A DNA stretch of 64,000 bases, taken from contig JAPLTG010000033.1 in NCBI GenBank assembly GCA_026398255.1, forward strand, positions 1 through 64,000, written 5' to 3'. Source of the DNA: Verrucomicrobiota bacterium (GTDB taxonomy: Bacteria > Verrucomicrobiota > Verrucomicrobiia > Chthoniobacterales > Terrimicrobiaceae). The position numbers and the translations under genes are program-made. Under the pieces are notes generated by a model. That model was not told where the DNA came from. It saw only the letters and a list, made by a program, of their open reading frames with translations, and did not search any database. This document shows positions 1 through 64,000 of this stretch, piece after piece. Position 1 is the first letter of the stretch. Every line of letters begins with the position of its first letter.

Positions 1-292
1 AGGGCCACCCGCGCCTTGAAGGCGCCATCGTGTCTTCTGCGTTTGGCTTTCATTTCAATGGTTGGTTTTAGTTTTTTTGATCTCCTCCAACCACCGCTTT
101 TATCTCTTATCCGCTGGTCCGATTTTCGGGGTCCACCTCATTTCAATCATCGAAGTGATAACATTTACTCTATTCTGCTAACGCAAACTCGCCATTTTCC
201 CCTCTAAACTGGACAAGACCCAAAATACTTTATGAATTTGAAAAAAAGCATTAATTTTTAGTGCAGCTAAATGAAACTATAGGAATATAATT
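1..292. other. Intergenic edge, no supported gene
   Basis: No coding region can be supported here. A 63-codon open frame at 16-207 on the plus strand has no recognisable domain, no convincing ribosome-binding site and low-complexity composition, so it is left unannotated. The part from about 165 to 295 is clearly richer in A and T than the rest of the window, which fits a promoter-bearing or non-native stretch upstream of the decayed toxin region. Confidence 0.5.
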
Positions 293-505
293 TTGAAACC
301 GGAAATTTCGTTGACGCCGATGGAAAAAACTTGCCACGGGAGGAGTTTGAATCCGCCGTGCGGTTGGGCAATCCCAGAGAATCTGGAGCCGGAGTGGCAA
401 CAGTTCAAAGAGTGGTCATCACAAATTCCGCACTTGAAGAATCTGGAAGGCTTGGAAGCTCGGATGGCTTACTGGGCGCTTTGTCAAGACCCGCACGACC
501 TCTAA
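293..505 (+). CDS. Small hypothetical protein upstream of decayed PIN toxin
   Basis: This is a 70-codon open frame with a TTG start. I do not recognise a family. The C-terminal half (about residues 28-65) is protein-like, rich in Trp, Glu and Leu with a probable amphipathic helix, and ends 35 bases before the PIN-domain remnant. In PIN-type toxin-antitoxin modules the antitoxin gene lies just upstream of the toxin, so this could be an antitoxin or its remnant, but the sequence does not resemble the common AbrB, Phd or ribbon-helix-helix antitoxins. The alternative is chance open frame in a decaying region. Confidence 0.25.
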   Translation: MKPEISLTPMEKTCHGRSLNPPCGWAIPENLEPEWQQFKEWSSQIPHLKNLEGLEARMAYWALCQDPHDL

Positions 506-539
506 ATAAAGTAGCCTACTCCCTCCCAGGTGCCCCGGT

Positions 540-842
540 ATGAACCGAGGAGATCGGTTACAAAAAGTTATTGATCAAGCGTATCTGGGGGCTTCCCTTT
601 ACTTGGAATACGAGGAATTGATCTCTCGAGACAGCGTGTGGGAGGGTGTTCCGGTATCACGCGAGGAGCGGGAGATGTTGTTCGACGATTTTTGTGCCGC
701 AGCCCGATGGCAAAGAGTTTATTTCCTGTGGAGACCGAATCTACCAGATGCCTCGGATGACCATGTGATGGACCTGGCCGTGGCCTGTGGGGTCGAGCAT
801 TTGGTGACGCACAATGTGCGAGACTTCCAACACGGCGTGTGA
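540..842 (+). pseudogene. PIN-domain toxin remnant (COG1569-like), truncated at both ends
   Basis: The 100 codons match the middle of the putative toxin-antitoxin PIN family (about 135-145 residues when complete): EYEELISR, the family phrase VYFLWRPNLPDASDDHV, and LVTHNVRDF near the end. PIN domains are RNases that use a cluster of acidic residues. The acidic residues in the SDDH segment are kept, but the N-terminal strand with the first catalytic Asp (VLDTN motif in intact members) is missing: the frame upstream is closed by a stop at 507-509 and holds no such motif. The C-terminus stops directly after RDFQHGV, where intact relatives run on for about 20 residues. It is therefore probably inactive. 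Confidence 0.7.
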
Positions 843-1311
843 AAGGGGTCAGTCCCACATATTGTCATATTTCGCTTCATTCCTGCTGCGTTTCCACTTT
901 TTCTAAAGAGTGGAACGGCGCTTCTCTTCGACCCGGAGGTCTACGAGCCGGAGGGGCGCTTGAAATTTGGGACCGCTCGGCGAGCCGCCCCTACCGTTTG
1001 GTTTTCGATTTGGGTCTTATGCCCTTCGTGACTTTGCGGCTTCGTGTGAGGCTGCCCTTTTGTGGAACGGCGCTTTGCGCCTGAAGTTTGGGCCGACACG
1101 GAGGTCAGCCCTCCAATTTTTATTCGCGGGGATTCGCCTCATTCGCGGTTCCTTGTCTTTTACGGCCGCGCAAGATTTTTGCTTTGTTTCTGCCAATCCC
1201 ATCTTGATGGGATCATCCGTGCCCATCAGAGGTATCCGTGGTTAATTCGTCTCCAACCGCGCCCCGCCCGAGGGTTGCTGAAAAAAACAAGCCTCCTATT
1301 TTGATCAAATA
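843..1311. repeat. Non-coding stretch built of dispersed-repeat fragments
   Basis: About 470 bases without a supportable gene. A 14-base direct repeat (gtggaacggcgctt) occurs at 910-923 and 1062-1075, each followed some tens of bases later by a gaa(a/g)tttggg word. The segment near 1091-1158 is an imperfect inverted copy of intergenic sequence at about 4870-4926: it carries the complement of tggagggctgacctccgtg and of an alternating gaatgaggcgaat string. The words at 1226-1247 (tatccgtggttaat) recur at 4984-4997. This looks like a family of dispersed intergenic repeats; the spacer also must contain the promoter for the Hsp70-like gene, but I cannot place it. Confidence 0.5.
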
Positions 1312-3957
1312 ATGAACCGCTACCGCATCGGCATCGACCTCGGCACCACGAATTGCGCCTTGGCGTTTGTGCCCGCCGAGTCGTCGGAGGGTCGCAGCAC
1401 CATTCTAGAAATTCCGCAGGCTGAGACGGATCACTCCAGCGCCTCGCACGAAACGCTCCCTTCTTTTCTCTACCTCCCGCCCGCCAGTCGCGATTGGGAA
1501 GTTGGGGGCTTCGCCCGCGCTCGGGCAGCGGAAGTTCCCGGTCGCGTCATCCACTCGGCGAAATCCTGGCTCGTCCATCACGCCGCCGACCGCCGGGCAA
1601 AGTTCCTCCCGCTCGGTTCGGGCGAGATTCCCCCAACCGAACAACTCAGCCCCGTTGAAGCCCTCTCGACACTCCTCCAAAAACTTGCCGCCTCGTGGAA
1701 CTCCCTTCACCCACACGCCCCGATTGCCGAGCAAGACCTCGCGATCACCGTCCCTGCTTCTTTCGACCCCGCCGCCCAGCAACTCACCCTCGAAGCCGCG
1801 CGCGGAGCGGGTTTTCCCGAATCCACCATCCTGCTCGAGGAGCCCCAGGCGGCCTTCTACGCCTGGTTGGAACAATCCGACCTTCCCGCAACCGGAACAA
1901 AAACCCACATCCTTGTGGTCGATATCGGCGGCGGCACGACCGACCTCAGCCTCTTCTCCGCCGAGCAAAAACCTGACTCCCCGCTACCACGCCTTCACCG
2001 CATCGCCGTGAGCGACCACCTGCTCCTCGGCGGCGACAACCTCGACATAGCCCTCGCCCATTTTCTCGAGGAAAAACTCACCCCAGGCTCGCAGTTGCCA
2101 CCCACCTCATTCGCGCAACTCCTCGCCCTCAGCCGCGACATCAAGGAGAGCGCCCTCGCCTCCGAACACCCTCCCGAAAAATCCTGGCCCGTCGCCGTGG
2201 CCAAGCCCGGAGCCTCGCTCCTCGCGGGAACGCTCCGTGCCGAGGTCTCCTCGGCCGAGATCAACCGTCTGCTCCTCGAAGGCTTCTTTCACCCGGTTGG
2301 CGCCGGGGAGAGACCACTTCGCAGCACCCCAGGCCTCCGCGAAATGGGGCTGCCCTATGCAAAAGATCCCGCCGTCACCCGCCATCTCGCTGATTTTCTA
2401 CGCGACCGCCCGCCGATCGATTTCCTCCTCTTCAACGGCGGCCTCACGAAGTCACCAGCGATTCGCCAGCGCATTTTAGAAAACCTCGCCCGCTGGCAAC
2501 CTGACCACACGCCTGAGGTCCTAGAAAACGCCGACCCCGACCTCGCTGTCGCCCGCGGAGCAGCTCGCTTCCTTCACTTGCGAGCCACTGGCGATTCCTC
2601 GCGCATCGAAGCCGGAGCTTCCCACGCCTACTACATTTCCACGGGCGAAAATTCCGCACTCTGCATTCTTCCGCAGGACGCCCCGCCGGAAAAGGAACAC
2701 GCCGCTGCTCCTCAAAACCTGCGTGCGCTGGTGGGAAAACCCGCCTCGTTCCACATCCTTCGAAACCCCCGCCGATCCGCTGACCAACCCGGCGATATGG
2801 TCAGCACGGAGGCCGAGGGCTTCACCGAATTGCCCGCGTTGGAAACGATTCTCACGCCGCCCGCCGGCCAAAACCTCCCGCGCGACCCGAGTCTCCGCGT
2901 CTCGCTGCGCACCACCCTCCGATCCACCGGCCTGCTTCGGGTGGAATTGCTCAGCGCCGAGCCGGAGTTGCGCTGGCCGCTGGAATTCTCCCTGCGGGGC
3001 AAAAACTCTCCATCCTCAAAAAAATCAGCCGACCGCTCGGATGCCGTCACCCTCGCCGGCCAACAACTCACGGCCCTCCTCGATCCCTCGCGCAAGACCC
3101 GCCAAAAGCTCACCGCCAACACGATTTTCACCGCAGGAGAAAAATCCCTCGGCGCACGCAAGTCGGACTGGAGCGGCGGCATCGTGCGTCAGCTTTTCGA
3201 CCTCTGGCTTGAGGCCGCTGAGCATCGCCACGCCTCAGCGGAGCACGAGGAAACCTGGCTGCACCTCGCCGGTTGGTTCTTGCGTCCCGGTTGTGGAATG
3301 ACCGGCGACCCCGAGCGCGTCGCCGCCCTTGCCCAAATCCTCGCCACGCCACCGAAATTTCCCAACGGCTCGGTGAAAATCCAGCGCTGGATTTGCTCCC
3401 GCCGCATCGCCGCCGGTCTCGATCCCGCTCAATCCCTTGCGATTTGGATACCTGCCGCCGCAGAGTGGAAAGACGGCGCGAATCCCTCCGCCGAAATCGC
3501 ACTGCTCGCCGGCTCCTTGGAAACCCTCCCCGCCGAATACCGCGCCGCAATCGCCCGACGCCTTGCGCTCGCCATCACCTCGCAACCCGCCAACCCAGCC
3601 TACTGGAAAGCCCTCGGCCGCCTGCTCTCGCGTGTTCTTTTCCACGCTGGCGCCGAGCAAATCCTCCCTCCCGACCTCGTGGAAGAACTCTGGCAACAAC
3701 TCGCCGACACCGACCCCGGCGAGTCCCTCCGCCCCGAGGCCGCCGCCTGCTGGCTCCGCGCCGCCCGCCTCACTGGCCTCCGCCCGGTCGATGTTCCCAA
3801 ATCCTCCCGCCAGCAAATCGACTCACTTCTGAAATCCTGGGACATCCCCGAGGTTCGGCGCCGCGTTCTCCACGAAGCGATCCCCCTCGCCACCTCCGAC
3901 CAAACCGGGCTTCTTGGCGAAGCTCCGCCACCAGGCCTCACCCTCGACCAACCATGA
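1312..3957 (+). CDS. Hsp70-family protein, long DnaK-like variant (DUF3731-type C-terminus)
   Basis: An 881-residue actin-fold ATPase of the Hsp70 superfamily. The N-terminal phosphate-1 motif IGIDLGTTNCALAF is at residues 6-19, the phosphate-2 motif VVDIGGGTTDLSLF lies near residue 203-216, and the adenosine-side motif LLFNGGLTKSP near residue 368. The ATPase part is about 430 residues with insertions. The C-terminal half does not look like a normal DnaK peptide-binding domain and lid; it is a helical, Trp- and Arg-rich region of the type annotated as DUF3731 in long bacterial Hsp70 relatives. It is not the housekeeping DnaK. The stop overlaps the start of the next gene (ATGA), so chaperone and exported protease are translationally coupled. 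Partner proteins and clients are unknown. Confidence 0.9.
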   Translation: MNRYRIGIDLGTTNCALAFVPAESSEGRSTILEIPQAETDHSSASHETLPSFLYLPPASRDWEVGGFARARAAEVPGRVIHSAKSWLVHHAADRRAKFLPLGSGEIPPTEQLSPVEALSTLLQKLAASWNSLHPHAPIAEQDLAITVPASFDPAAQQLTLEAARGAGFPESTILLEEPQAAFYAWLEQSDLPATGTKTHILVVDIGGGTTDLSLFSAEQKPDSPLPRLHRIAVSDHLLLGGDNLDIALAHFLEEKLTPGSQLPPTSFAQLLALSRDIKESALASEHPPEKSWPVAVAKPGASLLAGTLRAEVSSAEINRLLLEGFFHPVGAGERPLRSTPGLREMGLPYAKDPAVTRHLADFLRDRPPIDFLLFNGGLTKSPAIRQRILENLARWQPDHTPEVLENADPDLAVARGAARFLHLRATGDSSRIEAGASHAYYISTGENSALCILPQDAPPEKEHAAAPQNLRALVGKPASFHILRNPRRSADQPGDMVSTEAEGFTELPALETILTPPAGQNLPRDPSLRVSLRTTLRSTGLLRVELLSAEPELRWPLEFSLRGKNSPSSKKSADRSDAVTLAGQQLTALLDPSRKTRQKLTANTIFTAGEKSLGARKSDWSGGIVRQLFDLWLEAAEHRHASAEHEETWLHLAGWFLRPGCGMTGDPERVAALAQILATPPKFPNGSVKIQRWICSRRIAAGLDPAQSLAIWIPAAAEWKDGANPSAEIALLAGSLETLPAEYRAAIARRLALAITSQPANPAYWKALGRLLSRVLFHAGAEQILPPDLVEELWQQLADTDPGESLRPEAAACWLRAARLTGLRPVDVPKSSRQQIDSLLKSWDIPEVRRRVLHEAIPLATSDQTGLLGEAPPPGLTLDQP

Positions 3958-4829
3958 CCCTCCGAGTCGCGATTCTTTCCACTCTCTTCGTCAGCGTTTG
4001 CCATGCTTCGGAACCCGTGTTTATCGATGATGCCAAGATCGAGCAGGATTTCATCGATCAACTCTCCGCCCTAGCCAAGAAAGAGGACATTCTCACGATG
4101 CGCCGAGCCGAAGTCGCCCTGAAAAAATCCCATAGTCGCCAAGTTTCGATTCCCGAAATCCCAACCAAAAACTCCGCCGAGAGCCCGTCCTCGCTTTACC
4201 GGCAATGCGCTTCCTCGGTGGTTTCCATCGGGTCCATTTTTCAATGTGAAAAATGCGAGGAGTGGCATCACGGGGGCGCGGCGAGCGGTTGGATTGCTTC
4301 TCCCGACGGTCTCATCGTCACCAACGCCCATCTTTTCGAAAACGGCAAAGACGACCCGCTGGCTGTGATGACGCTGGATGGCGAGATTTTCCCGGTGAAG
4401 GAAATCGTCGCCGCCGATGTGGCGAAAGATATCGCCATCCTCCAAATCGACCCCGGCAGCAAAACCCTCCGCGCCCTGCCGCTCGCGAACTCAGCGGAAC
4501 CCGGCGAGGAAGTTCATGTCATCAGCCACCCACAGGGCCAGTATTATTGCCTCACCAGTGGCAAGATTTCGCGATTCCACCGCGACCAGTTGAAGGAAGA
4601 CGAACCACCGACCGATTGGATGAGCATCACAGCGGACTTCGCCGGAGGAAGTTCCGGCGGCCCTGTCCTCAACCAAAATGGCGAGGTCGTCGGCATGGTC
4701 GCCAGCACGCTCACGGCCTACTCGGAGTCTTCCGATTGTAAAACCCACCCCGGGCCCGATGTGCAAATGGTCTTCAAGGATTGCATCCCCCTCCCCTCGC
4801 TGCGGGCAATGTTCGAGCCGAAAGATTGA
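3954..4829 (+). CDS. Exported trypsin-like serine protease (S1C/HtrA-like, no PDZ)
   Basis: A 291-residue serine protease. The chosen ATG at 3954 overlaps the Hsp70 stop and gives a signal peptide of about 21 residues ending in CHA-SEP; the frame is open much further upstream but that is Hsp70 coding sequence. The catalytic triad is visible: His126 in TNAHLF, Asp159 in AKDIAIL, Ser234 in AGGSSGGP. The chain ends soon after the protease domain, so there is no PDZ domain, unlike DegP/DegQ. A CEKCEEWHHGG loop before the catalytic His is unusual and could bind a metal or form a disulfide. Expected to act in the periplasm. Coupling to a cytosolic chaperone gene is odd and suggests a shared stress role. 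Confidence 0.9.
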   Translation: MTLRVAILSTLFVSVCHASEPVFIDDAKIEQDFIDQLSALAKKEDILTMRRAEVALKKSHSRQVSIPEIPTKNSAESPSSLYRQCASSVVSIGSIFQCEKCEEWHHGGAASGWIASPDGLIVTNAHLFENGKDDPLAVMTLDGEIFPVKEIVAADVAKDIAILQIDPGSKTLRALPLANSAEPGEEVHVISHPQGQYYCLTSGKISRFHRDQLKEDEPPTDWMSITADFAGGSSGGPVLNQNGEVVGMVASTLTAYSESSDCKTHPGPDVQMVFKDCIPLPSLRAMFEPKD

Positions 4830-4867
4830 ACCGCCCTGCCTGCCCCTTGAGGCGCAGAGGATAAAAA

Positions 4868-4926
4868 CCCCTCGAATGAAGCGAATGACCGCAAATGCTT
4901 GGAGGGCCGACCTCCGTGTCGACCCC
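4868..4926. repeat. Copy of dispersed intergenic repeat (inverted relative to 1091-1158)
   Basis: Between the protease stop and the Spy-like gene stop lies 164 bases without a gene. Bases 4870-4895 read gaatgaagcgaatgaccgcaaat and 4902-4926 read tggagggccgacctccgtg followed by tcgaccc. The reverse complement of 1091-1158 carries the same two words in the same order with a few mismatches. The core ggagggccgacctcc is itself nearly self-complementary, so each copy could form a small hairpin; this copy lies between convergent genes, where a hairpin might serve as a weak terminator. Confidence 0.5.
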
Positions 4927-4993
4927 ATTTTTGCACCCTAAAATTCGGTGCGGAGGCCCTAACCTTACTCCGTGGGCTCTGTGATATTCGTGG

Positions 4994-5509
4994 TTAAATC
5001 CCTTCTCTTCCGCCTGTGCCACGCGGTGGCGGCCGTTGGCTGGGATCGCCTGGGCGGTCTTGTTTTTTCAGCTCCTCAAGTTTCTTCTGCTGCTCTGGCG
5101 TGAGAATCGCCCTCAATCGCACCAGAAGGCCGAAGCGAACGCGCTTCAGCTCGGATTCCACGAGCATCAACTTGTCGAACTGGGCAAGAATTTGTTTTTC
5201 GTCAGGAGCATCGGCGCGAACCAGCGACTCGAGGGTCTCCTCCTCGGCACTCAACTGCCATTGCAACTCGGTGAAGCGCGGCATGGCTTTGCTCATTTCC
5301 TCGCGGATCGTGCTTTGTTGATCGGGCGTGAGGTTGATGGCCTTCTGATTCCGCATGACAAGTTCCGGCGGAAAAAAGGCGCGTCCTATTTTGTCGCCAC
5401 CCGGAGGCCTGGGATCAGGCCCCAGCGACCCGTCGGGTGGAGGCGGGGGTTGCTGCGCGTTTGCGATGCTGATGCAAGCGAGGAAGAGGGAGATGATGGG
5501 GTATTTCAT
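4994..5509 (-). CDS. Spy/CpxP-like periplasmic protein
   Basis: A 171-residue exported protein: signal peptide (residues 1-18, ending ANA-QQ), a Pro- and Gly-rich spacer (about 19-45), then two helical segments each opened by an LTPDQ or LTPEQ word (near residues 60 and 138), which is the signature of Spy/CpxP/CnrX-type proteins. Family members sit in the periplasm as chaperones or as metal/stress sensors for a sigma factor. It is the third gene of the sigma factor-anti-sigma-Spy operon and its ATG overlaps the stop of the anti-sigma gene (ATGA), which points to the sensor role. No His- or Cys-rich metal site is visible, so the signal cannot be named. Confidence 0.75.
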   Translation of the reverse strand: MKYPIISLFLACISIANAQQPPPPPDGSLGPDPRPPGGDKIGRAFFPPELVMRNQKAINLTPDQQSTIREEMSKAMPRFTELQWQLSAEEETLESLVRADAPDEKQILAQFDKLMLVESELKRVRFGLLVRLRAILTPEQQKKLEELKKQDRPGDPSQRPPPRGTGGREGI

Positions 5510-5886
5510 AGGTTTTGATTTTTACTGGGGCCGGAGGAAATCGGTGCGGATTCGAAAAGCAGGTCGCTGGATGTCGAAAGCGGGACGCCGATGCAGGGAG
5601 TATTTTCTGCAAGTATGGCATCCGATGAAGCCGTCCAGTCCGAGATCGCTGCCCACTGCTCGATCTCCGCTGCGGTGTGTATTTCGTTTTTTGGGATGAC
5701 GGAAAAGGCAAGCAGTGCGGCAGCCACAAGAAGGGCGGCTGCGAATGCGAAGGGCTTCCATCCAAATGCGGACGAGGCTTTGGGTGCTGCCGCCTGCTTG
5801 CGGAGCACGCGCTGAAAGCCCGGCGTATTACTCGCATCCTGCCGCCTGGCTTCGTCGAAGAGTTTTTTGAGTGTGTGGTCAGTCAT
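5506..5886 (-). CDS. Probable single-pass anti-sigma factor
   Basis: A 126-residue protein with a basic N-terminal region (residues 1-42), one hydrophobic segment (about 46-65, FAFAAALLVAAALLAF) and a short periplasmic tail of about 60 residues. Its start overlaps the ECF sigma gene by 8 bases and its stop overlaps the Spy-like gene, the usual arrangement for a sigma factor, its membrane anti-sigma factor and a periplasmic sensor. I see no zinc-binding HXXXCXXC motif, so it is not a classic ZAS-type anti-sigma factor. Identification rests on position, size and topology rather than on a recognised domain. Confidence 0.6.
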   Translation of the reverse strand: MTDHTLKKLFDEARRQDASNTPGFQRVLRKQAAAPKASSAFGWKPFAFAAALLVAAALLAFSVIPKNEIHTAAEIEQWAAISDWTASSDAILAENTPCIGVPLSTSSDLLFESAPISSGPSKNQNL

Positions 5887-6436
5887 GGAATTGTCCGGTT
5901 AGTTTGAGAAGTTGGCCGAGCTGCTTCTTGGCGCGGTCATAGTGTGTGCGGGCCGAGCCGAGTGAGACGCCCATTGCCTTGGCTGAGGACTCGACGGTGA
6001 GGTCTTGGTAGAAAACGAGGTGAAGGATTTCCTGCTGGCGGCGCGGAAGTTTGGCGAGCATGGAGCGGAAGAGCTCGATACGTTCCGAATCTTGAAGGGC
6101 CTCGCCATTGTCAGCAGGTTGGCAATCCTTCTCGTGCTCTTTTTGATAGCTGCCCAGCCGGAGAAAGCGAATCCAGTTGCGGCGTCTCTCGCTGGCTGCC
6201 GTGTTACGAATGACCGCAAAAAGCCAGGTCTTGAAGGCCGCACGCCCGTCGTAGCGCGCTCGGCCTTCCAGGATTTTCTGGTAAACAGTCTGTAAGATAT
6301 CCTCCGCATCGGTGTGGTTCGAGGAACAGCAGCTCAAGGCCCAGCCGTAACTCATGGCATGGTGCTGCTCGAGGGCATCGCGCAGCCATGTCTCATCGAC
6401 ATGGGTAGCTTGCATCTCTTGCAGTTCATCGTTCAT
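5879..6436 (-). CDS. ECF-type RNA polymerase sigma factor
   Basis: A 185-residue sigma-70 family factor of the extracytoplasmic-function type. Region 2 covers about residues 25-95, with the DAEDILQTVYQKIL stretch of region 2.2 and FKTWLFAVIRNTAASERRR of regions 2.3-2.4. Region 4 covers about 125-180, with LPRRQQEILHLVFYQDLTVE followed by a helix-turn-helix (AKAMGVSLGSARTHYDRAK). Region 3 is absent, as expected. It heads the operon with the probable anti-sigma factor and the Spy-like protein. The upstream region shared with the divergent peroxidase gene holds two facing copies of one promoter-like word, so it may control itself and the peroxidase. Confidence 0.9.
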   Translation of the reverse strand: MNDELQEMQATHVDETWLRDALEQHHAMSYGWALSCCSSNHTDAEDILQTVYQKILEGRARYDGRAAFKTWLFAVIRNTAASERRRNWIRFLRLGSYQKEHEKDCQPADNGEALQDSERIELFRSMLAKLPRRQQEILHLVFYQDLTVESSAKAMGVSLGSARTHYDRAKKQLGQLLKLTGQFHD

Positions 6437-6456
6437 GGCATTGGTCGCATCTCAAC

Positions 6457-6523
6457 GCGCTTTATATGACGGGGGATTTTCAAAAAATTTTTCAGCCTCT
6501 GATTTTCTTTGTCATATAAGCGC
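6457..6523. promoter_or_regulatory. Inverted GTCATATAA(A)GCGC words in divergent promoter region
   Basis: Bases 6511-6523 read gtcatataagcgc on the plus strand; the complement of 6457-6470 reads gtcatataaagcgc on the minus strand. The two words face away from each other, 40 bases apart, one toward the peroxidase gene and one toward the ECF sigma operon. Each is placed at a plausible promoter distance from its gene and contains a TATAA core. They may be matching -10 regions of two promoters read by the same sigma factor, or a two-site operator. I cannot identify a shared -35 element with confidence. Confidence 0.45.
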
Positions 6524-6603
6524 ATTCGGCAAGCGACGAAGAGGAGAAAGCAATACTGGGCGCAATTGTCCGGGATGCTCAAAAAATCAACCCCTCGATA
6601 AAA

Positions 6604-8841
6604 ATGAACAAGACAACTCTTCTTGGCAGCCTCTCTGCCTTCATGCTCGCAGCCGCGCCTTTCGCGCAGCTTGCAGCCCAAACAACAGCCGCCCCACTTC
6701 GGATCGGCGATCGTGTGCAAACGGTGAAGTCCTCACCCGTTTGGAACAATCCCCCTACCGCCGGTGAAGTCGTCGGCAACCAGCCAGCCCAATCTTCGGG
6801 CGCCCTCACGGCAGGTCCCGTGCGCGCCGGAGACTCGTGGTGGTGGCAGGTGAACTTCAACTCCGGCGCGGATGGCTGGATAGCGGAGCGCCAGATTCGG
6901 AATCCGCAAGGGCAGGCCCCCGGTCCCCGCCTGAGTCCGAGCGCTCCAGCGCCAAGGCCCTTGGCAGTGGATGCTGTGGCGGATGTCCAACCGGCAGGCA
7001 ACAGCACGGTGGATACGGCAAGTATCGTCTTGCGTGGAAAAGTGACGCCAGATGTCTACGCCGCCCCTCTGGTTTCCTTTTTGCTCAATGGCAAAAAGGT
7101 CACACTTGATAAAGAAGGCCGCTTCAGTCTGCCAGTGACGCTGGTTCCCGGCGCGAACAAGTTCACTCTTGAAGTGAGCACGCCGAATCCCCGCCAGCAC
7201 GCGAACCAGATTTCCGCCTATCTCGATGGCTCGGTCATCTATGGATCCGATGCCACGCGCGCCGCTGCCCTGCGGACTTTCAGCGGAGGAAAACTGAAGA
7301 CCAGCGAGGGGAACCTCATGCCACTGAACACTACGGGCCTCGCCAATGCCAACGACGCCCATATTTTTCCAGACAACCAGATGTTCCTCAGCGGCGATGT
7401 GCGGGCTAATGAAAATGTCGAGTTGAGCGCCATCCACACGCTCTTCCTCCGTGAGCATAATCAAATCGCGAGCGCCATTGCTGCGGCAAATCCCTCATTC
7501 ACTGATGAGCAGGTCTTTCAAAATGCCCGGCGCATCGTTGTCGGAGAACTGCAAGTCATCACCTACCGCGAATTCCTTCCGGCGCTCCTGGGCCCAAAGG
7601 CCCTTCGTCCGTATGATGGCTACAAACCCGATGTGAATCCCGGCATCGCCACCGAGTTCTCCACGGCGGCCTACCGCATCGGCCACACGCTCATCAATGA
7701 CGATGTGGAGCTCTTGGACAACGATGGCAACGAGATCGATGAGGCCCTTGAGCTGGCGGAGGCGTTCTTCAATCCCTCTGTGCTTCATGCCGTTGGCCCC
7801 GATCCCTTGCTGAAATACCTCGCCACGGACAAAGCCCAGGAAGTCGATACCCAACTCGTAGGTGGGCTACGCAACTTCCTCTTCGGCCCTCCCGGAGCGG
7901 GCGGATTCGACCTCGCCTCGCTGAATATCCAACGCGGCCGCGACCATGGCCTCTCCGACTACAATACCACCCGCGCCGCCTATGGCCTTCCGAAGGTGAA
8001 ATCCTTCGCCGAGATCACCAGCGATACAGCCCTCCAAGCCAAGCTGCTCTCGCTCTACGGAAGCGTGGATAATATAGACCTCTGGGTCGGCGGCCTTGTG
8101 GAGAACCATCTGCCTGGCTCAAGCGTGGGCGCGACATTCCAACGGATTCTGGTCGATCAATTCGAGCGTCTCCGCGATGGTGACCGGTTCTGGTATGCGA
8201 GGGTCTTCTACGGCCCGCAACTTGCCGCCCTCGAAGCCACTCGGCTCTCGGACATCATCCGCCGAAACACATCGATCACCAAAATCCAAGACAATGTGTT
8301 TTTCTTCGACGACACGACGCTCGCCAGCCTTGTTGCCAAAACCGGAACCCTCCCCGCAGCGCTCCTCAAGCCAGCTCCCGCAAAGGACCTCGGGCCCACG
8401 CTCGATGGCAAACTCAACAACCCGGGCCATACGACCTGGGGCGTTGCCGGAGCAGACCTCATGCGCTTCGCACCGGCCGCCTACAGCGATGGACTCTCGA
8501 CTCCTGCTGGATCCTCGCGTCCGAGCGCCCGTCTCATCAGCAACACGCTCTGCGACCTCACCACGACGCTGCCCAACTCCCGCAACCTCTCGGATTGGAT
8601 CTACGGCTGGGGCCAGTTTATCGACCACGATCTCGACCTCACCACCAGCGGCGATGTGGCCTTCGATATCGCAGTCCCGTCCGCCGACCCCTACTTCGAT
8701 CCCAAGGGAACCGGCACAGCCCAAATCTACCTGAACCGCTCGATCTACGACTCAGCGACAGGAACAACAACAGCGAATGTCACGAAGCAAACCTACACGC
8801 TGAACTACAAACCCAAGCCAACTACCCCACCTCGCAGGTAA
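6604..8841 (+). CDS. Chimeric secreted protein: SH3, split Ig-like domain, circularly permuted heme peroxidase
   Basis: Residues 1-25 form a signal peptide, about 33-100 a bacterial SH3 domain (GDRVQTVKSSPVW, WWWQVNF, GWIAERQI) and about 125-193 an Ig-like domain (LVPGANKFTLEV). Its last strand, NVTKQTYTLNYK, appears only at residues 725-736. The 530 residues between are an animal-type (peroxidase-cyclooxygenase) heme peroxidase in permuted order: LDGSVIYGSD near 210, catalytic Arg283 in REHN, proximal His361 in RIGH, LNIQRGRDHG near 440, then a linker and the normally N-terminal part with NNPGHTTWGVAG and distal His675/calcium Asp676 in WGQFIDHD. All key residues are kept, so it may be active. 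CGAAT occurs in the same codon phase at both joints (7184-7188, 8774-8778). Divergent from the ECF operon; a terminator follows. Confidence 0.85.
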   Translation: MNKTTLLGSLSAFMLAAAPFAQLAAQTTAAPLRIGDRVQTVKSSPVWNNPPTAGEVVGNQPAQSSGALTAGPVRAGDSWWWQVNFNSGADGWIAERQIRNPQGQAPGPRLSPSAPAPRPLAVDAVADVQPAGNSTVDTASIVLRGKVTPDVYAAPLVSFLLNGKKVTLDKEGRFSLPVTLVPGANKFTLEVSTPNPRQHANQISAYLDGSVIYGSDATRAAALRTFSGGKLKTSEGNLMPLNTTGLANANDAHIFPDNQMFLSGDVRANENVELSAIHTLFLREHNQIASAIAAANPSFTDEQVFQNARRIVVGELQVITYREFLPALLGPKALRPYDGYKPDVNPGIATEFSTAAYRIGHTLINDDVELLDNDGNEIDEALELAEAFFNPSVLHAVGPDPLLKYLATDKAQEVDTQLVGGLRNFLFGPPGAGGFDLASLNIQRGRDHGLSDYNTTRAAYGLPKVKSFAEITSDTALQAKLLSLYGSVDNIDLWVGGLVENHLPGSSVGATFQRILVDQFERLRDGDRFWYARVFYGPQLAALEATRLSDIIRRNTSITKIQDNVFFFDDTTLASLVAKTGTLPAALLKPAPAKDLGPTLDGKLNNPGHTTWGVAGADLMRFAPAAYSDGLSTPAGSSRPSARLISNTLCDLTTTLPNSRNLSDWIYGWGQFIDHDLDLTTSGDVAFDIAVPSADPYFDPKGTGTAQIYLNRSIYDSATGTTTANVTKQTYTLNYKPKPTTPPRR

Positions 8842-8861
8842 GCACTGGGCGATTCCGAAAC

Positions 8862-8901
8862 AAAAAGCCACCCCGCCGCTCACGGCGGGGTGGCTTTTTT
8901 T
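8862..8901 (+). terminator. Strong intrinsic terminator after peroxidase gene
   Basis: A perfect GC-rich hairpin (gccaccccgccg, loop ctca, cggcggggtggc) is preceded by five A and followed by a run of T. It ends the peroxidase transcript 20 bases after the stop. Because the stem is flanked by A on the left and T on the right it can act in both directions and would also end transcripts from the RluA remnant on the minus strand. Confidence 0.9.
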
Positions 8902-8906
8902 AATCT

Positions 8907-9012
8907 CTAAACCAAGCGCGCGAGTTCCTTGGGCAGCGGACAGGTGAATACCATGCCCTTGCCGCTCACAGGATGTGGAAACCGCAGCGCGCTGGAGTGC
9001 AGGCCACATCCA
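8907..9012 (-). pseudogene. RluA-family pseudouridine synthase, C-terminal remnant
   Basis: The minus strand encodes about 33 residues and a stop: GLHSSALRFPHP, then VSGKGMVFTCPLPKEL and ARLV. This is the conserved tail of RluA/RluD-type 23S rRNA pseudouridine synthases (leucine-His-Ala-leucine, HP, F/W-xAPLP pattern). Directly upstream the frame meets two tandem stops (complement of 9018-9023), and no earlier part of the enzyme, including the catalytic Asp motif, is present between here and 9205. The gene has therefore lost its 5' nine tenths. The breakpoint is next to the rearranged peroxidase gene. Confidence 0.75.
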
Positions 9013-9204
9013 ATCCCTCATCAAAAAGCCAAAACTTTCCCCTTGTTGATTACCACAGTTGCTTCGTGTGAGAAATTATATGTGGGAATTCGCGAAATTT
9101 GCGGGCCGGTGCCTCTCACCGACGGGACGGGCGTTAACCCCCTTATTTTCTCTGCGTCCCAAGGTCTCGGCGGGAGGTTTTTTCAAACGCGCGATTGAGC
9201 GCTG
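9013..9204. other. Intergenic, nothing recognised
   Basis: Between the RluA remnant and the YIP1-type gene. I find no coding region, RNA or clear hairpin with a T run. The words around 9125-9185 (ttctctgcgtccc, ctcggcggg) resemble the short dispersed intergenic repeats seen elsewhere in the window but are not a clear copy. Confidence 0.4.
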
Positions 9205-10059
9205 TTATTTAGGCAGGCTCGCCGACAAAGCCGCTATGCCTAGAGCAATCCCCGCAAATACCCCGCAGCAGAGAAGCAGCATCAAGAGCATCGAAACAAC
9301 CACACGCCATATGTCGGTTCGATGAACCTCCTTGAGGGCGATCACCCCATAGACGAGATAGGCCATCGGGTAGATGTAGCCGCCGCAGAGCGGCACGAGT
9401 TGAAGCACGGAGGTCGCCCCGCCCGAGTAGGCCAAGGCGCGGAAAGTCGCCGCGAAGCCGCCATTCGCCGAGCCGGTAAGCATGAGAAACAAATGCACGA
9501 TCGCCGCCCAAACAAAGGCTCCCGCGATCAGAGCCAGCGGAAGTAACATAAGTGCACCAATGCCGATTCCTATCAGCATTCCTTGGGAAACATCCTTGCC
9601 GACCGCGCCCAAAAACATCTCGGGATTGATCGAGGCGGCGACGAGTTGGTAGCAGATCGCCATGCCGCCACTGATCCAACCGACGATCGTGTAAAAAAAC
9701 AAAGGTCGGCCTATCCCTCCGGTCGGAGGGAGGTTTTGGAAAGTGAAAACCGGCGCGGAAAAAACCTGCCGCACCGTTTCAATGGCAGCGCCAATCGAAA
9801 ACCCGGAAGTCCGCTCCCAAGCGGGCTCGCTGATTTCCGGGTTGGTTTTTTGCGACTCCTCGACAGGAATCGAGTGACTTGACTCGGGCGTTGGCTCCGG
9901 CAAATCCGTGAATGAGGAGAGTGGTTGCCAGGTTGGCATTGGTTCGCGCCACGCAAGATCCGTGGAAAGAAAGCGCCCGGATTTCAAGCCATCAGCGACT
10001 TCCTGATCGTTGAATTTCCCGAGATTTTCGCGGTTGCGATTGATGTGAATCATTGCCAT
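9205..10059 (-). CDS. GYF_2-like plus YIP1-type multi-pass membrane protein
   Basis: A 284-residue protein. Residues 1-50 (IHINRNRENLGKFNDQEV, then GRFLSTDLAWREPMPTWQPL) match the GYF_2-like domain that often starts such bacterial membrane proteins. A Pro/Glu/Ser-rich spacer follows to about residue 85. From about 115 to the end there are five hydrophobic segments (for example FFYTIVGWISGGMAICY, ALMLLPLALIAGAFVWAAIV, VVVSMLLMLLLCCGVFAGIA), the YIP1 arrangement, with a GGAT..L..VPLCGGYIYP turn. Function in bacteria is unknown; a membrane scaffold or transport role is inferred only from the fold. It stands alone on the minus strand. Confidence 0.75.
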   Translation of the reverse strand: MAMIHINRNRENLGKFNDQEVADGLKSGRFLSTDLAWREPMPTWQPLSSFTDLPEPTPESSHSIPVEESQKTNPEISEPAWERTSGFSIGAAIETVRQVFSAPVFTFQNLPPTGGIGRPLFFYTIVGWISGGMAICYQLVAASINPEMFLGAVGKDVSQGMLIGIGIGALMLLPLALIAGAFVWAAIVHLFLMLTGSANGGFAATFRALAYSGGATSVLQLVPLCGGYIYPMAYLVYGVIALKEVHRTDIWRVVVSMLLMLLLCCGVFAGIALGIAALSASLPK

Positions 10060-10204
10060 GGAGACCTTGCCTAGCGGCTTGCAGGCTCCTCTTCAAGCCT
10101 CGCAACATTCCAACATTCTCTGGGGAATCGAAGATTGACATCGCAAGAGTCGCTCAGATTATTCCGCGCCTTGGGGATCTCAAATCCCGTCGCTCTTTTT
10201 TTCA

Positions 10205-10400
10205 GTAAAACCAATCCGTCGGCCTAGGAAAGCAAGGGTGGAAGTCCCTCACTGTCGCGCAAAGGTCAAAGTCCGGGTTCGAACCGGCGGAGAAAACCGC
10301 ACAGCGCCTGCAATGGCGCAACGGCAGCGCATGACTGTCCGTGCCGGGGGTAGTCCTTTCGACTCGGGGGAAGGGATTGTCCAACGACATTCCCCGTTAG
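10205..10400 (+). ncRNA. Cobalamin riboswitch
   Basis: The leader of the TonB-dependent receptor gene carries cobalamin-aptamer words in order: ggtggaagtccctcactgtcg followed by cgcaaaggt (10238-10265), matching the conserved GGUG-AA-UCC and CCCGCAAC-GGU core, a variable stem gtccgggttcgaacc (10271-10285) and cggagaaaaccg (10287-10298), matching the CGGAGACC segment. A stem around 10300-10335 (gcgcctgcaatggcgc) and G- and C-rich segments at 10335-10395 could be the expression platform that hides the ribosome-binding site (aaaaagga at 10403-10410). B12 is expected to repress the downstream receptor. Boundaries are approximate. Confidence 0.75.
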
Positions 10401-10415
10401 TGAAAAAGGACAGAA

Positions 10416-12221
10416 ATGAAAAAAACAACGCTCGCGGCGCTTGTCGCGATTCACAGCGTGGTTTTGGCCCATGGTCAAACCACCGATTCCAACGCAAACC
10501 CAATCATCACGGTTACTAAAAACGCGCAGTCCGACTTCCAAGTCGGCAGTGCGTTTTCCCGGATCGACGCCAAGGAAATCAACCGCTCCCAACAGGGCAC
10601 TTTGCTTGATGTGCTCAACATCACACCGGGCATTCAGGCTATCGAAGCCGGCGCGCCGGGAGGTTTTGGCGAGGTCATGATCCGCGGCAACGGGCCTTCG
10701 CAGTCGCTCATTCTTGTCAACGGGGTGAAGGTTAATACCGGCATCAATCAGGACGCCGCTCCATTTCTGAGCTACGCGGGTTCCAAGGGCCTTCGCAAAA
10801 TCGAAATCGTCCGCGGCCCGCAGAGTTCGCTTTACGGCTCGGAGAGTATCGGCGGCGTTATTTCGCTGGATACCCAGCGCGGGGGCGAGATCGGGAATTT
10901 CGCTTACTTCGCCTCCTACGAGAACCTCTACACGCAGAACGACCGGCCAAATAACGACTACACGGTAAATCGCTACGCCCTGCGCCTCGATTATCAGGCC
11001 TTGGAAAACTTGAGCCTGCGTTTTAACTACACCGGTCAGGTTGGCCAATATCAGGAACCTGGAAGCGTGCGACCGCAGGATTGGGGCAACAACAACCCCG
11101 GGCAGTATACGAGAGGCGAGAGCAATATTTTGAGCCTGATGGTGGATTGGCGGCCGATCGAATTCTGGACTCAAAAATTGACGCTAGGAACCAACTCCGA
11201 GCGCTACACGCTGACTGATCCCGCCTACCCGGGGAACTTCGAGACGGACAGCAACACGATCAACAACGCGACGAACTATTGCACGGACTGGATGAATGTT
11301 TTCCAAATCTCGCGCCAGAATCGGCTCTCGCTCGGGATTTCCTTCGATGCCTACACCGGAGATTTCTACTCCCGATACGGCACAGCACCGGCGACGGTCT
11401 TGCCTACCGAGTCGCAGACCGATGTGGCTTTCTACGCGCAAGACGAATGGGAACTCGTAAAAAACCTCTTTCTCACCGGAGCGGTCCGTTACGACAGTTA
11501 CTCGCAAGCCGGCAGCGCCCTCACTTACCGGTTCACTTCGGCCTACCTCGTTGAGAAAACCAACACGAAATTCCGTGGCAGCTACGGCACTGGCTTCAAG
11601 GCCCCGAGCCTGATCCAGCTTTACTCGCCGAACCCCTACTACCTCGGAAACTTGGATTTGGCCCCCGAGAAGTCGATCGGTTGGGATGCGGGGATCGACC
11701 AGTATTTCTTCAACGAACAGGTGAAACTCAGCGCCACCTATTTCCAGAACTACATCAACAATCTCGTCGTCGTGGAAACCGACCCCGCGACTGGCCTTGG
11801 CCGGTTTGAAAACATGGATACGGCGAACAACAACGGCGTGGAGTTGAGCGCCGAGATGTCGTTGTTCGAAAAATGGAATACGCGGATCGCCTACACCTAC
11901 ACGCAGACGACGGTCATGACCCAGTTTCCTCAGCAGAAAAACATGATCAGCCTCGATACAAACTACCTCCTCACGCCGAAATGGCTGATTGGTTGTGGAG
12001 CCAGTTTTGTTGGTGGACGCACGCAGTTGGATTACATCGCGGGAGAGGTCGTGGAGATGCCCAATTACTCCACGATGCGCGTTTACTCGCGCTATGAGAT
12101 CAACGAGCACGCCGCTGTGATGGCCCGAGTAGAGAATGTCACCAACACGGCTTATGAAACCAACTTGGGCTACCCCTCACTGCCGATTGGATTTTACGGC
12201 GGGGTGGAAATTTCCTTCTAA
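10416..12221 (+). CDS. btuB: TonB-dependent outer-membrane receptor, BtuB-like (vitamin B12 uptake)
   Basis: A 601-residue receptor with a signal peptide (about residues 1-21, LAHGQ), a plug domain (about 30-145: LLDVLNITPGIQ, VMIRGNGPSQSLILVNGVKVN, IEIVRGPQSSLYGSESIGGVI) and a 22-strand-type barrel to an aromatic C-terminus (GGVEISF). The family and length fit BtuB (about 600). The cobalamin riboswitch in front supports cobalamin or another corrinoid as substrate. The energising ExbB/ExbD/TonB set could be the one at 41597-43352. No B12 ABC transporter genes are adjacent. A canonical TonB box is not obvious; ITVTKNAQ near residue 31 is a candidate. Confidence 0.88.
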   Translation: MKKTTLAALVAIHSVVLAHGQTTDSNANPIITVTKNAQSDFQVGSAFSRIDAKEINRSQQGTLLDVLNITPGIQAIEAGAPGGFGEVMIRGNGPSQSLILVNGVKVNTGINQDAAPFLSYAGSKGLRKIEIVRGPQSSLYGSESIGGVISLDTQRGGEIGNFAYFASYENLYTQNDRPNNDYTVNRYALRLDYQALENLSLRFNYTGQVGQYQEPGSVRPQDWGNNNPGQYTRGESNILSLMVDWRPIEFWTQKLTLGTNSERYTLTDPAYPGNFETDSNTINNATNYCTDWMNVFQISRQNRLSLGISFDAYTGDFYSRYGTAPATVLPTESQTDVAFYAQDEWELVKNLFLTGAVRYDSYSQAGSALTYRFTSAYLVEKTNTKFRGSYGTGFKAPSLIQLYSPNPYYLGNLDLAPEKSIGWDAGIDQYFFNEQVKLSATYFQNYINNLVVVETDPATGLGRFENMDTANNNGVELSAEMSLFEKWNTRIAYTYTQTTVMTQFPQQKNMISLDTNYLLTPKWLIGCGASFVGGRTQLDYIAGEVVEMPNYSTMRVYSRYEINEHAAVMARVENVTNTAYETNLGYPSLPIGFYGGVEISF

Positions 12222-12236
12222 GAAAAGCCCGGCGAC

Positions 12237-13529
12237 TTATTGGTTCTGCATGCCGGTGATGATGCTGATCAATGGCAGGAAGAGAGCGATGACAATCGTT
12301 CCGACCACCACGGCCAGGAAAACAATCATCACCGGCTCGAGCAGGGAGGTCAGGCCCGTGACGGCGTTGTCCACCTCGTCGTCATAGACATCGGCTACTT
12401 TCAGGAGCATCTCGGGGAGTTGTCCGGTCTCCTCACCGACATCGATCATGCTGATGACCATCGGCGGGAAGACTCCACTGGCCTCGAGCGGCTGAATGAT
12501 CGATTCGCCCTCGCGCACGGCGTCATGGACTTTGGAGATGGCCCCGGCGACGACGGCATTTCCGGCCGTGTCGCGGGTGATATTGAGTGCTTGGAGGATT
12601 GGCACACCACTGGTGACGAGGGTTCCGAGCGTGCGGGAAAATCTTGAGATCGAACTCTTGCGGGTGAGATCGCCGAAAACCGGGGAGCGGAGCAGAAAGG
12701 CATCGATGAACGCGGAGCCTTTTGGTGTGCCGGCCGCAAATTTGTAGGCCACTCCCAAACCAAAAATACCGCCAATGAGCAATATCCAGTTGTCTTTCAC
12801 GAGATTACTGGCGCCGATGACAAATTGCGTGAGCCCGGGAAGCTCTTTTCCTCCGAGCATGTCCGCGAAAATCGCCTCAAATTTGGGAACAATAAAAACG
12901 AGCAAAAATCCCATGATCACCACCGCGATGAGCAAAACAATCGCTGGATAGAACATCGCCGCAACGACCTTGTTTTTTATCTTTTGCGCCTTTTCTTGGA
13001 ACTCCGCGAGGCGCAGAAGGACGATCTCCAGCACACCGCCGAGTTCGCCCGCTTTCACCATGTTCACATAGAGCTTGTTGAAAATCTTCGGATGCCCGGT
13101 GAGCGCCTCGGAGAAAGTGCCTCCGGCTTGAACCGACTCGGCGATGCTGACGATGGTTTTTTTGAGAACCGGATCGGGCTCCTGCTTGGAAAGAACGGTG
13201 AGGCCGCGAAGCAATGGAAGCCCGGCATCGATCAGCGTGGCCAACTGCCGCGTGAAGATCATCAGGGTGCGGGGTTTGATGGTCTTCTTTTCGAGAAACG
13301 GGATGTTGATATTGAGTTTGATCTCTTTTTTCAACGCGCCGCCCCCCCCGCCAGCGGCCTTAACAGCTTTCGCCTTCGCTTTTCCCCCCTTGCCCTCCTC
13401 GCTCAGGCTTTTGGGGAAATATCCCGCTTGCCTCAACTGCGCGACGGCGTCGTTTTGCGATTCGGCGTCGAGAACGCCAGAGGATTCCTGGCCGCGAGCA
13501 TCAAGGGCGATGTAGTTGTAACGAGGCAT
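12237..13529 (-). CDS. Type II secretion / type IV pilus inner-membrane platform protein (GspF/PilC)
   Basis: A 430-residue GspF/PilC-family protein. The N-terminal linker starts MPRYNYIALDARGQESSGVL; two T2SSF helical domains follow (about 95-220 and 300-425), each with the FTRQLATLIDAGLPLLRGL or FSRTLGTLVTSGVPILQAL pattern, and three membrane segments (near 197-217, 250-268 and 400-422, FLAVVVGTIVIALFLPLI). A short extra Lys/Ala/Gly-rich stretch (about 45-75) precedes the first domain. It anchors the assembly ATPase of a pilus or secretion system, but no GspE/PilB or pilin gene is near. The stop is only 15 bases from the convergent receptor gene stop. Confidence 0.92.
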   Translation of the reverse strand: MPRYNYIALDARGQESSGVLDAESQNDAVAQLRQAGYFPKSLSEEGKGGKAKAKAVKAAGGGGGALKKEIKLNINIPFLEKKTIKPRTLMIFTRQLATLIDAGLPLLRGLTVLSKQEPDPVLKKTIVSIAESVQAGGTFSEALTGHPKIFNKLYVNMVKAGELGGVLEIVLLRLAEFQEKAQKIKNKVVAAMFYPAIVLLIAVVIMGFLLVFIVPKFEAIFADMLGGKELPGLTQFVIGASNLVKDNWILLIGGIFGLGVAYKFAAGTPKGSAFIDAFLLRSPVFGDLTRKSSISRFSRTLGTLVTSGVPILQALNITRDTAGNAVVAGAISKVHDAVREGESIIQPLEASGVFPPMVISMIDVGEETGQLPEMLLKVADVYDDEVDNAVTGLTSLLEPVMIVFLAVVVGTIVIALFLPLISIITGMQNQ

Positions 13530-13593
13530 AGAGGGGCGCTGGTAAGAATCGCTATATAGAATAGCCTCTTTGCGAATGTCGAGAGGCGAATCC

Positions 13594-14211
13594 TTATTCT
13601 ACGACGAACGGATTGCTCGTGCGTTCGTGCCCGACAGTGGTCGCCGGACCATGCCCCGGAAGGACAATTGTCTCCTCCGGAAGTGTGAAAATTTTTGTCC
13701 GGATTCCCTCAAACAAAAGCGGCCCATCCCCGCCTGGCAAATCCCAACGCCCCACACCCTCTCGGAACAACACATCGCCCCCGACCAGCGTCTTCAATTC
13801 AGGAAAATAAAAGCAAAGACTCCCTGGGCAATGTCCTGGAACATGGAGCACCGACATCTCGAATCCCCCCACCCCTGCGACGACTCCTTCTTCGATCAGC
13901 CGATCGGCGTTAAGGGGCTCGAACTCGATGTCGAACCCGTGTTTCTTAAAAAACGAACCGTCCCCGACCATCACGGCCGTATCGGGGTGAAAACCCACCC
14001 GGCATCCATGCCGACGCTGGATTTTCGCCGCATCCATCACATGGTCGAAATGCCCGTGCGTGAGCAAAAGCCAGTCGATTCGGTGGCCCGCAAAAAAGTC
14101 ATCCGCACCCTCGGGGGCATCGAAAAGAAGGTTCCCGGCCGGGGTTTCTAAATAGAACGCATTGGTCTCGAGGACTCCGCCGGTGAATACTTGGAACTGG
14201 GTCATGGACAT
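13594..14211 (-). CDS. Metallo-beta-lactamase-fold hydrolase (glyoxalase II-like)
   Basis: A 205-residue single-domain MBL-fold enzyme. Metal ligands are visible: the LLLTHGHFDHVMD motif (HxHxDH, about residues 50-62), a second His in HVPGHCPGS (about 124-132), Asp in GGDVLF (about 144) and the terminal His in LPGHGPATTVG (about 184-194). The pattern fits YcbL/glyoxalase II-type hydrolases. The PGHCPGSLCFY phrase favours a thioester hydrolase but the natural substrate cannot be told. Divergent from the Tsp protease gene with 68 bases between starts. Confidence 0.85.
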   Translation of the reverse strand: MSMTQFQVFTGGVLETNAFYLETPAGNLLFDAPEGADDFFAGHRIDWLLLTHGHFDHVMDAAKIQRRHGCRVGFHPDTAVMVGDGSFFKKHGFDIEFEPLNADRLIEEGVVAGVGGFEMSVLHVPGHCPGSLCFYFPELKTLVGGDVLFREGVGRWDLPGGDGPLLFEGIRTKIFTLPEETIVLPGHGPATTVGHERTSNPFVVE

Positions 14212-14279
14212 GTAGGTGAAATCAGAAGTCGCACAGATTTGATTTTTGCAGGAGTCTCTGCAAGGTTTTCACTCCAATC

Positions 14280-16487
14280 ATGAGGCATATCACCAAATCC
14301 GCCATTCTGGCGGTGATCGCCACGGCATTGCTGTGGCAGGCTCCGGTCTTCGCCGGAAAACTCAACCCCGAGGTCGAAGGGCGCGTCGCGCTGGCCGTTG
14401 CCAACTGGCTTCAGCAAGCCCACTACAGTCGCCAGAAATTGGATGACGAGATGTCCGCCAAACTCCTCGCGACCTACCTCGAACTCTTGGATTACAACAA
14501 ACTCTACTTCACCCAAGAGGATGTGGATGAGTTTAGCCAAAAATATGGCGACAAGCTCGATGACATGATCCTCCGTGGGGATCTCAGCCCCTCGCGGGAA
14601 ATCTTCCAACGTTTCCTCGATCGCGTCCAAAGCCGGGTTGAATCCAACAAAAAACTCGCCGCAGAAAAATACGACTTCCAAGGCAATCGCTCCGTCGAAC
14701 TCAACCGCCAGAAATCCCCCTGGCCTAAAAACCTCGCTGAAGCCGACCAACTCTGGCGCGACCGCGTCGAAGCCGAGCTTTTGCAGGAGGAACTCAGCGA
14801 ACTCAAACTCCGCACGCCGCAGGAAACTCTCACCCGCCGCTACGATCAGTTTCTGAAAAATGTGAAGGAAATGGAGGGCGAGGATGAGGTCAGCACCTTT
14901 CTCAAAGCCCTCGCCCTGAGTTACGACCCCCACTCGGATTACATGAGCCCCAGCGAAATGGAAAATTTCCAGATTTCCATGAAGCTCTCTCTCGTGGGCA
15001 TCGGAGCCGTTCTTCGCTCCGAGGATGGGTATGTGAAAATCATGGAACTCGTCCCCGGCGGCCCCGCGGACAAGGATGGACGCCTCAAAGTCGGTGACCG
15101 CATCATCGGCGTCGCCCAAGGAGATGAGGACTTCGAGGATGTCATCGACATGAAACTCGACAAAGTCGTCGAAAAAATTCGCGGCAAGAAAGACACCTCG
15201 GTTCGCTTGCAGGTAATTCCCAGTGATGCGGACGATCCCTCCAATCGCTCCGTCGTCGAGATCTCTCGCGACAAAGTCCAACTCAAGGATCAAGAGGCCA
15301 AGGCCGAGTTGCTCGATGTCAAAGGCCCGGACGGTAAAATCTCCCGCATCGGTTGGATTTCCCTGCCCTCCTTTTACGCGAACATGAGTGGAAGTGGGGA
15401 ACCAAAAAGCACCACCACTGATGTCACCGCGCTTCTGGAGCGTTTGAAGAAAGAAAACATCGAGGGGCTCGTGATCGACTTGCGAAAGGACGGAGGCGGA
15501 TCGCTCGAGGAGGCCATCAATCTCAGCGGGCTTTTTATCGAGAGCGGCCCTGTGGTTTTGGCCAAGGATCCCAGCGGAAATATCACCAACAACATCGATA
15601 AAAACCCAAGCATTGCATACACCGGCCCGATGGTGGTCGTCATGAACCGCCTCAGCGCCTCGGCAAGTGAGATTTTCGCCGCAGCCATGCAGGACTACGG
15701 TCGCGCTGTCGTCGTGGGTGACGAGCGGAGTTTCGGTAAAGGAACCGTTCAGACTGTTCAAGACCTCGACCGCTCCATGTCGCTTCCGTTCTTCAATTCG
15801 AACCGCCCTCCTGCCGGCGCGATCAAACTCACGATTCAAAAATTTTATCGTGTCAGCGGCGGCTCCACTCAACTCAACGGAGTCGAGTCGGATATCGTTC
15901 TCCCTTCCCGCACGGATAGCCCAAAAATCGGCGAAGGCGCCTTCAAGAATCCGCTCGGTTACGACGAGGTCGCGCCCGTCCCCTTCAAGCGCAGCCCGAA
16001 CGCCGGAGAGCTTTTTGTCGCGGAACTCCGCGAACGCTCAGCCCGCCGCATCGCCGCGGATCCCGAGTTTCTTTATGTCAGCGAGGACATGCAACGCTTC
16101 CGCGAGCGGTTGGAAAAAAACACCATCAGCACCAACATGGATGCCCGCAAAAAAGAACTCGCCGACGACAAGTCCCGCACCGAAGGCCGAAAAGCGGAGC
16201 GTCTTGCTCGCGGCCCGATCATTGATGCGAAGGTCTGGCAAGTCACCCTGGACGATGTGAACAACAATCGCCAAGACCTCGAAGTCGTCGCCTACGAGCG
16301 CGAGCGGGATAAAAAATACGACGACCCCGAGGAGGAAGGCGAAGGCAGCGATCCGAAGGACAAAACTCCCGAGCCCGATCCGATTCGCAATGAATCTCTA
16401 CGAATCATGGCGGACTTGATCGAATTCAACTCGACGAAGAAAACCGTCAGCGCCAATCCCGAAGCGAAATTGCCTGTTGCCGAATAG
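14280..16487 (+). CDS. Carboxy-terminal processing protease (Tsp/Prc, S41A)
   Basis: A 735-residue exported protease, close to the size of E. coli Tsp (682). Signal peptide residues 1-25 (PVFAGKL). An N-terminal helical domain (to about 235) is followed by a PDZ domain (about 236-330, GIGAVLRSEDGYVKIMELVPGG) and the S41 core. By alignment with Tsp, the catalytic Ser is Ser461 (LSASASEIFAAAMQDYG), with Asp472 and Lys487 in SFGKGTVQ. A C-terminal charged extension resembles DUF3340. In the periplasm such enzymes trim proteins with hydrophobic C-termini and control peptidoglycan hydrolases. The last 90 bases overlap the convergent DUF1573 gene on the other strand. Confidence 0.92.
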   Translation: MRHITKSAILAVIATALLWQAPVFAGKLNPEVEGRVALAVANWLQQAHYSRQKLDDEMSAKLLATYLELLDYNKLYFTQEDVDEFSQKYGDKLDDMILRGDLSPSREIFQRFLDRVQSRVESNKKLAAEKYDFQGNRSVELNRQKSPWPKNLAEADQLWRDRVEAELLQEELSELKLRTPQETLTRRYDQFLKNVKEMEGEDEVSTFLKALALSYDPHSDYMSPSEMENFQISMKLSLVGIGAVLRSEDGYVKIMELVPGGPADKDGRLKVGDRIIGVAQGDEDFEDVIDMKLDKVVEKIRGKKDTSVRLQVIPSDADDPSNRSVVEISRDKVQLKDQEAKAELLDVKGPDGKISRIGWISLPSFYANMSGSGEPKSTTTDVTALLERLKKENIEGLVIDLRKDGGGSLEEAINLSGLFIESGPVVLAKDPSGNITNNIDKNPSIAYTGPMVVVMNRLSASASEIFAAAMQDYGRAVVVGDERSFGKGTVQTVQDLDRSMSLPFFNSNRPPAGAIKLTIQKFYRVSGGSTQLNGVESDIVLPSRTDSPKIGEGAFKNPLGYDEVAPVPFKRSPNAGELFVAELRERSARRIAADPEFLYVSEDMQRFRERLEKNTISTNMDARKKELADDKSRTEGRKAERLARGPIIDAKVWQVTLDDVNNNRQDLEVVAYERERDKKYDDPEEEGEGSDPKDKTPEPDPIRNESLRIMADLIEFNSTKKTVSANPEAKLPVAE

Positions 16488-17480
16488 AACTCGGAGCCGT
16501 TTTTTTTTGCGCGTCACAACGATCGGAATTTCCAAAACGCGAGGTTTTGATCCCCCAATTCGCAGGATCAATTTCTTACCATCGAGTTCGCGCTTGGGCT
16601 GGATATTTCCGATCACAATCCGCGATGAGGTCTCACCCATGGCCTCGATTTTCGAAGTCATCAAATCCTCCGGCAGATCGACCGAATCGACCCGGAAATT
16701 GATTCCGCCCGGGCTGCGCACAATGATCGTTCGCGAGAGCGGCGCGGCGGCCTTGGTGTCCAAACGAAGCACCGAGGGCGCGGCGATCAACTCCGCCGGA
16801 AGGAGAATCAAGGCATCCACCGAGAGGTTGTTTTTCACTCCCCCACTCTCGATTTGGATTTGGATTTTATCTTTTTGCTGCCCTGGCAAGAGATTCGCCA
16901 CCGGCTTCGCCCGGAGCGTAAAACCATCCCCGTCCTTCAGCGGAGTAGAGGAAATCTCGAGCTTTCCCTCGGTGGTTTTGGCCTCCAGAAAAACCAGTGG
17001 TTTCTTCGCCAGATCACGGATCGTCACTTCGGCAAAAACCTCCGTCGATTTGGGATTTTTTCGAAGCGTCATCATCGGCGGCTGGATCTCGATTCCCGAT
17101 CCGACCACGCCTCGGAGCGAGAGTTGAAATGGCTTGCCGGAGGGGTCGTTCGTTTCGAGATAAACGCTTTTTTCCTCCGGACCTTTTCGTCCCTGCAAGG
17201 AGACGGTGACCGGGATGCCAAGCGTCGCACCGGGGGAAAGAGTTTTATTCGACAATAGAAAACTCGTGCAGCCACAGGGCGCGTGGATTTTTCGGATCAG
17301 CAATTCCGCACTGCCAGCGTTTCGGATTTGGAAAGTGTGCGAGACGGGCTTGGCTCCGTCCACTGTTCCGAATTCATAAACAGGCTCCAGACATTCCAGC
17401 TTGGGGGTCGGCTTCGCGTGAAGATTCCAAATCGGAAGGAGGGTAACCAAGCCGATGCAAAAAAAGAGTGTGCGATTCAT
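16398..17480 (-). CDS. DUF1573-containing exported protein
   Basis: A 360-residue exported protein with a signal peptide (residues 1-22, NLHAK) and an N-terminal DUF1573/ASH-like Ig domain (about 30-130) recognised by YEFGTVDGAKPVSHTFQIRN and APCGCTSF. The rest contains further beta-sandwich-like stretches without a named family. Such proteins are common and numerous in this group of bacteria and have no settled function. The last 30 residues (after ITRKKKRLR) are antisense to the end of the Tsp gene, so the native C-terminus may have been extended by loss of a stop. It starts 47 bases from the divergent aminotransferase gene. Confidence 0.8.
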   Translation of the reverse strand: MNRTLFFCIGLVTLLPIWNLHAKPTPKLECLEPVYEFGTVDGAKPVSHTFQIRNAGSAELLIRKIHAPCGCTSFLLSNKTLSPGATLGIPVTVSLQGRKGPEEKSVYLETNDPSGKPFQLSLRGVVGSGIEIQPPMMTLRKNPKSTEVFAEVTIRDLAKKPLVFLEAKTTEGKLEISSTPLKDGDGFTLRAKPVANLLPGQQKDKIQIQIESGGVKNNLSVDALILLPAELIAAPSVLRLDTKAAAPLSRTIIVRSPGGINFRVDSVDLPEDLMTSKIEAMGETSSRIVIGNIQPKRELDGKKLILRIGGSKPRVLEIPIVVTRKKKRLRVLFGNRQFRFGIGADGFLRRVEFDQVRHDS

Positions 17481-17527
17481 GAAACAATCGGAATCATAAG
17501 AGCCGAATCAAACTCCCGCAACGCCGC

Positions 17528-18631
17528 ATGGATTTTATCGACCTCAAAGCCCAATACAGAAAATTCGAGCCCGCAATCAACGAGCGCATTCACCGCGTGC
17601 TGGAGCACGGCCGCTTCATCATGGGGCCGGAAGTCGAGGAATTGGAAACCGTGCTCGCGGATTTCGTCGGATGCCGCCACTCCATCACCGTGGCCAGTGG
17701 CACCGACAGCCTCGAGATCGCTCTTCGGGCTCTGGAAATCGGCCCGGGCGACGAGGTCATCACGGTTCCATTTACCTGGATCAGCACGGCGGAAGTGATT
17801 CTTCAAGTGGGCGCGAAGCCGGTCTTCGTGGATATCGATCCGCTGGATTTCAATATCGCCGTGGACCAGATCGAGGCGGCCATCACACCCCGCACCAAAG
17901 CTTTTTTGCCCGTCAGTCTTTTCGGTCAAATGCCCGACTACGACGCCATCAACGCGATGGCCGAAAAGCATGGACTCACCGTCATCGAAGATGCCGCGCA
18001 AAGTTTCGGAGCGACCCGCCATGGCCGTCGGAGCTGTGGCGTCACGGCGATCGCCAGCACGAGTTTCTATCCAGCAAAACCTCTCGGCTGCTACGGCGAG
18101 GGCGGCGCGCTTTTTACAAACGATGACGACCTTGCGCTGAAAATGCGCGCCATCAGAACCCATGGGGGAATTCGCCGGCACTTCCACGACCTCGTCGGAA
18201 TGAACGGCCGCTTCGACACGCTCCAAGCCGCGATCATGCTCGGCAAGTGGCCCGGTTTTGCTGACGAAGTCACAGCTCGCGGTCGCCTCGGCGCGCACTA
18301 CTCGGAAAAACTTCACGATGTTTGTGAGACTCCCCAAATCCGTGAGGGGAACACGCATGTTTACGCTCAATACACTCTTCGCGCTTCGCACCGCGACGCG
18401 CTCGGAGAGACTCTGAAAGCCAGAGGAATTCCGACCGCTGTCTATTATCCCAAGTGCCTCCACGAGCAGCCGGTTTTTTCCCATCTCGGATATCAATACG
18501 GCGACTTCCCCGCCGCCGAAGCCGCCTCTCGCGAAGTGATCAGCCTGCCCCTCAATCCCTACCTCACACCAGCCGAGCAGGAGTTCGTCATTTCCGGTGT
18601 CCGCGAAGCCCTCGCCGCCCGAAACGGATAG
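17528..18631 (+). CDS. DegT/DnrJ/EryC1/StrS sugar aminotransferase
   Basis: A 367-residue PLP enzyme of fold type I. It shows ASGTDSLEIAL (cofactor phosphate site, about 57-67), VIEDAAQSFGA with the ring-stacking Asp (about 153-163), and SFYPAKPLGCYGEGGA with the PLP lysine Lys184. The start FIDLKAQYRKFEPAINERI and the order of motifs are closest to WbpE/WlbC-type enzymes that aminate C3 of UDP-2-acetamido-3-keto-glucuronate for surface polysaccharide. No other polysaccharide genes are adjacent, so the exact substrate is not fixed. It lies ahead of the ribosomal-protein pair but is probably a separate unit. Confidence 0.88.
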   Translation: MDFIDLKAQYRKFEPAINERIHRVLEHGRFIMGPEVEELETVLADFVGCRHSITVASGTDSLEIALRALEIGPGDEVITVPFTWISTAEVILQVGAKPVFVDIDPLDFNIAVDQIEAAITPRTKAFLPVSLFGQMPDYDAINAMAEKHGLTVIEDAAQSFGATRHGRRSCGVTAIASTSFYPAKPLGCYGEGGALFTNDDDLALKMRAIRTHGGIRRHFHDLVGMNGRFDTLQAAIMLGKWPGFADEVTARGRLGAHYSEKLHDVCETPQIREGNTHVYAQYTLRASHRDALGETLKARGIPTAVYYPKCLHEQPVFSHLGYQYGDFPAAEAASREVISLPLNPYLTPAEQEFVISGVREALAARNG

Positions 18632-18699
18632 GTCAAAAAAACATTGGCTCAGGGTTTGACACCGCGAAACCGTTCATTCATTGTCCCCGGCTCTCAACG

Positions 18700-19122
18700 A
18701 TGAAAACCTATTCTGCCAAAGCCGAGCAAGTCGACCGCAAGTGGTGGGTGATTGACGCCGCCGGCCAACCACTCGGCCGCATTGCCGTTCAGGCCGCCAA
18801 TCTCCTCCGCGGTAAAAACAAAGCCATCTTCACCCCGCATGTCGACACAGGCGACTTCGTGGTCGTCCTCAACGCATCCAAAGTCGCCATTGGCGGCAAA
18901 AAGGAAACCGCCAAAACCTACATGAGCTTCTCCGGCTATGTCGGCGGTCACAAAACCGAGACTTTCCGTGCACGCCGCGAGCGCCGTCCGGAACTCATCA
19001 TCGAGCGCGCTGTTCGTGGAATGATCCCGCACAACCGCCTCGGCCGCGCCCTCTATGGCAAGCTGAAAGTTTACGCTGGCAGCGAACACCCGCACACAGC
19101 ACAGAATCCGCAACCCGCCTGA
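18700..19122 (+). CDS. rplM: 50S ribosomal protein L13
   Basis: A 140-residue L13. The ATG at 18700 gives the normal start (KTYSAKAEQVDRKWWVIDA); the longer upstream frame is not used. Family phrases include GQPLGRIA, HVDTGDFVVV, YSGY-like FSGYVGGHK and the RAVRGMIPHNRLGRALYGKL block. L13 is an early-assembling 23S rRNA-binding protein. It is followed 11 bases later by S9, the standard rplM-rpsI pair, and a likely promoter lies at 18650-18680 (ggtttgacac with ttcattcattgt downstream). Confidence 0.97.
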   Translation: MKTYSAKAEQVDRKWWVIDAAGQPLGRIAVQAANLLRGKNKAIFTPHVDTGDFVVVLNASKVAIGGKKETAKTYMSFSGYVGGHKTETFRARRERRPELIIERAVRGMIPHNRLGRALYGKLKVYAGSEHPHTAQNPQPA

Positions 19123-19133
19123 TTTTTATTTCC

Positions 19134-19532
19134 ATGAGCAAAACAGAAGACCCAATCCAAACGACAGGTCGCCGTAAAACCTCCGTTGCCAGCATTCGCA
19201 TGCAATCCGGAACCGGCGCCATCAAGGTCAATGGCCGCGATTTTACCGACTACTTCGGCAGTCTCTCGCTTCAAAACCAAATCCTCCGTCCGCTGGAAAT
19301 CGCCAACGCGGTTCACAGCTACGATGTCACCGCCAAAGCCACCGGCGGCGGAATCAACGGCCAAGCCGGCGCCCTGCGCCTCGCCCTGAGCCGCGCCCTT
19401 ATCGAAGTCAACGAAACCCTCCGCACCCAACTCAAACAGGAGGGACTCCTCACCCGCGATCCGCGCATGAAAGAGCGCAAAAAGCCCGGTCGCCCCGGCG
19501 CCCGCAAGCGCTTCCAATTCTCCAAGCGCTAA
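19134..19532 (+). CDS. rpsI: 30S ribosomal protein S9
   Basis: A 132-residue S9 of normal length. It starts with TGRRKTSVASIRMQSGTG after a short acidic lead, carries the DYFGS, GGGINGQAGALRLALSRAL and LTRDPRMKERKKPGRPGARK blocks, and ends in the conserved FSKR tail that reaches into the ribosomal P site. It is co-transcribed with rplM and closed by a strong terminator. Confidence 0.97.
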   Translation: MSKTEDPIQTTGRRKTSVASIRMQSGTGAIKVNGRDFTDYFGSLSLQNQILRPLEIANAVHSYDVTAKATGGGINGQAGALRLALSRALIEVNETLRTQLKQEGLLTRDPRMKERKKPGRPGARKRFQFSKR

Positions 19533-19554
19533 TCGCACTTATCAGATTCCCAAC

Positions 19555-19588
19555 AAAAAGGGCCGCCAATCTAGGCGGCCCCTTTTTT
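19555..19588 (+). terminator. Intrinsic terminator of rplM-rpsI
   Basis: Perfect hairpin aaaaagggccgcc, loop aatcta, ggcggccccttttt: five A, a GC-rich stem and a run of six T, 22 bases after the S9 stop. The symmetric A and T runs would also allow termination from the minus strand. Confidence 0.93.
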
Positions 19589-19614
19589 ATGGCTAATAAC
19601 TAGGGGATTTGACC

Positions 19615-19713
19615 TCAAAGGACACAGAGAACACGGAGGGGGAATGAAATACTCCGAATCGGCTAGGATCGTTTTGTCCGATCAGGAAATCGCTAAACCT
19701 CTGTGTGTCCTTT
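19615..19713. repeat. Inverted 15-base repeat of the 'ctctgtgtccttt' intergenic family
   Basis: tcaaaggacacagag at 19615-19629 is the exact reverse complement of ctctgtgtcctttga at 19699-19713. The left copy continues with aacacggag, the phrase widely seen between genes in planctomycetes and verrucomicrobia. Related wording occurs at 63550-63580 (gcgccctttgcgcc). The pair lies between the rpsI terminator and a truncated kinase-like gene. No transposase is present. Confidence 0.6.
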
Positions 19714-19819
19714 GATTCGCTTCGCTCACCCTGCGGGGTCGCCAATGGCGATCTATCTCCCTTCGCTCGGTTGTGGTCAATCCTTCAGGATCTGGCCTAA
19801 CGACCGTTTTCACCGCGCA

Positions 19820-20503
19820 TCACCCCTCAGTGCGGGTGCCGAAAAAATCAATCCCCTTGTTCTGATCAAATTTAAAAGCCAGCACATCGATAGGCACGAT
19901 GGCTCCGTTTTCTGATCTAATGAAATTACCGGGGTGGGCATCAGCCACCTCAATACCAATCCTTTGGTTTACAAAAACTCCAGCACGCATCGGGTCTAAT
20001 TCAAAACCCTGCTCATTTAGGAATCGCAGAATTTGTGTGTCCGTAATTTTTCTGGAGCCCTTTTTCCTTGGAACAAAATCTTGGGCATGAACAAGGCCAA
20101 TCCCAGCATCGGGATGACGAAATTTCCCTATGATCGTGGCGCTGTCTTGAAAGGCCTCATTGACGGCGGCAATTCGACGCAAATATTCCAAGGGGGTATT
20201 TTTTCCAGAGCCTCTTTCAATGGAATGCCCAAACTTTCCGTAGGCCGTGGCTTTAAAAACCTTCCCTTCTTCGGGAAAAAACCAGATCAGGTGTTCTGAT
20301 GCCTCTGTGTCTGGTCTACCCAGACTCTCCACATCCTGCCACGGGATGCCATCTGCTCTTTCGATGGCCAAAAGTTGTCCAACGATTTCGGGTGCGCCGG
20401 ATTGTGCGACCTGAATTGCTTGCGCGCTTGCTGCAATGTCACGAGCGATTTTTTGCGAGACTGTAATAACATGCCCTCCACTTGCTTCTCCGTTACCCGA
20501 TGG
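19820..20503 (-). pseudogene. 5'-truncated kinase-like domain of polyvalent mobile-element protein
   Basis: The minus-strand frame is open from 20503 to 19820 (227 codons) but has no ATG or GTG start near its upstream end; the first usable start codon is a TTG at 20371, inside protein-like sequence (VITVSQKIARDIA and SGAPEIVGQLLA precede it). The C-terminal part resembles the putative protein-kinase domain of polyvalent proteins from phages and conjugative elements: TDTQILRFLNEQGFELDP, then IGIEVADAHPGNFI and GAIVPIDVLAF, the last two like the catalytic and metal-binding loops of kinases. Most likely a fragment of a larger gene brought in by a mobile element. Identity is moderate; the truncation is well supported. 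Confidence 0.55.
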
Positions 20504-20535
20504 TTATCGGAGAGTCAACACGGCGGTCATCAGCA

Positions 20536-21567
20536 TCACCCCTCCGTCTGTTCAGGAAAAATCCCCAAGGGTTTGACCGGGCTGGTGTTCAGGGATTTGA
20601 CGCGTTCGTGGATTCCGGGGGCGATTTCGGGTTGGCGGGCGTAGGCCATGGCGAGCATTTCCAGCTTCGCATCGAGGTTATCTACCATGTTCAGCGCGAT
20701 GGCTTCGGGGGTTTTGGGTTCGACGGGGGAGCCGAATTGCAGTTCCCCATGGTGGGCGGCAATAAGGTGCAGGAGGTGCAGGCGGACATCTTCCGTGGAG
20801 GGAACGAGTGATTTCCATTCCTCGAGAGGTAGTTTTCTCCAGAGCGAGTTCACCAGTTCGATTCCGATCGAAATGTGGCCCAGCAATTCGCCCCGGATCT
20901 CTCGAGGGATGCCAAATCCCGCGTCCGGCGGGCACATCTCCCAAAGTTTCCCTGAGTCATGAAAAAGCACGCCGGCGAGTAAGAGATCACGATTCAAGCC
21001 TGGGTAAGCCTGAGCAACCGAATCCGCCGTTCGCATCATCTGGCCTGTGTGTCGAAGGAGTCCCCCTCGGTGGGCGTGGTGGTTAAAACGAGCGGCGGCG
21101 GCGCGTTTAAATCGACCCCCGAATTCCTCCAAGAAAATCGCGCAGAGGGCGTGCAGGCGCGGGTCGCGAATCTCTCCAGCTAGACGAACGACATCGCCAA
21201 AGTCGCGATCGACCGAGAGGGATTCTTCCGTTCCACCAGCGAGGAGGGACTTGATTTCTTCCTCATCCAGAGTGCGAAGGCGCCAGCGCCTGGCGTCCAG
21301 ACCGAAGCCGCCATTCACCACAAATTCTCCCTCGACCTCCAAAAAATCCCCTCGAGAAATCTCAGCGCAGTGGCGGAAGGCGTCGGTATCGGTCCATGCC
21401 CGAAGCGTCAGCGAATCCCAGGCATCACGGAGTTTAAGCTCCCAGTAGGGTTTGCCATTGGCCGACTCCTTTTTCACGAGTTCATCGACCTGTCCCCTCA
21501 CCCGCGCAGAAATTGCAATGACTCCGGCCTCGGAGCGAATTTCAGAAATGGATCGAGGTTCACCCAT
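20536..21567 (-). CDS. YhaM-like 3'-5' exoribonuclease (OB-fold plus HD domain)
   Basis: A 343-residue protein from the ATG at 21567 (a longer frame starts at a weaker codon). Residues about 10-110 form an OB-fold nucleic-acid domain (VIAISARVRGQVDEL, PYWELKLRDAWDSLTLRAW). The rest is an HD-type phosphohydrolase domain with HRGGLLRHTGQMM, the metal HD pair in GVLFHDSGKLWE, and HLLHLIAAHHGELQFGSPVEPKTPEA. This layout and the size match YhaM/CvfA-type exoribonucleases of Gram-positives and their relatives, acting on RNA or single-stranded DNA in the cytosol. It lies 7 bases after the preceding gene in a three-gene minus-strand row. Confidence 0.85.
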   Translation of the reverse strand: MGEPRSISEIRSEAGVIAISARVRGQVDELVKKESANGKPYWELKLRDAWDSLTLRAWTDTDAFRHCAEISRGDFLEVEGEFVVNGGFGLDARRWRLRTLDEEEIKSLLAGGTEESLSVDRDFGDVVRLAGEIRDPRLHALCAIFLEEFGGRFKRAAAARFNHHAHRGGLLRHTGQMMRTADSVAQAYPGLNRDLLLAGVLFHDSGKLWEMCPPDAGFGIPREIRGELLGHISIGIELVNSLWRKLPLEEWKSLVPSTEDVRLHLLHLIAAHHGELQFGSPVEPKTPEAIALNMVDNLDAKLEMLAMAYARQPEIAPGIHERVKSLNTSPVKPLGIFPEQTEG

Positions 21568-21574
21568 GAGAGGA

Positions 21575-22978
21575 TCAGCCCCGGTCCGCACCAAAAAGGC
21601 CACGCTCCTTGATGATTCGAACGACTTCCGGAGGAACCATTTTTTCCCAAGCGGAATCGCCCGTTTCGATCATGTCGAGCACGCGCGGCGAGCGAATCTC
21701 GAGATTGGCGGCATCGTATGTTTCGATAGAGCGAATCAAGCCGCTGGCGCGCAAATGGGCATACAAGTGCTCCATCCCCTCGGGCGGACGGAAATTTTCG
21801 CATGTCACCAATTCCCCCTCGGGAGTGATGACCGGGTAAACATAGAGGCGGACATTCTTTTTGAAGAGTCGCCCGAGAGCTTCGAGAATGCCTCCTTCGA
21901 GGTCCGTGTAATGGGCCGGATTGAAAATCTCGTTCAGCCCGGGGATGCCCATGGGAAGGCCTACAGGGGACTCGGTGTAGCGAGTCAAAAAATTCACCAA
22001 GCGATAATACTCGCCGTAATCCGAGATCAAAACCGTCCGCCCCAGCGCGGCAAGCATGTCCACCCGATCGAGGAAATCGCGCAAGTCCAGATTGCCGCCG
22101 GCGAGCAGGTTTTTGGTGGTGATCTCCATCAAAATCTGCGGCTGGTTTCCTTGGACGCCTTTCTCTTTTTCGAAAAGTCGCAAAGCGCCATCGAGCATGT
22201 CATTCGTTACCAGAGTCACCGGGCGAAAACTTCCACGCTCGACAAGGATGGGCTTCTTATAAAAAGCATCCGCTGGTTGAACCACCTCCCCATCAGCGCT
22301 GAACAGCGTCGCTCGCGTGAGGCCCTGAACGACGAGTTCAAGGCTCATCAGGCGGTTATCCACCGCGCCGAAGGCTGGACCGGAAAAGCGAATCATGTCG
22401 ACTTCGATCCGGCCGGGTTTGAGGTCATCCAGGAGCGAACCGATCATCTCTCGCGGAGTGGCGTTGCGGAATGCGCCGTGGATCAGATTCACACCCACAA
22501 TTCCCAGCGCTTCCTGCTGATTCAGATTCTCCCCATCGAGCATTCGCAGATGCAGAATGATGTCACTGAATGCGGTGCCCGGCGCGTGCTGAAAGCGGAG
22601 CCCCATCCAGCCGTGGGATTCATCGTGGCGCCGGAAACTCCGGGCCGCCACGGTGTCTGCAAAAACAAAAAAACGGCGGTCGCGTCCCGCCGTTTTTCCA
22701 AGACGCTCGAGGAGCAACCCGCTCTCGTGTTCGAGCATGGTCTGCAAACGCTCGCGACTCACATACCGCCGACATGTGCCATAGATCGCATCGCTGAATG
22801 CCATGTCGTAAGCCGACATCGTTTTCGCAACTGTGCCCGCCGCGCCGCCGACCGTGAAGAAATGCCTCGCGACTTCCTGCCCCGCTCCGATTTCCGCAAA
22901 GGTTCCGTAGAATCCCTTACCAAGATTGACCTGAAGTGCTTTGCCCGCCGTGCCGAATTGACCTCCCAGATTTTCCAT
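21575..22978 (-). CDS. Conserved protein of unknown function, about 467 residues
   Basis: The ATG at 22978 gives a start MENLGG; the open frame upstream is not protein-like and runs into the M42 gene. The sequence has the look of a well-conserved family that I remember as widespread but without a settled function: LGKGFYGTFAEIGAGQEVAR, FFTVGGAAGTVAKTMSAYDM, SDAIYGTCRRYVSRERL near the N-terminus, then FVFADTVAARSF, GWMGLRFQ, and a C-terminal EIRSPRVLDMIE. There is no signal peptide or membrane segment. A Lys/Thr/Ser-rich Gly segment (VGGAAGTVAKT) might bind a nucleotide, but this is a guess. Different pipelines give this family conflicting names, so I assign none. Confidence 0.75.
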   Translation of the reverse strand: MENLGGQFGTAGKALQVNLGKGFYGTFAEIGAGQEVARHFFTVGGAAGTVAKTMSAYDMAFSDAIYGTCRRYVSRERLQTMLEHESGLLLERLGKTAGRDRRFFVFADTVAARSFRRHDESHGWMGLRFQHAPGTAFSDIILHLRMLDGENLNQQEALGIVGVNLIHGAFRNATPREMIGSLLDDLKPGRIEVDMIRFSGPAFGAVDNRLMSLELVVQGLTRATLFSADGEVVQPADAFYKKPILVERGSFRPVTLVTNDMLDGALRLFEKEKGVQGNQPQILMEITTKNLLAGGNLDLRDFLDRVDMLAALGRTVLISDYGEYYRLVNFLTRYTESPVGLPMGIPGLNEIFNPAHYTDLEGGILEALGRLFKKNVRLYVYPVITPEGELVTCENFRPPEGMEHLYAHLRASGLIRSIETYDAANLEIRSPRVLDMIETGDSAWEKMVPPEVVRIIKERGLFGADRG

Positions 22979-22983
22979 AGGTA

Positions 22984-24051
22984 TCAATCCAACACACGAA
23001 ATGTATCGGTCTTTTCCAAGCTCCGAATGAAAGCGGCTGCCAGTTTGGCGGCATGGCGGGCATCGGAGAGCGAAACCATTTCGACCGGTGAATGCATGTA
23101 ACGCAGCGGAATCGAGATCAACCCGCACGCCACGCCATCGCGGCTCGTGTAGATCACATCGGCGTCCGTGCTGGTGCTGCGCGAGACCGCCTCGTGCTGC
23201 AGCGGGATTTTGTGTTTCTCGGCAACCTCTATCAGCCGCCTCATGACGAGCGGGTGGTTCGCCGCGCCGTGGGAAATTGTGGGCCCCTTGCCGAGTTCCA
23301 CCAAGCCGTGTTCCTTCACATTGATCCCTGGCGTGTCCGTGGCATGGGTTACATCAAAAACCAACGCGACTTGCGGCCGAATGCGATGAGCCGCCATCTG
23401 CGCGCCGCGGCAACCAATTTCCTCCTGCACCGCATTGACGGCAAAGGTCGAGACTTTCGGGCGCGACTTGCCTCGGTGGAGTTCCTCGAGGGCTGTCGCC
23501 AAAACAAAACCTCCGATGCGGTTGTCGAGCGCCCGGCCAACAATGCGGTCGTTCTCAAACTCGATCGCGTCATCCACAAAAATTGCCGGGGTGCCGACAC
23601 GGATCCCGAGTTTTTCCACCTCCTTGGCATTCGACGCGCCCACATCGATATAGAGTTCCTTCCAGTCGAGTGCCTTGTCGTTCGACTTGTCACGGATGTG
23701 GATCGCCGTGTTGCCAATCACACCGGGCACAATCCCCTTCGAACCGAAAAGCCGAATCCGCCGAGCAGGAGCCAGCGTGCGGTCCGAGCCGCCGATCGGC
23801 CCAACGGCGAGGAAGCCCTTGTCGTCAATATGTCGAACAATGAAACCAATCTCGTCCGCATGAGCCTCGAGCATCACCCGCGGCGCCTTGGCCTCGGATC
23901 CCTCCAAAACCGCCCAAGCGTTTCCGTGGGGATCGCTCTCAATGCGATCCGCATGCGGCTTGATGTTTTTGATCCAAAGTTTCTGTCCATCCCTCTCCCA
24001 ACCCGAGGGGCTAGGTGTGGCGAGGATTTCGAGGAGGTGCGAAGTTTTCAT
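22984..24051 (-). CDS. M42-family metallo-aminopeptidase
   Basis: A 355-residue enzyme from the ATG at 24051 (MKTSHLLEIL). M42 peptidases are cytosolic, two-metal, dodecameric aminopeptidases. Visible motifs: APSGWE-like SPSGWERD near residue 20, metal His in EAHADEIGF (about 60-70), Asp in RALDNRIGG (about 178-186), catalytic Glu pair in VQEEIGCRGA (about 207-216), Asp in VFDVTHATD and the last His in MHSPVEMVS near the C-terminus. It is the first gene of the minus-strand group 24051-20536 and stops 5 bases before the unknown conserved gene. Confidence 0.9.
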   Translation of the reverse strand: MKTSHLLEILATPSPSGWERDGQKLWIKNIKPHADRIESDPHGNAWAVLEGSEAKAPRVMLEAHADEIGFIVRHIDDKGFLAVGPIGGSDRTLAPARRIRLFGSKGIVPGVIGNTAIHIRDKSNDKALDWKELYIDVGASNAKEVEKLGIRVGTPAIFVDDAIEFENDRIVGRALDNRIGGFVLATALEELHRGKSRPKVSTFAVNAVQEEIGCRGAQMAAHRIRPQVALVFDVTHATDTPGINVKEHGLVELGKGPTISHGAANHPLVMRRLIEVAEKHKIPLQHEAVSRSTSTDADVIYTSRDGVACGLISIPLRYMHSPVEMVSLSDARHAAKLAAAFIRSLEKTDTFRVLD

Positions 24052-24183
24052 GTCGCGAGACTCGGGTGTCCCTTTCGGCATTTCAAGAAGGGACCCACGC
24101 GGGACTAAAAAAATCGCCTTTTTTTAAAATTTGCCCGATTTGGCATTGCCAAGCCTCCCGAGTTTCCTTACGAAACCTCTCCT

Positions 24184-24492
24184 ATGCCAAACCTTACCAA
24201 GCGCGATCTCGTCATGTCGATCGCTGACAAAACCGGTCTAACCCAACAAGAAGTCTTCAGCGTGATCCAACACACGCTCGACGGAATCGTCGAAGGACTC
24301 GCCACAGGCCGCGATGTCGAACTCCGCAATTTCGGTGTTTTCGATGTCCGCCTCACAAAACCACGCGTCGGCCGCAATCCCAAGAAACCACAGAACGAGG
24401 TGCAAATCCCACCACGCGCCATCGTAAAGTTCCGCGCCGGCAAAATCATGAAGGCTCGCGTCCTCGAACGCACCGCCCTTCTCACCAAGTAA
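24184..24492 (+). CDS. HU/IHF-family DNA-binding protein
   Basis: A 102-residue HU-like protein. The N-terminal helical part (TKRDLVMSIADKTGLTQQEV) and the DGIVEGLATGRDVELRNFGVF segment lead to the beta-arm region RLTKPRVGRNPKKPQNEVQI, followed by PPRAIVKFRAGKIMK. The RVGRNPKKP tip with its Pro is the DNA-intercalating arm of HU/IHF. It is about 10 residues longer than HU at the C-terminus. As a dimer it bends and compacts DNA. The next gene begins one base after its stop. Confidence 0.95.
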   Translation: MPNLTKRDLVMSIADKTGLTQQEVFSVIQHTLDGIVEGLATGRDVELRNFGVFDVRLTKPRVGRNPKKPQNEVQIPPRAIVKFRAGKIMKARVLERTALLTK

Positions 24493-24493
24493 A

Positions 24494-24781
24494 ATGGCGC
24501 GGCGGAAAAAAGTTTCGACCCGCACCAAGCGGGAGAAAATCAATCTGACGATCCACCCGGATATTCAGACATGGGCCAAGACCTTGGCCCGCCGCCGAAC
24601 CGTTTCCCAACTCTTCGAGGATTTGGTCGAGGCCGAATGGCATCGCCGCCAGAGCCCGCCGCAGGCATCCATGATTCCTCCGGCTCTCGCACAGCCACCA
24701 CTCCAGCAGCAAGCCTACGACCCATCCGCCCAGATTCTGGCCGATTACCGCTACCGGCAGCCTGTTCAGCAACAGCAGTAA
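24494..24781 (+). CDS. Small basic protein, possible ribbon-helix-helix DNA-binding factor
   Basis: A 95-residue protein starting one base after the HU stop, so almost certainly co-expressed with it. Residues 1-50 are basic (MARRKKVSTRTKREKINLTI) and contain a strand-helix-helix pattern (INLTIHPDIQTWAKTLARRR, TVSQLFEDLVEAEWHRR) typical of ribbon-helix-helix repressors. The C-terminal half is a low-complexity Pro/Gln tail ending in QQQQ. No named family recognised. Coupling to HU suggests a DNA-binding or nucleoid role; autoregulation of the pair is possible. Confidence 0.7.
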   Translation: MARRKKVSTRTKREKINLTIHPDIQTWAKTLARRRTVSQLFEDLVEAEWHRRQSPPQASMIPPALAQPPLQQQAYDPSAQILADYRYRQPVQQQQ

Positions 24782-24806
24782 CAGGCTCCGGTTTAGCGGA
24801 GTCCCT

Positions 24807-24835
24807 GGGGCTAATAATTCATCAGCCCCCCTTTT
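24807..24835 (+). terminator. Probable terminator after HU pair
   Basis: ggggct, an 11-base loop, agcccccc and then tttt lie 26-54 bases after the stop of the small basic protein and end just before the start of the next gene. The stem is short (six pairs), so termination may be partial; it also overlaps the place where the next gene's ribosome-binding site would be. Confidence 0.45.
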
Positions 24836-24838
24836 AAG

Positions 24839-25291
24839 ATGAAAGTCGTTTCCCGACTCTGGGGCATTCTTTTGGGGCTACTCCTCCTCTCCGCCGGCTT
24901 ATCCAAAATCGGCTCCCCCCTGCGAATGCTGGCTGACATTTACGCCTACCAAATTTCCCTCCCCGACTGGCTGGCGAACGGCGCCGCCTACTCGCTGCCT
25001 TGGATCGAAATCCTCCTCGGAGCCCTTCTGATTTTTGGTTGCTGGCGAGTCACCGTGACATCCGCCACCCTTCTCCTGCTGGCGATTTATACATTTCTCA
25101 CCGCACAATCCTGGTGGCGAGAGCTGCCTATCGAATGCGGTTGCCTCGATTTTTCGGGGATTCACCCCGCGCTGGCTTTTCTCGAAACTCCAGCAGGCTC
25201 GACGGTGCGAAATCTCCTCCTGCTCCTCGCGACCACCGCAATGGGGATTTTTCAAAAAAACCATCCGCCCGCAAAGAGCCTCAATCCATGA
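24839..25291 (+). CDS. MauE/DoxX-like membrane protein
   Basis: A 150-residue protein with four hydrophobic segments (about 8-25, 50-70, 76-92, 122-140). The pattern LLLLSAGLSKIGSP near the start, a LPWIEILLGALLIFG helix and a CGCLDF motif in the third loop (about 100-105) fit the MauE branch of the DoxX-like family, whose loop cysteines are linked to disulfide transfer in the periplasm. Its stop overlaps the start of the LamG protein (ATGA), so the two are made together; it might help fold that secreted protein. Confidence 0.75.
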   Translation: MKVVSRLWGILLGLLLLSAGLSKIGSPLRMLADIYAYQISLPDWLANGAAYSLPWIEILLGALLIFGCWRVTVTSATLLLLAIYTFLTAQSWWRELPIECGCLDFSGIHPALAFLETPAGSTVRNLLLLLATTAMGIFQKNHPPAKSLNP

Positions 25292-28200
25292 AACTCCTCA
25301 CTTACTTTTTTATGGGCGTCACGACCCTGTTGACCAATACACACGCAGCCGAACCTGTCTCGCCGCTGGATTACACCTACGGCTTCTGGGCCGGAAATTG
25401 GCGCCGAGACCCCGCCAAAACCTCCCCCGACTTGCTTTGCATCGAATCCGGCCACTACGCCTTGGAGTGGAATATCCAAAACCCCCGGGCACTTCGTTTC
25501 GGGCCACTCATTGACGGCCTCGGCTACCGCCAAGCCGGCGAGTCAGGGCTGTCGCGCTTTCAGGACTTGCCGCCTGCGGAGTTGGAGGCCGAGGTGAGGG
25601 TCGATGGCCGAGTTTACAAGATGACCTCCTGCCGCGCCGGGCAGGACACGAACAACGAAACCGCTCTCGCAAATATCTGGCTCTGGGAATCCGGACGCAT
25701 CGCCCAGCACTACGAAATGCGCGAATTGCGCTTCGAGGATTCCGAGGGAAATGTCCTTCCTGCGATGGCCACGATGACCCTTGTTGCCTGGCCCCAAAAC
25801 CTCGCCTTCACCCTCGATGTCCTCCCGGAGTTCGACTACGCCAACGGCCCCTCACCGGGTCGGAGCGGAAATGGATTTTCCGTCCGCACCGTGCCATTGG
25901 AAATTCCCCGCTCGCCCGAACTCGATTCGAAGGAATTCACCGTCGCGTGCTCTTTTAAGCGTGACCAACGCTCCCGCACCGGCGGGATGATTTTATTCGG
26001 AAAAAACCACAACGAATACTGCGAGGGCTACTTCGGCGTTAACATCGGACGCTTCGGCAATATCTCGGGAATCCTGAATATCGGCGGCACGCGCGAGAGC
26101 ATTTACAAAGTGAACGCCCATGCACCCCAGCTCGAGGAAAAGAACGAATGGCAGCACGCCGCTCTTTCGTATGACGGAAAAACGATGCGCCTGCATGTGG
26201 ATGGCCGACTCCTTGCCGAAAAGGAAATCGGCCTCGAGCGCCAACCCGGAGCGGGCGCCCTGCGCTTCGGTCGCCGACCAGACGATGCACAACCCTGCCT
26301 TGAAGCGATTTTCGATGATGTGCGGGTTTGGAACCGCGCGCTAACAACGGAGGAGATTGCCGCCATTTCCAAAAACTCCGAAAAACTCCCGCCGAGCGAG
26401 GATTTGGTTTTCGAACAAACCTTCGATGACGCTTCTCCCATAACCCACCCGGTTTTCCAAGAGGCCGTGCTGTCTTTGCGATTCAAGTCAGCCCATGGCG
26501 AATGGTTTGCCGAGCGCACGATCACAGGCGACTGGAGCCATTCCCGGAGCGAGAGGATTTTACTCCCCTGCGAGCCGCCCGGAGGGAGCGATCCTGCTGC
26601 AGGCCTCTCGGTGCAAGTCCGTGCCAGCGGCAACCAAACCGTTCCTACAGCCTTCAATCCAGAATTCGGCGCTTTTCTGGCGAAAGCGGATTTCAGTCGA
26701 AACACCCCCTTGGCCGATCGATTAAAAAGACCCGAGACCCCGGATAAGAATGGCTTTGGGAATTACGACGACTTCGTGATCGAAGTCGAAAATTCCAGCT
26801 CCAGCCCGCACTCCGTGCCGTTCCTTCTCGAAATGCACGGCACGGCCGGCATCACCGGACTCGTCCCCATTTTGTGCCAACCCGATGGCACACCCACAGG
26901 AATCCCGGTGCAACTCTCCAAAAATTGGCACCACCCCACCTTCCCAAATTACCTCCGCGCCTACGCGCTGATCCCTGCCCCCGCTGGAAAAACCTCCTAT
27001 CTCCTGCGAGTCGCGTATGGGTTTTATGGCACCCTCCCGACCGCCAGCCTCGGCCAACTCTCGTTGGTCGGATGGGGCGAGAGCACGAACGGACGCTGGG
27101 ATCAATGCGCCATCGGCACTTGGGGTGAGACGATTTGTTTGAACCCCGAATTCTCCGCGAGCACCAACGCCATCACCGACATCCGCGCCCTTTTCACTCG
27201 TCAGGGAAAAGACGGAAAAACCTGGCAGTGGTCCGACGCGGGCTGGGGCGCAGACTGGCTCACCGCCTGGGATTTCGATGGGAAAAAACTCCACACCGCT
27301 CGCATGAAGGCCTCTTACCTTTCGCACGGCCCCTGCCTCCCGGAAGTCGTCTATCACGGTTCCTATGGCACGAAGGGCGAAGTGGACCTCACCGCGACGG
27401 TTTCGACTCCACGCACCGACGACCACTCGAAAGTCTTCCTCCGCCTCCGCTACGATTTTCGTGCCGACCTACCTGCCAAGGATGTTTCCCTATTCCGACT
27501 TGGGAGAGGCCATGTTTTCGCCCCGAAAATCTCCATCGGAAATCGAGAGGGCTTGATCCAAGAACTCGACGCCCCGGTCGGCTTGAAGGCCGGCGACCTC
27601 CATCTCGACAGCCTCGCTCTCACCGGCTCCGCCCCGTGGTGGCTGGGTTTTCCAGGCTCGAAAATGGAAGGCACCCCGAGCGGAAGCCGCGGGTTTGTGA
27701 TTCGATCCTATCGCTCGAAGTTTGGGGGGAAGTCCTACGATACCCCCCTCGTTTCACTGCCTGTCGGTGCGGTCGGAGGATTTAAGCGAACCGAGCAGGG
27801 CTACGAAAACATGCCTGCCTCTCCCGAGTCCCGTTGCCATGTGGATGCCATCATCGTCCCACCCGCTGAAATCGAAAAATTCCAAGCCGGCGACAGCCTT
27901 GAAATGGAACTCGAAATCGATGTCGTCCCCGCTGAAGTCGCCGACTATTACGGCCCGAACGAGGTTTTCCAAAAGCACCTCGCGGAAAACCCCGGTTCTT
28001 GGAAAACCTTCCACCGTGCCGCCAAGGCGAACGACCTCCAAATTGAAGTCCAAGGCGGCAAGCTCCTCCGGAATTTCCCCATCATCATCCAAGTCGACCC
28101 CGGCGCAAAAACCGTGCGAGTCAAAATCCAAGGAGGCACCGGAACCGTTCCAATCAGCTTCCAAGGCCTAGAATCCGCAAAGGGCTACGAACTTAGCCAA

Positions 28201-28431
28201 CTCGTATCCGCCGCCAAGATCATGGACCAATACCTCCCCGTCATGGAGGAATTCGCCCCGTCGATTGCAAATCGGATCGAACCCCAAACCATCCCGCTCG
28301 ACCAAGGCGTGAAAGGAAACGACTTCTGGGAAACCTCCTTCGAGCCAGACACCAAAACCTATACCCGCACCTACAATCTCCCCCTCGATGGCAAACCCGA
28401 ATCGATTTGGGTGTTAAAACGATTCCAATAA
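25288..28431 (+). CDS. Large exported LamG (concanavalin-like) domain protein
   Basis: A 1047-residue protein from the ATG at 25288, coupled to the preceding membrane protein. Signal peptide residues 1-20 (NTHAAEP). A LamG/concanavalin A-like domain occupies about residues 205-365: FTVACSFKRDQRSRTGGMIL, WQHAALSYDGKTMRLHVDGR, and IFDDVRVWNRALTTEEIAAI, the usual closing phrase of the fold. Flanking parts are beta-rich and unassigned (for example GLDGLGYRQ-like N-terminal part and a C-terminal 400 residues with repeated aromatic strands). No catalytic motif is recognised. Probably a periplasmic or surface protein that binds or processes carbohydrate; function unknown. Confidence 0.8.
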   Translation: MKLLTYFFMGVTTLLTNTHAAEPVSPLDYTYGFWAGNWRRDPAKTSPDLLCIESGHYALEWNIQNPRALRFGPLIDGLGYRQAGESGLSRFQDLPPAELEAEVRVDGRVYKMTSCRAGQDTNNETALANIWLWESGRIAQHYEMRELRFEDSEGNVLPAMATMTLVAWPQNLAFTLDVLPEFDYANGPSPGRSGNGFSVRTVPLEIPRSPELDSKEFTVACSFKRDQRSRTGGMILFGKNHNEYCEGYFGVNIGRFGNISGILNIGGTRESIYKVNAHAPQLEEKNEWQHAALSYDGKTMRLHVDGRLLAEKEIGLERQPGAGALRFGRRPDDAQPCLEAIFDDVRVWNRALTTEEIAAISKNSEKLPPSEDLVFEQTFDDASPITHPVFQEAVLSLRFKSAHGEWFAERTITGDWSHSRSERILLPCEPPGGSDPAAGLSVQVRASGNQTVPTAFNPEFGAFLAKADFSRNTPLADRLKRPETPDKNGFGNYDDFVIEVENSSSSPHSVPFLLEMHGTAGITGLVPILCQPDGTPTGIPVQLSKNWHHPTFPNYLRAYALIPAPAGKTSYLLRVAYGFYGTLPTASLGQLSLVGWGESTNGRWDQCAIGTWGETICLNPEFSASTNAITDIRALFTRQGKDGKTWQWSDAGWGADWLTAWDFDGKKLHTARMKASYLSHGPCLPEVVYHGSYGTKGEVDLTATVSTPRTDDHSKVFLRLRYDFRADLPAKDVSLFRLGRGHVFAPKISIGNREGLIQELDAPVGLKAGDLHLDSLALTGSAPWWLGFPGSKMEGTPSGSRGFVIRSYRSKFGGKSYDTPLVSLPVGAVGGFKRTEQGYENMPASPESRCHVDAIIVPPAEIEKFQAGDSLEMELEIDVVPAEVADYYGPNEVFQKHLAENPGSWKTFHRAAKANDLQIEVQGGKLLRNFPIIIQVDPGAKTVRVKIQGGTGTVPISFQGLESAKGYELSQLVSAAKIMDQYLPVMEEFAPSIANRIEPQTIPLDQGVKGNDFWETSFEPDTKTYTRTYNLPLDGKPESIWVLKRFQ

Positions 28432-28462
28432 ACCAACCGGACGGCAATGAAGTGCGATAGGA

Positions 28463-29221
28463 TCAGACAGACATGCCGACCATTTCCTTCATCGAGGCGG
28501 CGGTGAACTCTCGGTTCATGCGACCGATGAAGGCGGCGGGGACGCCGGCGGGGCAGACGGCTTCGCAGGCGTAGTAGTTCGAGCAATTGCCGAACCCCTC
28601 TTCGTCCATTTGCCGAACCATGCTGAGAACGCGGCGGTTTTTCTCGGGCTTGCCTTGGGGCAGAAGTCCGAGGTGCGTGACCTTGGCGCTCACGAAAAGC
28701 ATGGCCGAACCATTCGGGCAAGCGGCGGCGCAGGCTCCACAACCGATGCAGGCGGCGGCATCCATCGCCTGGTCAGCGATGACTTTTGAAATGGGAACGG
28801 AGTTGGCGTCGGGCGCGGAACCGGTGCGTTCGCTGATGTAGCCACCGGCTTGGATGACGCGGTCAAAGGCGCTGCGGTTTGTGACCAGATCGCGCTGAAC
28901 AGGAAACGCGTCAGCGCGGAACGGTTCGATGGTGATCGTCTCGCCGTCTTGGAATTTCCGCATGTAGAGCTGGCAGGTCGTTCCACGGCCTTTGCCGTGT
29001 GGGATGCCATTGATGGTGAGCGAACAAGTTCCGCAGATGCCTTCGCGACAGTCGGAATCGAACTGGATCGGCTCAATATTTTTGCGAGTGAGGTCCGCGT
29101 TCACGATATCGAGCATTTCCAGGAACGAGGCGCCGGCTGGAATATTTTCGGCCTCGTATTCCTCGAGAGTGCCGGGAGCATTGGTGTCTTTTTGGCGCCA
29201 GACTTTGAGGTGGAAATTCAT
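28463..29221 (-). CDS. sdhB: Succinate dehydrogenase / fumarate reductase iron-sulfur subunit
   Basis: A 252-residue subunit from the ATG at 29221. The [2Fe-2S] site is [20 protein letters not shown] with the further Cys in TTCQLYM; the two cluster motifs of the ferredoxin domain are [13 protein letters not shown] and CEAVCP with a Cys earlier in NCSNYY. It passes electrons from the flavoprotein to the membrane subunit. The gene order sdhC-sdhA-sdhB with no separate sdhD is the type B (non-classical) complex of Bacteroidetes, Chlamydiae and Bacillus. It starts 9 bases after sdhA. Confidence 0.95.
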
Positions 29222-29229
29222 GGTGAGGA

Positions 29230-31146
29230 TTATTTGTAGCTGCGGGTTGAAAGTTTCACCTGTTCGTAAACGAGAGGCTCCTTCACGAGATTCGGCATGT
29301 TGCCATCGCCGGTGTATTGCCATGCGGAGACGAACGCGAAGTCTTGGTCATTGCGAAGGGCTTCGCCCTCGGGGGTCTGGTGTTCGGTCCGGAAATGCCC
29401 ACCGCAGGATTCGTCGCGCACGAGAGCGTCGAGGCACATGAGTTCCCCGAACTCGAGGAAATCGGCCACGCGACCAGCACGCTCGAGTTCCATATTGATA
29501 CCATTCGGGTCGCCCAAAAGTTTGAGGTCGCTCCAGAATTCGGCTCGGAGTTGTTGGATTTTTCCAATGGCTTCTTTGAGGCCTTCGGAGCTGCGGGCCA
29601 TCCCGCAGTAGTCCCAAATGAGAAGGCCCAGGCTGCGGTGGAAGTAATCCACGGGTTTGGTGCCTTTGATGTTGATGAGCTTTTGGACGCGGGCTTTGGA
29701 CTCCTGGAGCGTCTGCTCGAAGGCCGGATGCTTGGGGTCGACCTTTTTGCCAAACTGCGAAGTGAGGTATTCGCCGAGGGTATAGGGAATGACAAAGTAG
29801 CCGTCGGCAAGGCCCTGCATGAGCGCGCTGGCTCCGAGGCGGTTCGCGCCGTGGTCGGAGAAATTCGCTTCGCCGAGCACATGGAGGCCCGGGATATTGC
29901 TCATCAAATTGTAGTCCACCCACAGGCCACCCATCGTGTAGTGGACCGCCGGGTAGATGCGCATAGGGCGCTCGTAGGCGTTTTCGCCGGTGATGTTTTG
30001 ATACATCTCAAAGAGGTTGCCGTAGCGCTCCTCGATGGTTTTTTGGCCGAGGCGCTTGATGGCATCGGCGAAGTCGAGATAAACGCCCAGCCCTCCAGGA
30101 CCGACTCCCCTTCCCTCGTCGCAGGCTTCCTTTGCGGAACGCGAAGAAATATCGCGCGGGGCGAGGTTTCCGTAGCTCGGGTATTTGCGCTCGAGGAAGT
30201 AGTCGCGATCGGCCTCGGCAATGGTGGCCGGATCCTTACCGCAATCCTCCTTGCGCTTGGGAACCCAAATGCGGCCGTCGTTGCGGAGCGACTCGCTCAT
30301 CAGAGTGAGCTTGCTCTGGTAGTCGCCGCTGACGGGGATGCAGGTCGGGTGGATTTGTGTGTAGCAAGGATTGGCAAAAAGTGCGCCGCGTTTGTAGGCA
30401 CGGAAAGTCGCTGAGACATTGCAACCCCGCGCGTTCGTCGAGAGGTAGAAGACATTGCCGTATCCGCCAGTGCAAAGGAGCACGGCATCGGCGGCATGGG
30501 TCGAAATTTCACCGGTCTTCAGATCGCGGACCACAATGCCCTTCGCATGGCCATCCACCACGACGAGATCGAGCATTTCGGTTTTCGGGAACATTTTCAC
30601 CGCGCCAGTGGCGATCTGATGGCTCAAGCCGGAGTAAGCACCGAGCAGGAGTTGCTGACCAGTCTGGCCGCGGGCGTAAAAAGTCCGCGACACTTGGGCT
30701 CCACCGAAGGAACGGTTGTCGAGCAATCCGCCGTATTCGCGGGCAAAGGGAACGCCCTGCGCGACGCATTGATCGATGATCGAAGTGCTCACCTCGGCGA
30801 GTCGGTGGACATTCGCTTCGCGGGCGCGGAAGTCGCCTCCCTTGATGGTGTCGTAGAAAAGACGGTAAACGCTGTCGCCGTCGTTCTGGTAATTCTTTGC
30901 GGCGTTGATGCCGCCCTGCGCGGCAATCGAGTGGGCGCGGCGCGGGCTATCCTGGTAGCAGAAGCACTTCACATTGTAGCCCTGCTCGGCAAGCGTCGCG
31001 GCGGCGGAAGCGCCTGCGAGGCCGGATCCCACGATGATCAGATCGAACTTCCGCTTGTTCGCGGGGCTGACGATTTTCGCGTTGTTTTTAAAAGTCGTCC
31101 ACTTCTTGTCGAGCGGACCGGGTGGAATTTTGCTGTCGAGTGTCAT
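29230..31146 (-). CDS. sdhA: Succinate dehydrogenase / fumarate reductase flavoprotein subunit
   Basis: A 638-residue subunit. The FAD-binding motif is [20 protein letters not shown], the covalent-flavin His is in [15 protein letters not shown], and the active-site region includes [14 protein letters not shown] and the C-terminal [15 protein letters not shown] and [20 protein letters not shown] blocks. Oxidises succinate to fumarate in the TCA cycle. The ATG overlaps the sdhC stop by four bases. The length matches the larger type B flavoproteins rather than the E. coli enzyme (588). Confidence 0.96.
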
Positions 31147-31880
31147 TGGAGGACTCCTTTCCCAAGGCCGAAGAAGTAGATCGAAACGGGGATCGAAATG
31201 TAGCCGACATAGAGCGCCCAGGCGAGGGCGCGGCCGGCGATTTCGTAGTTTTGGCGGATGCGGCGGTTGGTGATTCCGAGGGTTTGGAAAAGGCTCGAGA
31301 GGCCGTGGCTCAAGTGGAAGGTCAGGAGAAAAAGGCCGATGATGTAGATGAAAACCACCGGGCCGTTTTGAAATCCGGTGACCACCATTTTGTAGACATC
31401 ATGGACCTCTTGGCCATCGAGTGTCGTGTGCATGGTGGCGAAGGCTGGATCGACCACGCGAACGGTGAAATGGGCCAGATGAAAGATGACAAAGGCGAGG
31501 ACGATCAACCCGCTCAACCGCATCGTGCGGGCGAAAACCGTGGTTCCGACCGGATTCGAGGCGATGTATTTTTGAGGACGCGCGGCTTTATTTTCCTGCC
31601 AGAGCTTCATCGTGAAATAAATATGGGCCACGAGGATTCCGAGCAACGCGAGACGGATTGCCCAAAGTAGCGGCCCAAGGCTTTGTAGCTTGGCTCCGTA
31701 GGCGTTGATCGCATCCGGGCCGAGGAAGATCGTGAAGTTTCCGAGGAGGTGGCCGATAACGAATGCCACGAGGGCGATTCCAGTGACGGCGACGGCAGTT
31801 TTTTTTCCAATCGAGGAATTTAGCCAGAGCCAACCCGGGCATGGGCCCGTGCGAGCGGAGGCAGAGTGTGAGGTAATCAT
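31143..31880 (-). CDS. sdhC: Succinate dehydrogenase cytochrome b subunit, type B
   Basis: A 245-residue membrane anchor with five hydrophobic helices. Heme-ligand His candidates lie in the second to fifth helices: [30 protein letters not shown] and [10 protein letters not shown], the di-heme b558 pattern. A single fused anchor replaces SdhC plus SdhD of type A and C enzymes. It is the first gene of the minus-strand sdhCAB operon; the promoter must lie in 31881-32026. Confidence 0.93.
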
Positions 31881-32026
31881 GTATTAGCGAGTTGGGTTCT
31901 TTAAAAAAATGGGCCGCTAGTGCAATCTGGAATGCAAGGGAAGCGTTAAAAAATACGGACGCCCGATATGCTGGGATGTCGGATTTTTCAGATGCAGGCC
32001 ACGAACGGTGGGAAAAATACCGGTGA
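31881..32026. other. Spacer with sdh promoter, weak hairpin
   Basis: 146 bases between the CYTH gene stop and the sdhC start, both on the minus strand. A hairpin-like word at about 31967-31988 (ccgatatgctgggatgtcgg) is followed by attttt on the plus strand and preceded by aaaaaat, so it could end the CYTH transcript weakly. The sdh promoter is presumed here but I cannot place it reliably. Confidence 0.35.
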
Positions 32027-32524
32027 TTAGGGGGGCGATCCCCAAGCAGAAAATGGCTCACGAGAGAGATGGGAATTATAATAGCGGGGATCTTCGGAGA
32101 CTTCCTGGCCGGCCCAGTCGGGCAGGGAAATGACTTGGTCCTCGGACTCCAGTTCGACTTCTGCCACGCGCAACCCCTCGTTCTCACCATGGAAAATATC
32201 CACCTCCCACTTCATGCCGTCATGCATGGCAATGTGGCGGGTTTTGTCGATCAAGGGCGGCATGCACATGGCCAGCATGCGTTCGGCATCCGCGACAGGA
32301 ATCGTGTATTGCATTTCCAAGCGGGAAATCCCGTTGCGACTCCCCTTCACCGTCAGCGTGGCGAAATCCCCAGCGATGCGAACTCGAACGCTTTTCCCGG
32401 CATCCGCGCACAGATACCCTTGGGATAAGCGCTTGGGCTCCCCAACGACCTGATCTCGCCAGGATTCCCCGACGAGGAGAAATTTGCGTTCGATTTCAAG
32501 CGGTTCGCCGGATGGATTAACCAT
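32027..32524 (-). CDS. CYTH-domain protein (inorganic triphosphatase-like)
   Basis: A 165-residue single CYTH (adenylate cyclase IV / thiamine triphosphatase) domain. The signature LEIERKFLLVGESW is at residues about 8-21, followed by RLSQGYLC, the basic strands VRVRIAGDFATLTVKG, and acidic EMQYTIP, KWEVDIFHGENEGL and VAEVELESED, which form the metal-lined triphosphate tunnel. The ATG at 32524 was chosen over a TTG nine codons upstream. CYTH enzymes of this size are usually tripolyphosphatases. It lies 24 bases downstream of pyrG on the same strand. Confidence 0.9.
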   Translation of the reverse strand: MVNPSGEPLEIERKFLLVGESWRDQVVGEPKRLSQGYLCADAGKSVRVRIAGDFATLTVKGSRNGISRLEMQYTIPVADAERMLAMCMPPLIDKTRHIAMHDGMKWEVDIFHGENEGLRVAEVELESEDQVISLPDWAGQEVSEDPRYYNSHLSREPFSAWGSPP

Positions 32525-32547
32525 GGAGTGGGATTCTCGCAGCGGTC

Positions 32548-34215
<1,668 letters not shown>

Positions 34216-34259
34216 TCAGTGACTGACTAAAACTCGGGGGACGATTAGTTTTTTACGCT

Positions 34260-34757
34260 ATGATCGCGAGATTGAAAAATACGAAGCGCTGGTTTTTTCG
34301 TGGAATGGTTATTTTGGCTCCACTGGTGCTGATGAGTTCCTGCGAGACCGTCGACCGTGACGCTCCAGCTCGCGCAGCGATGGCCGCCGCCATCCGATCC
34401 GAACAGCCAGGAAACTACTTCGTCGGCCGCCGCATGTTTAAGAAAGATTACAAAATGTGGGGCTGGGTGCGCGATCCGGGCCAGCCTTGGAAAACTGCGA
34501 AACTCGTCATGCTGAATGAGCAAGCCCGCCTCGCTCCCGATCGGGTGCGCGGGACTCTGGGCGATGACAACAACTACGAATACCGCCTCGAGGGTCGCTT
34601 CACCGGAGAAACCGTTTACGAGCCGGCCAGCGACCGATTTTATCCGGAGTTTCAGCTGAGCGGCTTCGAAGTCCTCAACACAAAGCCCGCCCCGATCTAC
34701 CTCGACAAACGCCAAGAGGATCCCGAAATCCGGATCATCATGGCACCGGTGCATTGA
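34260..34757 (+). CDS. Lipoprotein of unknown function
   Basis: A 165-residue protein with a basic N-terminus, a hydrophobic segment and a lipobox-like LVLMSSC (Cys28), so it should be lipid-anchored. The mature part has YFVGRRMFKKDYKMWGWVRD, a DNNYEYRLEG strand and GFEVLNTKPAPIYL; no family recognised. Its stop overlaps the start of the U32 gene (TGATG), and the two are probably co-expressed. Confidence 0.75.
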   Translation: MIARLKNTKRWFFRGMVILAPLVLMSSCETVDRDAPARAAMAAAIRSEQPGNYFVGRRMFKKDYKMWGWVRDPGQPWKTAKLVMLNEQARLAPDRVRGTLGDDNNYEYRLEGRFTGETVYEPASDRFYPEFQLSGFEVLNTKPAPIYLDKRQEDPEIRIIMAPVH

Positions 34758-37162
34758 TGGAGACGCCCGAACTTCTTTCCCCTGCAGGGGACTGGGATTG
34801 CCTCAAAGCCGCTGTGGCAAACGGTGCTGACGCTGTGTTTTTTGGACTCTCGAAATTCAACGCCCGCATGCGCGCTGACAATTTCCGCGAGGAGGAATTG
34901 CCTGAGGTGATGCGATTCCTCCACAGCCACGGCGTGAAAGGCTATGTCACACTGAATGTCCTAATATTCACGGAGGAATTGCCCGATGCCGTCGCCGAAC
35001 TTCAGGCACTCCACGAAGCCGGGGTGGACGCCGTAATCATCCAGGATGTCGGTCTCGCCGAGATCGCGCGCCGAATGTTTCCAGACCTGCGCATCCACGC
35101 CTCCACGCAAATGACGATCACCTCGCCGGAGGGCGTTCGCTTTGCCGAAAAACTCGGAGTCAAACAAGTCGTGCTCGCCCGCGAACTCTCACTTCGAGAG
35201 TTGGAAAAATTCCTGCCCAGCCTGCCTTTGGAGACCTTCGTCCACGGAGCGCTTTGCGTGGCTTATTCGGGACAATGCCTCACCAGCGAAGCTCTCGGAC
35301 GCCGGAGCGCGAACCGGGGCGAATGCGCCCAAGCCTGCCGGATGCCCTATGAATTGATCGTCGATGGAGCGCGGCAAGACCTCGGCGACAAACGCTACCT
35401 TCTCTCACCCCAAGACCTCGCCGCCGTGAATCAAATCCCCGACCTGATTGCGAAGGGCGTGCGCTCCTTCAAAATCGAAGGCCGCCTCAAGTCCCCCGAG
35501 TATGTCGCGGCCGTCACAAGCGTCTACCGCAAGGCCATCGACGCCGCACTGGCTGACACATTCGAGAAGATTTCACCCGAAGATTGGTATCGCTTGGAGA
35601 TGACTTTCTCGCGCGGCCTCTACCCAGGCTGGATGCACGGCGTGAATCACCAGGAACTCGTCGGCGCGAGGTTCGGAAAAAAACGCGGCGCCTTTGTAGG
35701 GCTCGTGAAAGACTCTGCCCGCGACCATGTGGAACTCGACTCGTTCGCCGTGAATCTCAAGCCGGGCGACGGCGTGGTGTTCGACACCGGTGGCGACACC
35801 GAGCGCGAGCAAGGCGGGAGAATTTTCGAGGTGCGGGGCCTCCGGATTTTCTTCGAGCACGGCAAGATCGACTTCCGCCAAATCCACGCCGGATCGAGGA
35901 TTTGGAAAACCAGTGATCCCGCATTGGACCGGGAACTTCGAGGAAGTTTTTCCGGACGAATCACCCCGCGACAGGAGTGCCTCAAAACTCTGGATTTAGT
36001 CATCTCCGGTCAAATTGGGGAGTCATTGAAAATTCAATTCGGATCCATCGAGGTTGCCTCCCGAATGCCACTGGAGATGGCCCGAACTCATCCCCTCACC
36101 CAGGAATCCTTCCGCGCTCAACTCGGCAAACTCGGAGGAACCGGCTTCGTTCTTCGCCAACTCGATTTCCAGGTCCTCGGCGCAACCATCCTTCCACTTT
36201 CCGAGTTGAATCGGCTGCGCCGCGAACTGGTGGATCGTCTCTCAACCCAAACCCGCGAGACCTCGCCGCGCTGCTCCTTGACCGAGCTTTTGCCGGGCCA
36301 CCAAAACCCCGCGAGCAATGAAGCCCGCCTTTCAGTTCTCGTCAGAACACCCGACCAACTCCAAGCCGCTCTCGAGGCGGGGATGGATGAAATCCTCGTC
36401 GATTACGAAGACATCCGCCGCTACAAGGATGCTGTCGGCACGGTGCGCTCGTCGTCCTCCACAGCCGCCATTTTTCTCGCAACCCCGCGCATCCAGAAAG
36501 CCGGCGAGGAGGGCTTTTTCAAACTCATCGCCAACGCCCAACCCGATGGCGTTCTCGTCCGGAACATCGGTGGCATCGAGCATTTCGCCAAAAGCTCCCT
36601 TCGCCTTCTCGGTGATTTCTCGCTGAACATCGCGAACACCGTCACCGCCTCGGTTTTTAAAAATCATGGTCTCGAGCGGCTCACCCTTTCGCACGATCTC
36701 AACACCGACCAAATCCTCGCCCTCCTCCGCCAAGCGCCGCCGGATTGGTTCGAACTGACGATCCACCATCACATGCCGATGTTTCACATGGAGCACTGCG
36801 TTTTCGCCGCCTTCATGTCGGAGGGCACAGACCACACGAATTGCGGACGCCCCTGCGAGAAGCACCGCGTCCACCTACGTGATCGCGTGGGAATGGAGCA
36901 CCCGCTCCGAGCCGATGTGGGTTGTCGCAACACTCTCTTCCACTCGACCGCACAAACCGGCGCGGCTTTTTTCGAAAAATTCCACGCTGCCGGCCTTCGC
37001 CATTTCCGCATCGAGTTGCTTGAAGAATCCCCGGAGGCAACCCGCCAAATCCTCGCGGCCTACGGCGAACTCCTCGCCAACCGACGCGCCGGAGCCGATC
37101 TCCACCGCGAACTCCATGCCAGCAGCAAAGTCGGCGTCACCACCGGAACCTACCGGGACTGA
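34757..37162 (+). CDS. U32-family protein, RlhA/YdcP-like with DUF3656-type extension
   Basis: An 801-residue protein from the ATG at 34757; an in-frame TTG one codon earlier is less likely. The U32 core begins ELLSPAGDWDCLKAAVANGAD and has DAVIIQDVGLAEIARRMFPD, FVHGALCVAYSGQCL, and the Cys-containing NRGECAQACRMPYEL block that in relatives binds an iron-sulfur cluster. Further Cys (HMEHCVFAAF, NCGRPCEKHRV, VGCRNTLF) are in the C-terminal part. In E. coli, RlhA of this family is needed for hydroxylation of a 23S rRNA cytidine; other U32 proteins act on tRNA or ubiquinone. Length exceeds RlhA (667). Confidence 0.85.
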   Translation: METPELLSPAGDWDCLKAAVANGADAVFFGLSKFNARMRADNFREEELPEVMRFLHSHGVKGYVTLNVLIFTEELPDAVAELQALHEAGVDAVIIQDVGLAEIARRMFPDLRIHASTQMTITSPEGVRFAEKLGVKQVVLARELSLRELEKFLPSLPLETFVHGALCVAYSGQCLTSEALGRRSANRGECAQACRMPYELIVDGARQDLGDKRYLLSPQDLAAVNQIPDLIAKGVRSFKIEGRLKSPEYVAAVTSVYRKAIDAALADTFEKISPEDWYRLEMTFSRGLYPGWMHGVNHQELVGARFGKKRGAFVGLVKDSARDHVELDSFAVNLKPGDGVVFDTGGDTEREQGGRIFEVRGLRIFFEHGKIDFRQIHAGSRIWKTSDPALDRELRGSFSGRITPRQECLKTLDLVISGQIGESLKIQFGSIEVASRMPLEMARTHPLTQESFRAQLGKLGGTGFVLRQLDFQVLGATILPLSELNRLRRELVDRLSTQTRETSPRCSLTELLPGHQNPASNEARLSVLVRTPDQLQAALEAGMDEILVDYEDIRRYKDAVGTVRSSSSTAAIFLATPRIQKAGEEGFFKLIANAQPDGVLVRNIGGIEHFAKSSLRLLGDFSLNIANTVTASVFKNHGLERLTLSHDLNTDQILALLRQAPPDWFELTIHHHMPMFHMEHCVFAAFMSEGTDHTNCGRPCEKHRVHLRDRVGMEHPLRADVGCRNTLFHSTAQTGAAFFEKFHAAGLRHFRIELLEESPEATRQILAAYGELLANRRAGADLHRELHASSKVGVTTGTYRD

Positions 37163-38628
37163 TCCAAGGCATCCGTCGAATCCTCCAGCAACCCGGATTG
37201 GTCGATGAGCGCCTGCGGGAGACTCTTGCTGGGCTTGACGCCGAGATCTCGAAGCTTTTCGGCCTGGCTCACGAGATTGCCCCTGCCGGTAACGAGATAA
37301 TCAAATGAACTCGTGTAGCTCTTGCGAGCCGTCTCGAGCGCAGATCCTATTTTTTGAAACTCCCCGACGAATGTTTGGAATTTGTCATAAAGTTTCGCCC
37401 CTCGGTCGGCGATCTCTCGCGCGTTGCGGGCTTGGTTTTCCTGACGCCACATGTGGTCCACAATCCGCAGCACATAGAGAAGCGTCGAAGGGCTCGCCAG
37501 CAGGACATTCTTTTTCCAAGCCTCCATGAAAAGCGTCTCGTCCTGCGAGATCGCCAGCAGGAACGCGGGCTCGACCGGCACGAACATCACGACGAAATCC
37601 AGCGTGCCTTTCAACCCCTCGAGACGCCGGTAGTCACGCTTGGAAAGCCCATCGATATGCGAGCGGAGCGAGTCGAGGTGGCGCTTCAAGTGGGCCTGCC
37701 GCTCGAGAGGTTCCTCCGTGGAGCAGTGGGCGACATAGGCATCGATCGAAACTTTCGAGTCCACAATCAGGCAGCGATTGCCGGGCAGGTTCAGAATCAC
37801 ATCGGGCTTGCCGCGCTTTTCGTCCTCGCTCTCATACTGGCGCTGGACGCTGAAACCAACTCCCTTGGCGATGCCTGAGGCCTCGAGCAAATGCTCAAGA
37901 ATCATCTCGCCCCAATCTCCTTGGATTTTGTTCGAACCCTTCAACGCACTGGCGAGGTTTTTGGCCTCGGCGCTGATGGTTTGGTTCAGACGGGACAGGG
38001 TCGCAACCTCGGCCTGCAATCCGTGGCGCTCCTTGCCGGCCTCATCCATCGCCTTCGTCATCGAGCTCTTGAAGTCACCCAACTGGTCGCTGATCGGCTT
38101 GAGCAAATCCCCGATCGCCTTCTCCCGTGCGGCCAAGTCGCCCTTCGCCTCGGTTTGGAATTGAGAGAGGTTCGTTTTCGCGAGTTCTAGAAAACTCTGG
38201 TTATTGTTTTGTAGCGCTTGCGCGGAGAGGGCTTGAAACGCATCGCCGAGTTTGGAGCGGGCCTCCTCGAGAAGTGTGAGCTTTTCGAGAGCAGTAGTCT
38301 TTTCATGCCCGAGATCGGATTCCAGGCGGCTGATGGTGGACTGCAGAGCCGTTGCGGTGTCGCGGAGTTTTTGGCACTCCCCTTCCAATTCCGGAATGCG
38401 TTTGGCCAAAGTCTCGGCGGCGGTTTTCAGAGCACTCTCGCTTTGCCATTCCCTCGAAAGCTCCGCAACCCGCGACTCGGCTGAGGCGAGTTGGTTTTCG
38501 AGAAAAGTCATCCGCTCACGGGTGGAGGCAGCCTCCGCCATCGCGCGCAAATGCCGGCTATAAAAAAACACCGACGGGATCAACGCGGCTAACAAACCCA
38601 GGGCGATTCCCAGAAGAAGAGGAGTCAT
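37150..38628 (-). CDS. rmuC: DNA recombination protein RmuC
   Basis: A 492-residue protein from the ATG at 38628, giving an N-terminal membrane helix (LLLGIALGLLAALIPSVFF). A long coiled coil (about 30-235) precedes the RmuC nuclease-like domain: KIQGDWGEMILEHLLEASG, KPDVILNLPGNRCLIVDSKV with the PD-(D/E)xK-like residues, and FVVMFVPVEPAFLLA. RmuC limits inversions and helps resolve collisions at the replication fork. The 3' end overlaps the convergent U32 gene by 13 bases. Confidence 0.93.
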   Translation of the reverse strand: MTPLLLGIALGLLAALIPSVFFYSRHLRAMAEAASTRERMTFLENQLASAESRVAELSREWQSESALKTAAETLAKRIPELEGECQKLRDTATALQSTISRLESDLGHEKTTALEKLTLLEEARSKLGDAFQALSAQALQNNNQSFLELAKTNLSQFQTEAKGDLAAREKAIGDLLKPISDQLGDFKSSMTKAMDEAGKERHGLQAEVATLSRLNQTISAEAKNLASALKGSNKIQGDWGEMILEHLLEASGIAKGVGFSVQRQYESEDEKRGKPDVILNLPGNRCLIVDSKVSIDAYVAHCSTEEPLERQAHLKRHLDSLRSHIDGLSKRDYRRLEGLKGTLDFVVMFVPVEPAFLLAISQDETLFMEAWKKNVLLASPSTLLYVLRIVDHMWRQENQARNAREIADRGAKLYDKFQTFVGEFQKIGSALETARKSYTSSFDYLVTGRGNLVSQAEKLRDLGVKPSKSLPQALIDQSGLLEDSTDALDQSR

Positions 38629-38644
38629 AAGAAAATTGGGGCCA

Positions 38645-38905
38645 TCAATGGGAGGAACTGGCCACCGCCTCGCCCAGCCAAGCGAGGGCCTTGGTGTAGC
38701 TTTGGCGTTCGAGGTAATGGCGGAGCGTCGGGTCGATTTCCGGTGGAAGATCAGTAATTTCGGCATCCAGTCTCGCTGCGGCGGACTTGAGTGCGGTGAG
38801 ATGGGCCGCAGGATCGCGGTCGCGGAAGGCGTGATCGGCGACCAGATCCAGCCGGGTTTTTAGGGCGGCGTGGAGTTTTTTGTGCAATTCAATAAAGTCG
38901 GCCAT
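38645..38905 (-). CDS. Small hypothetical protein upstream of rmuC
   Basis: An 86-residue helical protein (MADFIELHKKLHAALKTRL, then an Asp/Ala-rich middle and a C-terminal YLERQSYTKALAWLGEA helix). No family is recognised. The ATG at 38905 was chosen because the upstream 25 codons are not protein-like. It ends 16 bases before rmuC on the same strand and is likely co-transcribed. Confidence 0.6.
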   Translation of the reverse strand: MADFIELHKKLHAALKTRLDLVADHAFRDRDPAAHLTALKSAAARLDAEITDLPPEIDPTLRHYLERQSYTKALAWLGEAVASSSH

Positions 38906-38955
38906 GGGGCAAACCAAACCCCGACGCCCTGATGCCCGCAAGACCGAAAGCAAGA

Positions 38956-38988
38956 AACCGGATGGTGACTCACGCCACACATCCGGTT
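38956..38988 (-). terminator. Hairpin downstream of sigma factor gene
   Basis: aaccggatg and catccggtt form a perfect nine-base stem with a 15-base loop between the stop of the sigma factor gene and the small gene before rmuC. On the minus strand it is followed by ttcttgctttc, a poor T run, so it may be a weak terminator or an mRNA-stabilising hairpin. Confidence 0.5.
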
Positions 38989-39013
38989 CCCACCCTACCC
39001 ATGAAAAAATACC

Positions 39014-39859
39014 TCAGACCGAAAATTCCACCTTGGAGCGGTCTTTTTTCTGAAGCGCTCGGCGGAGTTTTCGCAGGGCGATATTCTGAAGCTGACGGAT
39101 GCGCTCGCGGGTGACGCCGAATTTCACCCCGACTTCTTCGAGTGTCTTGGTCTTGTGACCATCCAAGCCGAAACGCGAGTTGATGATTTTGCGTTCCCGG
39201 TCGTCGAGGACATCCAGCAAATCGCCAACCTCATTGCGGAGATCCTTGTCGCGGAGTTGTTCAAAGGGATCCTGCGCCTCGTCATCGCCGATGATATCGC
39301 CAAGCGAGGAATGGTCACCGTCGCCGAGCGGTTGATCGAGCGAGGTGGGACGAATCGCCGCACTTTTCAGCGACGCGACCTTGGCGGCTGCCATGCCAAC
39401 TTCCTCGGCCAATTCCTCGTCGGTGGGCTCGCGACCCAATTCCTCGGTCATTTGATTGGAAACCCGGCGAAGCTTGGCGATTTTATCGACCAAGTGAACG
39501 GGCAGGCGGATCGTTTTGCTCTGATTGGCCAGCGCACGCTTGATGGATTGTTTGATCCACCACGCCGCGTAGGTGCTCAGCTTGCCGCCTTTTTTGGGGT
39601 CAAACCGCTCGACCGCTTTCATGAGGCCGATATTGCCCTCGGAAATGAGGTCCAAGAGCGGGAGACCGAAATTGCTGTAGTCGCGCGCGATTTTGACGAC
39701 CAAACGGAGGTTAGAGCGGACCATGATGGCGCGCGCCTCTTTGTCGCCGCGCTTGATGCGACGGGCTAGTTTTATCTCATCCTGCACAGTGATCAGGGGA
39801 TATTCTCCGATCTGCCGCAGGTAGAGTTGCAAGCCGGTGTCGATGTCTTCGAATGCCAT
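39014..39859 (-). CDS. Sigma-70 family RNA polymerase sigma factor (RpoD/SigA-like, short)
   Basis: A 281-residue factor from the ATG at 39859 (MAFEDIDTGLQLYLRQIGEY). Region 1.2, region 2 (LRLVVKIARDYSNFGLPLLDLISEGNIGLMKAVERFDPKKG, split here by convention, with STYAAWWIKQSIKRAL), region 3 and region 4 (DDRERKIINSRFGLDG and TLEEVGVKFGVTRERIRQLQ) are all present. Region 1.1 is absent. The motifs are those of the primary-sigma group; it may be the housekeeping factor of this lineage or a group 2 relative. A 130-base spacer separates it from hisI upstream. Confidence 0.92.
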   Translation of the reverse strand: MAFEDIDTGLQLYLRQIGEYPLITVQDEIKLARRIKRGDKEARAIMVRSNLRLVVKIARDYSNFGLPLLDLISEGNIGLMKAVERFDPKKGGKLSTYAAWWIKQSIKRALANQSKTIRLPVHLVDKIAKLRRVSNQMTEELGREPTDEELAEEVGMAAAKVASLKSAAIRPTSLDQPLGDGDHSSLGDIIGDDEAQDPFEQLRDKDLRNEVGDLLDVLDDRERKIINSRFGLDGHKTKTLEEVGVKFGVTRERIRQLQNIALRKLRRALQKKDRSKVEFSV

Positions 39860-39991
39860 TGTTTTTGAGAGTTGAGTTTGTTTTTTTCGCCTCTTGGGAA
39901 ATCCCAAGGGCGCTTGTATTAGATTCGACAACGCGCAGCCGAATCCGTTCAAAAACTCTCGCAAAAAAGAGGGCGCCCCTCAGGAATCCTC

Positions 39992-40405
39992 TCAACCCTG
40001 ACCCGTCGGCGCGGGGCTGTAAACCGCCGCATCGTCGAACATTTTCGATTCACGAACTGGCAGCGGCTTTGCCTCACGGTCCATCTCCTGAAAGAAACAA
40101 CTCTCGTATCCCGTGTGGCAGGCTCCGGTTTCCTGCTCGACCTCGAAAAGCAAAACATCCTTGTCGCAATCGACATACCAACGAACCACACGCTGAGTAT
40201 GCCCGCTAGATTCGCCCTTGAGCCAGAGCTTCTTTCGCGAGCGACTCCAATAAGTCATCAACCCGCGCTCCAAAGTGAGAGCCAGCGATTCGCGATTCAT
40301 CCAGGCGAACATCAAAACCCGCCCGGCAGGTCGCTCCACTTTGGAAGCCTCTTGAACGATCACGGGAATCAACCCGTCATTTGTAAATTTGAAATCGAAG
40401 TTCAC
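39992..40405 (-). CDS. hisI: Phosphoribosyl-AMP cyclohydrolase
   Basis: A 137-residue HisI domain without the HisE part. The GTG at 40405 was chosen because the family start FDFKFTNDGLIPVIVQ follows at once; the longer open frame overlaps the divergent gene. Motifs: VLMFAWMNRESL, TYWSRSRKKLWLKGESSG, HTQRVVRWYVDCDKDVLLF, and ETGACHTGYESCFFQ with the zinc cysteines. It opens the ring of phosphoribosyl-AMP in histidine synthesis (third step). The C-terminal 25 residues extend past the usual family end. Confidence 0.92.
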   Translation of the reverse strand: MNFDFKFTNDGLIPVIVQEASKVERPAGRVLMFAWMNRESLALTLERGLMTYWSRSRKKLWLKGESSGHTQRVVRWYVDCDKDVLLFEVEQETGACHTGYESCFFQEMDREAKPLPVRESKMFDDAAVYSPAPTGQG

Positions 40406-40465
40406 GGTATTGCCAGTCCAGCCAGCTTGGATAACCTCGCCATCATTCACAGACAACACAAAGAA

Positions 40466-41584
40466 ATGTCCGAAACGGCCCAAACCAATCCCCCGTCGAA
40501 TCTCCGCTTCCGCCAGTGTCCGGTTGAAAAAATCCGGCTCCGGCTCTCGGATTTGGTCCAGGCCGTTTCTTCCGAGCACCTTCTCGCCGACTTGCCCGGG
40601 GAGGATTTCATAGAAATCGACGCCCACTCGACGCTCAGCCACATCGTTCCAAAAATCTCAATTCGCGAACTCTCGCAGGAGCGTCCGGACATTTTTTGGC
40701 CTGTCGATGAGTTGATTAAATTGCCACCCCAGTGCCTCGCCAAAGCCTACAGGTTGCGCGAAGAATCCTTCGAAATCGGCTCCGAATTTTCTCCGGATCA
40801 GAAACCAACCGAATCCCCTGCCGACAACCTCCACGAGGCCACCCAAAATCTCGCCCGCCTCGCCAAAACCAAATCCTCCCCTGATGAATCCGCCCTGCCT
40901 GCAGAGCCGATCACAGAACCGATTCCCGAGGATCTTCCGACTCCCTTCCCTCAAGACGCTCCCGAATCTGAACCAGTGCCACCCCCCGCCAGCGACCAAC
41001 CTCAGCGCCTGCTCGAGCTGATCCACAGGCTCCCCACCTTCCACAGATTTTCGCCAGCAGCTCCCGTATCGACACTGATCGAACCCCTGATTCTCGAAAC
41101 AGAAAATCCCAGCACCGACCTCCCCGACCAAGACAACCTCCAATCCCTTTTCCTCACCGACGAAAAACTCACCGTCCGCCGCGTCGTAGAATTATGCGGT
41201 GACCTGCCTGGCATCCGGTCCTGCGTCCTGACTTGCGAGGATTCCGTCATCGCCTCTCACAATGTCCCCGAAAATCTCGACCTCGTCGCGATGAGTTCCA
41301 CCGCCTCAAAAATGCTCCAAGCCATGCAGGACTCCTCCTCCCAGCTTGGCATCGGAGCGATTCCCGCCCTCACGCTTCACACCGAGCGAGGGCCTCTCAG
41401 CATCGTTCAAAACAACCGCCTCACCATGCTCGTGATCCACGCCGACCGGGGGTTCATTCCCGGAGTCCGTGAAAAACTCACCGCCACACTCACCGAGTTG
41501 TCCCATGCTCCCCTCGCCCTCCCCTCAGCCGCCCCGTTGCCCACGCTGGGAATGCCATTGCCGCCCGACTCGGAATCACTTTAG
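40466..41584 (+). CDS. Protein with C-terminal Roadblock/LC7 domain
   Basis: A 372-residue protein from the ATG at 40466; the frame is open further upstream but there it is antisense to hisI. Residues about 15-100 contain two short strand-loop modules (IRLRLSDLVQAV and VPKISIRELSQERPDIFWPV followed by LIKLPPQCLA). A long acidic Pro-rich linker (about 105-240) leads to a Roadblock/LC7 fold (about 245-350): VVELCGDLPGIRSCVLTCED, VIASHNVPENLDL, TERGPLSIVQNNRLTMLVIH. In bacteria Roadblock proteins (MglB) control small GTPases. It lies 12 bases before exbB, so it seems part of the ExbB/ExbD/TonB operon. Confidence 0.75.
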   Translation: MSETAQTNPPSNLRFRQCPVEKIRLRLSDLVQAVSSEHLLADLPGEDFIEIDAHSTLSHIVPKISIRELSQERPDIFWPVDELIKLPPQCLAKAYRLREESFEIGSEFSPDQKPTESPADNLHEATQNLARLAKTKSSPDESALPAEPITEPIPEDLPTPFPQDAPESEPVPPPASDQPQRLLELIHRLPTFHRFSPAAPVSTLIEPLILETENPSTDLPDQDNLQSLFLTDEKLTVRRVVELCGDLPGIRSCVLTCEDSVIASHNVPENLDLVAMSSTASKMLQAMQDSSSQLGIGAIPALTLHTERGPLSIVQNNRLTMLVIHADRGFIPGVREKLTATLTELSHAPLALPSAAPLPTLGMPLPPDSESL

Positions 41585-41596
41585 ATTCGCCGCACT

Positions 41597-42223
41597 ATGA
41601 TGGAACTTGTGCAGAAGGGCGGACCGCTCATGTGGCTCATTCTCGCCTGCAGTATCACCGCGCTGGGAGTGTTCTTCGAACGCCTCGTTCACCTCCACCG
41701 CGCCTCGATCAAAACCGGAGACTTCCTCCGTGGCCTGGCAAATCTTCTGAAAAACAAAAACCTCGCCGAGGCCATTCAGGAGTGCGCTGGATCGCCGGGA
41801 CCGATCCCCCGCGTTCTTCATGCGATGCTCCTCCGCCATGATGCCCCGCGCGAGGAACTCCGCGCCATCGCCCAAGAAGCCGGTCAACTCGAAGTCCCCG
41901 GCCTCGAGAGGAACCTCGCGCTTTTGGGAACAATCGCCTACGCCACCCCGCTGGTCGGGCTACTTGGCACGATTCTCGGCCTCTTAACCGCTTTCCAGCA
42001 AATCAGCACTCACGGGGGTTACGCCACCGCCACCGAGATCGCCGGGGGAGTTTACGAAAGTCTCCTCACTTCGGCCGCCGCACTGACGGTCGCCATTCCG
42101 GCCTTCGTCGCCCACAGCTACATTTCCGCCCGTGTGAATGATGTCCTCCACGACATCGAACGCGCCTCGATCGAAATGCTGGAAATCCTCCGAGGGAATC
42201 AAAACTCCGGAAAACCCCTGTGA
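41597..42223 (+). CDS. exbB: MotA/TolQ/ExbB proton channel family protein
   Basis: A 208-residue inner-membrane protein with three helices: GGPLMWLILACSITALGVFF at the N-terminus, and NLALLGTIAYATPLVGLLGT plus ESLLTSAAALTVAIPAFVAH in the channel domain. The VGLLGTILGLLTAFQQI motif is typical of TolQ/ExbB. With ExbD it turns the proton gradient into motion for TonB. The next gene starts inside its stop (GTGA). Confidence 0.93.
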   Translation: MMELVQKGGPLMWLILACSITALGVFFERLVHLHRASIKTGDFLRGLANLLKNKNLAEAIQECAGSPGPIPRVLHAMLLRHDAPREELRAIAQEAGQLEVPGLERNLALLGTIAYATPLVGLLGTILGLLTAFQQISTHGGYATATEIAGGVYESLLTSAAALTVAIPAFVAHSYISARVNDVLHDIERASIEMLEILRGNQNSGKPL

Positions 42224-42621
42224 AGCTCGAGCGCTCTCCTGGCCTGCATCCCGCGCTGATGTTCATCGCGCCCTCGCTGGATGTCGTTTTGGCGCTCATT
42301 TTCTTCATCATTCTCAGCACCTCGTTCCTCCTCCAACCTGGAGTCGAAGTCTCCGTGCCCGACTCCCCGTTTCTTCTCGCTCCACAACGCGACCCCTTGG
42401 TCGTGAGCATCGCAGCACCCCCGATCTCAGCCCTCTATTTTGAGAATGAGCAAGTCACCCTCGAGGAGCTTCGGGAACGCCTGGAACGCCGCCCCTCCCG
42501 CAACAACACCATCATCATCAAATCCGACCGCCTGGCCCCCGTCGAACAACTCGCCGGAGTGATGAATATCACCCTCGGCATGGGCTACCCCACCGTCGTC
42601 GCCACTTCCGAGGAGAAGTGA
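42220..42621 (+). CDS. exbD: ExbD/TolR-family biopolymer transport protein
   Basis: A 133-residue protein starting at GTG (42220), overlapping the exbB stop. One N-terminal membrane helix (MFIAPSLDVVLALIFFIILS) contains the conserved Asp of the proton path (PSLDVVLAL, Asp19). The periplasmic domain shows VSIAAPPISALYFENEQVTL, IIIKSDRLAPVEQLAGVMNI, the ExbD/TolR fold. Overlaps the tonB start. Confidence 0.9.
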   Translation: MKLERSPGLHPALMFIAPSLDVVLALIFFIILSTSFLLQPGVEVSVPDSPFLLAPQRDPLVVSIAAPPISALYFENEQVTLEELRERLERRPSRNNTIIIKSDRLAPVEQLAGVMNITLGMGYPTVVATSEEK

Positions 42622-43352
42622 AAACTCCCGCACTCACCTTCGAGTGGCCCTCCCGCCACCGGATCCACCTTTTTCTCCCGTTCGCCATTTTCAGCGCGGC
42701 CCTGCTCCACGCCGCGATATTTTTTCTTTTTTCCGTGAAGCACCCACCCTCCAAATCCTCCGGCACGAACCCGGCGCGGCTTTATTTTCTCCCATCCACC
42801 AACCCCGAATATTCCCGCATCGAGTCGGCCCTTTACTCCTCCGACCCCGCCTTGTTCGCCCCCAAGCGCGGACTTCCGCCGCAAGAAGAATTGCCCAACG
42901 CGACCTACACGCCCCAATACGCCAAAGCCACCATCGCCTGGGACGACCCGCCCCTTCGCACCCGCACTCCCCCCACAGACCGCGTTTTCAAAGGGCCTGT
43001 CCGCATTTCTTCAAAAAAATCCCCCCAACCTGCCAAGTCCTCCCCCCTTCCCACACGAGTCCGAGCCTCCGAAGAAATCGCCGCCAGATTGCCGGAAATC
43101 CCCCCGCTGCCAAAATTCCAGAGTCGTTCTACCCAACCACCCGAAACCGCCAATTGGATGGTCGCCATCTCACCGGATGGAATTGTCCTTCACGCGATCA
43201 CCGACAAATCCTCCGGCGATCCGGAATTGGACCGCGCCGCACTGACCTTTCTTAGAAAACTCTCCTTTTCCCCGTCCCAAGAAAACGAAACCGTTTGGGG
43301 ATTTGTGGAATTCCAGTGGGGCTCGGATGTCCTGCCTCCCGCCGAGCCATGA
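42618..43352 (+). CDS. TonB-like energy transducer
   Basis: A 244-residue protein with a GTG start at 42618. It has one membrane helix (LFLPFAIFSAALLHAAIFFLF, residues about 15-37) with the His expected for TonB-ExbB contact, a Pro- and Lys-rich periplasmic spacer, and a C-terminal TonB-like domain (about 175-235): WMVAISPDGIVLHAITDKSS, LDRAALTFLRKLSFSPSQ, VWGFVEFQWG. It completes an ExbB-ExbD-TonB set that could energise the BtuB-like receptor elsewhere in the window. TolA-like roles are an alternative. Confidence 0.75.
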   Translation: MKTPALTFEWPSRHRIHLFLPFAIFSAALLHAAIFFLFSVKHPPSKSSGTNPARLYFLPSTNPEYSRIESALYSSDPALFAPKRGLPPQEELPNATYTPQYAKATIAWDDPPLRTRTPPTDRVFKGPVRISSKKSPQPAKSSPLPTRVRASEEIAARLPEIPPLPKFQSRSTQPPETANWMVAISPDGIVLHAITDKSSGDPELDRAALTFLRKLSFSPSQENETVWGFVEFQWGSDVLPPAEP

Positions 43353-43588
43353 TCCGCATGCAACTCCCATGGCTCGTCTTCACCGCCCTCTTCATTTTTC
43401 TCACGGGAATCTTGATCGTTTGGATCGGCTATGAAATCGCCCACCGCCGCCGCGTCGCTGAGAGGCACCGCCATTGGATTCGCTGCCGGGTTTGCTCATT
43501 CCACTTCCAAGCCGACCCCACCGACAAACTCCCCGCCTGTCCCCAGTGCGGAGCCCAAAATGAGCACATCCCCGCTCCCTTGATTTAG
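43349..43588 (+). CDS. Small membrane protein with zinc ribbon
   Basis: A 79-residue protein whose ATG overlaps the stop of the TonB-like gene. It has one membrane helix (LVFTALFIFLTGILIVWIGY) and a cytosolic tail with two Cys pairs (CRVC and CPQC, 22 residues apart) that form a likely zinc ribbon. No named family. As the fifth gene of the Roadblock/ExbB/ExbD/TonB row it may be an accessory of that complex. Confidence 0.75.
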   Translation: MIRMQLPWLVFTALFIFLTGILIVWIGYEIAHRRRVAERHRHWIRCRVCSFHFQADPTDKLPACPQCGAQNEHIPAPLI

Positions 43589-43631
43589 TTTTTGCCCTTG
43601 ATTCGTCCGCCGTGCCATCCATCCTTTTCCT

Positions 43632-44063
43632 ATGAAACACGCCATACTCTCCCTTCTCCTTCTCGGAACCCTCTCCCTCCAAGCCTCTGACCTCTGGAGC
43701 ACAAACTACGACGAATCCCTTAAAAAAGCCGCCACCGAGAACCGCATGGTGCTCCTCGAATTCACCGGCTCCGACTGGTGCCCGCCCTGCAAAAAACAAG
43801 CCGCTGATGTCTTTGCCCAGCCCGCCTTCGAGGAATTTGCAAGCGCGAACCTCGTCCCCGTGAAACTCGACTTCCCCCGCCGTGCCGAGCAATCCGAGGA
43901 ACAAAAAGCCGCCAACCAAGCCCTCGCTCAAAAATACAAAGTCGAGGGCTTTCCAACCGTCATCCTCCTCGATAGCAAAGGCGCCGAACTCGCCCGCGAG
44001 GTCGGCTACGGCGGCGGCGGAGTGCCAGCCTTCATCGAGTGGGTGAATAAAAACAAAAAGTAA
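43632..44063 (+). CDS. Exported thioredoxin-like protein
   Basis: A 143-residue protein with a signal peptide (residues 1-18, LQASD) and a thioredoxin fold carrying the redox motif SDWCPPCKKQ (Cys54 and Cys57, approximate) and the cis-Pro loop VEGFPTVILLD. The insertion VKLDFPRRAEQSEEQKAAN and the FTGSDWCPPC wording are those of DUF255/thioredoxin_7-like periplasmic disulfide reductases of this phylum. Expected to act on periplasmic cysteines; substrates unknown. Followed 10 bases later by pyrE. Confidence 0.88.
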   Translation: MKHAILSLLLLGTLSLQASDLWSTNYDESLKKAATENRMVLLEFTGSDWCPPCKKQAADVFAQPAFEEFASANLVPVKLDFPRRAEQSEEQKAANQALAQKYKVEGFPTVILLDSKGAELAREVGYGGGGVPAFIEWVNKNKK

Positions 44064-44073
44064 GTCCTGTTCC

Positions 44074-44640
44074 ATGAACGAAGTCCTCGATCTCTTCCGC
44101 AAAACCGGCGCTCTCCTCCACGGGCACTTCGTCCTTCGTAGCGGTCTTCACAGTCGTGAGTTTTTTCAATGCGCCCTGCTGTTGCAGGATGCCACCATCG
44201 CCGCTCAAGTCTGCGGAATGCTCGCCGAAAAGCTCAAACCTTTCGAAGCGGCAACCGTCGTCTCCCCGGCCGTCGGCGGCATCATCGTCGGCCAAGAGGT
44301 CGCCCGTCATTTGGGCAAAAAACACATCTTTGTGGAAAAAGACGGCAACGGCGGACTCGTCCTGCGCCGAGGTTTTCAAATCACCCCCGGCGAGCGCTTC
44401 GTGGTCGCTGAGGATGTCGTCACCCGTGGCGGCCGCGTTCAGGAGACCATCCAGATCGTCCGAGACCACGGCGGCCTCGTCGTTGCCGCCGGCTCGATTG
44501 TGGACCGCAGCTCCGGCCAACTTCCCGACTTCGGGTGCCCGTTCGTTTCGCTCGTTCAAATGAATGTCGAAACATTCGATCCCGCCAATCTCCCCGAGGA
44601 TTTGAGAGCAGTTCCCGCCATCAAGCCGGGCAGTAAGTAA
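44074..44640 (+). CDS. pyrE: Orotate phosphoribosyltransferase
   Basis: A 188-residue type I phosphoribosyltransferase. It has GALLHGHFVLRSGLHSREFF at the orotate site, VVSPAVGGIIVGQEVARHLG, and the PRPP-binding motif RFVVAEDVVTRGGRVQETI. It converts orotate and PRPP to OMP in pyrimidine synthesis. The KHIFVEKDGNGGLVLRRGF strand matches PyrE rather than other family members. Confidence 0.92.
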   Translation: MNEVLDLFRKTGALLHGHFVLRSGLHSREFFQCALLLQDATIAAQVCGMLAEKLKPFEAATVVSPAVGGIIVGQEVARHLGKKHIFVEKDGNGGLVLRRGFQITPGERFVVAEDVVTRGGRVQETIQIVRDHGGLVVAAGSIVDRSSGQLPDFGCPFVSLVQMNVETFDPANLPEDLRAVPAIKPGSK

Positions 44641-44718
44641 GCCGCCGAAGCAGGGTTGTTTTTACTGGCGCGGGCAAGCATCTGTGCCATCGTCTTGGCT
44701 TCTTCAACCAAGCCTACT

Positions 44719-45732
44719 ATGCCTCAACTCTTCGTTTACGCCGTCTTCGGAATCGCTCTCATCGCCGGTCTCACCATCGTCGTGGTGATGATCAACTTCT
44801 TCGGAACATGGCTCCGCGCCAAGCTCGCCGGTGCCACCGTGTCATTCACTCAACTCATCGGAATGCGCCTCCGCCGAGTTCCCATCGGGTTGATTGTCGA
44901 TAGCCGGATTACCGCCGTGAAGGCTGGCATCGATCTCGACACCGACCCACTCGAGGCCCACTACCTCGCGGGTGGAAATGTCTCCCATGTCATCCTCGCC
45001 CTCATTGCTGCGGCCAAGGCTGGTCTCTCTCTGGATTTCGACCGTGCCTGCGCGATCGACCTCGCCATCAAGGGCACCTCGAAAACCGTCCTCGAGGCCG
45101 TCCGCACAAGCATCAACCCCAAAGTCATCGATTGCCCAAATCCCACCAGCGGAAAAGTCACTATCGACGCCGTGGCCCGTGACGGCATCGGCGTGAAAGC
45201 CCGCGCCCGCGTCACCGTTCGCTCGAATCTCAACCGCTTCGTCGGAGGCGCCACCGAGGACACCATCATCGCTCGCGTCGGCGAAGGCATCATCACCTCC
45301 ATCGGCTCCTCGGCCTCCTATAAAGATGTTTTGGAAAATCCCGACCGCATTTCCAAAACCGTCCTTCAAAAAGGCCTCGATACCGGCACCGCGTTTGAAA
45401 TCCTCTCCGTGGACATCGCGGATATAGACATCGGCGACAACATCGGCGCGAAGCTCCAAGCCGAGCAGGCCGAGGCGGACAAGGTCGTCGCCCAAGCCAA
45501 GGCGGAAATGCGCCGCGCAGCCGCTGTCGCCACCGAGCAGGAAATGAAAGCCCGCACTCAGGAAATGCAGGCCAAAGTCGTCGAAGCCGAGGCCCAAGTC
45601 CCGCTCGCCATGGCCGAAGCCTTCCGCTCCGGAAATCTTGGAATCATGGACTACATGCGAATGAAGAATCTCCAGTCCGACACCGCCATGCGCGAGTCCA
45701 TCGCCAGCCCAGGATCCTCCAACCCCGCCTAA
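44719..45732 (+). CDS. floA: Flotillin-like protein FloA
   Basis: A 337-residue protein from the ATG at 44719. One N-terminal membrane helix ([20 protein letters not shown]) is followed by the SPFH-type domain of FloA/YqfA ([52 protein letters not shown]-like segment) and a long coiled coil rich in [19 protein letters not shown]. FloA organises membrane microdomains. Its usual partner NfeD is not adjacent; the small gene directly after could be linked instead. Confidence 0.93.
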
Positions 45733-45738
45733 AGCGGC

Positions 45739-46212
45739 ATGGAACAACTCGTCCTGCTTCTCGTCATTGCGGCGATCAGCCTCGTCAATTGGCTGATCGA
45801 ACGCTCGGCGAAACTTCGCGAACAGCGCCGTCGCGAAAAAGAAGCCTCCAACCCAGGTCAGCCGCCTCCGGTTTCCTCGCCCAGCTTCCCCGAACCCTCC
45901 CCCCGCGAGGAGATTGAGGACCAAATGCGCCGAATGCTGGAGTCTTTTGGCCTCCCCGTCGAAGACCCCAAGCCCATCCCTCAAAAACCGGAGCCCGTTT
46001 TTGTTTTTGAGGAGCCCATCGCCCCTCCACTTCCTCCTCCTAGACCCCTACCCCCAACTCCCCGCCCCACCTTGCGCCGTGGCCTTGAGAAATCCACATC
46101 GGCTCGCCCCAACCGCCCATGGACCTCACGACTCGGCTCGCCTCATGGCCTGCGCGAAGCCATGGTTTTGCGCGAAATCCTCGGACCACCGAAAGCGCTT
46201 TCCGAGTCATGA
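45739..46212 (+). CDS. Hypothetical membrane-anchored protein after floA
   Basis: A 157-residue protein with one N-terminal hydrophobic helix ([20 protein letters not shown]), a charged segment ([12 protein letters not shown]), then Pro-rich low-complexity sequence ([15 protein letters not shown]) and a C-terminal [18 protein letters not shown]. This C-terminal phrase recurs in small proteins of this phylum, but I know no function. It begins 6 bases after floA and its stop overlaps the msrB start, so it is in the same transcript. Confidence 0.65.
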
Positions 46213-46691
46213 AAACCCTCCACCTCACCCTCGCCGCCCTCCTTCCACTCACCTCCATGCACGCCGACGAATCCAAGCCCAAACTCACCGAACTCCAGCA
46301 ACATGTGACCATGCAGTGCGGCACGGAACCTCCCTTCAGGAATGAATACTGGAACAACAAACGCGAGGGCATCTATGTCTGCATCATTTCAGGCCAACCC
46401 CTCTTCAGTTCCCATGATAAATTCGACTCCGGCACGGGCTGGCCAAGCTTCACCAAGCCTCTCGCCAAGGAAGACATTAAAGAAGTCACTGACAAATCCC
46501 ACGGCATGGAGCGCACTGAGGCCCGGTCCATTCAAGGCAACTCGCACCTCGGCCATGTCTTCCCAGATGGTCCAGCCCCGACCGGCCTTCGCTACTGCAT
46601 CAACTCGGCATCCCTCCGCTTCATCCCTGTCGAGGATTTGGAAAAGCAAGGCTACGGCCAATTTCTCCCCCTCTTCAAAAAATCCGAGTAA
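46209..46691 (+). CDS. msrB: Peptide-methionine (R)-S-oxide reductase, exported
   Basis: A 160-residue MsrB from the ATG at 46209, overlapping the previous stop. Signal peptide residues 1-19 (SMHADE) places it in the periplasm. Family motifs: [46 protein letters not shown] and the catalytic [11 protein letters not shown]. The zinc-binding CXXC pairs of many MsrB enzymes are absent, so this is the zinc-free type. It repairs oxidised methionine in exported proteins, fitting with the exported thioredoxin nearby. Confidence 0.93.
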
Positions 46692-46702
46692 TTCGCGGAA
46701 GG

Positions 46703-47344
46703 ATGGACTCGACGATTGGCCAAGCGGACAGCCCCCCGGAAATCTGGCTAACCTGCACAAATTGCCGCGCCGAGTGCCTTGACCGCGATCTCGCCCCCGG
46801 CCAGTTCCTGCGCTGCGCTCGCTGCGGGAATGAATTGAAAAACTCCTCCGGCGGCAAACCCTCGATCTTCTCGGCTTGGGCATTTTCCACCACCGCCTTG
46901 ATTCTCATGGTTCTTGCCAATACCTCGCCGATTTTAAAATTCGAGGTCATCGGAAATTTCCAGGAAAACCGCATCATGACCGGAGTGGAGAGCCTGTGGG
47001 ACCAAGGTTTTCAGCCGCTCGCCGCGCTGGTATTTTTTTCCGCCATCGCCGCCCCGACCCTCTACCTCCTGAGCGTTTGTTATGTCTCCGCCACCTGCTC
47101 GCTGGGACTTCGTTGGCGCGGCCGATACTTTTGCTTCTCCGTGGCTCGAATTCTGGAGTCCTGGAATCTCATGCCGGTCTTTGCCATCGCCTGTGTGGTT
47201 TCCGTCGTGAAACTCCGCACCCTGGGCAATGTCACTTGGGAGCCGGGTGCCATCTGGATTGCCCTCCTCTCGATCTTCACGCTTCTGACGATCCAATGTT
47301 TCGACCGCCGGTTTGTTTTGGTGCAACTGGAGGGAAATCCTTGA
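46703..47344 (+). CDS. pqiA: PqiA-family membrane protein, first half
   Basis: A 213-residue membrane protein starting with a zinc ribbon (WLTCTNCRAECLD and LRCARCGNEL) and four helices with the PqiA motifs STTALILMVLANTSPILKF and GVESLWDQGFQPLAALVFFS. E. coli PqiA is one protein with two such halves; here the halves are two genes. The stop overlaps the TTG start of the second half. PqiA works with PqiB in lipid movement between membranes. Confidence 0.88.
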   Translation: MDSTIGQADSPPEIWLTCTNCRAECLDRDLAPGQFLRCARCGNELKNSSGGKPSIFSAWAFSTTALILMVLANTSPILKFEVIGNFQENRIMTGVESLWDQGFQPLAALVFFSAIAAPTLYLLSVCYVSATCSLGLRWRGRYFCFSVARILESWNLMPVFAIACVVSVVKLRTLGNVTWEPGAIWIALLSIFTLLTIQCFDRRFVLVQLEGNP

Positions 47345-47841
47345 GCGACCGATTTCGCTTCGACCTTTCCCGGGCCCTCGTCATTGCGGGTTTCATTTTC
47401 TACATCCCCGCAAATTTCCTGCCGGTCATGACCATCACCATCACCGGTGAGGTGGAACCACTCACTGTCATGGGCGGCGTTTGGGAACTTTATGAAACCG
47501 GTCTCGCTCCAGTCGCTCTCATCGTTTTCCTGGCCAGCGTAGTAGTTCCCCTCCTGAAGCTCTCGATCATGGCATGGATCCTCGTCCTGCACGGCACCGA
47601 CATCCACCGCCAGCGCCGCATGGAACTCCATGGATTCCTTCTGAAAATCGGCACCTGGGCCATGATCGATATTTTCCTCCTCTCGGTCCTCACCGCCGTC
47701 GGTCAACTCGGCATCCTCGCCAGCGTGACTCCAGAACGCGGCGCCTTGTTTTACGCTGCCATGCTGATCTCGAATGTCCTTGCGACGGATATTTACAAGC
47801 CTTGGTTGATCTGGCAGGAATCCGAACCCCAAACTTCATGA
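47341..47841 (+). CDS. pqiA: PqiA-family membrane protein, second half
   Basis: A 166-residue protein with a TTG start at 47341 set by overlap with the first half (TTGA). It has four helices, including ALVIAGFIFYIPANFLPVMT, the GGVWELYETGLAPVALIVFL motif, and WAMIDIFLLSVLTAVGQLG, that match the second PqiA domain. It lacks a zinc ribbon. The stop overlaps the start of the MCE gene (ATGA). Splitting of PqiA into two coupled genes suggests a heterodimer. Confidence 0.85.
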   Translation: MSDRFRFDLSRALVIAGFIFYIPANFLPVMTITITGEVEPLTVMGGVWELYETGLAPVALIVFLASVVVPLLKLSIMAWILVLHGTDIHRQRRMELHGFLLKIGTWAMIDIFLLSVLTAVGQLGILASVTPERGALFYAAMLISNVLATDIYKPWLIWQESEPQTS

Positions 47842-50129
47842 GCAACCTTTCCAAAACCGACCACGGCCAGGTCGTCACGGTTCACCGCCGAGGCATTGCT
47901 TGGGTATGGATTTTTCCCGTCCTCGCCGCGCTGGCGACCACTTGGTTGTTTTTTGCCCAGTGGGCCTCGCAAGGCCCCGAAATCGAAATCGTTTTTGACG
48001 AGGCCCCGGGAATCGAGCCAGGAAAAACCAGCCTATATTATCGTGGCGTCAATTCTGGAACTGTTCAAGCCGTCCGAATTCAAGACGACCTCCAAACGGT
48101 GGCAGTCAAAGTTCGCCTCGAGGGCTTCGCCTCAAACCTTGCCACCGAGGAAACCAAATACTGGATCGACCGCCCCGTTATTTCCCTCACTGAACTCACC
48201 GGCCTCGAATCGATCGTGCGCGGAAACTCCCTCCAAGCAGGAACTCCTGGTGGAAAAGGCCAATATCAATTCATCGGACGCCCGAAGCCCCCAATCATCG
48301 CTCCCGACTCGCAGACATTCAGCTTTTGGCTCGATGGAGCCCAAATTTCCTTCCTCTCGCGCGGCACCCCGGTTTACCACCGCGGCGTCAAAGTGGGCGT
48401 CGTCTCCCAAAAAATCCTCTCACCCGACGGTCGCGCTTCGCTCCAAGTTTCTGTCGAAGCCGCCTACCGTGATTCCATCCGCGCCAATTCGCGCTTTTGG
48501 TCTGTGCCTTGGACCTCTGTGACCCTCGGCGCGGGAGGTTTATCGATCGATGTCCCCGGCGTCGAATCCCTCCTCCATGGGGGGGTGGCCTACGACAACT
48601 TCGGAGCCACCGGAAATCCTGCGGAGCCCAATTCCCGCTTTGAGTTTTTCCAAAACGAAAGCGCCGCCCGTGCTTCCGGCGAACCGTTGACCATCAATTT
48701 CCGCGATGCCCGGGGACTTCGCCCAGGGCAGACAGCTGTATGCTACCTCGGTTATCCCATCGGAATCCTTGACTCCGTCACTGCGGACCCCGCGAACCAA
48801 AACATCCGCGCCACCATACGACTCCAGCCGCAATTCCAAAACCTCGCGAAAACCTCCACCGCCTTCACTCTCGTCCGTCCTCAGATTTCCCTCGAAGGCG
48901 TCAGCGGACTGGACACACTCGTCACCGGCGAGTTCCTCGCCCTTGAGCCAGGAATCGGCGGCGAACCTGCCACGATTTTCACCGGACGATCCGTTGGTGA
49001 TCAAGAATGGCGCCGCATTCAAGCCGAACAAAACGGCCTCAAAATCCGACTCACCGCCGCTAACCTCCCCAACATCGACAAGGGAGCCCCGGTTTACCAC
49101 CGAGGCATCACCGTGGGCACGGTTCTCGACAAAACTCTCGATGCCAAAAACCAGCCCTCCCTCGATATTGCCATCCGCCCCGAATTTCGCTCGAGCCTCG
49201 CCGTCAATTCTCGCTTCTGGCGTGTCCCCGCGACCTCCATCAAAGCCGGAGCGGGCGTGCTCCAAGTGGACATCGCCGGCGTCGAATCCCTCCTGCGCGG
49301 CGGGATTGCCTTCGACACCTTTGCCACCAAAGGCCAGGAGGCCCAAGGCGGCGAGTCGTTCCGTCTTTTTGATGACGAGCAAGCCGCCCGCGCCCTGTCC
49401 TCGCCGATCCGCATCCGGTTCGATAGCGGCCGTGGACTGGTCGCCGGTCGCAGCCAAGTCCGCTACCTCGGTGTGCCGATCGGCCTCGTGGAAAGTGTGG
49501 AGCCAAAAAGCGGATACATTTTTGTGAATGTCCGGCTCGATGAAGGCTACGACTTCCTCCGGCGCGAGGGCTCCATTTTCTCAATCGTTCGCCCGAATAT
49601 TTCCCTCCAAGGCATCACTGGCCTAGAGACTCTGGTCAGCGGCGTTTACATCGAAGTCGTCCCCGGTTCGTCATCCAAAACCTCGGATTCCTTCGTGGGG
49701 GTTTCCAGCTTTGAATACGACAATGTCATGCCGACCGGCTTGAACATTTTCCTGACCACGCCCAACAGCCCGATCGGAGAGGGAACGCAGGTCTTTTACA
49801 AAGGAGTTCCCGTCGGCCAGGTCACGGAGAAAAATCTTTCCAGCGATGGACGCGAGGTCGTCTTTCGCGTCGTGATCGATCGCAAATACGATCAACTCGT
49901 CCGGGCCAATTCCCGATTCTGGGACTCGAGCGGACTCAAAGCCTCTGTGGGCATTTTGAAATTCCGAATCCAAACCGAGTCGAACCTTGCCCCAGCCGGC
50001 CAAGTTTCCTTCGCCACCCCCGATGGCCCCGCAATGGGCGCCCCAGCTAAGAGCGGCGAGAAATTCATCCTCAACGCCACGTCAAAACCGGAGTGGTTGA
50101 ATTGGAATCCTTCGATTCCCGAGGACTAA
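47838..50129 (+). CDS. pqiB: PqiB/LetB-like protein with six MCE domains
   Basis: A 763-residue protein with one N-terminal membrane helix (IAWVWIFPVLAALATTWLFF) and six MCE (MlaD) repeats starting near residues 45, 160, 283, 400, 524 and 634. Each has the IxFxxAxGLxxGxxxVxYxGVxVGxV pattern, for example SLYYRGVNSGTVQAV, TPVYHRGVKVGVV and VRYLGVPIGLVESV. MCE rings stack into a lipid tunnel across the periplasm: E. coli PqiB has three and LetB seven. Six repeats predict a long needle. It is the last gene of the PqiA-PqiA-PqiB row. Confidence 0.92.
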   Translation: MSNLSKTDHGQVVTVHRRGIAWVWIFPVLAALATTWLFFAQWASQGPEIEIVFDEAPGIEPGKTSLYYRGVNSGTVQAVRIQDDLQTVAVKVRLEGFASNLATEETKYWIDRPVISLTELTGLESIVRGNSLQAGTPGGKGQYQFIGRPKPPIIAPDSQTFSFWLDGAQISFLSRGTPVYHRGVKVGVVSQKILSPDGRASLQVSVEAAYRDSIRANSRFWSVPWTSVTLGAGGLSIDVPGVESLLHGGVAYDNFGATGNPAEPNSRFEFFQNESAARASGEPLTINFRDARGLRPGQTAVCYLGYPIGILDSVTADPANQNIRATIRLQPQFQNLAKTSTAFTLVRPQISLEGVSGLDTLVTGEFLALEPGIGGEPATIFTGRSVGDQEWRRIQAEQNGLKIRLTAANLPNIDKGAPVYHRGITVGTVLDKTLDAKNQPSLDIAIRPEFRSSLAVNSRFWRVPATSIKAGAGVLQVDIAGVESLLRGGIAFDTFATKGQEAQGGESFRLFDDEQAARALSSPIRIRFDSGRGLVAGRSQVRYLGVPIGLVESVEPKSGYIFVNVRLDEGYDFLRREGSIFSIVRPNISLQGITGLETLVSGVYIEVVPGSSSKTSDSFVGVSSFEYDNVMPTGLNIFLTTPNSPIGEGTQVFYKGVPVGQVTEKNLSSDGREVVFRVVIDRKYDQLVRANSRFWDSSGLKASVGILKFRIQTESNLAPAGQVSFATPDGPAMGAPAKSGEKFILNATSKPEWLNWNPSIPED

Positions 50130-50260
50130 TTGCCCAACCTCTCGCCGACTCGGGTTTTTATTCTAAACCCGCGCATCCATCGGCCGATTCACTATACAGG
50201 GGCTTCTATCCAGCAGCCACTCGACAGCGGAACGGAATCCGCAACCCAACCGACACGGAT

Positions 50261-50944
50261 ATGTCATTCACCATACACAGCCAGCCTGCCGCCGCTTGTC
50301 CAACACTCGGCGTCCAGGAGAGAAACGCGCAAGATCGACGCCACCCGCATCGTTCGGCGAATCACGGGGAACTGCCCGGCGATTCCGTCAGCGACCAAGG
50401 TGTCACCGGCCAAGCGCAGGTTTCTTCGGCTATACGGCGCGCTCAGGACTCGATTGCAGTCCTGAGCGACGCGCTGATTTTCCTGCAGACCCAAGACCAA
50501 GCTCTTGCGCATCTGCAGGACCTTTTTCCATCTCAGGCTGCGATCGACCCCCAGGTTCTTGCGTCGTTCGCGGCCGAAAGTTTCAACCACATCAGCCTCT
50601 TTGCCCCAACCAAAGACTCGGACACCATCCGCTTCGAGGATTTGGAAACACAAGATGCCGCCGAGGTGGAACGCCCCGCCTTGCTCGCCAGCGAAACCCT
50701 CGCCGAGCGCCTTGCTGAAGCCCGTGAAAAAAACCACCGCGAGCAATTGCACATCGAGAGCATGATGGAATTCGACCGCCAGCACGCGATCTCCGAGGAA
50801 TTCCACCTCGGCCACCTCACCACCCAAGTCGAGGCCTCCCGCGCCACCGACATTTCCCGCCAAGCCCTCCTCCTCCAAGGCCGCACCGCTCTCGAAATCC
50901 AAGCGAACGCCAACCAAGCCTCCGTCCTCCGCTTGTTTCACTGA
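50261..50944 (+). CDS. Helical protein with flagellin-like terminal segments
   Basis: A 227-residue protein from the ATG at 50261; an earlier start at 50093 would overlap PqiB. The first 45 residues are disordered. Two helical segments look like the D0/D1 helices of flagellins: SSAIRRAQDSIAVLSDAL with FLQTQDQALAHLQDLF (about 58-98), and at the C-terminus RATDISRQALLLQGRTALEI followed by QANANQASVLRLF, very like the flagellin C-terminal (T/N)xxQxLxQAGxAxLAQANQxPQxVLxL pattern. There is no central variable domain. No flagellar gene is near. It may be a minimal flagellin-like filament or cap protein, or the likeness may be convergent coiled coil. Confidence 0.5.
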   Translation: MSFTIHSQPAAACPTLGVQERNAQDRRHPHRSANHGELPGDSVSDQGVTGQAQVSSAIRRAQDSIAVLSDALIFLQTQDQALAHLQDLFPSQAAIDPQVLASFAAESFNHISLFAPTKDSDTIRFEDLETQDAAEVERPALLASETLAERLAEAREKNHREQLHIESMMEFDRQHAISEEFHLGHLTTQVEASRATDISRQALLLQGRTALEIQANANQASVLRLFH

Positions 50945-50957
50945 GACAGTGGCCGGA

Positions 50958-51254
50958 TTACTTTTTGCCCATCAAGATGAGTTGCTGATCCCAAATCGCC
51001 CGCAACTTCTGCATTCGCTCGGCACGAGTCAGGTTGGGTTCATTCCGGATTCGCAATTCCTCGGCTTCTAGCTGAATCATTGTTCTTCGAGGACTGTGGT
51101 GAACCGGCACCACTGGGGGGCGCGGCGAGCTGACGACGGAACGGTAACCGCCTAAAAAAGCCTCCACGATGGCCCCATCATCAAGCAAAGCCGCCTGTCG
51201 CGAGACACACCCAAAACAGCTCATCGCCAAGACAATCAAGAGGGGAAGTTTCAT
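50958..51254 (-). CDS. Small lipoprotein
   Basis: A 98-residue protein from the ATG at 51254. The signal peptide ends in a lipobox-like SCFGC (Cys16). The mature part has a Pro-rich patch and a C-terminal helical segment (EAEELRIRNEPNLTRAERMQ). No family recognised. It is the last gene of the minus-strand row from aguB, with a 54-base gap after thiL. Confidence 0.65.
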   Translation of the reverse strand: MKLPLLIVLAMSCFGCVSRQAALLDDGAIVEAFLGGYRSVVSSPRPPVVPVHHSPRRTMIQLEAEELRIRNEPNLTRAERMQKLRAIWDQQLILMGKK

Positions 51255-51308
51255 GCGTGGAGAAAGACATGATTCCATGCCGGATCTTGTGCAAGACGAA
51301 AAATCCCC

Positions 51309-52199
51309 TCACCTCTGCCCGTCAAAATGATCCCAGCCCTGGGGCCAGTTCGCGGGGGAGGTTTTGGGGGAAATCAGGGTGCCGATTTGGGAGAGGCGAG
51401 TTTTTGGGAAAGCCTTCGGCCATTCCTCGAGAAGGGAACGGACTTTTTGCGGTGAGAGGGTGAAAAGCAATTCGTAGTCCTCCCCGTCGCAGAGGGCTTG
51501 TTGGATCGTGGCCCCACGGCGTTTGGGGATGCTGTTGAAGTTCGCTTCAAATCCACAATCGCTCGCTTGAGCCAGGCGCGGGAGGTCGGTTCCCAGACCA
51601 TCGCTCAGGTCCATCATCGCGCTGGGTCGGGCGTTTTTTGCAAGCCATCGCCCCTCGGCGAGGCGTGGGATAAAATCCAAATGATGACTCGCCTGTGTGC
51701 CTCCGAGGACACCTGTAACAAAAACCGCATCCCCGGGTTTTCCACCCGAGCGGAGCAGGAGGTTTTTTTTCTCAATCGACCCGGTGAGGGCTACTGAGAC
51801 AGCGATTCCGTGCTTCTGTCGCGACATCTCCCCGCCGGCGATGGTGACGCCAAACTTCCGAGCAGCACGACCCAAACCCCGGTAGAATTTCAGCCAATAA
51901 TCCGAGCCGACATCCGGCGGTGAAAAAAAAGTGATCAGCGCTTCGCCCGGAGTTCCTCCCATCGCGGCGATGTCGCTGAGGGGACGGCAGAGAGCCTTCC
52001 AAGCCACCCTCGCGGGATCATGGGAACGAAGAAAGTGAACATCCTCCGCGATGCAGTCGGTCTTGAGCAGGAGGAGTTGGTTTTTTCCTGGAGGGTGGAG
52101 CGCCGCGCAATCGTCACCAGGGCCAAGAGGTTGCTTGGAGGAAATGGGAACGAGTTTCAGAAGCTCACGCAGCAAACGATCCTCAGCACAGGCTTTCAT
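51309..52199 (-). CDS. thiL: Thiamine-monophosphate kinase
   Basis: A 296-residue ThiL from the ATG at 52199, which overlaps the stop of the preceding CPBP gene. It has GPGDDCAALHPPGKNQLLLL, KTDCIAEDVHF, the ALCRPLSDIAAMGGTPGEAL block, GGEMSRQKHGIAVSVALTG, AMMDLSDGLGTDL, and DGEDYELLFTL. It phosphorylates thiamine monophosphate to the diphosphate cofactor. No other thi gene is in the window. Confidence 0.93.
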   Translation of the reverse strand: MKACAEDRLLRELLKLVPISSKQPLGPGDDCAALHPPGKNQLLLLKTDCIAEDVHFLRSHDPARVAWKALCRPLSDIAAMGGTPGEALITFFSPPDVGSDYWLKFYRGLGRAARKFGVTIAGGEMSRQKHGIAVSVALTGSIEKKNLLLRSGGKPGDAVFVTGVLGGTQASHHLDFIPRLAEGRWLAKNARPSAMMDLSDGLGTDLPRLAQASDCGFEANFNSIPKRRGATIQQALCDGEDYELLFTLSPQKVRSLLEEWPKAFPKTRLSQIGTLISPKTSPANWPQGWDHFDGQR

Positions 52200-52993
52200 G
52201 GCACGAGATCTGGCCAATAGAGGCTGCCAAAGAAATTCAGCGCATTGAAAAGGGAATGCACGGCGATGGGAGCCCAAAGCGAGTCGGTGTATTCATAGAG
52301 TAGCGCCAATCCCGCGGCGAAAACAGCCAGCGCCGGCATCGTGGCTGGATGGGCGTGAATGAGTGCAAAGACGATGGAGGAAATAGCCAACGCGACACCA
52401 CGCCCGGTTGTTTGGCGCAGAAATCCATAGAGGCACCCGCGAAACAGCAACTCTTCAGTAATAGGAGCCGCAATAGCGGCGATGGAAAAAACCATCAGCC
52501 TCTCGCGCATCCCCGGATGCTCCATCAAAAAAGTGACGATCGCCTGCGGCGCCGTGTCGGCTCCGAGAACCGAATAAGCGAGCCACTGGGCCGCATAGAT
52601 GGCGGGAAGACACAGAACAAAGGCCGCTCCACTCGCGATGGCTAGGCGAGCAAGGTTCGTCGGACGCAGACCGAAGGCATGGTCGAGGGGCACATTTCGA
52701 TAAACGAGAAATCCGAGCAGAAAAAGAACAAGGCCGCCGTAAAGCGCGAGGCTCGACTGCAACGAGTCGGCATCAATTTTCCCTGGAGGTTTTCCGATCG
52801 CCGCCAGCGCGGTAAAAACAAAAAAAGACGCGAGGCCAATCGAGAAAACCGCCTCCGGCCACTTCCATTGATAAGCCGGAAAATCCTCCCGTCGCGATAG
52901 CGCCAAGGCCACGGCGTGTTTCAAGCCGAGCCCATACGCAATGGCGGCTAGACCCAAGAAAATGGCCGAGGGAATTTCCATGCCTCCGATCAC
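52196..52993 (-). CDS. CPBP-family intramembrane metalloprotease
   Basis: A 265-residue membrane protein with about seven helices. The CPBP/Abi motifs are present: APITEELLFRGCLYGFLRQ (Glu-Glu and Arg of motif 1), FALIHAHPAT (His of motif 2) and PIAVHSLFNALNF (His and Asn of motif 3). Such proteases are Rce1-like glutamate peptidases. The GTG at 52993 overlaps the engB stop; an ATG four codons on (52981) is an alternative. Substrate unknown. Confidence 0.88.
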   Translation of the reverse strand: MIGGMEIPSAIFLGLAAIAYGLGLKHAVALALSRREDFPAYQWKWPEAVFSIGLASFFVFTALAAIGKPPGKIDADSLQSSLALYGGLVLFLLGFLVYRNVPLDHAFGLRPTNLARLAIASGAAFVLCLPAIYAAQWLAYSVLGADTAPQAIVTFLMEHPGMRERLMVFSIAAIAAPITEELLFRGCLYGFLRQTTGRGVALAISSIVFALIHAHPATMPALAVFAAGLALLYEYTDSLWAPIAVHSLFNALNFFGSLYWPDLVP

Positions 52994-53574
52994 TCGCGCA
53001 GCAAAGAGCCGATCCGTCCCAATATCTCATTTCTCCCCACTCCTGTTTGCGAGGAGGAGCAATGGCACTCGGGGCAACTCGGCGCGATGGCTTGCAGAAA
53101 CTCCGCAATATTTCCCTCCAGCTTGGCGGGCTTGAGCTTGTCGGCCTTCGTGAAAACCAAGTCGAAAGTCCGACCGGTCTCGGCGAGCCAAGTAACGAAT
53201 TCGATGTCGATCTGCTGAGGTTCGTGCCGGGAGTCGATCAACACAAAGACACGCCGTAGGTTTGGGCGTTGCAGCATGTAGTCGGCGACGAGTTGTTGAA
53301 AAAAAGCGCGCCCGCCCTTGGGGACTTTGGCGAAGCCGTAGCCGGGCAAATCCACAAAACGAAAGGTCCGATTGATGCGGAAAAAGTTGATGAGCTGGGT
53401 GCAACCAGGTGTCTGCGAAACTCGGGCGAGCTTCTTGTTTCCCACAAGAAGATTCAGAAGGGATGATTTGCCGACATTCGAGCGCCCAATGAAGGCAAAC
53501 TCCGGCAGATCGTCCTCGGGACAATCAATAACGCGCGGGAAACTGCGCTCGAACTCAGCGGATTGGACACGCAT
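52990..53574 (-). CDS. engB: Ribosome biogenesis GTPase YsxC/EngB
   Basis: A 194-residue small GTPase. G1 is FIGRSNVGKSSLLNLL, G2 the TPGCTQ segment, G3 FVDLPGYGFAKV, G4 VFTKADKLKP and G5 near CSSQTGVG. It is needed for late assembly of the 50S subunit. Length is standard. It lies 6 bases after aguB and overlaps the next gene, in a minus-strand row. Confidence 0.95.
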   Translation of the reverse strand: MRVQSAEFERSFPRVIDCPEDDLPEFAFIGRSNVGKSSLLNLLVGNKKLARVSQTPGCTQLINFFRINRTFRFVDLPGYGFAKVPKGGRAFFQQLVADYMLQRPNLRRVFVLIDSRHEPQQIDIEFVTWLAETGRTFDLVFTKADKLKPAKLEGNIAEFLQAIAPSCPECHCSSSQTGVGRNEILGRIGSLLRE

Positions 53575-53580
53575 CAGGCC

Positions 53581-54465
53581 TTAATCGATGAAGCGCCGCG
53601 TGAGGTCCCCGTAAGAATCAATCCGCCGGTCGCGCAGGAACGGCCAATGCGTCCGCTGGGTATCGACTTTTTCAAGATCGACCTCGACCACCAAAACCTC
53701 CTCTTTGTCCACCGAAGCGCGGGCGATGATTTCTCCGGAAGGATCCGCGACGAAGCTTTGGCCCCAGAATTCCAAGCCCGGCCCGCCATCCGGCGCCTCA
53801 TGGCCGATGCGGTTCGGCGCGGCGACATAGCAACCATTCGCAATCGCATGGCCACGCTGAACAGTTTCCCACGAGGAGTGTTGGCGTTTGCCATACTTCT
53901 CCTTCTCGGAGGGATGCCAACCGATTGCCGTCGGGTAGAACAAAATCTGCGCCCCTTGAAGCGCCGTGAGACGCGCCGCCTCGGGATACCATTGGTCCCA
54001 GCAAACACACACGCCGATCCGACCGAATCGCGTGTCCCAAGCACGAAAACCAAGGTCGCCGGGAGTGAAGTAGAATTTTTCGTAAAAGAGCGGGTCGTCG
54101 GGAATGTGCATCTTCCGGTATTTGCCGAGAAACGATCCGTCGGCATCGATGATCGCCGCCGTGTTGTGATAAAGGCCAGGCGCTCGACGCTCGAAGAGCG
54201 AGGCGATCAGAACGACTCCGCATTCCTTCGCAACAGCCTGCATCGCCTCGGTCGTCGGTCCCGGGATGGGTTCGGCGAGTTCGAAGTATTTGTGATCCTC
54301 GATCTGGCAAAAATACACCGAGGAGAAAAGCTCTTGGAGACACACAATGTTCGCGCCTTTCGCGGCAGCGGCACGGACCCCACGAAGGGCAGCGTCGATG
54401 TTCGCCCGCACATCGGAAGAGCAGGAGTTTTGGACAAGAGCGATTTTCACTTGGGTGGACTGCAT
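53581..54465 (-). CDS. aguB: N-carbamoylputrescine amidase (nitrilase superfamily)
   Basis: A 294-residue carbon-nitrogen hydrolase from the ATG at 54465 (MQSTQVKIALVQNSC). The catalytic triad motifs are CLQELFSSVYF (Glu), FLGKYRKMHIPDDP (Lys) and GVCVCWDQWYPEAARL (Cys). The words YFCQIEDHKYFELAEPIPGP and FYFTPGDLGFRAWDT are those of AguB, which releases putrescine from N-carbamoylputrescine. Its usual partner agmatine deiminase (AguA) is not in the window. It heads the row aguB-engB-CPBP-thiL. Confidence 0.9.
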   Translation of the reverse strand: MQSTQVKIALVQNSCSSDVRANIDAALRGVRAAAAKGANIVCLQELFSSVYFCQIEDHKYFELAEPIPGPTTEAMQAVAKECGVVLIASLFERRAPGLYHNTAAIIDADGSFLGKYRKMHIPDDPLFYEKFYFTPGDLGFRAWDTRFGRIGVCVCWDQWYPEAARLTALQGAQILFYPTAIGWHPSEKEKYGKRQHSSWETVQRGHAIANGCYVAAPNRIGHEAPDGGPGLEFWGQSFVADPSGEIIARASVDKEEVLVVEVDLEKVDTQRTHWPFLRDRRIDSYGDLTRRFID

Positions 54466-54588
54466 ACAAGCATTCGTATTTTTTTCCGCCCCCTCGGTAA
54501 AACGAAAACTCACGCCACGACCCGACGAAAACCGTCAAGCGCGATGTTGTTGTTGCAGGAAAAATCGAAAATCGTGAACATCCCCTCC

Positions 54589-55062
54589 ATGCCGAAAGCC
54601 TTTCCGCTTCGGCCTCGAACAGCAACAGACACCTCCTTCTCGTATGCGATCGTGGCCAGCCAATTTAACGACACCTTCGTCCAGCCCCTCGTGGACCACG
54701 CCTCGCGCGAAATCGCCGCACTCGAGCCCGGTGCCCAGATCGAGGTCTTCCGCACCCCGGGTTCCTTCGAGATTCCCGTATTCGTCCAAGCCGCAGCGGA
54801 CTTGAAACGCTTCCACGCCATTCTCGCCCTCGGCGTGGTTTTCCAAGGTGAAACAGGCCACGCGACCTTGATTGCCGAGTCGGTGACGAAGGCCCTGCTC
54901 GACATCTCGATCGCGCACCGCGTCCCGGTCATCCATGAAGTTCTCTTTGTGAAAAACGAGGAGCAAGCCAAGGAACGCTGTCTCGGCCTGGAACACAACC
55001 GAGGCATCGAAGCCGCCCGCGCCGCCGTGCTGGCCGCTCGCAACCTTTCGGAGGTCGCCTAA
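54589..55062 (+). CDS. ribH: 6,7-dimethyl-8-ribityllumazine synthase
   Basis: A 157-residue lumazine synthase from the ATG at 54589. Motifs: YAIVASQFNDTFVQPLVDHA, the substrate loop VFRTPGSFEIPVFVQAAA, LALGVVFQGETGHATLIAES, and HRVPVIHEVLFVKNEEQAKE with the conserved NRG-like EHNRGIEAA. The catalytic His lies in GETGHATLI. It makes the lumazine step of riboflavin synthesis as a large shell. nusB follows after two bases, the common ribH-nusB pair. Confidence 0.94.
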   Translation: MPKAFPLRPRTATDTSFSYAIVASQFNDTFVQPLVDHASREIAALEPGAQIEVFRTPGSFEIPVFVQAAADLKRFHAILALGVVFQGETGHATLIAESVTKALLDISIAHRVPVIHEVLFVKNEEQAKERCLGLEHNRGIEAARAAVLAARNLSEVA

Positions 55063-55064
55063 CC

Positions 55065-55481
55065 ATGGGAGTCCGACGCGATGCCCGCGAAGCCGCGGTG
55101 CAATATCTCTACCAACGCGAAGTTCACGGCGATGAATCCGACTCGAACCTCGAAGATTTTTATCAATTCCGCGGCCTGAGTCCGAGCGGTCGCAAGTTCT
55201 GTGAGGAACTCCTCAAAGGCTGGATGATACACCGTGCCGAAATCGACGACGCGATTCGCGCTCATGCTAAGAATTTCGAGTTCAACCGCCTCTCGGCGGT
55301 GGACCGAAATGTTCTTCGCATCGCCTCCCACGAAGTCCTCTATTGCCCCGACGCCCCGCCTGCTGTCGCAATCAACGAGGCGATTGAAATAGCCAAGAAA
55401 TACAGCACCGCCGACTCCGGAAAATTCGTCAACGGCGTCCTCGACAGCATCCGAAAGGACAAAGCCCCGAATACCGCCTAA
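55065..55481 (+). CDS. nusB: Transcription antitermination protein NusB
   Basis: A 138-residue all-helical NusB. The arginine-rich start VRRDAREAAVQYLYQREVHG binds boxA RNA; the tail has FEFNRLSAVDRNVLRIASHE and AINEAIEIAKKYSTADSGKF with VNGVLD, both family signatures. It helps rRNA antitermination and assembly with S10. It lies between ribH and ftsY with minimal spacing. Confidence 0.94.
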   Translation: MGVRRDAREAAVQYLYQREVHGDESDSNLEDFYQFRGLSPSGRKFCEELLKGWMIHRAEIDDAIRAHAKNFEFNRLSAVDRNVLRIASHEVLYCPDAPPAVAINEAIEIAKKYSTADSGKFVNGVLDSIRKDKAPNTA

Positions 55482-55484
55482 CCC

Positions 55485-56336
55485 ATGGCCGAAGGTTTTT
55501 TCAAAAGTTTTCTCTCAAAATTCCGCGGCGAACCCATCGACTGGGAGGAGTTGGAAGAAACCCTCATCCGTGCGGACATTGGGGTTTCGATGACTCAGAA
55601 AATCCTCGAGTCGATCAAAGCCCGCAGCGGCTTTGCCTCCGCCGACACGGTGATGCAGGTCACGCGCGAGGAAATCCTGAAAATCCTTCCCCCACCCGAA
55701 CCCCCGATTTTTCCCCTTCCGGCAAAACCCAAGGTCGTCCTCCTCGTTGGCGTCAATGGAACCGGAAAGACCACATCCTCGGCGAAGCTCGCCTATTGGC
55801 TAAAATCCCAAGCTCGCACCTGCCTGCTCGTCGCCGCCGATACCTTCCGTGCCGCCGCGATCGAACAACTCTGCCGCTGGGGTGAAAAGCTCGGCCTCGA
55901 AGTCATCAAGAGCCAATACCAGGCCGACTCGGCCGCTCTTTGCTACGACGCATGGGACAGTGCGAACCGCCGGAATATCGAATTCCTCCTCTGCGACACC
56001 GCCGGTCGTCTCCACACGAAAAGCAACCTCATGCAGGAACTCTCAAAAGTCGCCCGCACCCTCGGAAAGCACGACTCCGATGCCCCCCACGAAAAGTGGA
56101 TCGTCCTCGATGCCACGACTGGCTCGAACGCCCTCGTCCAAGCCCGCGAATTTCACCAGTCCATCGGACTCACCGGCATCATCCTCACCAAGCTCGACGG
56201 CAGCGGCAAAGGCGGCATCGCCGTCGCCATCCAGCACGAACTCGGCCTCCCCACGAAATTCATCGGCACCGGGGAAAAAGAAACCGACTTCGCCCCTTTC
56301 AACCGGAACGATTACATCGACCGATTGCTTTCGTAG
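55485..56336 (+). CDS. ftsY: Signal recognition particle receptor FtsY
   Basis: A 283-residue NG-domain SRP GTPase without the acidic A domain. N domain: [21 protein letters not shown] domain: P-loop [85 protein letters not shown] and the closing [13 protein letters not shown]. It docks ribosome-SRP complexes at the membrane. The short N-terminus suggests membrane binding through a first amphipathic helix (FFKSFLSKF). Confidence 0.95.
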
Positions 56337-56343
56337 GAATCGT

Positions 56344-58866
56344 CTACCGCCACTCGTGCTTGGGGTATTGGCGTTGCAGTTGGTTTTTGAGTTGGGGGTA
56401 GGTGTCGGACCAGAAGGAGTGGAGGTTTTTTGTGACCTGCACCGGACGATGACTCGGGGCGAGCACATGGAGAGTCAGAGCGTGGCGGCCGAGGGCGATT
56501 TTGAGTTCGCCATCCACCCCGTAGAAATCCTGGATGCGGCCGGCTAGGAAGGGTTCGGCTGTATCGGAGTAGGTGATCTTGGCTCGACGCCCTGAGGGAA
56601 GTTCCAAGCGCTCGGGGGCGTGTTTTTCGACAAGCTGCTGCTGGGCGTGCGTGAGAAGGGACTTGGCGTGCAGAAGGACCGACACGTCCTTGATGTCGCG
56701 GTAACAAGTGGCCCCGTCGCAAACCAAAAGAATGATGTGGTGGCGCTCGTCGTCACCAAGCGTCGGCAGGCCTTGATCGGGACAAAGCCGGGCGAGGAAA
56801 TTCACCCGGTGGATCCATTGCTCAACGGCGTCATCCCAGCCATTGAGTCGAAGAATTCCAGCAAGCACCTCGTCAGCGAGACAACTTGAAGCAGCAGGTC
56901 CGGGCTCGGCGTCGCGATCACGATTTTCCAGAACCAGATCCCGAAAAACCCGCTCACGGCGCACCACAACGCGGTTCTGGGATTTGTCGAAAAAATATTC
57001 CGCCCGATCCGTAAAATCCGCGGGGAACATTTCGCGGAGCCAAACTTCCTCGATGCCTGTTGCCAGACTCAGCAAAACCCGGGCATCGCCATCGCGGCCC
57101 TCGATTTCGGCGATTTCGGCGGCGACGAGAAACCGGGTTCCGTCTGCCACACTTTGGCGGGCAAGAAGCCCTCGACGGCCTCGAACAATGTCACAGACAA
57201 GCGTTCCCGGGTTTTTTCTCACCGCCACCTGATCGGCGAAACCAGCCAGGACACATCGGGCCACCGCCTCATCGGTCGGCGGGGCATCTTCGATCAACAA
57301 GGCCTCGGCATGGGCGATGTCGAGGAATTGGTCGAAGAGTTTCCCAACTTGACGCGAGGAGTCGGAATGGATGCCTAGGGTGCGGCATTCGTTCATGCGA
57401 AAATCCCGCGACCGCGCCCATTCGAAGACTCGCATCAAAACCAAGAAATCCGAGGTGCCGCCGCCGAAGATTTCCAATCGCTCCTCCTCGATGCGTTTGT
57501 CCACCTTGAGCAGCATCGATCGAGTTTGCGTGATGGCGGCGATCAACGAAGCCGCTCGAACACAGCCCAATTCCTCGGCGGCCAGAAGCATCCGCGCATA
57601 GCGGGGGTGGAGCGGGAAATTCAGCATCCGCCGACCGAGTCCCGTGATCGCACCTTCCGCATCCAAAGCCCCGAGGTCGCGGAGCAAAAACTCGGCGCGA
57701 TCCAGCGCCGCGGAGTCGGGCGACTCGATCCAGCGGAAGGTTTTCAAATCCCCTACCCCGGCGGCTTTGAGGGAGAGAATCGTCTCGGCCAGATCGAGGC
57801 GCTTAATTTCGGGGAGTTCCCGCAAGGGACGGCGTTGGTGGTCCCGCTCAGTCCAAAGCCTCACGCAGACACCCGGCGCGGTGCGGCCCGCCCGACCGGC
57901 CCGCTGGGCCGCGGAGGCGGCGCTGATTTTTTCGATGAAGAGCGTGTTGATGCCCCGGTTGGCATCATGACGGGCGATGCGAGCCAGACCGGAATCCACG
58001 ACGAGTGTGATGCCATCGATCGTGAGCGAGGTCTCGGCGACATTGGTAGAAACGATGATCTTGCGTCCGCCCCCGCGATTCACCGCCTTGTCTTGTTCCG
58101 CAGCGGGAAGCTCTCCATGAAGCGGAAGAATCGCGCAGCGACTCCCAAGCCGCGCCTGCAATTCCCGAATCGTGCGTTGGATTTCGTAACTACCCGGCAT
58201 GAACACCAGGATATTCCCCTCGGTGTCGTCAAAATGGCCCGCCACGGCGTCGGTGGCCGTTTCCCAGATCGGATCTTCGCGGGGTTCGTGGCTGAGATGG
58301 AGGATTTCCACGGGATGGACACGCCCCTCGGATTTTAAAAACGAGGCGTTGCCGAGGTAGGTCGCGAGTTCTGCGCCGTCGAGAGTCGCAGACATGACAA
58401 TGATTTTTAGATCGGGTCGGGTCGTCTCTTGAAGATCCAGCGCCCGCGCAAGGCTGATGTCGCCATGTAAGTGACGCTCGTGAAATTCATCGAAAACAAT
58501 CGCCGAGATGCCGCGCAGCTCCGGATCAGCGAGCATTTGGCGAAGCAAAATTCCCTCCGTGACAAACAAGAGCCGCGTGTCGCGTGACGAAACATTATCG
58601 AGGCGAATTTGGTAGCCTACCTCGCCACCGAGTTTCACTCCCCGCTCGCTGGCGACTCGAGCCGCCAACATCCTCGCAGCCAAGCGGCGCGGTTGCAGGA
58701 TGACGCAACGCCCATTCCCCAGAATGCCCCCGTCGAGGAGGATTTGGGGAACCTGGGTGGATTTTCCCGAGCCCGTCGGGGCTTCGAGGACGAGACGGTT
58801 CCCCTCGCTCAGCGTGCTGACGATTTCCTCGTCGAGTTCGTAAATGGGCAACGCATCGTGATCCAC
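56344..58866 (-). CDS. hrpB: ATP-dependent helicase HrpB
   Basis: An 840-residue DExH helicase with a GTG start. Motif I LEAPTGSGKSTQVPQILL, Ia QPRRLAARMLAARVA, II VFDEFHERHL, III MSATLDGAEL, V VSTNVAETSLTIDGI and VI QRAGRAGRTAPGVCVRLW are clear. The C-terminal part contains the HrpB-type region with LPSGRRAKITYSDTAEPFLA and GVDGELKIALGRHALTLHVL, ending near KNQLQRQYPKHEW, a family end motif. Cellular role unclear, probably in RNA metabolism. Convergent with ftsY 8 bases away. Confidence 0.95.
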   Translation of the reverse strand: MDHDALPIYELDEEIVSTLSEGNRLVLEAPTGSGKSTQVPQILLDGGILGNGRCVILQPRRLAARMLAARVASERGVKLGGEVGYQIRLDNVSSRDTRLLFVTEGILLRQMLADPELRGISAIVFDEFHERHLHGDISLARALDLQETTRPDLKIIVMSATLDGAELATYLGNASFLKSEGRVHPVEILHLSHEPREDPIWETATDAVAGHFDDTEGNILVFMPGSYEIQRTIRELQARLGSRCAILPLHGELPAAEQDKAVNRGGGRKIIVSTNVAETSLTIDGITLVVDSGLARIARHDANRGINTLFIEKISAASAAQRAGRAGRTAPGVCVRLWTERDHQRRPLRELPEIKRLDLAETILSLKAAGVGDLKTFRWIESPDSAALDRAEFLLRDLGALDAEGAITGLGRRMLNFPLHPRYARMLLAAEELGCVRAASLIAAITQTRSMLLKVDKRIEEERLEIFGGGTSDFLVLMRVFEWARSRDFRMNECRTLGIHSDSSRQVGKLFDQFLDIAHAEALLIEDAPPTDEAVARCVLAGFADQVAVRKNPGTLVCDIVRGRRGLLARQSVADGTRFLVAAEIAEIEGRDGDARVLLSLATGIEEVWLREMFPADFTDRAEYFFDKSQNRVVVRRERVFRDLVLENRDRDAEPGPAASSCLADEVLAGILRLNGWDDAVEQWIHRVNFLARLCPDQGLPTLGDDERHHIILLVCDGATCYRDIKDVSVLLHAKSLLTHAQQQLVEKHAPERLELPSGRRAKITYSDTAEPFLAGRIQDFYGVDGELKIALGRHALTLHVLAPSHRPVQVTKNLHSFWSDTYPQLKNQLQRQYPKHEWR

Positions 58867-58869
58867 AGC

Positions 58870-60267
58870 TCAGGATAATGAGGATTTGAACAATTCCAGC
58901 GTGATGTCCCGCGCGGCGGAATGGTCCACAACCGGTGGCGGGTAGTTTTTGACCAAGCGGACACCCGGAGGCGGAGCGTCCATCAACTTCTCAGCCGGAA
59001 CATCGCGCAATTCGGGCACCCATTTTTTAATGTAGGCGGCGTCGGGATCGAAGCGCTTGGTTTGACTCCAGGGATTCTGGATTCGGAAATACGGCGCGGC
59101 ATCGGCCCCGGTGCCCGCGCTCCATTGCCAACCGCCGTTGTTGCTGGCGATTTCGCCGTCCACGAGCGTCTGCATGAAGTATTGCTCGCCGAGGCGCCAA
59201 TCGAGATGGAGGTCCTTCGTCAAAAACATCGCGGCGATCATGCGGGTGCGGTTGTGCATGAAGCCTGTCTCTCGGAGTTCGCGCATGGCGGCATCCACAA
59301 TCGGAAAGCCGGTCTCGCCGTTTTTCCACTTCTCAAAATTCGCTAGCGTGCCGGGCCATTTCATGCCGCGATACTTGGGATTGAACTCCTGAGCGAGAAC
59401 CTCGGGGTAGTTCCAGAGGATTTGCATGTAGAATTCACGCCAGACGAGTTCGGCGATGTATTTCATGGCACTCCCGCGACCGGCGGCGTCGAGCGAATCG
59501 GCTTTTTGAAGACAGGCTTGGTGGAGTTCGCGGATCGAGAGCAAACCAAACCGCAAATCCTGGGAGAGACGCGAGGTGTGACGCCCAAAGGGAATGTCGC
59601 GATTCGCGCCGTAGCGGGCGAGGCCACGATCCAAAAACTCCCTCATCCGCTCCCGAGCAGCCTTTTCGCCGGGTTCCAGCACTCCGCCAGCGGCAGGCGG
59701 GAGCCCCCAGGAAGCCAGCGTGGGGAGTTCGAGGGAGGAGATATTCGGGGAAGTGAGTTTCTTGATCCGTTCCACAATGGGAGGCTTGGGAAGTTTCTCC
59801 CAGGCCTTGGAGTAGGGAGTGAACACGCGGAATGTCTCGCCGGCTCCGGTCAAAACCTCCCTGCGCTCATGAATCGCGATATCTTTGAAAGCGTGAATCT
59901 CGATGCCCAGCCGCGCTGCGGTTTTGGCCAATCGCTCCTCGACGGAACGACCGAAGGGATCTGGGTCTCGGTTGTAAAAAATCGCCGAGGCTCCGGTTTC
60001 GGCGACGAGTTTTTCCAACTCTGCGACAGCATCTCCTTGGCGAATGACGAGCCTCGATCCCACAGCGCGAAGATTTCCATCCAGAGCGGAAAGAGAACCG
60101 CAAAGGAACGACTGGCGATTCGAACCCGTCCAGTGGTGGTTGTTTTTCCATCCGCTCGAAATGTAAACCGGCACGACCGACTCCGAGGCCTTGGAAGCGG
60201 CATGGAGAGCGGTATTATCCGTGATGCGGAGATCGCGGCGGAACCAGTGAATGACAGTTTTCCCCAT
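58870..60267 (-). CDS. phrB: Deoxyribodipyrimidine photo-lyase
   Basis: A 465-residue photolyase of the cryptochrome/photolyase family from the ATG at 60267 (MGKTVIHWFRRDLRITDNTA). The antenna domain spans about 1-130; the FAD domain has GRGSAMKYIAELVWREFYMQ, MKWPGTLANFEKWKNGETG, FPIVDAAMRELRETGFMHNR and NGGWQWSAGTGADAAPYFRI with FNP-like QNPWSQTKRFDPD. It uses blue light to split cyclobutane dimers, implying life in light-exposed habitats. Ends 4 bases before hrpB on the same strand. Confidence 0.95.
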   Translation of the reverse strand: MGKTVIHWFRRDLRITDNTALHAASKASESVVPVYISSGWKNNHHWTGSNRQSFLCGSLSALDGNLRAVGSRLVIRQGDAVAELEKLVAETGASAIFYNRDPDPFGRSVEERLAKTAARLGIEIHAFKDIAIHERREVLTGAGETFRVFTPYSKAWEKLPKPPIVERIKKLTSPNISSLELPTLASWGLPPAAGGVLEPGEKAARERMREFLDRGLARYGANRDIPFGRHTSRLSQDLRFGLLSIRELHQACLQKADSLDAAGRGSAMKYIAELVWREFYMQILWNYPEVLAQEFNPKYRGMKWPGTLANFEKWKNGETGFPIVDAAMRELRETGFMHNRTRMIAAMFLTKDLHLDWRLGEQYFMQTLVDGEIASNNGGWQWSAGTGADAAPYFRIQNPWSQTKRFDPDAAYIKKWVPELRDVPAEKLMDAPPPGVRLVKNYPPPVVDHSAARDITLELFKSSLS

Positions 60268-60380
60268 GCCGGGAAAACTAGCCACCCCCACCGCGCCGAC
60301 CAATCCTTTTGAACACAGTGCGGCAACTTGGCGGAGAGTCGAACTTCAACATTGTTTTGCATGCGAAGGAGCTTTCGAGG

Positions 60381-61463
60381 ATGTTTCTCGACCTTTTTTT
60401 GAAAATGACAGCACAACCTCTTGATCAGAAATCCCAGTCGCATTCCGTGGAGAATTTGCGCGTGGTGGGGGTCACTCGATTGATCACTCCTGCCCAAATC
60501 AAAGAGCAACTTCCCGCTGGCGATCGTCAGTTGGCGCTGGTGGAAAGAACCCGCCGCGAGGCGAAGTCCATCCTGCGCGGCGAGGATGACCGTATGTTGG
60601 TGATTGTAGGCCCCTGCTCGATTCACGACCCGGTATCCGCTCTCGAATACGCCCGCCAACTCGCCGTTCTCTCCCAAGAACTCTCCGACCGCTACCTCAT
60701 CGTCATGCGGGTTTATTTTGAAAAACCTCGCACGACCATCGGTTGGAAAGGCTTCATCAACGACCCAAATCTCGACGAGTCCTGCGACATGGCGAAGGGA
60801 ATCCTCCTCGCGAGGAAGTTACTCTTGGACATCCTCGATCTCGGGCTCCCCACCGCCACGGAATTCCTCGATCCGATCATTCCTCAATACACCGCCGAAC
60901 TCATCACCTGGGCCGCCATTGGCGCCCGCACGACGGAATCCCAGACCCATCGCGAGATGGCAAGCGGACTCTCGATGCCGGTGGGTTTCAAGAACGCCAC
61001 GGACGGAAGTTTTCAGACGGCGATTGACGCGATGGCCTCGGCCTGCACCCAGCACAGCTTCCTCGGCATCGATCAAGATGGCGCGACGAGCATCATCAAG
61101 ACGGCAGGAAACCCCGACAGCCATGTCGTCCTTCGCGGAGGCCGCACCGGCCCGAATTATCATCCCGATGATGTCGCCCTCGCCGAGCAGGCCCTTCGCA
61201 AGACCGGCCTGCACCCGACGCTGATGGTCGATTGCAGCCATGCAAATTCCGGCAAGGATCCGAACCGTCAACCCGATGTCTGGAAGAGCATCCTCGCCCA
61301 GCGCCGAGAGGGAAATCGCCACCTCATCGGCGCGATGCTTGAGAGCCATTTGCATTTCGGCAGTCAACCCCTCACCCAGGATCCCTCGATTTTAAAATAC
61401 GGCGTATCCATCACGGACGCCTGCATGGACTGGGAAACCACGGCCGCACTCCTCAAGGCTTGA
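60381..61463 (+). CDS. aroF: 3-deoxy-7-phosphoheptulonate synthase, class I
   Basis: A 360-residue DAHP synthase. The ATG at 60381 is preferred because AAGGAG at 60366-60371 lies nine bases upstream; an ATG at 60405 lacks such a site. Motifs: [89 protein letters not shown] and [11 protein letters not shown] with [11 protein letters not shown]. It joins PEP and erythrose 4-phosphate at the start of the shikimate pathway. The class I (AroF/G/H) type is usually feedback-controlled by an aromatic amino acid. Confidence 0.95.
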
Positions 61464-62056
61464 AAATCCGAGAGGCCAGGTTTGCGGCGATCGACTTTGA
61501 AAGCGCCGGAACCGCGCCTGGACTTGGAGATGAACCCATCCAAATCGCGATCGTTCATTGGAACGGCGAGTCCTTGGAGCGGGTGCTCGACTCTTATTTG
61601 AAACCCTCGCGCCCGGTGACATGGGCAGCGCGCGAAGTGCATAGCATTTCCGACGAGATGATCCGCCATGCCCCCACGCTGACTGAACTTTGGCCAGAAG
61701 TCCGAGAAGCGTTGCGCGACCGCTGGGTCGTGGCCCATGGTGCGGCGACGGAGAAACGGTTTTTGAATATTTTTCCGTTCCATGGATTCGGTCCCTGGGT
61801 CGATACGCTCCCGCTCGCACGGGCGATCCACCCCACCCTGGAGTCACACAAACTGAGCGACACGATCCAATCGCTCGGGCTGGAATATCAACTCTCCGAA
61901 TGGCCTACTTTTCGATGGCACGACGCCGCGAGCGATGCCGCCGCCACGCTGGTCCTGCTCAAAAACCTAGTCGATTCGACCGACCTCCATGACGAACCGG
62001 CGGAAATCCTCACCCGCCCGAGTCTCCGGGCCTATTTCAAGGCTCGCAGGAAATAA
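61460..62056 (+). CDS. DnaQ-like 3'-5' exonuclease
   Basis: A 198-residue DEDDh exonuclease with a TTG start overlapping the aroF stop. Exo[19 protein letters not shown], Exo[14 protein letters not shown] with the nearby [14 protein letters not shown] segment, and Exo[23 protein letters not shown] with the histidine. Note AAIDFESAG: the normal (V)DxETTG reads DFESAG, with both acidic residues kept. Probably a stand-alone proofreading or repair exonuclease. The last 20 bases overlap the convergent 5-FTHF cyclo-ligase gene. Confidence 0.88.
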
Positions 62057-62600
62057 TCCCCTCGGGCGTCACCACGAAATCCATTCGGATGTCGTGATCC
62101 TCGCAGGGCACGCGCTCCACGAGAAGTTCGGTGAAACAAACCCCGACGCGCACCCCTTGGAACTTCGTCAAAAGCCGATCGTAATATCCAGCCCCACGAC
62201 CCAGGCGACGTCCAGCGGGATCAAATGCCAACCCCGGCACGACAATAAAATCAGACTCGAAGGGAGCTTTTGGCGCGTTTGCCTTGGGCTCGAGATTTCC
62301 AAATTTTCCCTGAACCAATTCCTCGGAGGACTCGGCGTAGTGGAGTTTCAAATCCTCCCCGGAGACTCGCGGAAGGATGACTTTTTTTCCATCCGGCCAA
62401 GGCGTGAGCAGGTGCGGTTCCGACGGCAGCGCGCTATAAAGGCAGACAGAACTGGAACGATGCCATTCGAGCCAGAGCGCGAAGTGTCCAAGGATTTCCA
62501 AGCCCGCAGCACGGCTGCGAATTTTCGGCAAACCCTCGACCTTCCTGCGCGCCTCCCTCCGCAGGCTTTGCTTTTCTTCGGCGATCACCGACAATCCCAT
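62037..62600 (-). CDS. 5-formyltetrahydrofolate cyclo-ligase
   Basis: A 187-residue MTHFS-family enzyme. It has EEKQSLRREARRKV at the N-terminus, the VCLYSALPSEPHLLTPWPDG segment, VPGLAFDPAGRRLGRGAGYY (folate and ATP site) and DRLL. It returns 5-formyl-THF to the folate pool as 5,10-methenyl-THF. The start codon is only 5 bases from the start of the divergent MBL gene, so the two promoters must overlap coding sequence or one true start lies further in. Confidence 0.9.
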   Translation of the reverse strand: MGLSVIAEEKQSLRREARRKVEGLPKIRSRAAGLEILGHFALWLEWHRSSSVCLYSALPSEPHLLTPWPDGKKVILPRVSGEDLKLHYAESSEELVQGKFGNLEPKANAPKAPFESDFIVVPGLAFDPAGRRLGRGAGYYDRLLTKFQGVRVGVCFTELLVERVPCEDHDIRMDFVVTPEGIISCEP

Positions 62601-62605
62601 GGCAC

Positions 62606-63532
62606 ATGGTCCGCAAGTTTATCGAGAAAAAAATAGCCGCACGTAAGAAGCCGGACCTGCATGTGGACATGAAACTCGGCAGCGGTTGGCACAAGCGGAA
62701 CTTCCTCGCAGAGGTCGTCATCCCCTCGATGTTCACGAAGCGCCACGGCGAAAAAACCAAGCCGGTCTACCCCGAACTTCGCGAGGGCCAACTCTGCATC
62801 ACCTGGATCGGCCACGCCTCATTCCTCATTCAAACCCCCGAGCACAGCATTCTCATCGACCCCAACTGGGCGAAGTGGCTCAAGGTCATCAAACGCATCC
62901 GCCAGCCTGGAATCGAAATTCATGACCTCCCGGCGATCGACCTCGTGCTGGTGACCCATGCCCATTTCGACCACCTCGACCGCAAAACCCTCCGCGCCGT
63001 TGCCAGCGATCAGGCCATTGTCGTTCCCGAGCATGTCGGCGGGCTGGTCCATGGTCTGGGCTTCAACCATGTCCAAGAACTCCGACAATGGGAGTGCTTC
63101 GAATTTGGCGATCTCAAAGTCACCCTCACTCCGGCGAGGCATTGGGGGGCTCGCGTCCTTCACGACAGCCACCGGGGATTTGGTGGATTTCATATCGAAT
63201 ACGCGGGTCGCTCGGTTTTTCATTGTGGCGACAGCGCGTGGTTCGAGGGCTTCACGGAGATTGGCGAGCGGTTGCCGGTGGAAATCGCCCTCCTGCCCAT
63301 CGGCGCCTACGAGGCCCCGACCAAACGCGATGTCCACATGAATCCCGAGGAAGCGATCGATGCCTTCCTCCAACTCAAAGCCCGCACGCTCGTGCCGATG
63401 CACTATGGAACTTTTCGTCTGAGCTACGAACCGCTCCACGAGCCGCCCGAGCGACTCATCCGCCACGGCGCCGACAAGCAGGTCATCGACCGCATCCGCA
63501 TTCTAAATGAAGGCGAACCGACGGTTTTTTAG
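62606..63532 (+). CDS. MBL-fold hydrolase, NAPE-PLD/UlaG-like
   Basis: A 308-residue metallo-beta-lactamase-fold protein. Ligands: ITWIGHASFLIQTPEHSILI DPNW start (split here), LVLVTHAHFDHLDRKTLRAV (HxHxDH), LTPARHWGARVL, FHCGDSAWFEGF (Asp) and LVPMHYGTFRLS (last His). The architecture with a GH..... lead and a PARHW motif is that of the NAPE-PLD-like and UlaG-like hydrolases, with phosphodiester or lactone substrates. A basic N-terminal 25 residues (MVRKFIEKKIAARKK) may be unused if the start is the internal Met22. Confidence 0.85.
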   Translation: MVRKFIEKKIAARKKPDLHVDMKLGSGWHKRNFLAEVVIPSMFTKRHGEKTKPVYPELREGQLCITWIGHASFLIQTPEHSILIDPNWAKWLKVIKRIRQPGIEIHDLPAIDLVLVTHAHFDHLDRKTLRAVASDQAIVVPEHVGGLVHGLGFNHVQELRQWECFEFGDLKVTLTPARHWGARVLHDSHRGFGGFHIEYAGRSVFHCGDSAWFEGFTEIGERLPVEIALLPIGAYEAPTKRDVHMNPEEAIDAFLQLKARTLVPMHYGTFRLSYEPLHEPPERLIRHGADKQVIDRIRILNEGEPTVF

Positions 63533-63597
63533 ATTTTTCGTTAGGGGCAAAGGTTTTTGCGCCCTTTGCGCCTTTTCGTTCGTTAAATTTTTTAGTG

Positions 63598-64000
63598 ATG
63601 CCTGACCCAATCACGAAATATCCCGACCAAACAGGCCTAATGATCTTGCCGTGGGTGACCCTTTTTCCGGGAGCCATGATGCCGCTCAAAATTTTTGAGG
63701 ACCGCTATCAGGAAATGATCGCCCAATCCCTCTTGGGAAACCGAATGTTTGCCATCGCTCATACCCTCTCCGAAGAAGATGCCAGTGAGTCCCTCGGCGC
63801 GATCGGCATGATCCGGGCTTGTGTGACGAATCCCGACGGCACCTCAAATCTCGTCCTCCAAGGAGTCACCCGCGTGGCCTTTCATCAAATCCACCTCGAT
63901 CCCTACCCTCGCAGCGAAATGCTCATGTTGAACGATCCGGACGAGTCGAATGCCTCCCTCGAATCGCTCCGCCGATCGATCATGGCCGCGTTCCGTTCCC
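63598..64000 (+). CDS. Lon N-terminal-domain protein (partial, cut by window end)
   Basis: The first 134 residues of a protein with the Lon substrate-binding (LAN) domain: MILPWVTLFPGAMMPLKIFE, DRYQEMIAQSLLGNRMFAIA and GAIGMIRACVTNPDGTSNLV, then LQGVTRVAFHQI. The gene runs off the window at 64000. Its start at 63598 gives residues of the size and start typical of stand-alone LON-domain proteins of about 200 residues rather than full-length Lon, but the remainder is not visible. Confidence 0.85.
   Translation, partial: MPDPITKYPDQTGLMILPWVTLFPGAMMPLKIFEDRYQEMIAQSLLGNRMFAIAHTLSEEDASESLGAIGMIRACVTNPDGTSNLVLQGVTRVAFHQIHLDPYPRSEMLMLNDPDESNASLESLRRSIMAAFRS

Follow-up and report, generated by a model that had tools for sequence, protein, structure and literature searches.

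A natural circular permutation in a predicted secreted heme peroxidase of Verrucomicrobiota

Results

The two blocks of the peroxidase are present in swapped order

The window analyzed here, a 64,000-nucleotide stretch of a contig from a Verrucomicrobiota bacterium, carries a gene for an animal-type heme peroxidase whose normally N-terminal block follows its normally C-terminal block (Table 1). We think it probable, judging from the sequence comparisons below, that the product is a secreted heme peroxidase of the lactoperoxidase/CyanoPOX kind that arose by one ancient circular permutation, folds in cis and is placed at or within an Ig-like carrier domain. The reading frame opens with ATG and runs through 745 residues with zero internal stops, in agreement with the stop-free frame noted in a first, sequence-only reading of this DNA.

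Pfam identified the animal haem peroxidase family (PF03098) with E = 1.4e-152 and 509 bits versus a cut-off of 25, in two stretches, the larger of which (residues 193–566) covers profile positions 141–530; the family was matched in 12 of 12 homologs as well. The sequence-only reading had placed the usual peroxidase start at the chain end and had proposed a family search with mapping of the block order. The rotation was indeed seen in a phmmer comparison with solved structures, where residues 196–573 align with residues 132–512 of CyanoPOX (PDB 8s6c) and residues 599–724 with residues 5–132, and alignments with MPO and peroxinectin A gave the identical rotation. The two pieces abut at one residue of 8s6c with essentially no loss and no duplication. 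Because they join at a single canonical position, the permutation is complete: each block is present once and entire, with the order swapped, which is the mark of a natural permutant.

Table 1. Features of the peroxidase gene and its divergent neighbors (positions in the window)
Feature	Position	Strand	Residues	Basis
LTXXQ-like periplasmic metal-resistance protein (PF13801)	4994..5509	-		Pfam; conserved
Small protein with one hydrophobic stretch, probable anti-sigma factor	5506..5886	-		inferred from position
Divergent ECF-type sigma factor (Sigma70_r2, r4_2)	5879..6436	-		Pfam
Whole gene, secreted SH3-like / Ig-like / circularly permuted animal-type heme peroxidase	6604..8841	+	745 aa	ORF, Pfam, phmmer, 14 genomes
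Probable signal peptide MNKTTLLGSLSAFMLAAAPFAQLAA	6604..6678	+		read from sequence
SH3-like region	6679..6933	+	26–110	name taken from the sequence-only reading
Ig-like domain, N-terminal part	6970..7182	+	123–193	PF09136 positions 7–67 of 83
Piece B, normally C-terminal peroxidase block	7186..8313	+	195–570	phmmer and homolog alignment
Linker, old C-end to old N-end	8314..8397	+	571–598	homolog alignment
Piece A, normally N-terminal peroxidase block	8398..8775	+	599–724	phmmer and homolog alignment
C-terminal strand NVTKQTYTLNYK, candidate Ig closing strand	8776..8811	+	725–736	AlphaFold strand; weak profile gain
Perfect 17-bp inverted repeat 3' of the stop codon, likely terminator	8862..8899	none		

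Catalytic, heme and calcium ligands are conserved

Piece B holds the Ca2+ loop S204/Y206/D208/S210, the catalytic R267, the heme-ester residue E270, and the proximal H361 with its partner N441; piece A holds the heme-ester residue D674, the distal H675 and the Ca2+ ligand D676. The order had initially been read as Arg283, His361, His675. The order stands, and the arginine is replaced: R267 aligns with MPO R239 and E270 with MPO E242, and R283 aligns with MPO R255, hence it is not the catalytic arginine. All 14 full-length permuted sequences run Arg, proximal His, distal His rather than in the canonical order. The order distal His, Arg, proximal His is typical of the superfamily but does not belong to its published definition as consulted here. 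The signature elements D674-H675, R267-A-N-E270, H361 and N441 align with those of MPO and CyanoPOX and are invariant. By its sequence and ligands, the protein is thus a member of the peroxidase-cyclooxygenase superfamily, in a new arrangement.

In CyanoPOX, the distal H81, R199, D80, E202 and H294 have assigned roles and Ca2+ is bound by D82, T140, W142, D144 and S146 (PMC11776367); each of these ligands has a counterpart in the window protein, with D676, S204, Y206, D208 and S210 forming the equivalent distal Ca2+ site. The heme, distal, proximal and Ca2+ ligands are conserved over 12 sequences with 54–94% identity to the window protein, in agreement with the earlier claim that all ligands survive. 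Among homologs, position 204 is Ser or Thr and position 206 is aromatic; the remaining Ca2+ ligands are invariant. The invariance of the distal His, Arg, proximal His, Asn and both heme-ester acids in the alignment makes it improbable that catalysis has been lost and that the protein serves as a heme-binding or adhesion scaffold like the inactive peroxidase domain of dual oxidases, which lose the proximal His (PMC4420034). Such a scaffold would be in keeping with the SH3-like and Ig-like domains, and the peroxidase activity of this protein is a prediction from its sequence.

The permutation arose once and is maintained

Relatives with the same order, which the sequence-only reading had suggested looking for, were found: the B-before-A arrangement is present in 14 genomes (15 genes) from separate assemblies and sequencing projects. 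The carriers are mostly Verrucomicrobiota, plus one metagenome-assembled genome (MAG) labelled Omnitrophota, with identity down to 54%. The genus group contributes six full-length genes and one split across two contigs; MAGs bearing the names Akkermansiaceae, subdivision 6, Verrucomicrobiaceae, Opitutaceae and an Akkermansia share this order, as does G178, a further member of the class. A single gene in a draft genome of 44 contigs might owe its order to an assembly error or to a recent rearrangement that broke it, but conservation of the order across separate projects, at 54–94% identity and with open frames under purifying selection, refutes an assembly artefact and leaves this explanation with a negligible probability. 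One Verrucomicrobiaceae genome (G683) holds two permuted copies (L065 and L068).

The relatives searched comprised nearby genomes and one genome per species. At the thresholds used, any peroxidase match was obtained in 10 of the 388 genomes sampled from the phylum and in 18 of the 384 sampled from the class, so the distribution of the gene is patchy. Within the phylum Omnitrophota, the permuted gene was found in one of 237 genomes, the MAG holding locus L023, and this isolated occurrence may reflect transfer of the gene or mis-binning of the contig. Viral contigs, searched for more alignment rows, yielded two distant matches only, both in canonical order; 67 plasmid records contained peroxidase matches, none covering over 80% of the query, and phages gave no DNA match.

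We built a tree of 25 sequences (14 permuted and 11 of canonical order) with the blocks restored to canonical order. The 14 permuted rows fall on one side of one branch (support 100/99), and block order maps onto the tree as one change, a value as low as which was reached in 0 of 500 shuffles. Since the permuted rows form one clade, a single permutation event suffices; L023 is its deepest branch. Values of dN/dS in closer pairs were about 0.03–0.07 for block B and 0.04–0.16 for block A, and they reached 0.17–0.22 for the two pieces in the furthest pair compared. The linker gave 0.06–0.14, and the last 23 residues were looser. These values indicate purifying selection on pieces A and B and on the linker. 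The proposal that selection has kept the permuted enzyme, made from the window alone, is strongly supported by the 14 genomes, the single clade, the low dN/dS in both pieces and the conserved ligands.

The nearest sister group in the tree consists of canonical Verrucomicrobiota An_peroxidase proteins (L008, L027–L030, L040–L043), with about 49–55% identity in piece B, in which piece A precedes piece B. In one genome (G330), the canonical peroxidase (L031, L037, L038) is broken by a frame change near its end.

A proposed route from permuted chain to heme pocket

As the best explanation for the piece order, the single-clade origin, the selection and the ligand conservation, we infer that the new ends were created in the loop immediately preceding the distal Ca2+-binding loop, around CyanoPOX residue 132, and that the ~30-residue linker came to connect the former ends. 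Folding in cis to the usual heme pocket would then bring the C-terminal D674/H675/D676 to meet R267/E270, H361/N441 and S204/Y206/D208/S210. The new ends, spatially adjacent, would let the enzyme sit at or within the Ig-like carrier domain, which probably serves cell-surface attachment and which an SH3-like domain would join in some members.

A linker was anticipated at about residues 560–600; it is present, with its position corrected to about 571–598. CyanoPOX is an active haem peroxidase of about 55×50×44 Å that prefers iodide and also uses aromatics (PMC11776367). Among homologs the linker measures 28–40 residues and can therefore span a molecule about 55 Å wide. This length, and the lack of any feature that demands a dimer, make it unlikely that the enzyme is active only as a domain-swapped dimer, with the piece B of each chain completed by its partner's piece A. 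In favor of the dimer, the linker is partly canonical C-tail (the MPO alignment extends to residue 586), leaving perhaps 10 free residues, and the AlphaFold models (mean pLDDT 49 and 46 from alignments of 12 and 15 rows) are too poor to judge whether the pocket closes in cis. Foldseek matches of these low-pLDDT models lean on sequence. MPO functions with blocks A and B as separate chains. Given an MPO pocket built from two chains and a linker of 28–40 residues, a normal H2O2-dependent peroxidase is expected, exported by the signal peptide. On this evidence the protein is most likely a working, secreted peroxidase that reaches its fold in cis via the linker, and outside the cytoplasmic membrane it would catalyze the H2O2-dependent oxidation of iodide, thiocyanate or aromatics.

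Relationship to the Ig-like domain

The sequence-only reading had described the peroxidase as interrupting an Ig-like domain, between FTLEV at residues 185–189 and a closing strand, NVTKQTYTLNYK, at 725–736. The second position is right, and FTLEV lies at 187–191. Upstream of the peroxidase, PF09136 matches with E = 2e-4, below the curated cut-off, over positions 7–67 of 83, and the match ends at the junction; an Ig-like match to this family was found in 9 of 12 homologs. AlphaFold predicts a strand at residues 725–735 whose pLDDT reaches 80 in a model that stays mostly below 50 over the peroxidase, and the Verrucomicrobiota homologs likewise end in a strand-like tail. The cut Ig-like match and the predicted strand agree with an interruption. 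Joining the tail to the Ig-like part raised the profile score in 4 of 4 cases, by only 1–3 bits, and one of nine shuffled tails outscored the real tail. L023 is permuted, yet its Ig domain is whole and it lacks the closing strand, so the rearrangement is separable from the Ig insertion.

The shuffled-tail result and L023 would suit a peroxidase that is permuted yet lies outside any Ig domain, its last strand being an unrelated tail. We regard this as somewhat doubtful, though a possibility to be taken seriously, since it is opposed by the end of the upstream match at the junction, by the predicted strand in an otherwise poor model and by the strand-like tails of the homologs. Insertion of the peroxidase inside the Ig-like domain is likely but unproven, with moderate support. 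An uninterrupted SH3-Ig paralog was found neither in the bacterium's own genome nor in 97 relatives. For the SH3-like region, Pfam gave no SH3 match, and homologs L019, L020 and L026 are without the region. A 5-base match (CGAAT) at both junctions of the window gene was considered as a trace of insertion and rejected, given the great age of the event and the loss of the match in relatives such as L013.

Relation to known heme proteins

CyanoPOX (Cyanobacterium sp. TDX16, PDB 8s6c, PMC11776367) is the closest solved relative, with 56% identity over the best Foldseek stretch and the same distal, proximal, heme-acid and Ca2+ residues as the window protein; it differs in its canonical order, its PEP-CTERM tail and an aligned chain without SH3-like or Ig-like domain. 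Androglobin offers the nearest precedent for the rearrangement: its globin domain (PMC11077535) is likewise a natural circularly permuted heme domain within a multidomain protein, albeit from animals and with the unrelated fold of the globin superfamily. A permuted heme peroxidase of the present superfamily was not found described in the open-licence literature, in line with the earlier statement that no such member was known; neither a review of the superfamily nor a study of its bacterial representatives mentions permutation. Myeloperoxidase and eosinophil peroxidase also form their pocket from two stretches, the light chain providing the distal His and the heavy chain the Arg and proximal His, but there the pieces are separated by proteolysis and unpermuted. 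Their nick sits upstream of the permutation cut. The odds appear evenly balanced for the fullest proposal: a functional enzyme that is the first natural circular permutant among animal-type heme peroxidases, closes its pocket in cis and runs through the hairpin of an Ig-like carrier domain, with the distal and proximal pocket halves synthesized in reverse order.

If our interpretation is correct, the heme pocket, the heme-linking acids and the Ca2+ bridge can assemble from pieces made in opposite order, and the reversed order makes a natural experiment on folding and heme loading. Enzyme engineers would gain a natural split or insertion point beside the Ca2+ loop. Profile annotation labels such proteins plain peroxidases, so the permutation is easily overlooked.

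Genomic neighborhood

The operon at 4994–6436 on the minus strand lies back to back with the peroxidase gene in six genomes of the genus (the window and five others). Its small middle protein gave no Pfam match. The divergent sigma-factor/metal-resistance operon is a weak hint that the enzyme acts under envelope stress; its substrate and physiological role are read here from relatives and neighbors by analogy. Downstream of the peroxidase gene, positions 8908–9005 on the minus strand hold a 98-bp remnant, the end of an RluA-type pseudouridine synthase gene (GLHSSALRFPHPVSGKGMVFTCPLPKELARLV). L013 retains the intact gene at the corresponding location (7475–8362), and the copy in the window genome is therefore truncated.

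Follow-up and report, generated by a model that had tools for sequence, protein, structure and literature searches.

The locus examined here raises the question of whether a short protein whose ends resemble those of flagellin is a flagellin relative at all, and, if it is, what such a protein would do where no flagellar gene adjoins it. The window is a stretch of 64,000 nucleotides at the start of one contig from a Verrucomicrobiota genome (G000), which has 2,604,041 bases in 44 contigs and is rated 100% complete. One uninterrupted open reading frame in the window runs from ATG to TGA and translates to a protein of 227 amino acids with a predicted mass of 25.0 kDa, here called P0001. A longer version beginning at an upstream GTG is not supported, because 13 of 13 homologues start at the aligned ATG after a conserved leader. 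A sequence-only reading had proposed that the protein could be a reduced filament protein or a decoy-like secreted subunit. The features discussed below are collected in Table 1.

Table 1. Features of the P0001 gene and its leader, with positions in the window.
Feature	Position	Strand	Basis
Sigma-28 (FliA)-like promoter box: TAAA, 15 nt, GCCGATTC	50164..50190	+	Predicted; 10/12 consensus positions, end 70 nt before ATG
Leader hairpin, 5-bp stem, loop ACGGAA (CsrA-type ANGGA in loop)	50227..50242	+	Paired in 23 leaders; match to model R2
Second ANGGA (ACGGA), ribosome-binding position just before ATG	50255..50259	+	Sequence
Divergent flagellin homologue, 227 aa	50261..50944	+	Family profile, hhalign, shuffles, homologues
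N-terminal D0 segment, degraded (~residues 12-45; limits set by us)	50294..50395	+	Identity, composition, pLDDT <50
N-terminal D1 helix, retained (IRRAQ...FLQTQDQAL)	50396..50524	+	Identity 0.34, mean BLOSUM 1.18, flagellin positions 46-85
C-terminal D0 helix, retained (~residues 187-227), putative FliS-binding end	50819..50941	+	Identity 0.29, mean BLOSUM 1.22

When P0001 alone was used as the query, no Pfam family was matched at E<=10, so the cut-offs of PF00669 and PF00700 were not reached, and nothing was found at E<=10 in NCBIfam or the PDB. Because these searches were empty, the likeness to flagellin could have been due to chance. Searches of Pfam with single family members gave a Flagellin_C match in 5 of 12, all weak (best E 0.094), and weak matches to some coiled-coil families. 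The homology of P0001 shows at the level of the family profile, since single-sequence matching does not reach the flagellins. A profile of 12 members gave 54 PDB matches at E<=10, the first 52 of which were flagellin chains (best E 7.3e-8), one of them a FliS-flagellin chain. The matches fell mostly in the C-terminal D0 helix, and the name FlgL was absent from all 54. An HMM of six flagellins from the same genus matched all 12 homologues, with P0001 scoring 29.3 bits and the weakest member (L020) 15.3 bits, whereas 2000 shuffles of P0001 reached at most 9.6 bits. Alignment of the family profile with the six genus flagellins by hhalign ran end to end over 233 columns (probability 99.4, E 1.8e-21). 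In a tree with seven genus flagellins, the 13 family members fell on one side of a branch supported in 100/100, several forks inside the family being less well supported. The P0001 family thus consists of true flagellin homologues over D0-D1, as detected through the family profile. The likeness of the C-terminus to D0 and of IRRAQDS..FLQTQD to a D1 helix, which had been noticed in the sequence alone, reflects true homology, and the word reduced suits a protein with a short centre and a degraded N-terminal D0 (ND0). The lack of a flagellin profile match, by which that proposal could have fallen, holds for the single sequence in Pfam, NCBIfam and the PDB and is false for the family profile, for which coiled-coil bias likewise fails as an explanation.

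Matches to P0001 at E<=1e-3 were obtained in 14 of 97 genomes, its own included, all belonging to the same genus. Twelve of these 14 contained a full-length homologue, and the remaining matches were read as flagellins. A profile built from the 12 homologues (A1) added a thirteenth full-length homologue in G010 (148 bits), giving 13 of the 16 genus genomes; among the eight genus genomes with a completeness of 90% or more and a contamination of 5% or less, seven carried the gene. One homologue, in an uncultured MAG of Spartobacteria (a class of Verrucomicrobiota), was a 97% identical copy, and the others were 26-38% identical to P0001. No full-length family match was found in G005 (97% complete, with flagellins), G008 (87%) or G009 (86%). 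Short C-terminal matches to A1 in G009 (contig C39) and G005 (contig C21) are possible remnants of the family; a partial match on contig C38 of G005 was rejected as a member, being a true flagellin start interrupted by the contig end. While A1 finds flagellins within the genus, it gave no match at E<=1e-8 in the 10 genomes (G016-G025) that represent other genera of the taxonomic family, where flagella may occur in this genus alone.

The segments kept by the family were compared between its 13 members and seven genus flagellins, using flagellin numbering and domain limits that we set ourselves. Identity between the two groups was 0.42 in residues 1-11, 0.16 in ND0 (12-45), 0.34 in 46-85, 0.10 in 86-110, 0.19 in 111-200, 0.19 in the C-terminal D1 segment (CD1, 201-238) and 0.29 in the C-terminal D0 segment (CD0, 239-279). 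The genus flagellins of contigs C5 and C42, homologous end to end with the family, have kept ND0 (0.73 identity among themselves), whereas it is degraded in the family. Positions 86-110 and CD1 are as diverged as ND0, which is set apart by its composition: 12% hydrophobic residues in the family versus 23% in flagellins, 16% proline and glycine versus 5%, and 24% basic residues versus 11%. The best-kept long segments are CD0 and the first D1 helix. In most members the alignment with flagellins ran without gaps through roughly the first 85 positions, the extreme N-terminus (MS-x-x-I) was conserved in 13/13, Q214, L223, R224 and L225 were invariant in 12 homologues, and the asparagine of the family QAN motif was present in 9/13. 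Judged by these alignments, the helix pattern of ND0 has disappeared from the family together with any long central insert, and a single D1 helix and the helix of CD0 remain. An AlphaFold model from two near-identical sequences was mostly helix at low confidence (mean pLDDT 59.7, pTM 0.27), with residues 1-51 at pLDDT <50 and a single long helix at 133-226. The N-terminus had been described as disordered, which agrees with both the low pLDDT and the scarcity of hydrophobic residues. The retention of CD0 and degradation of ND0 are seen at the sequence level, the structure model being weak for the pairing of the two. The core of the filament, formed by D0, requires both terminal helices, and for this reason the suggestion of a reduced filament protein has become less likely.

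The upstream region of the gene was examined for control signals. When scored against a consensus that we take to be that of sigma-28, the best-matching TAAA-N15-GCCGATAA-like box ended 69-71 nt before the ATG in 13/13 family genes and matched 9-12 of the 12 consensus positions. The score of the box in the window was reached by 3/1000 shuffles of the 160 nt upstream; the weakest box, in G006 (9/12 positions), was equalled by 66/1000, and the other 12 genes by at most 13/1000. The genome contains three exact TAAA-N15-GCCGAT sites, one of them the box in the window, versus six for a reversed control pattern, so the pattern by itself is not significant. The weight of the predicted box as evidence lies in its fixed position in 13 genomes.

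Between this box and the ATG sits a predicted GGA-loop hairpin, and the same leader was found at nine genus flagellin genes. The loop held ANGGA in 12 of 13 family leaders (ACGGA) and UCGGA in G003, and a GGA stood one base before the ATG in 13/13. The leader alignment comprised 23 sequences, namely 13 from the family, nine from flagellin genes in six genomes, which were picked after their likeness to the family leaders had already been noticed, and one from another open reading frame in the C5 flagellin array. All 115 pair cells over the 23 leaders were standard pairs, with double-sided changes in 3/5 pairs. None of 500 shuffles reached the observed number of cells paired, the double-change cells or the covariation score, whereas the number of double-changed pairs was reached by 103/500 and the number of pair types by 86/500. 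Among the family leaders considered separately, double changes occurred in one pair alone, in the related G001 and G014, and the other covariation comes from the flagellin leaders and the array leader. A covariance model trained on all 23 leaders (R1), including that of the P0001 gene and four C5 leaders, was run on G000, with 150 out of 1711 candidates being scored, and hit seven places at E<1e-4: the P0001 gene, five sites on C5 and one at the end of C26. Two of these places, at the ends of C5 and C26, were outside the training set, and in each case what follows is a flagellin start truncated by the end of the contig.

A second model (R2) was trained on the nine flagellin leaders alone and run with default filters on 15 sources totalling 163,713 bases, made up of the window, two stretches of C42 and the remaining 12 family loci. 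It returned 13 matches at E<=10, one for every family leader and none elsewhere (E 2.4e-9 to 3.7e-3); the match in the window lay at 50217-50263 (E 6.9e-5). No match at E<=10 occurred in the C42 stretches, which hold a 388-aa flagellin (L043) and an flg-type operon. The C5-array flagellins share the hairpin leader with the P0001 family; the 388-aa flagellin has no match to it. Excerpts from PMC4894983 describe two stem-loops in the C. jejuni flaA leader, both with ANGGA in the loop and the second covering the ribosome site. We infer that CsrA binds the family leader. The family genes carry predicted control signals like those of the true flagellin genes of the genus, and the case for a flagellar role draws most strongly on the sigma-28-like box together with the CsrA-type leader, neither of which the sequence-only reading mentioned. 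What is new here is the combination of a predicted sigma-28-like box at constant distance with a flagellin-type GGA-hairpin leader in 13/13 family genes.

The components that would act on such signals are encoded in the genome: flagellins, FliS, FliW, CsrA and a FliA-class sigma factor, all on contigs other than that of the window. FliS and the FliA-class sigma factor (above its curated cut-off) lie on C42, where the adjacent genes for FliW and CsrA come after one for a Flagellin_N/C protein. We take this protein for FlgL, a name that was given by eye, as were the flg-type operon and the names of the other flg genes on C42. FlgL (HAP3) is a Flagellin_N/Flagellin_C relative, just as the P0001 family is a flagellin relative; it is encoded as a distinct FlgL-like protein in the flg-type operon, apart from the P0001 gene.

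The P0001 gene itself is flanked by PqiA and MlaD genes and by an AIR-synthase-type gene, probably ThiL. The four adjoining proteins of the window were scanned (PqiA, MlaD, AIR-synthase type and one without a match) and others inspected by eye, and the absence of flagellar neighbours held within the flanks read. Among the 12 other loci, the neighbourhood is common to the P0001 gene and its 97% identical sister only; the genes beside the copies of other clades differ, and neither inspection by eye nor BLAST comparison of the loci pointed to a flagellar one. The MlaD gene (47574-50129, + strand) is an 851-aa open reading frame with six MlaD stretches that follows the PqiA gene, and its listed start overlaps the PqiA frame and is probably too far upstream. 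A sigma-factor-like gene at 39050-39655 (- strand) scored 106.5 bits with the FliA/WhiG model, below the cut-off of 189.6.

Taken with the segment comparison, the control signals suggest a filament-linked job other than that of a filament brick. We tentatively prefer, at a little under even confidence, the reading that P0001 is a co-expressed, FliS-dependent, exported, non-structural flagellin paralogue of the late flagellar class, functionally like Campylobacter FlaC. The proposal of a decoy-like secreted subunit is close to it. FliA would transcribe the gene after hook completion, and CsrA would block translation until FliW lifts the block, so that the protein would appear in step with filament production. 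FliS would then bind the C-terminal helix and deliver the protein to the export gate of the flagellar type III system. As ND0 is gone, the protein would find no place in the core of the filament and would be secreted by way of the flagellum, much like Campylobacter FlaC and the Vibrio flagellin-homologous proteins. Excerpts from PMC5466977 report that C. jejuni FliS needs CD0, that loss of the last 10 residues abolishes FliS binding, that FliS binds FlaA, FlaB and the secreted FlaC, and that FliW, whose binding maps to the N-terminal subdomain of flagellin, does not bind FlaC. If FliW behaves here as in C. jejuni, the protein would also escape FliW. It is by this comparison, the family keeping the FliS end and degrading the other, that the FliS-dependent, exported reading is favoured.

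The likeness to FlaC concerns published descriptions (excerpts from PMC4863622 and PMC5466977) and implies neither a common origin nor a host-modulating role. FlaC is of similar size (26 to 28 kDa versus 25 kDa here), largely lacks D2/D3 as do the 13 homologues of 227-242 aa, is kept in many flagellated species and varies in gene context between less related species, as the P0001 family does; both have a flagellin-type C-terminus. We infer that the family works like FlaC, yet it is not filed as a FlaC member, because its ND0 is not conserved and its secretion is a prediction. Two differences count against the preferred reading: ND0 and CD0 are relatively conserved in FlaC (excerpt from PMC5466977), whereas the family ND0 is only 0.16 identical to the genus flagellins, and the flaC mRNA of C. 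jejuni shows hardly any enrichment with CsrA (1.2-1.3x; excerpt from PMC4894983), whereas the P0001 gene has a predicted CsrA-type leader. Vibrio FlaE/FlaF offer a second likeness by description, being flagellin homologues beyond the need of the filament that are excreted via the flagellin channel and have a biofilm role (excerpt from PMC6692518). No described relative in Verrucomicrobiota appeared among the literature matches listed, judged by title.

There are two serious doubts about the FliS-dependent, exported reading. The export signal of E. coli/Salmonella FliC comprises residues 1-47 or 26-47 (excerpt from PMC6337784) and overlaps the degraded ND0, so that export could be lost. FliW of B. 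subtilis and T. pallidum has been reported to need an asparagine in the flagellin C-terminus (work cited in an excerpt of PMC5466977), and the loss of ND0 therefore need not remove FliW binding; the QAN asparagine of the family may correspond to that residue. Three further points weigh against the reading, namely that ND0 is not the sole diverged part (0.10 in 86-110 and 0.19 in CD1), that G005, nearly complete and equipped with flagellins, lacks a full-length family match, and that YN00 puts dN/dS as high as 0.40 in one pair.

The reports of C-terminal FliW binding lowered our confidence in an exported protein and raised that in the most serious alternative, which we still regard as rather unlikely: a cytoplasmic regulator, that is, a flagellin-derived mimic that competes with flagellin for FliS, or for FliW if the latter binds C-terminally, and so tunes filament output. 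Its own CsrA-type leader would close a feedback loop. Such a regulator would fit the retention of CD0 beside an ND0 that is degraded and basic where the known export signal lies, the leader held in common with the flagellins, the adjacent FliW and CsrA genes, and the same C-terminal FliW reports. However, an N-terminus of MS-x-x-I in 13/13 would be needless in a purely internal mimic, and no comparable case was seen among the literature matches listed. Unlikely too, and placed slightly lower, is the proposal that a flagellin gene has turned into a dedicated member of a FliS/FliW-CsrA homeostasis circuit that reports or brakes filament production; it would have kept the chaperone-binding end, discarded the polymerising end and retained the flagellin-type sigma-28 and CsrA control.

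A minor structural subunit at a special site of the filament or of a junction appears improbable. Homology that spans the whole of D0-D1, gapless at its start in most members, and the predicted co-regulation with flagellins would be expected of it, but an ND0 rich in proline, glycine and basic residues and poor in hydrophobic ones, together with diverged 86-110 and CD1 segments, should disturb filament packing, and an FlgL-like protein is encoded separately. That the gene is a decaying flagellin pseudogene is very improbable: the fast divergence apart from the 97% sister and the degraded ND0 could be so explained, but frames are open in 13/13 genomes, box and leader are kept in 13/13, and the selection test rejected it (dN/dS 0.11-0.24 by NG86 in seven pairs, some with a common member; 0.11-0.40 by YN00 in the same pairs, up to 0.40 in one). 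Because of the NG86 values, the family gene is taken as a real gene under purifying selection. A chance coiled-coil likeness, to which the empty single-sequence searches, the weak Pfam coiled-coil matches and the mostly helical low-confidence model might point, is barely credible in the face of the shuffles, the flagellin chains among the PDB matches and the common leader.

The family represents a natural separation of flagellin's jobs, with the putative chaperone-binding end kept, the core-packing end degraded and flagellin-type control retained, and it could help to tell apart the regions of flagellin that act in export, in sensing and in assembly. The predicted signals also suggest that Verrucomicrobiota have a CsrA-FliW-flagellin circuit with a covarying leader; nothing relevant to it was seen in the titles and abstract starts of the literature matches listed.

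Several observations concern the flagellin arrays themselves. In the C5 array (L042), a 143-aa open reading frame at 4068-4499 has a flagellin-like start and end and lacks the middle; it has the same hairpin leader (R1 E 3.4e-5, the leader being in the R1 training set). Its only match in the 15 other genus genomes was a weak one in a longer frame (E 0.004), and it was rejected as a second family member, having no orthologue in the genus and no Pfam match. Two flagellin copies of the same array (~1690-2486 and 2875-3692) are broken at nearly the same place in ND0 and share an identical 5' block at the break. C5 and C26 both end within flagellin starts. The broken copies likely reflect assembly collapse of repeats, and a biological cause may also account for them. 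The genomes G010 and G011 seem to contain large flagellin arrays (on contigs C2 and C258, respectively), with 28 and 22 matches to A1, which are totals for the whole genomes and include several matches per gene. Two large open reading frames (5625-7598 and 9160-11526) adjoin the flagellin array on C5; we take them to resemble TPR and O-GlcNAc-transferase-type proteins, possibly concerned with flagellin glycosylation.
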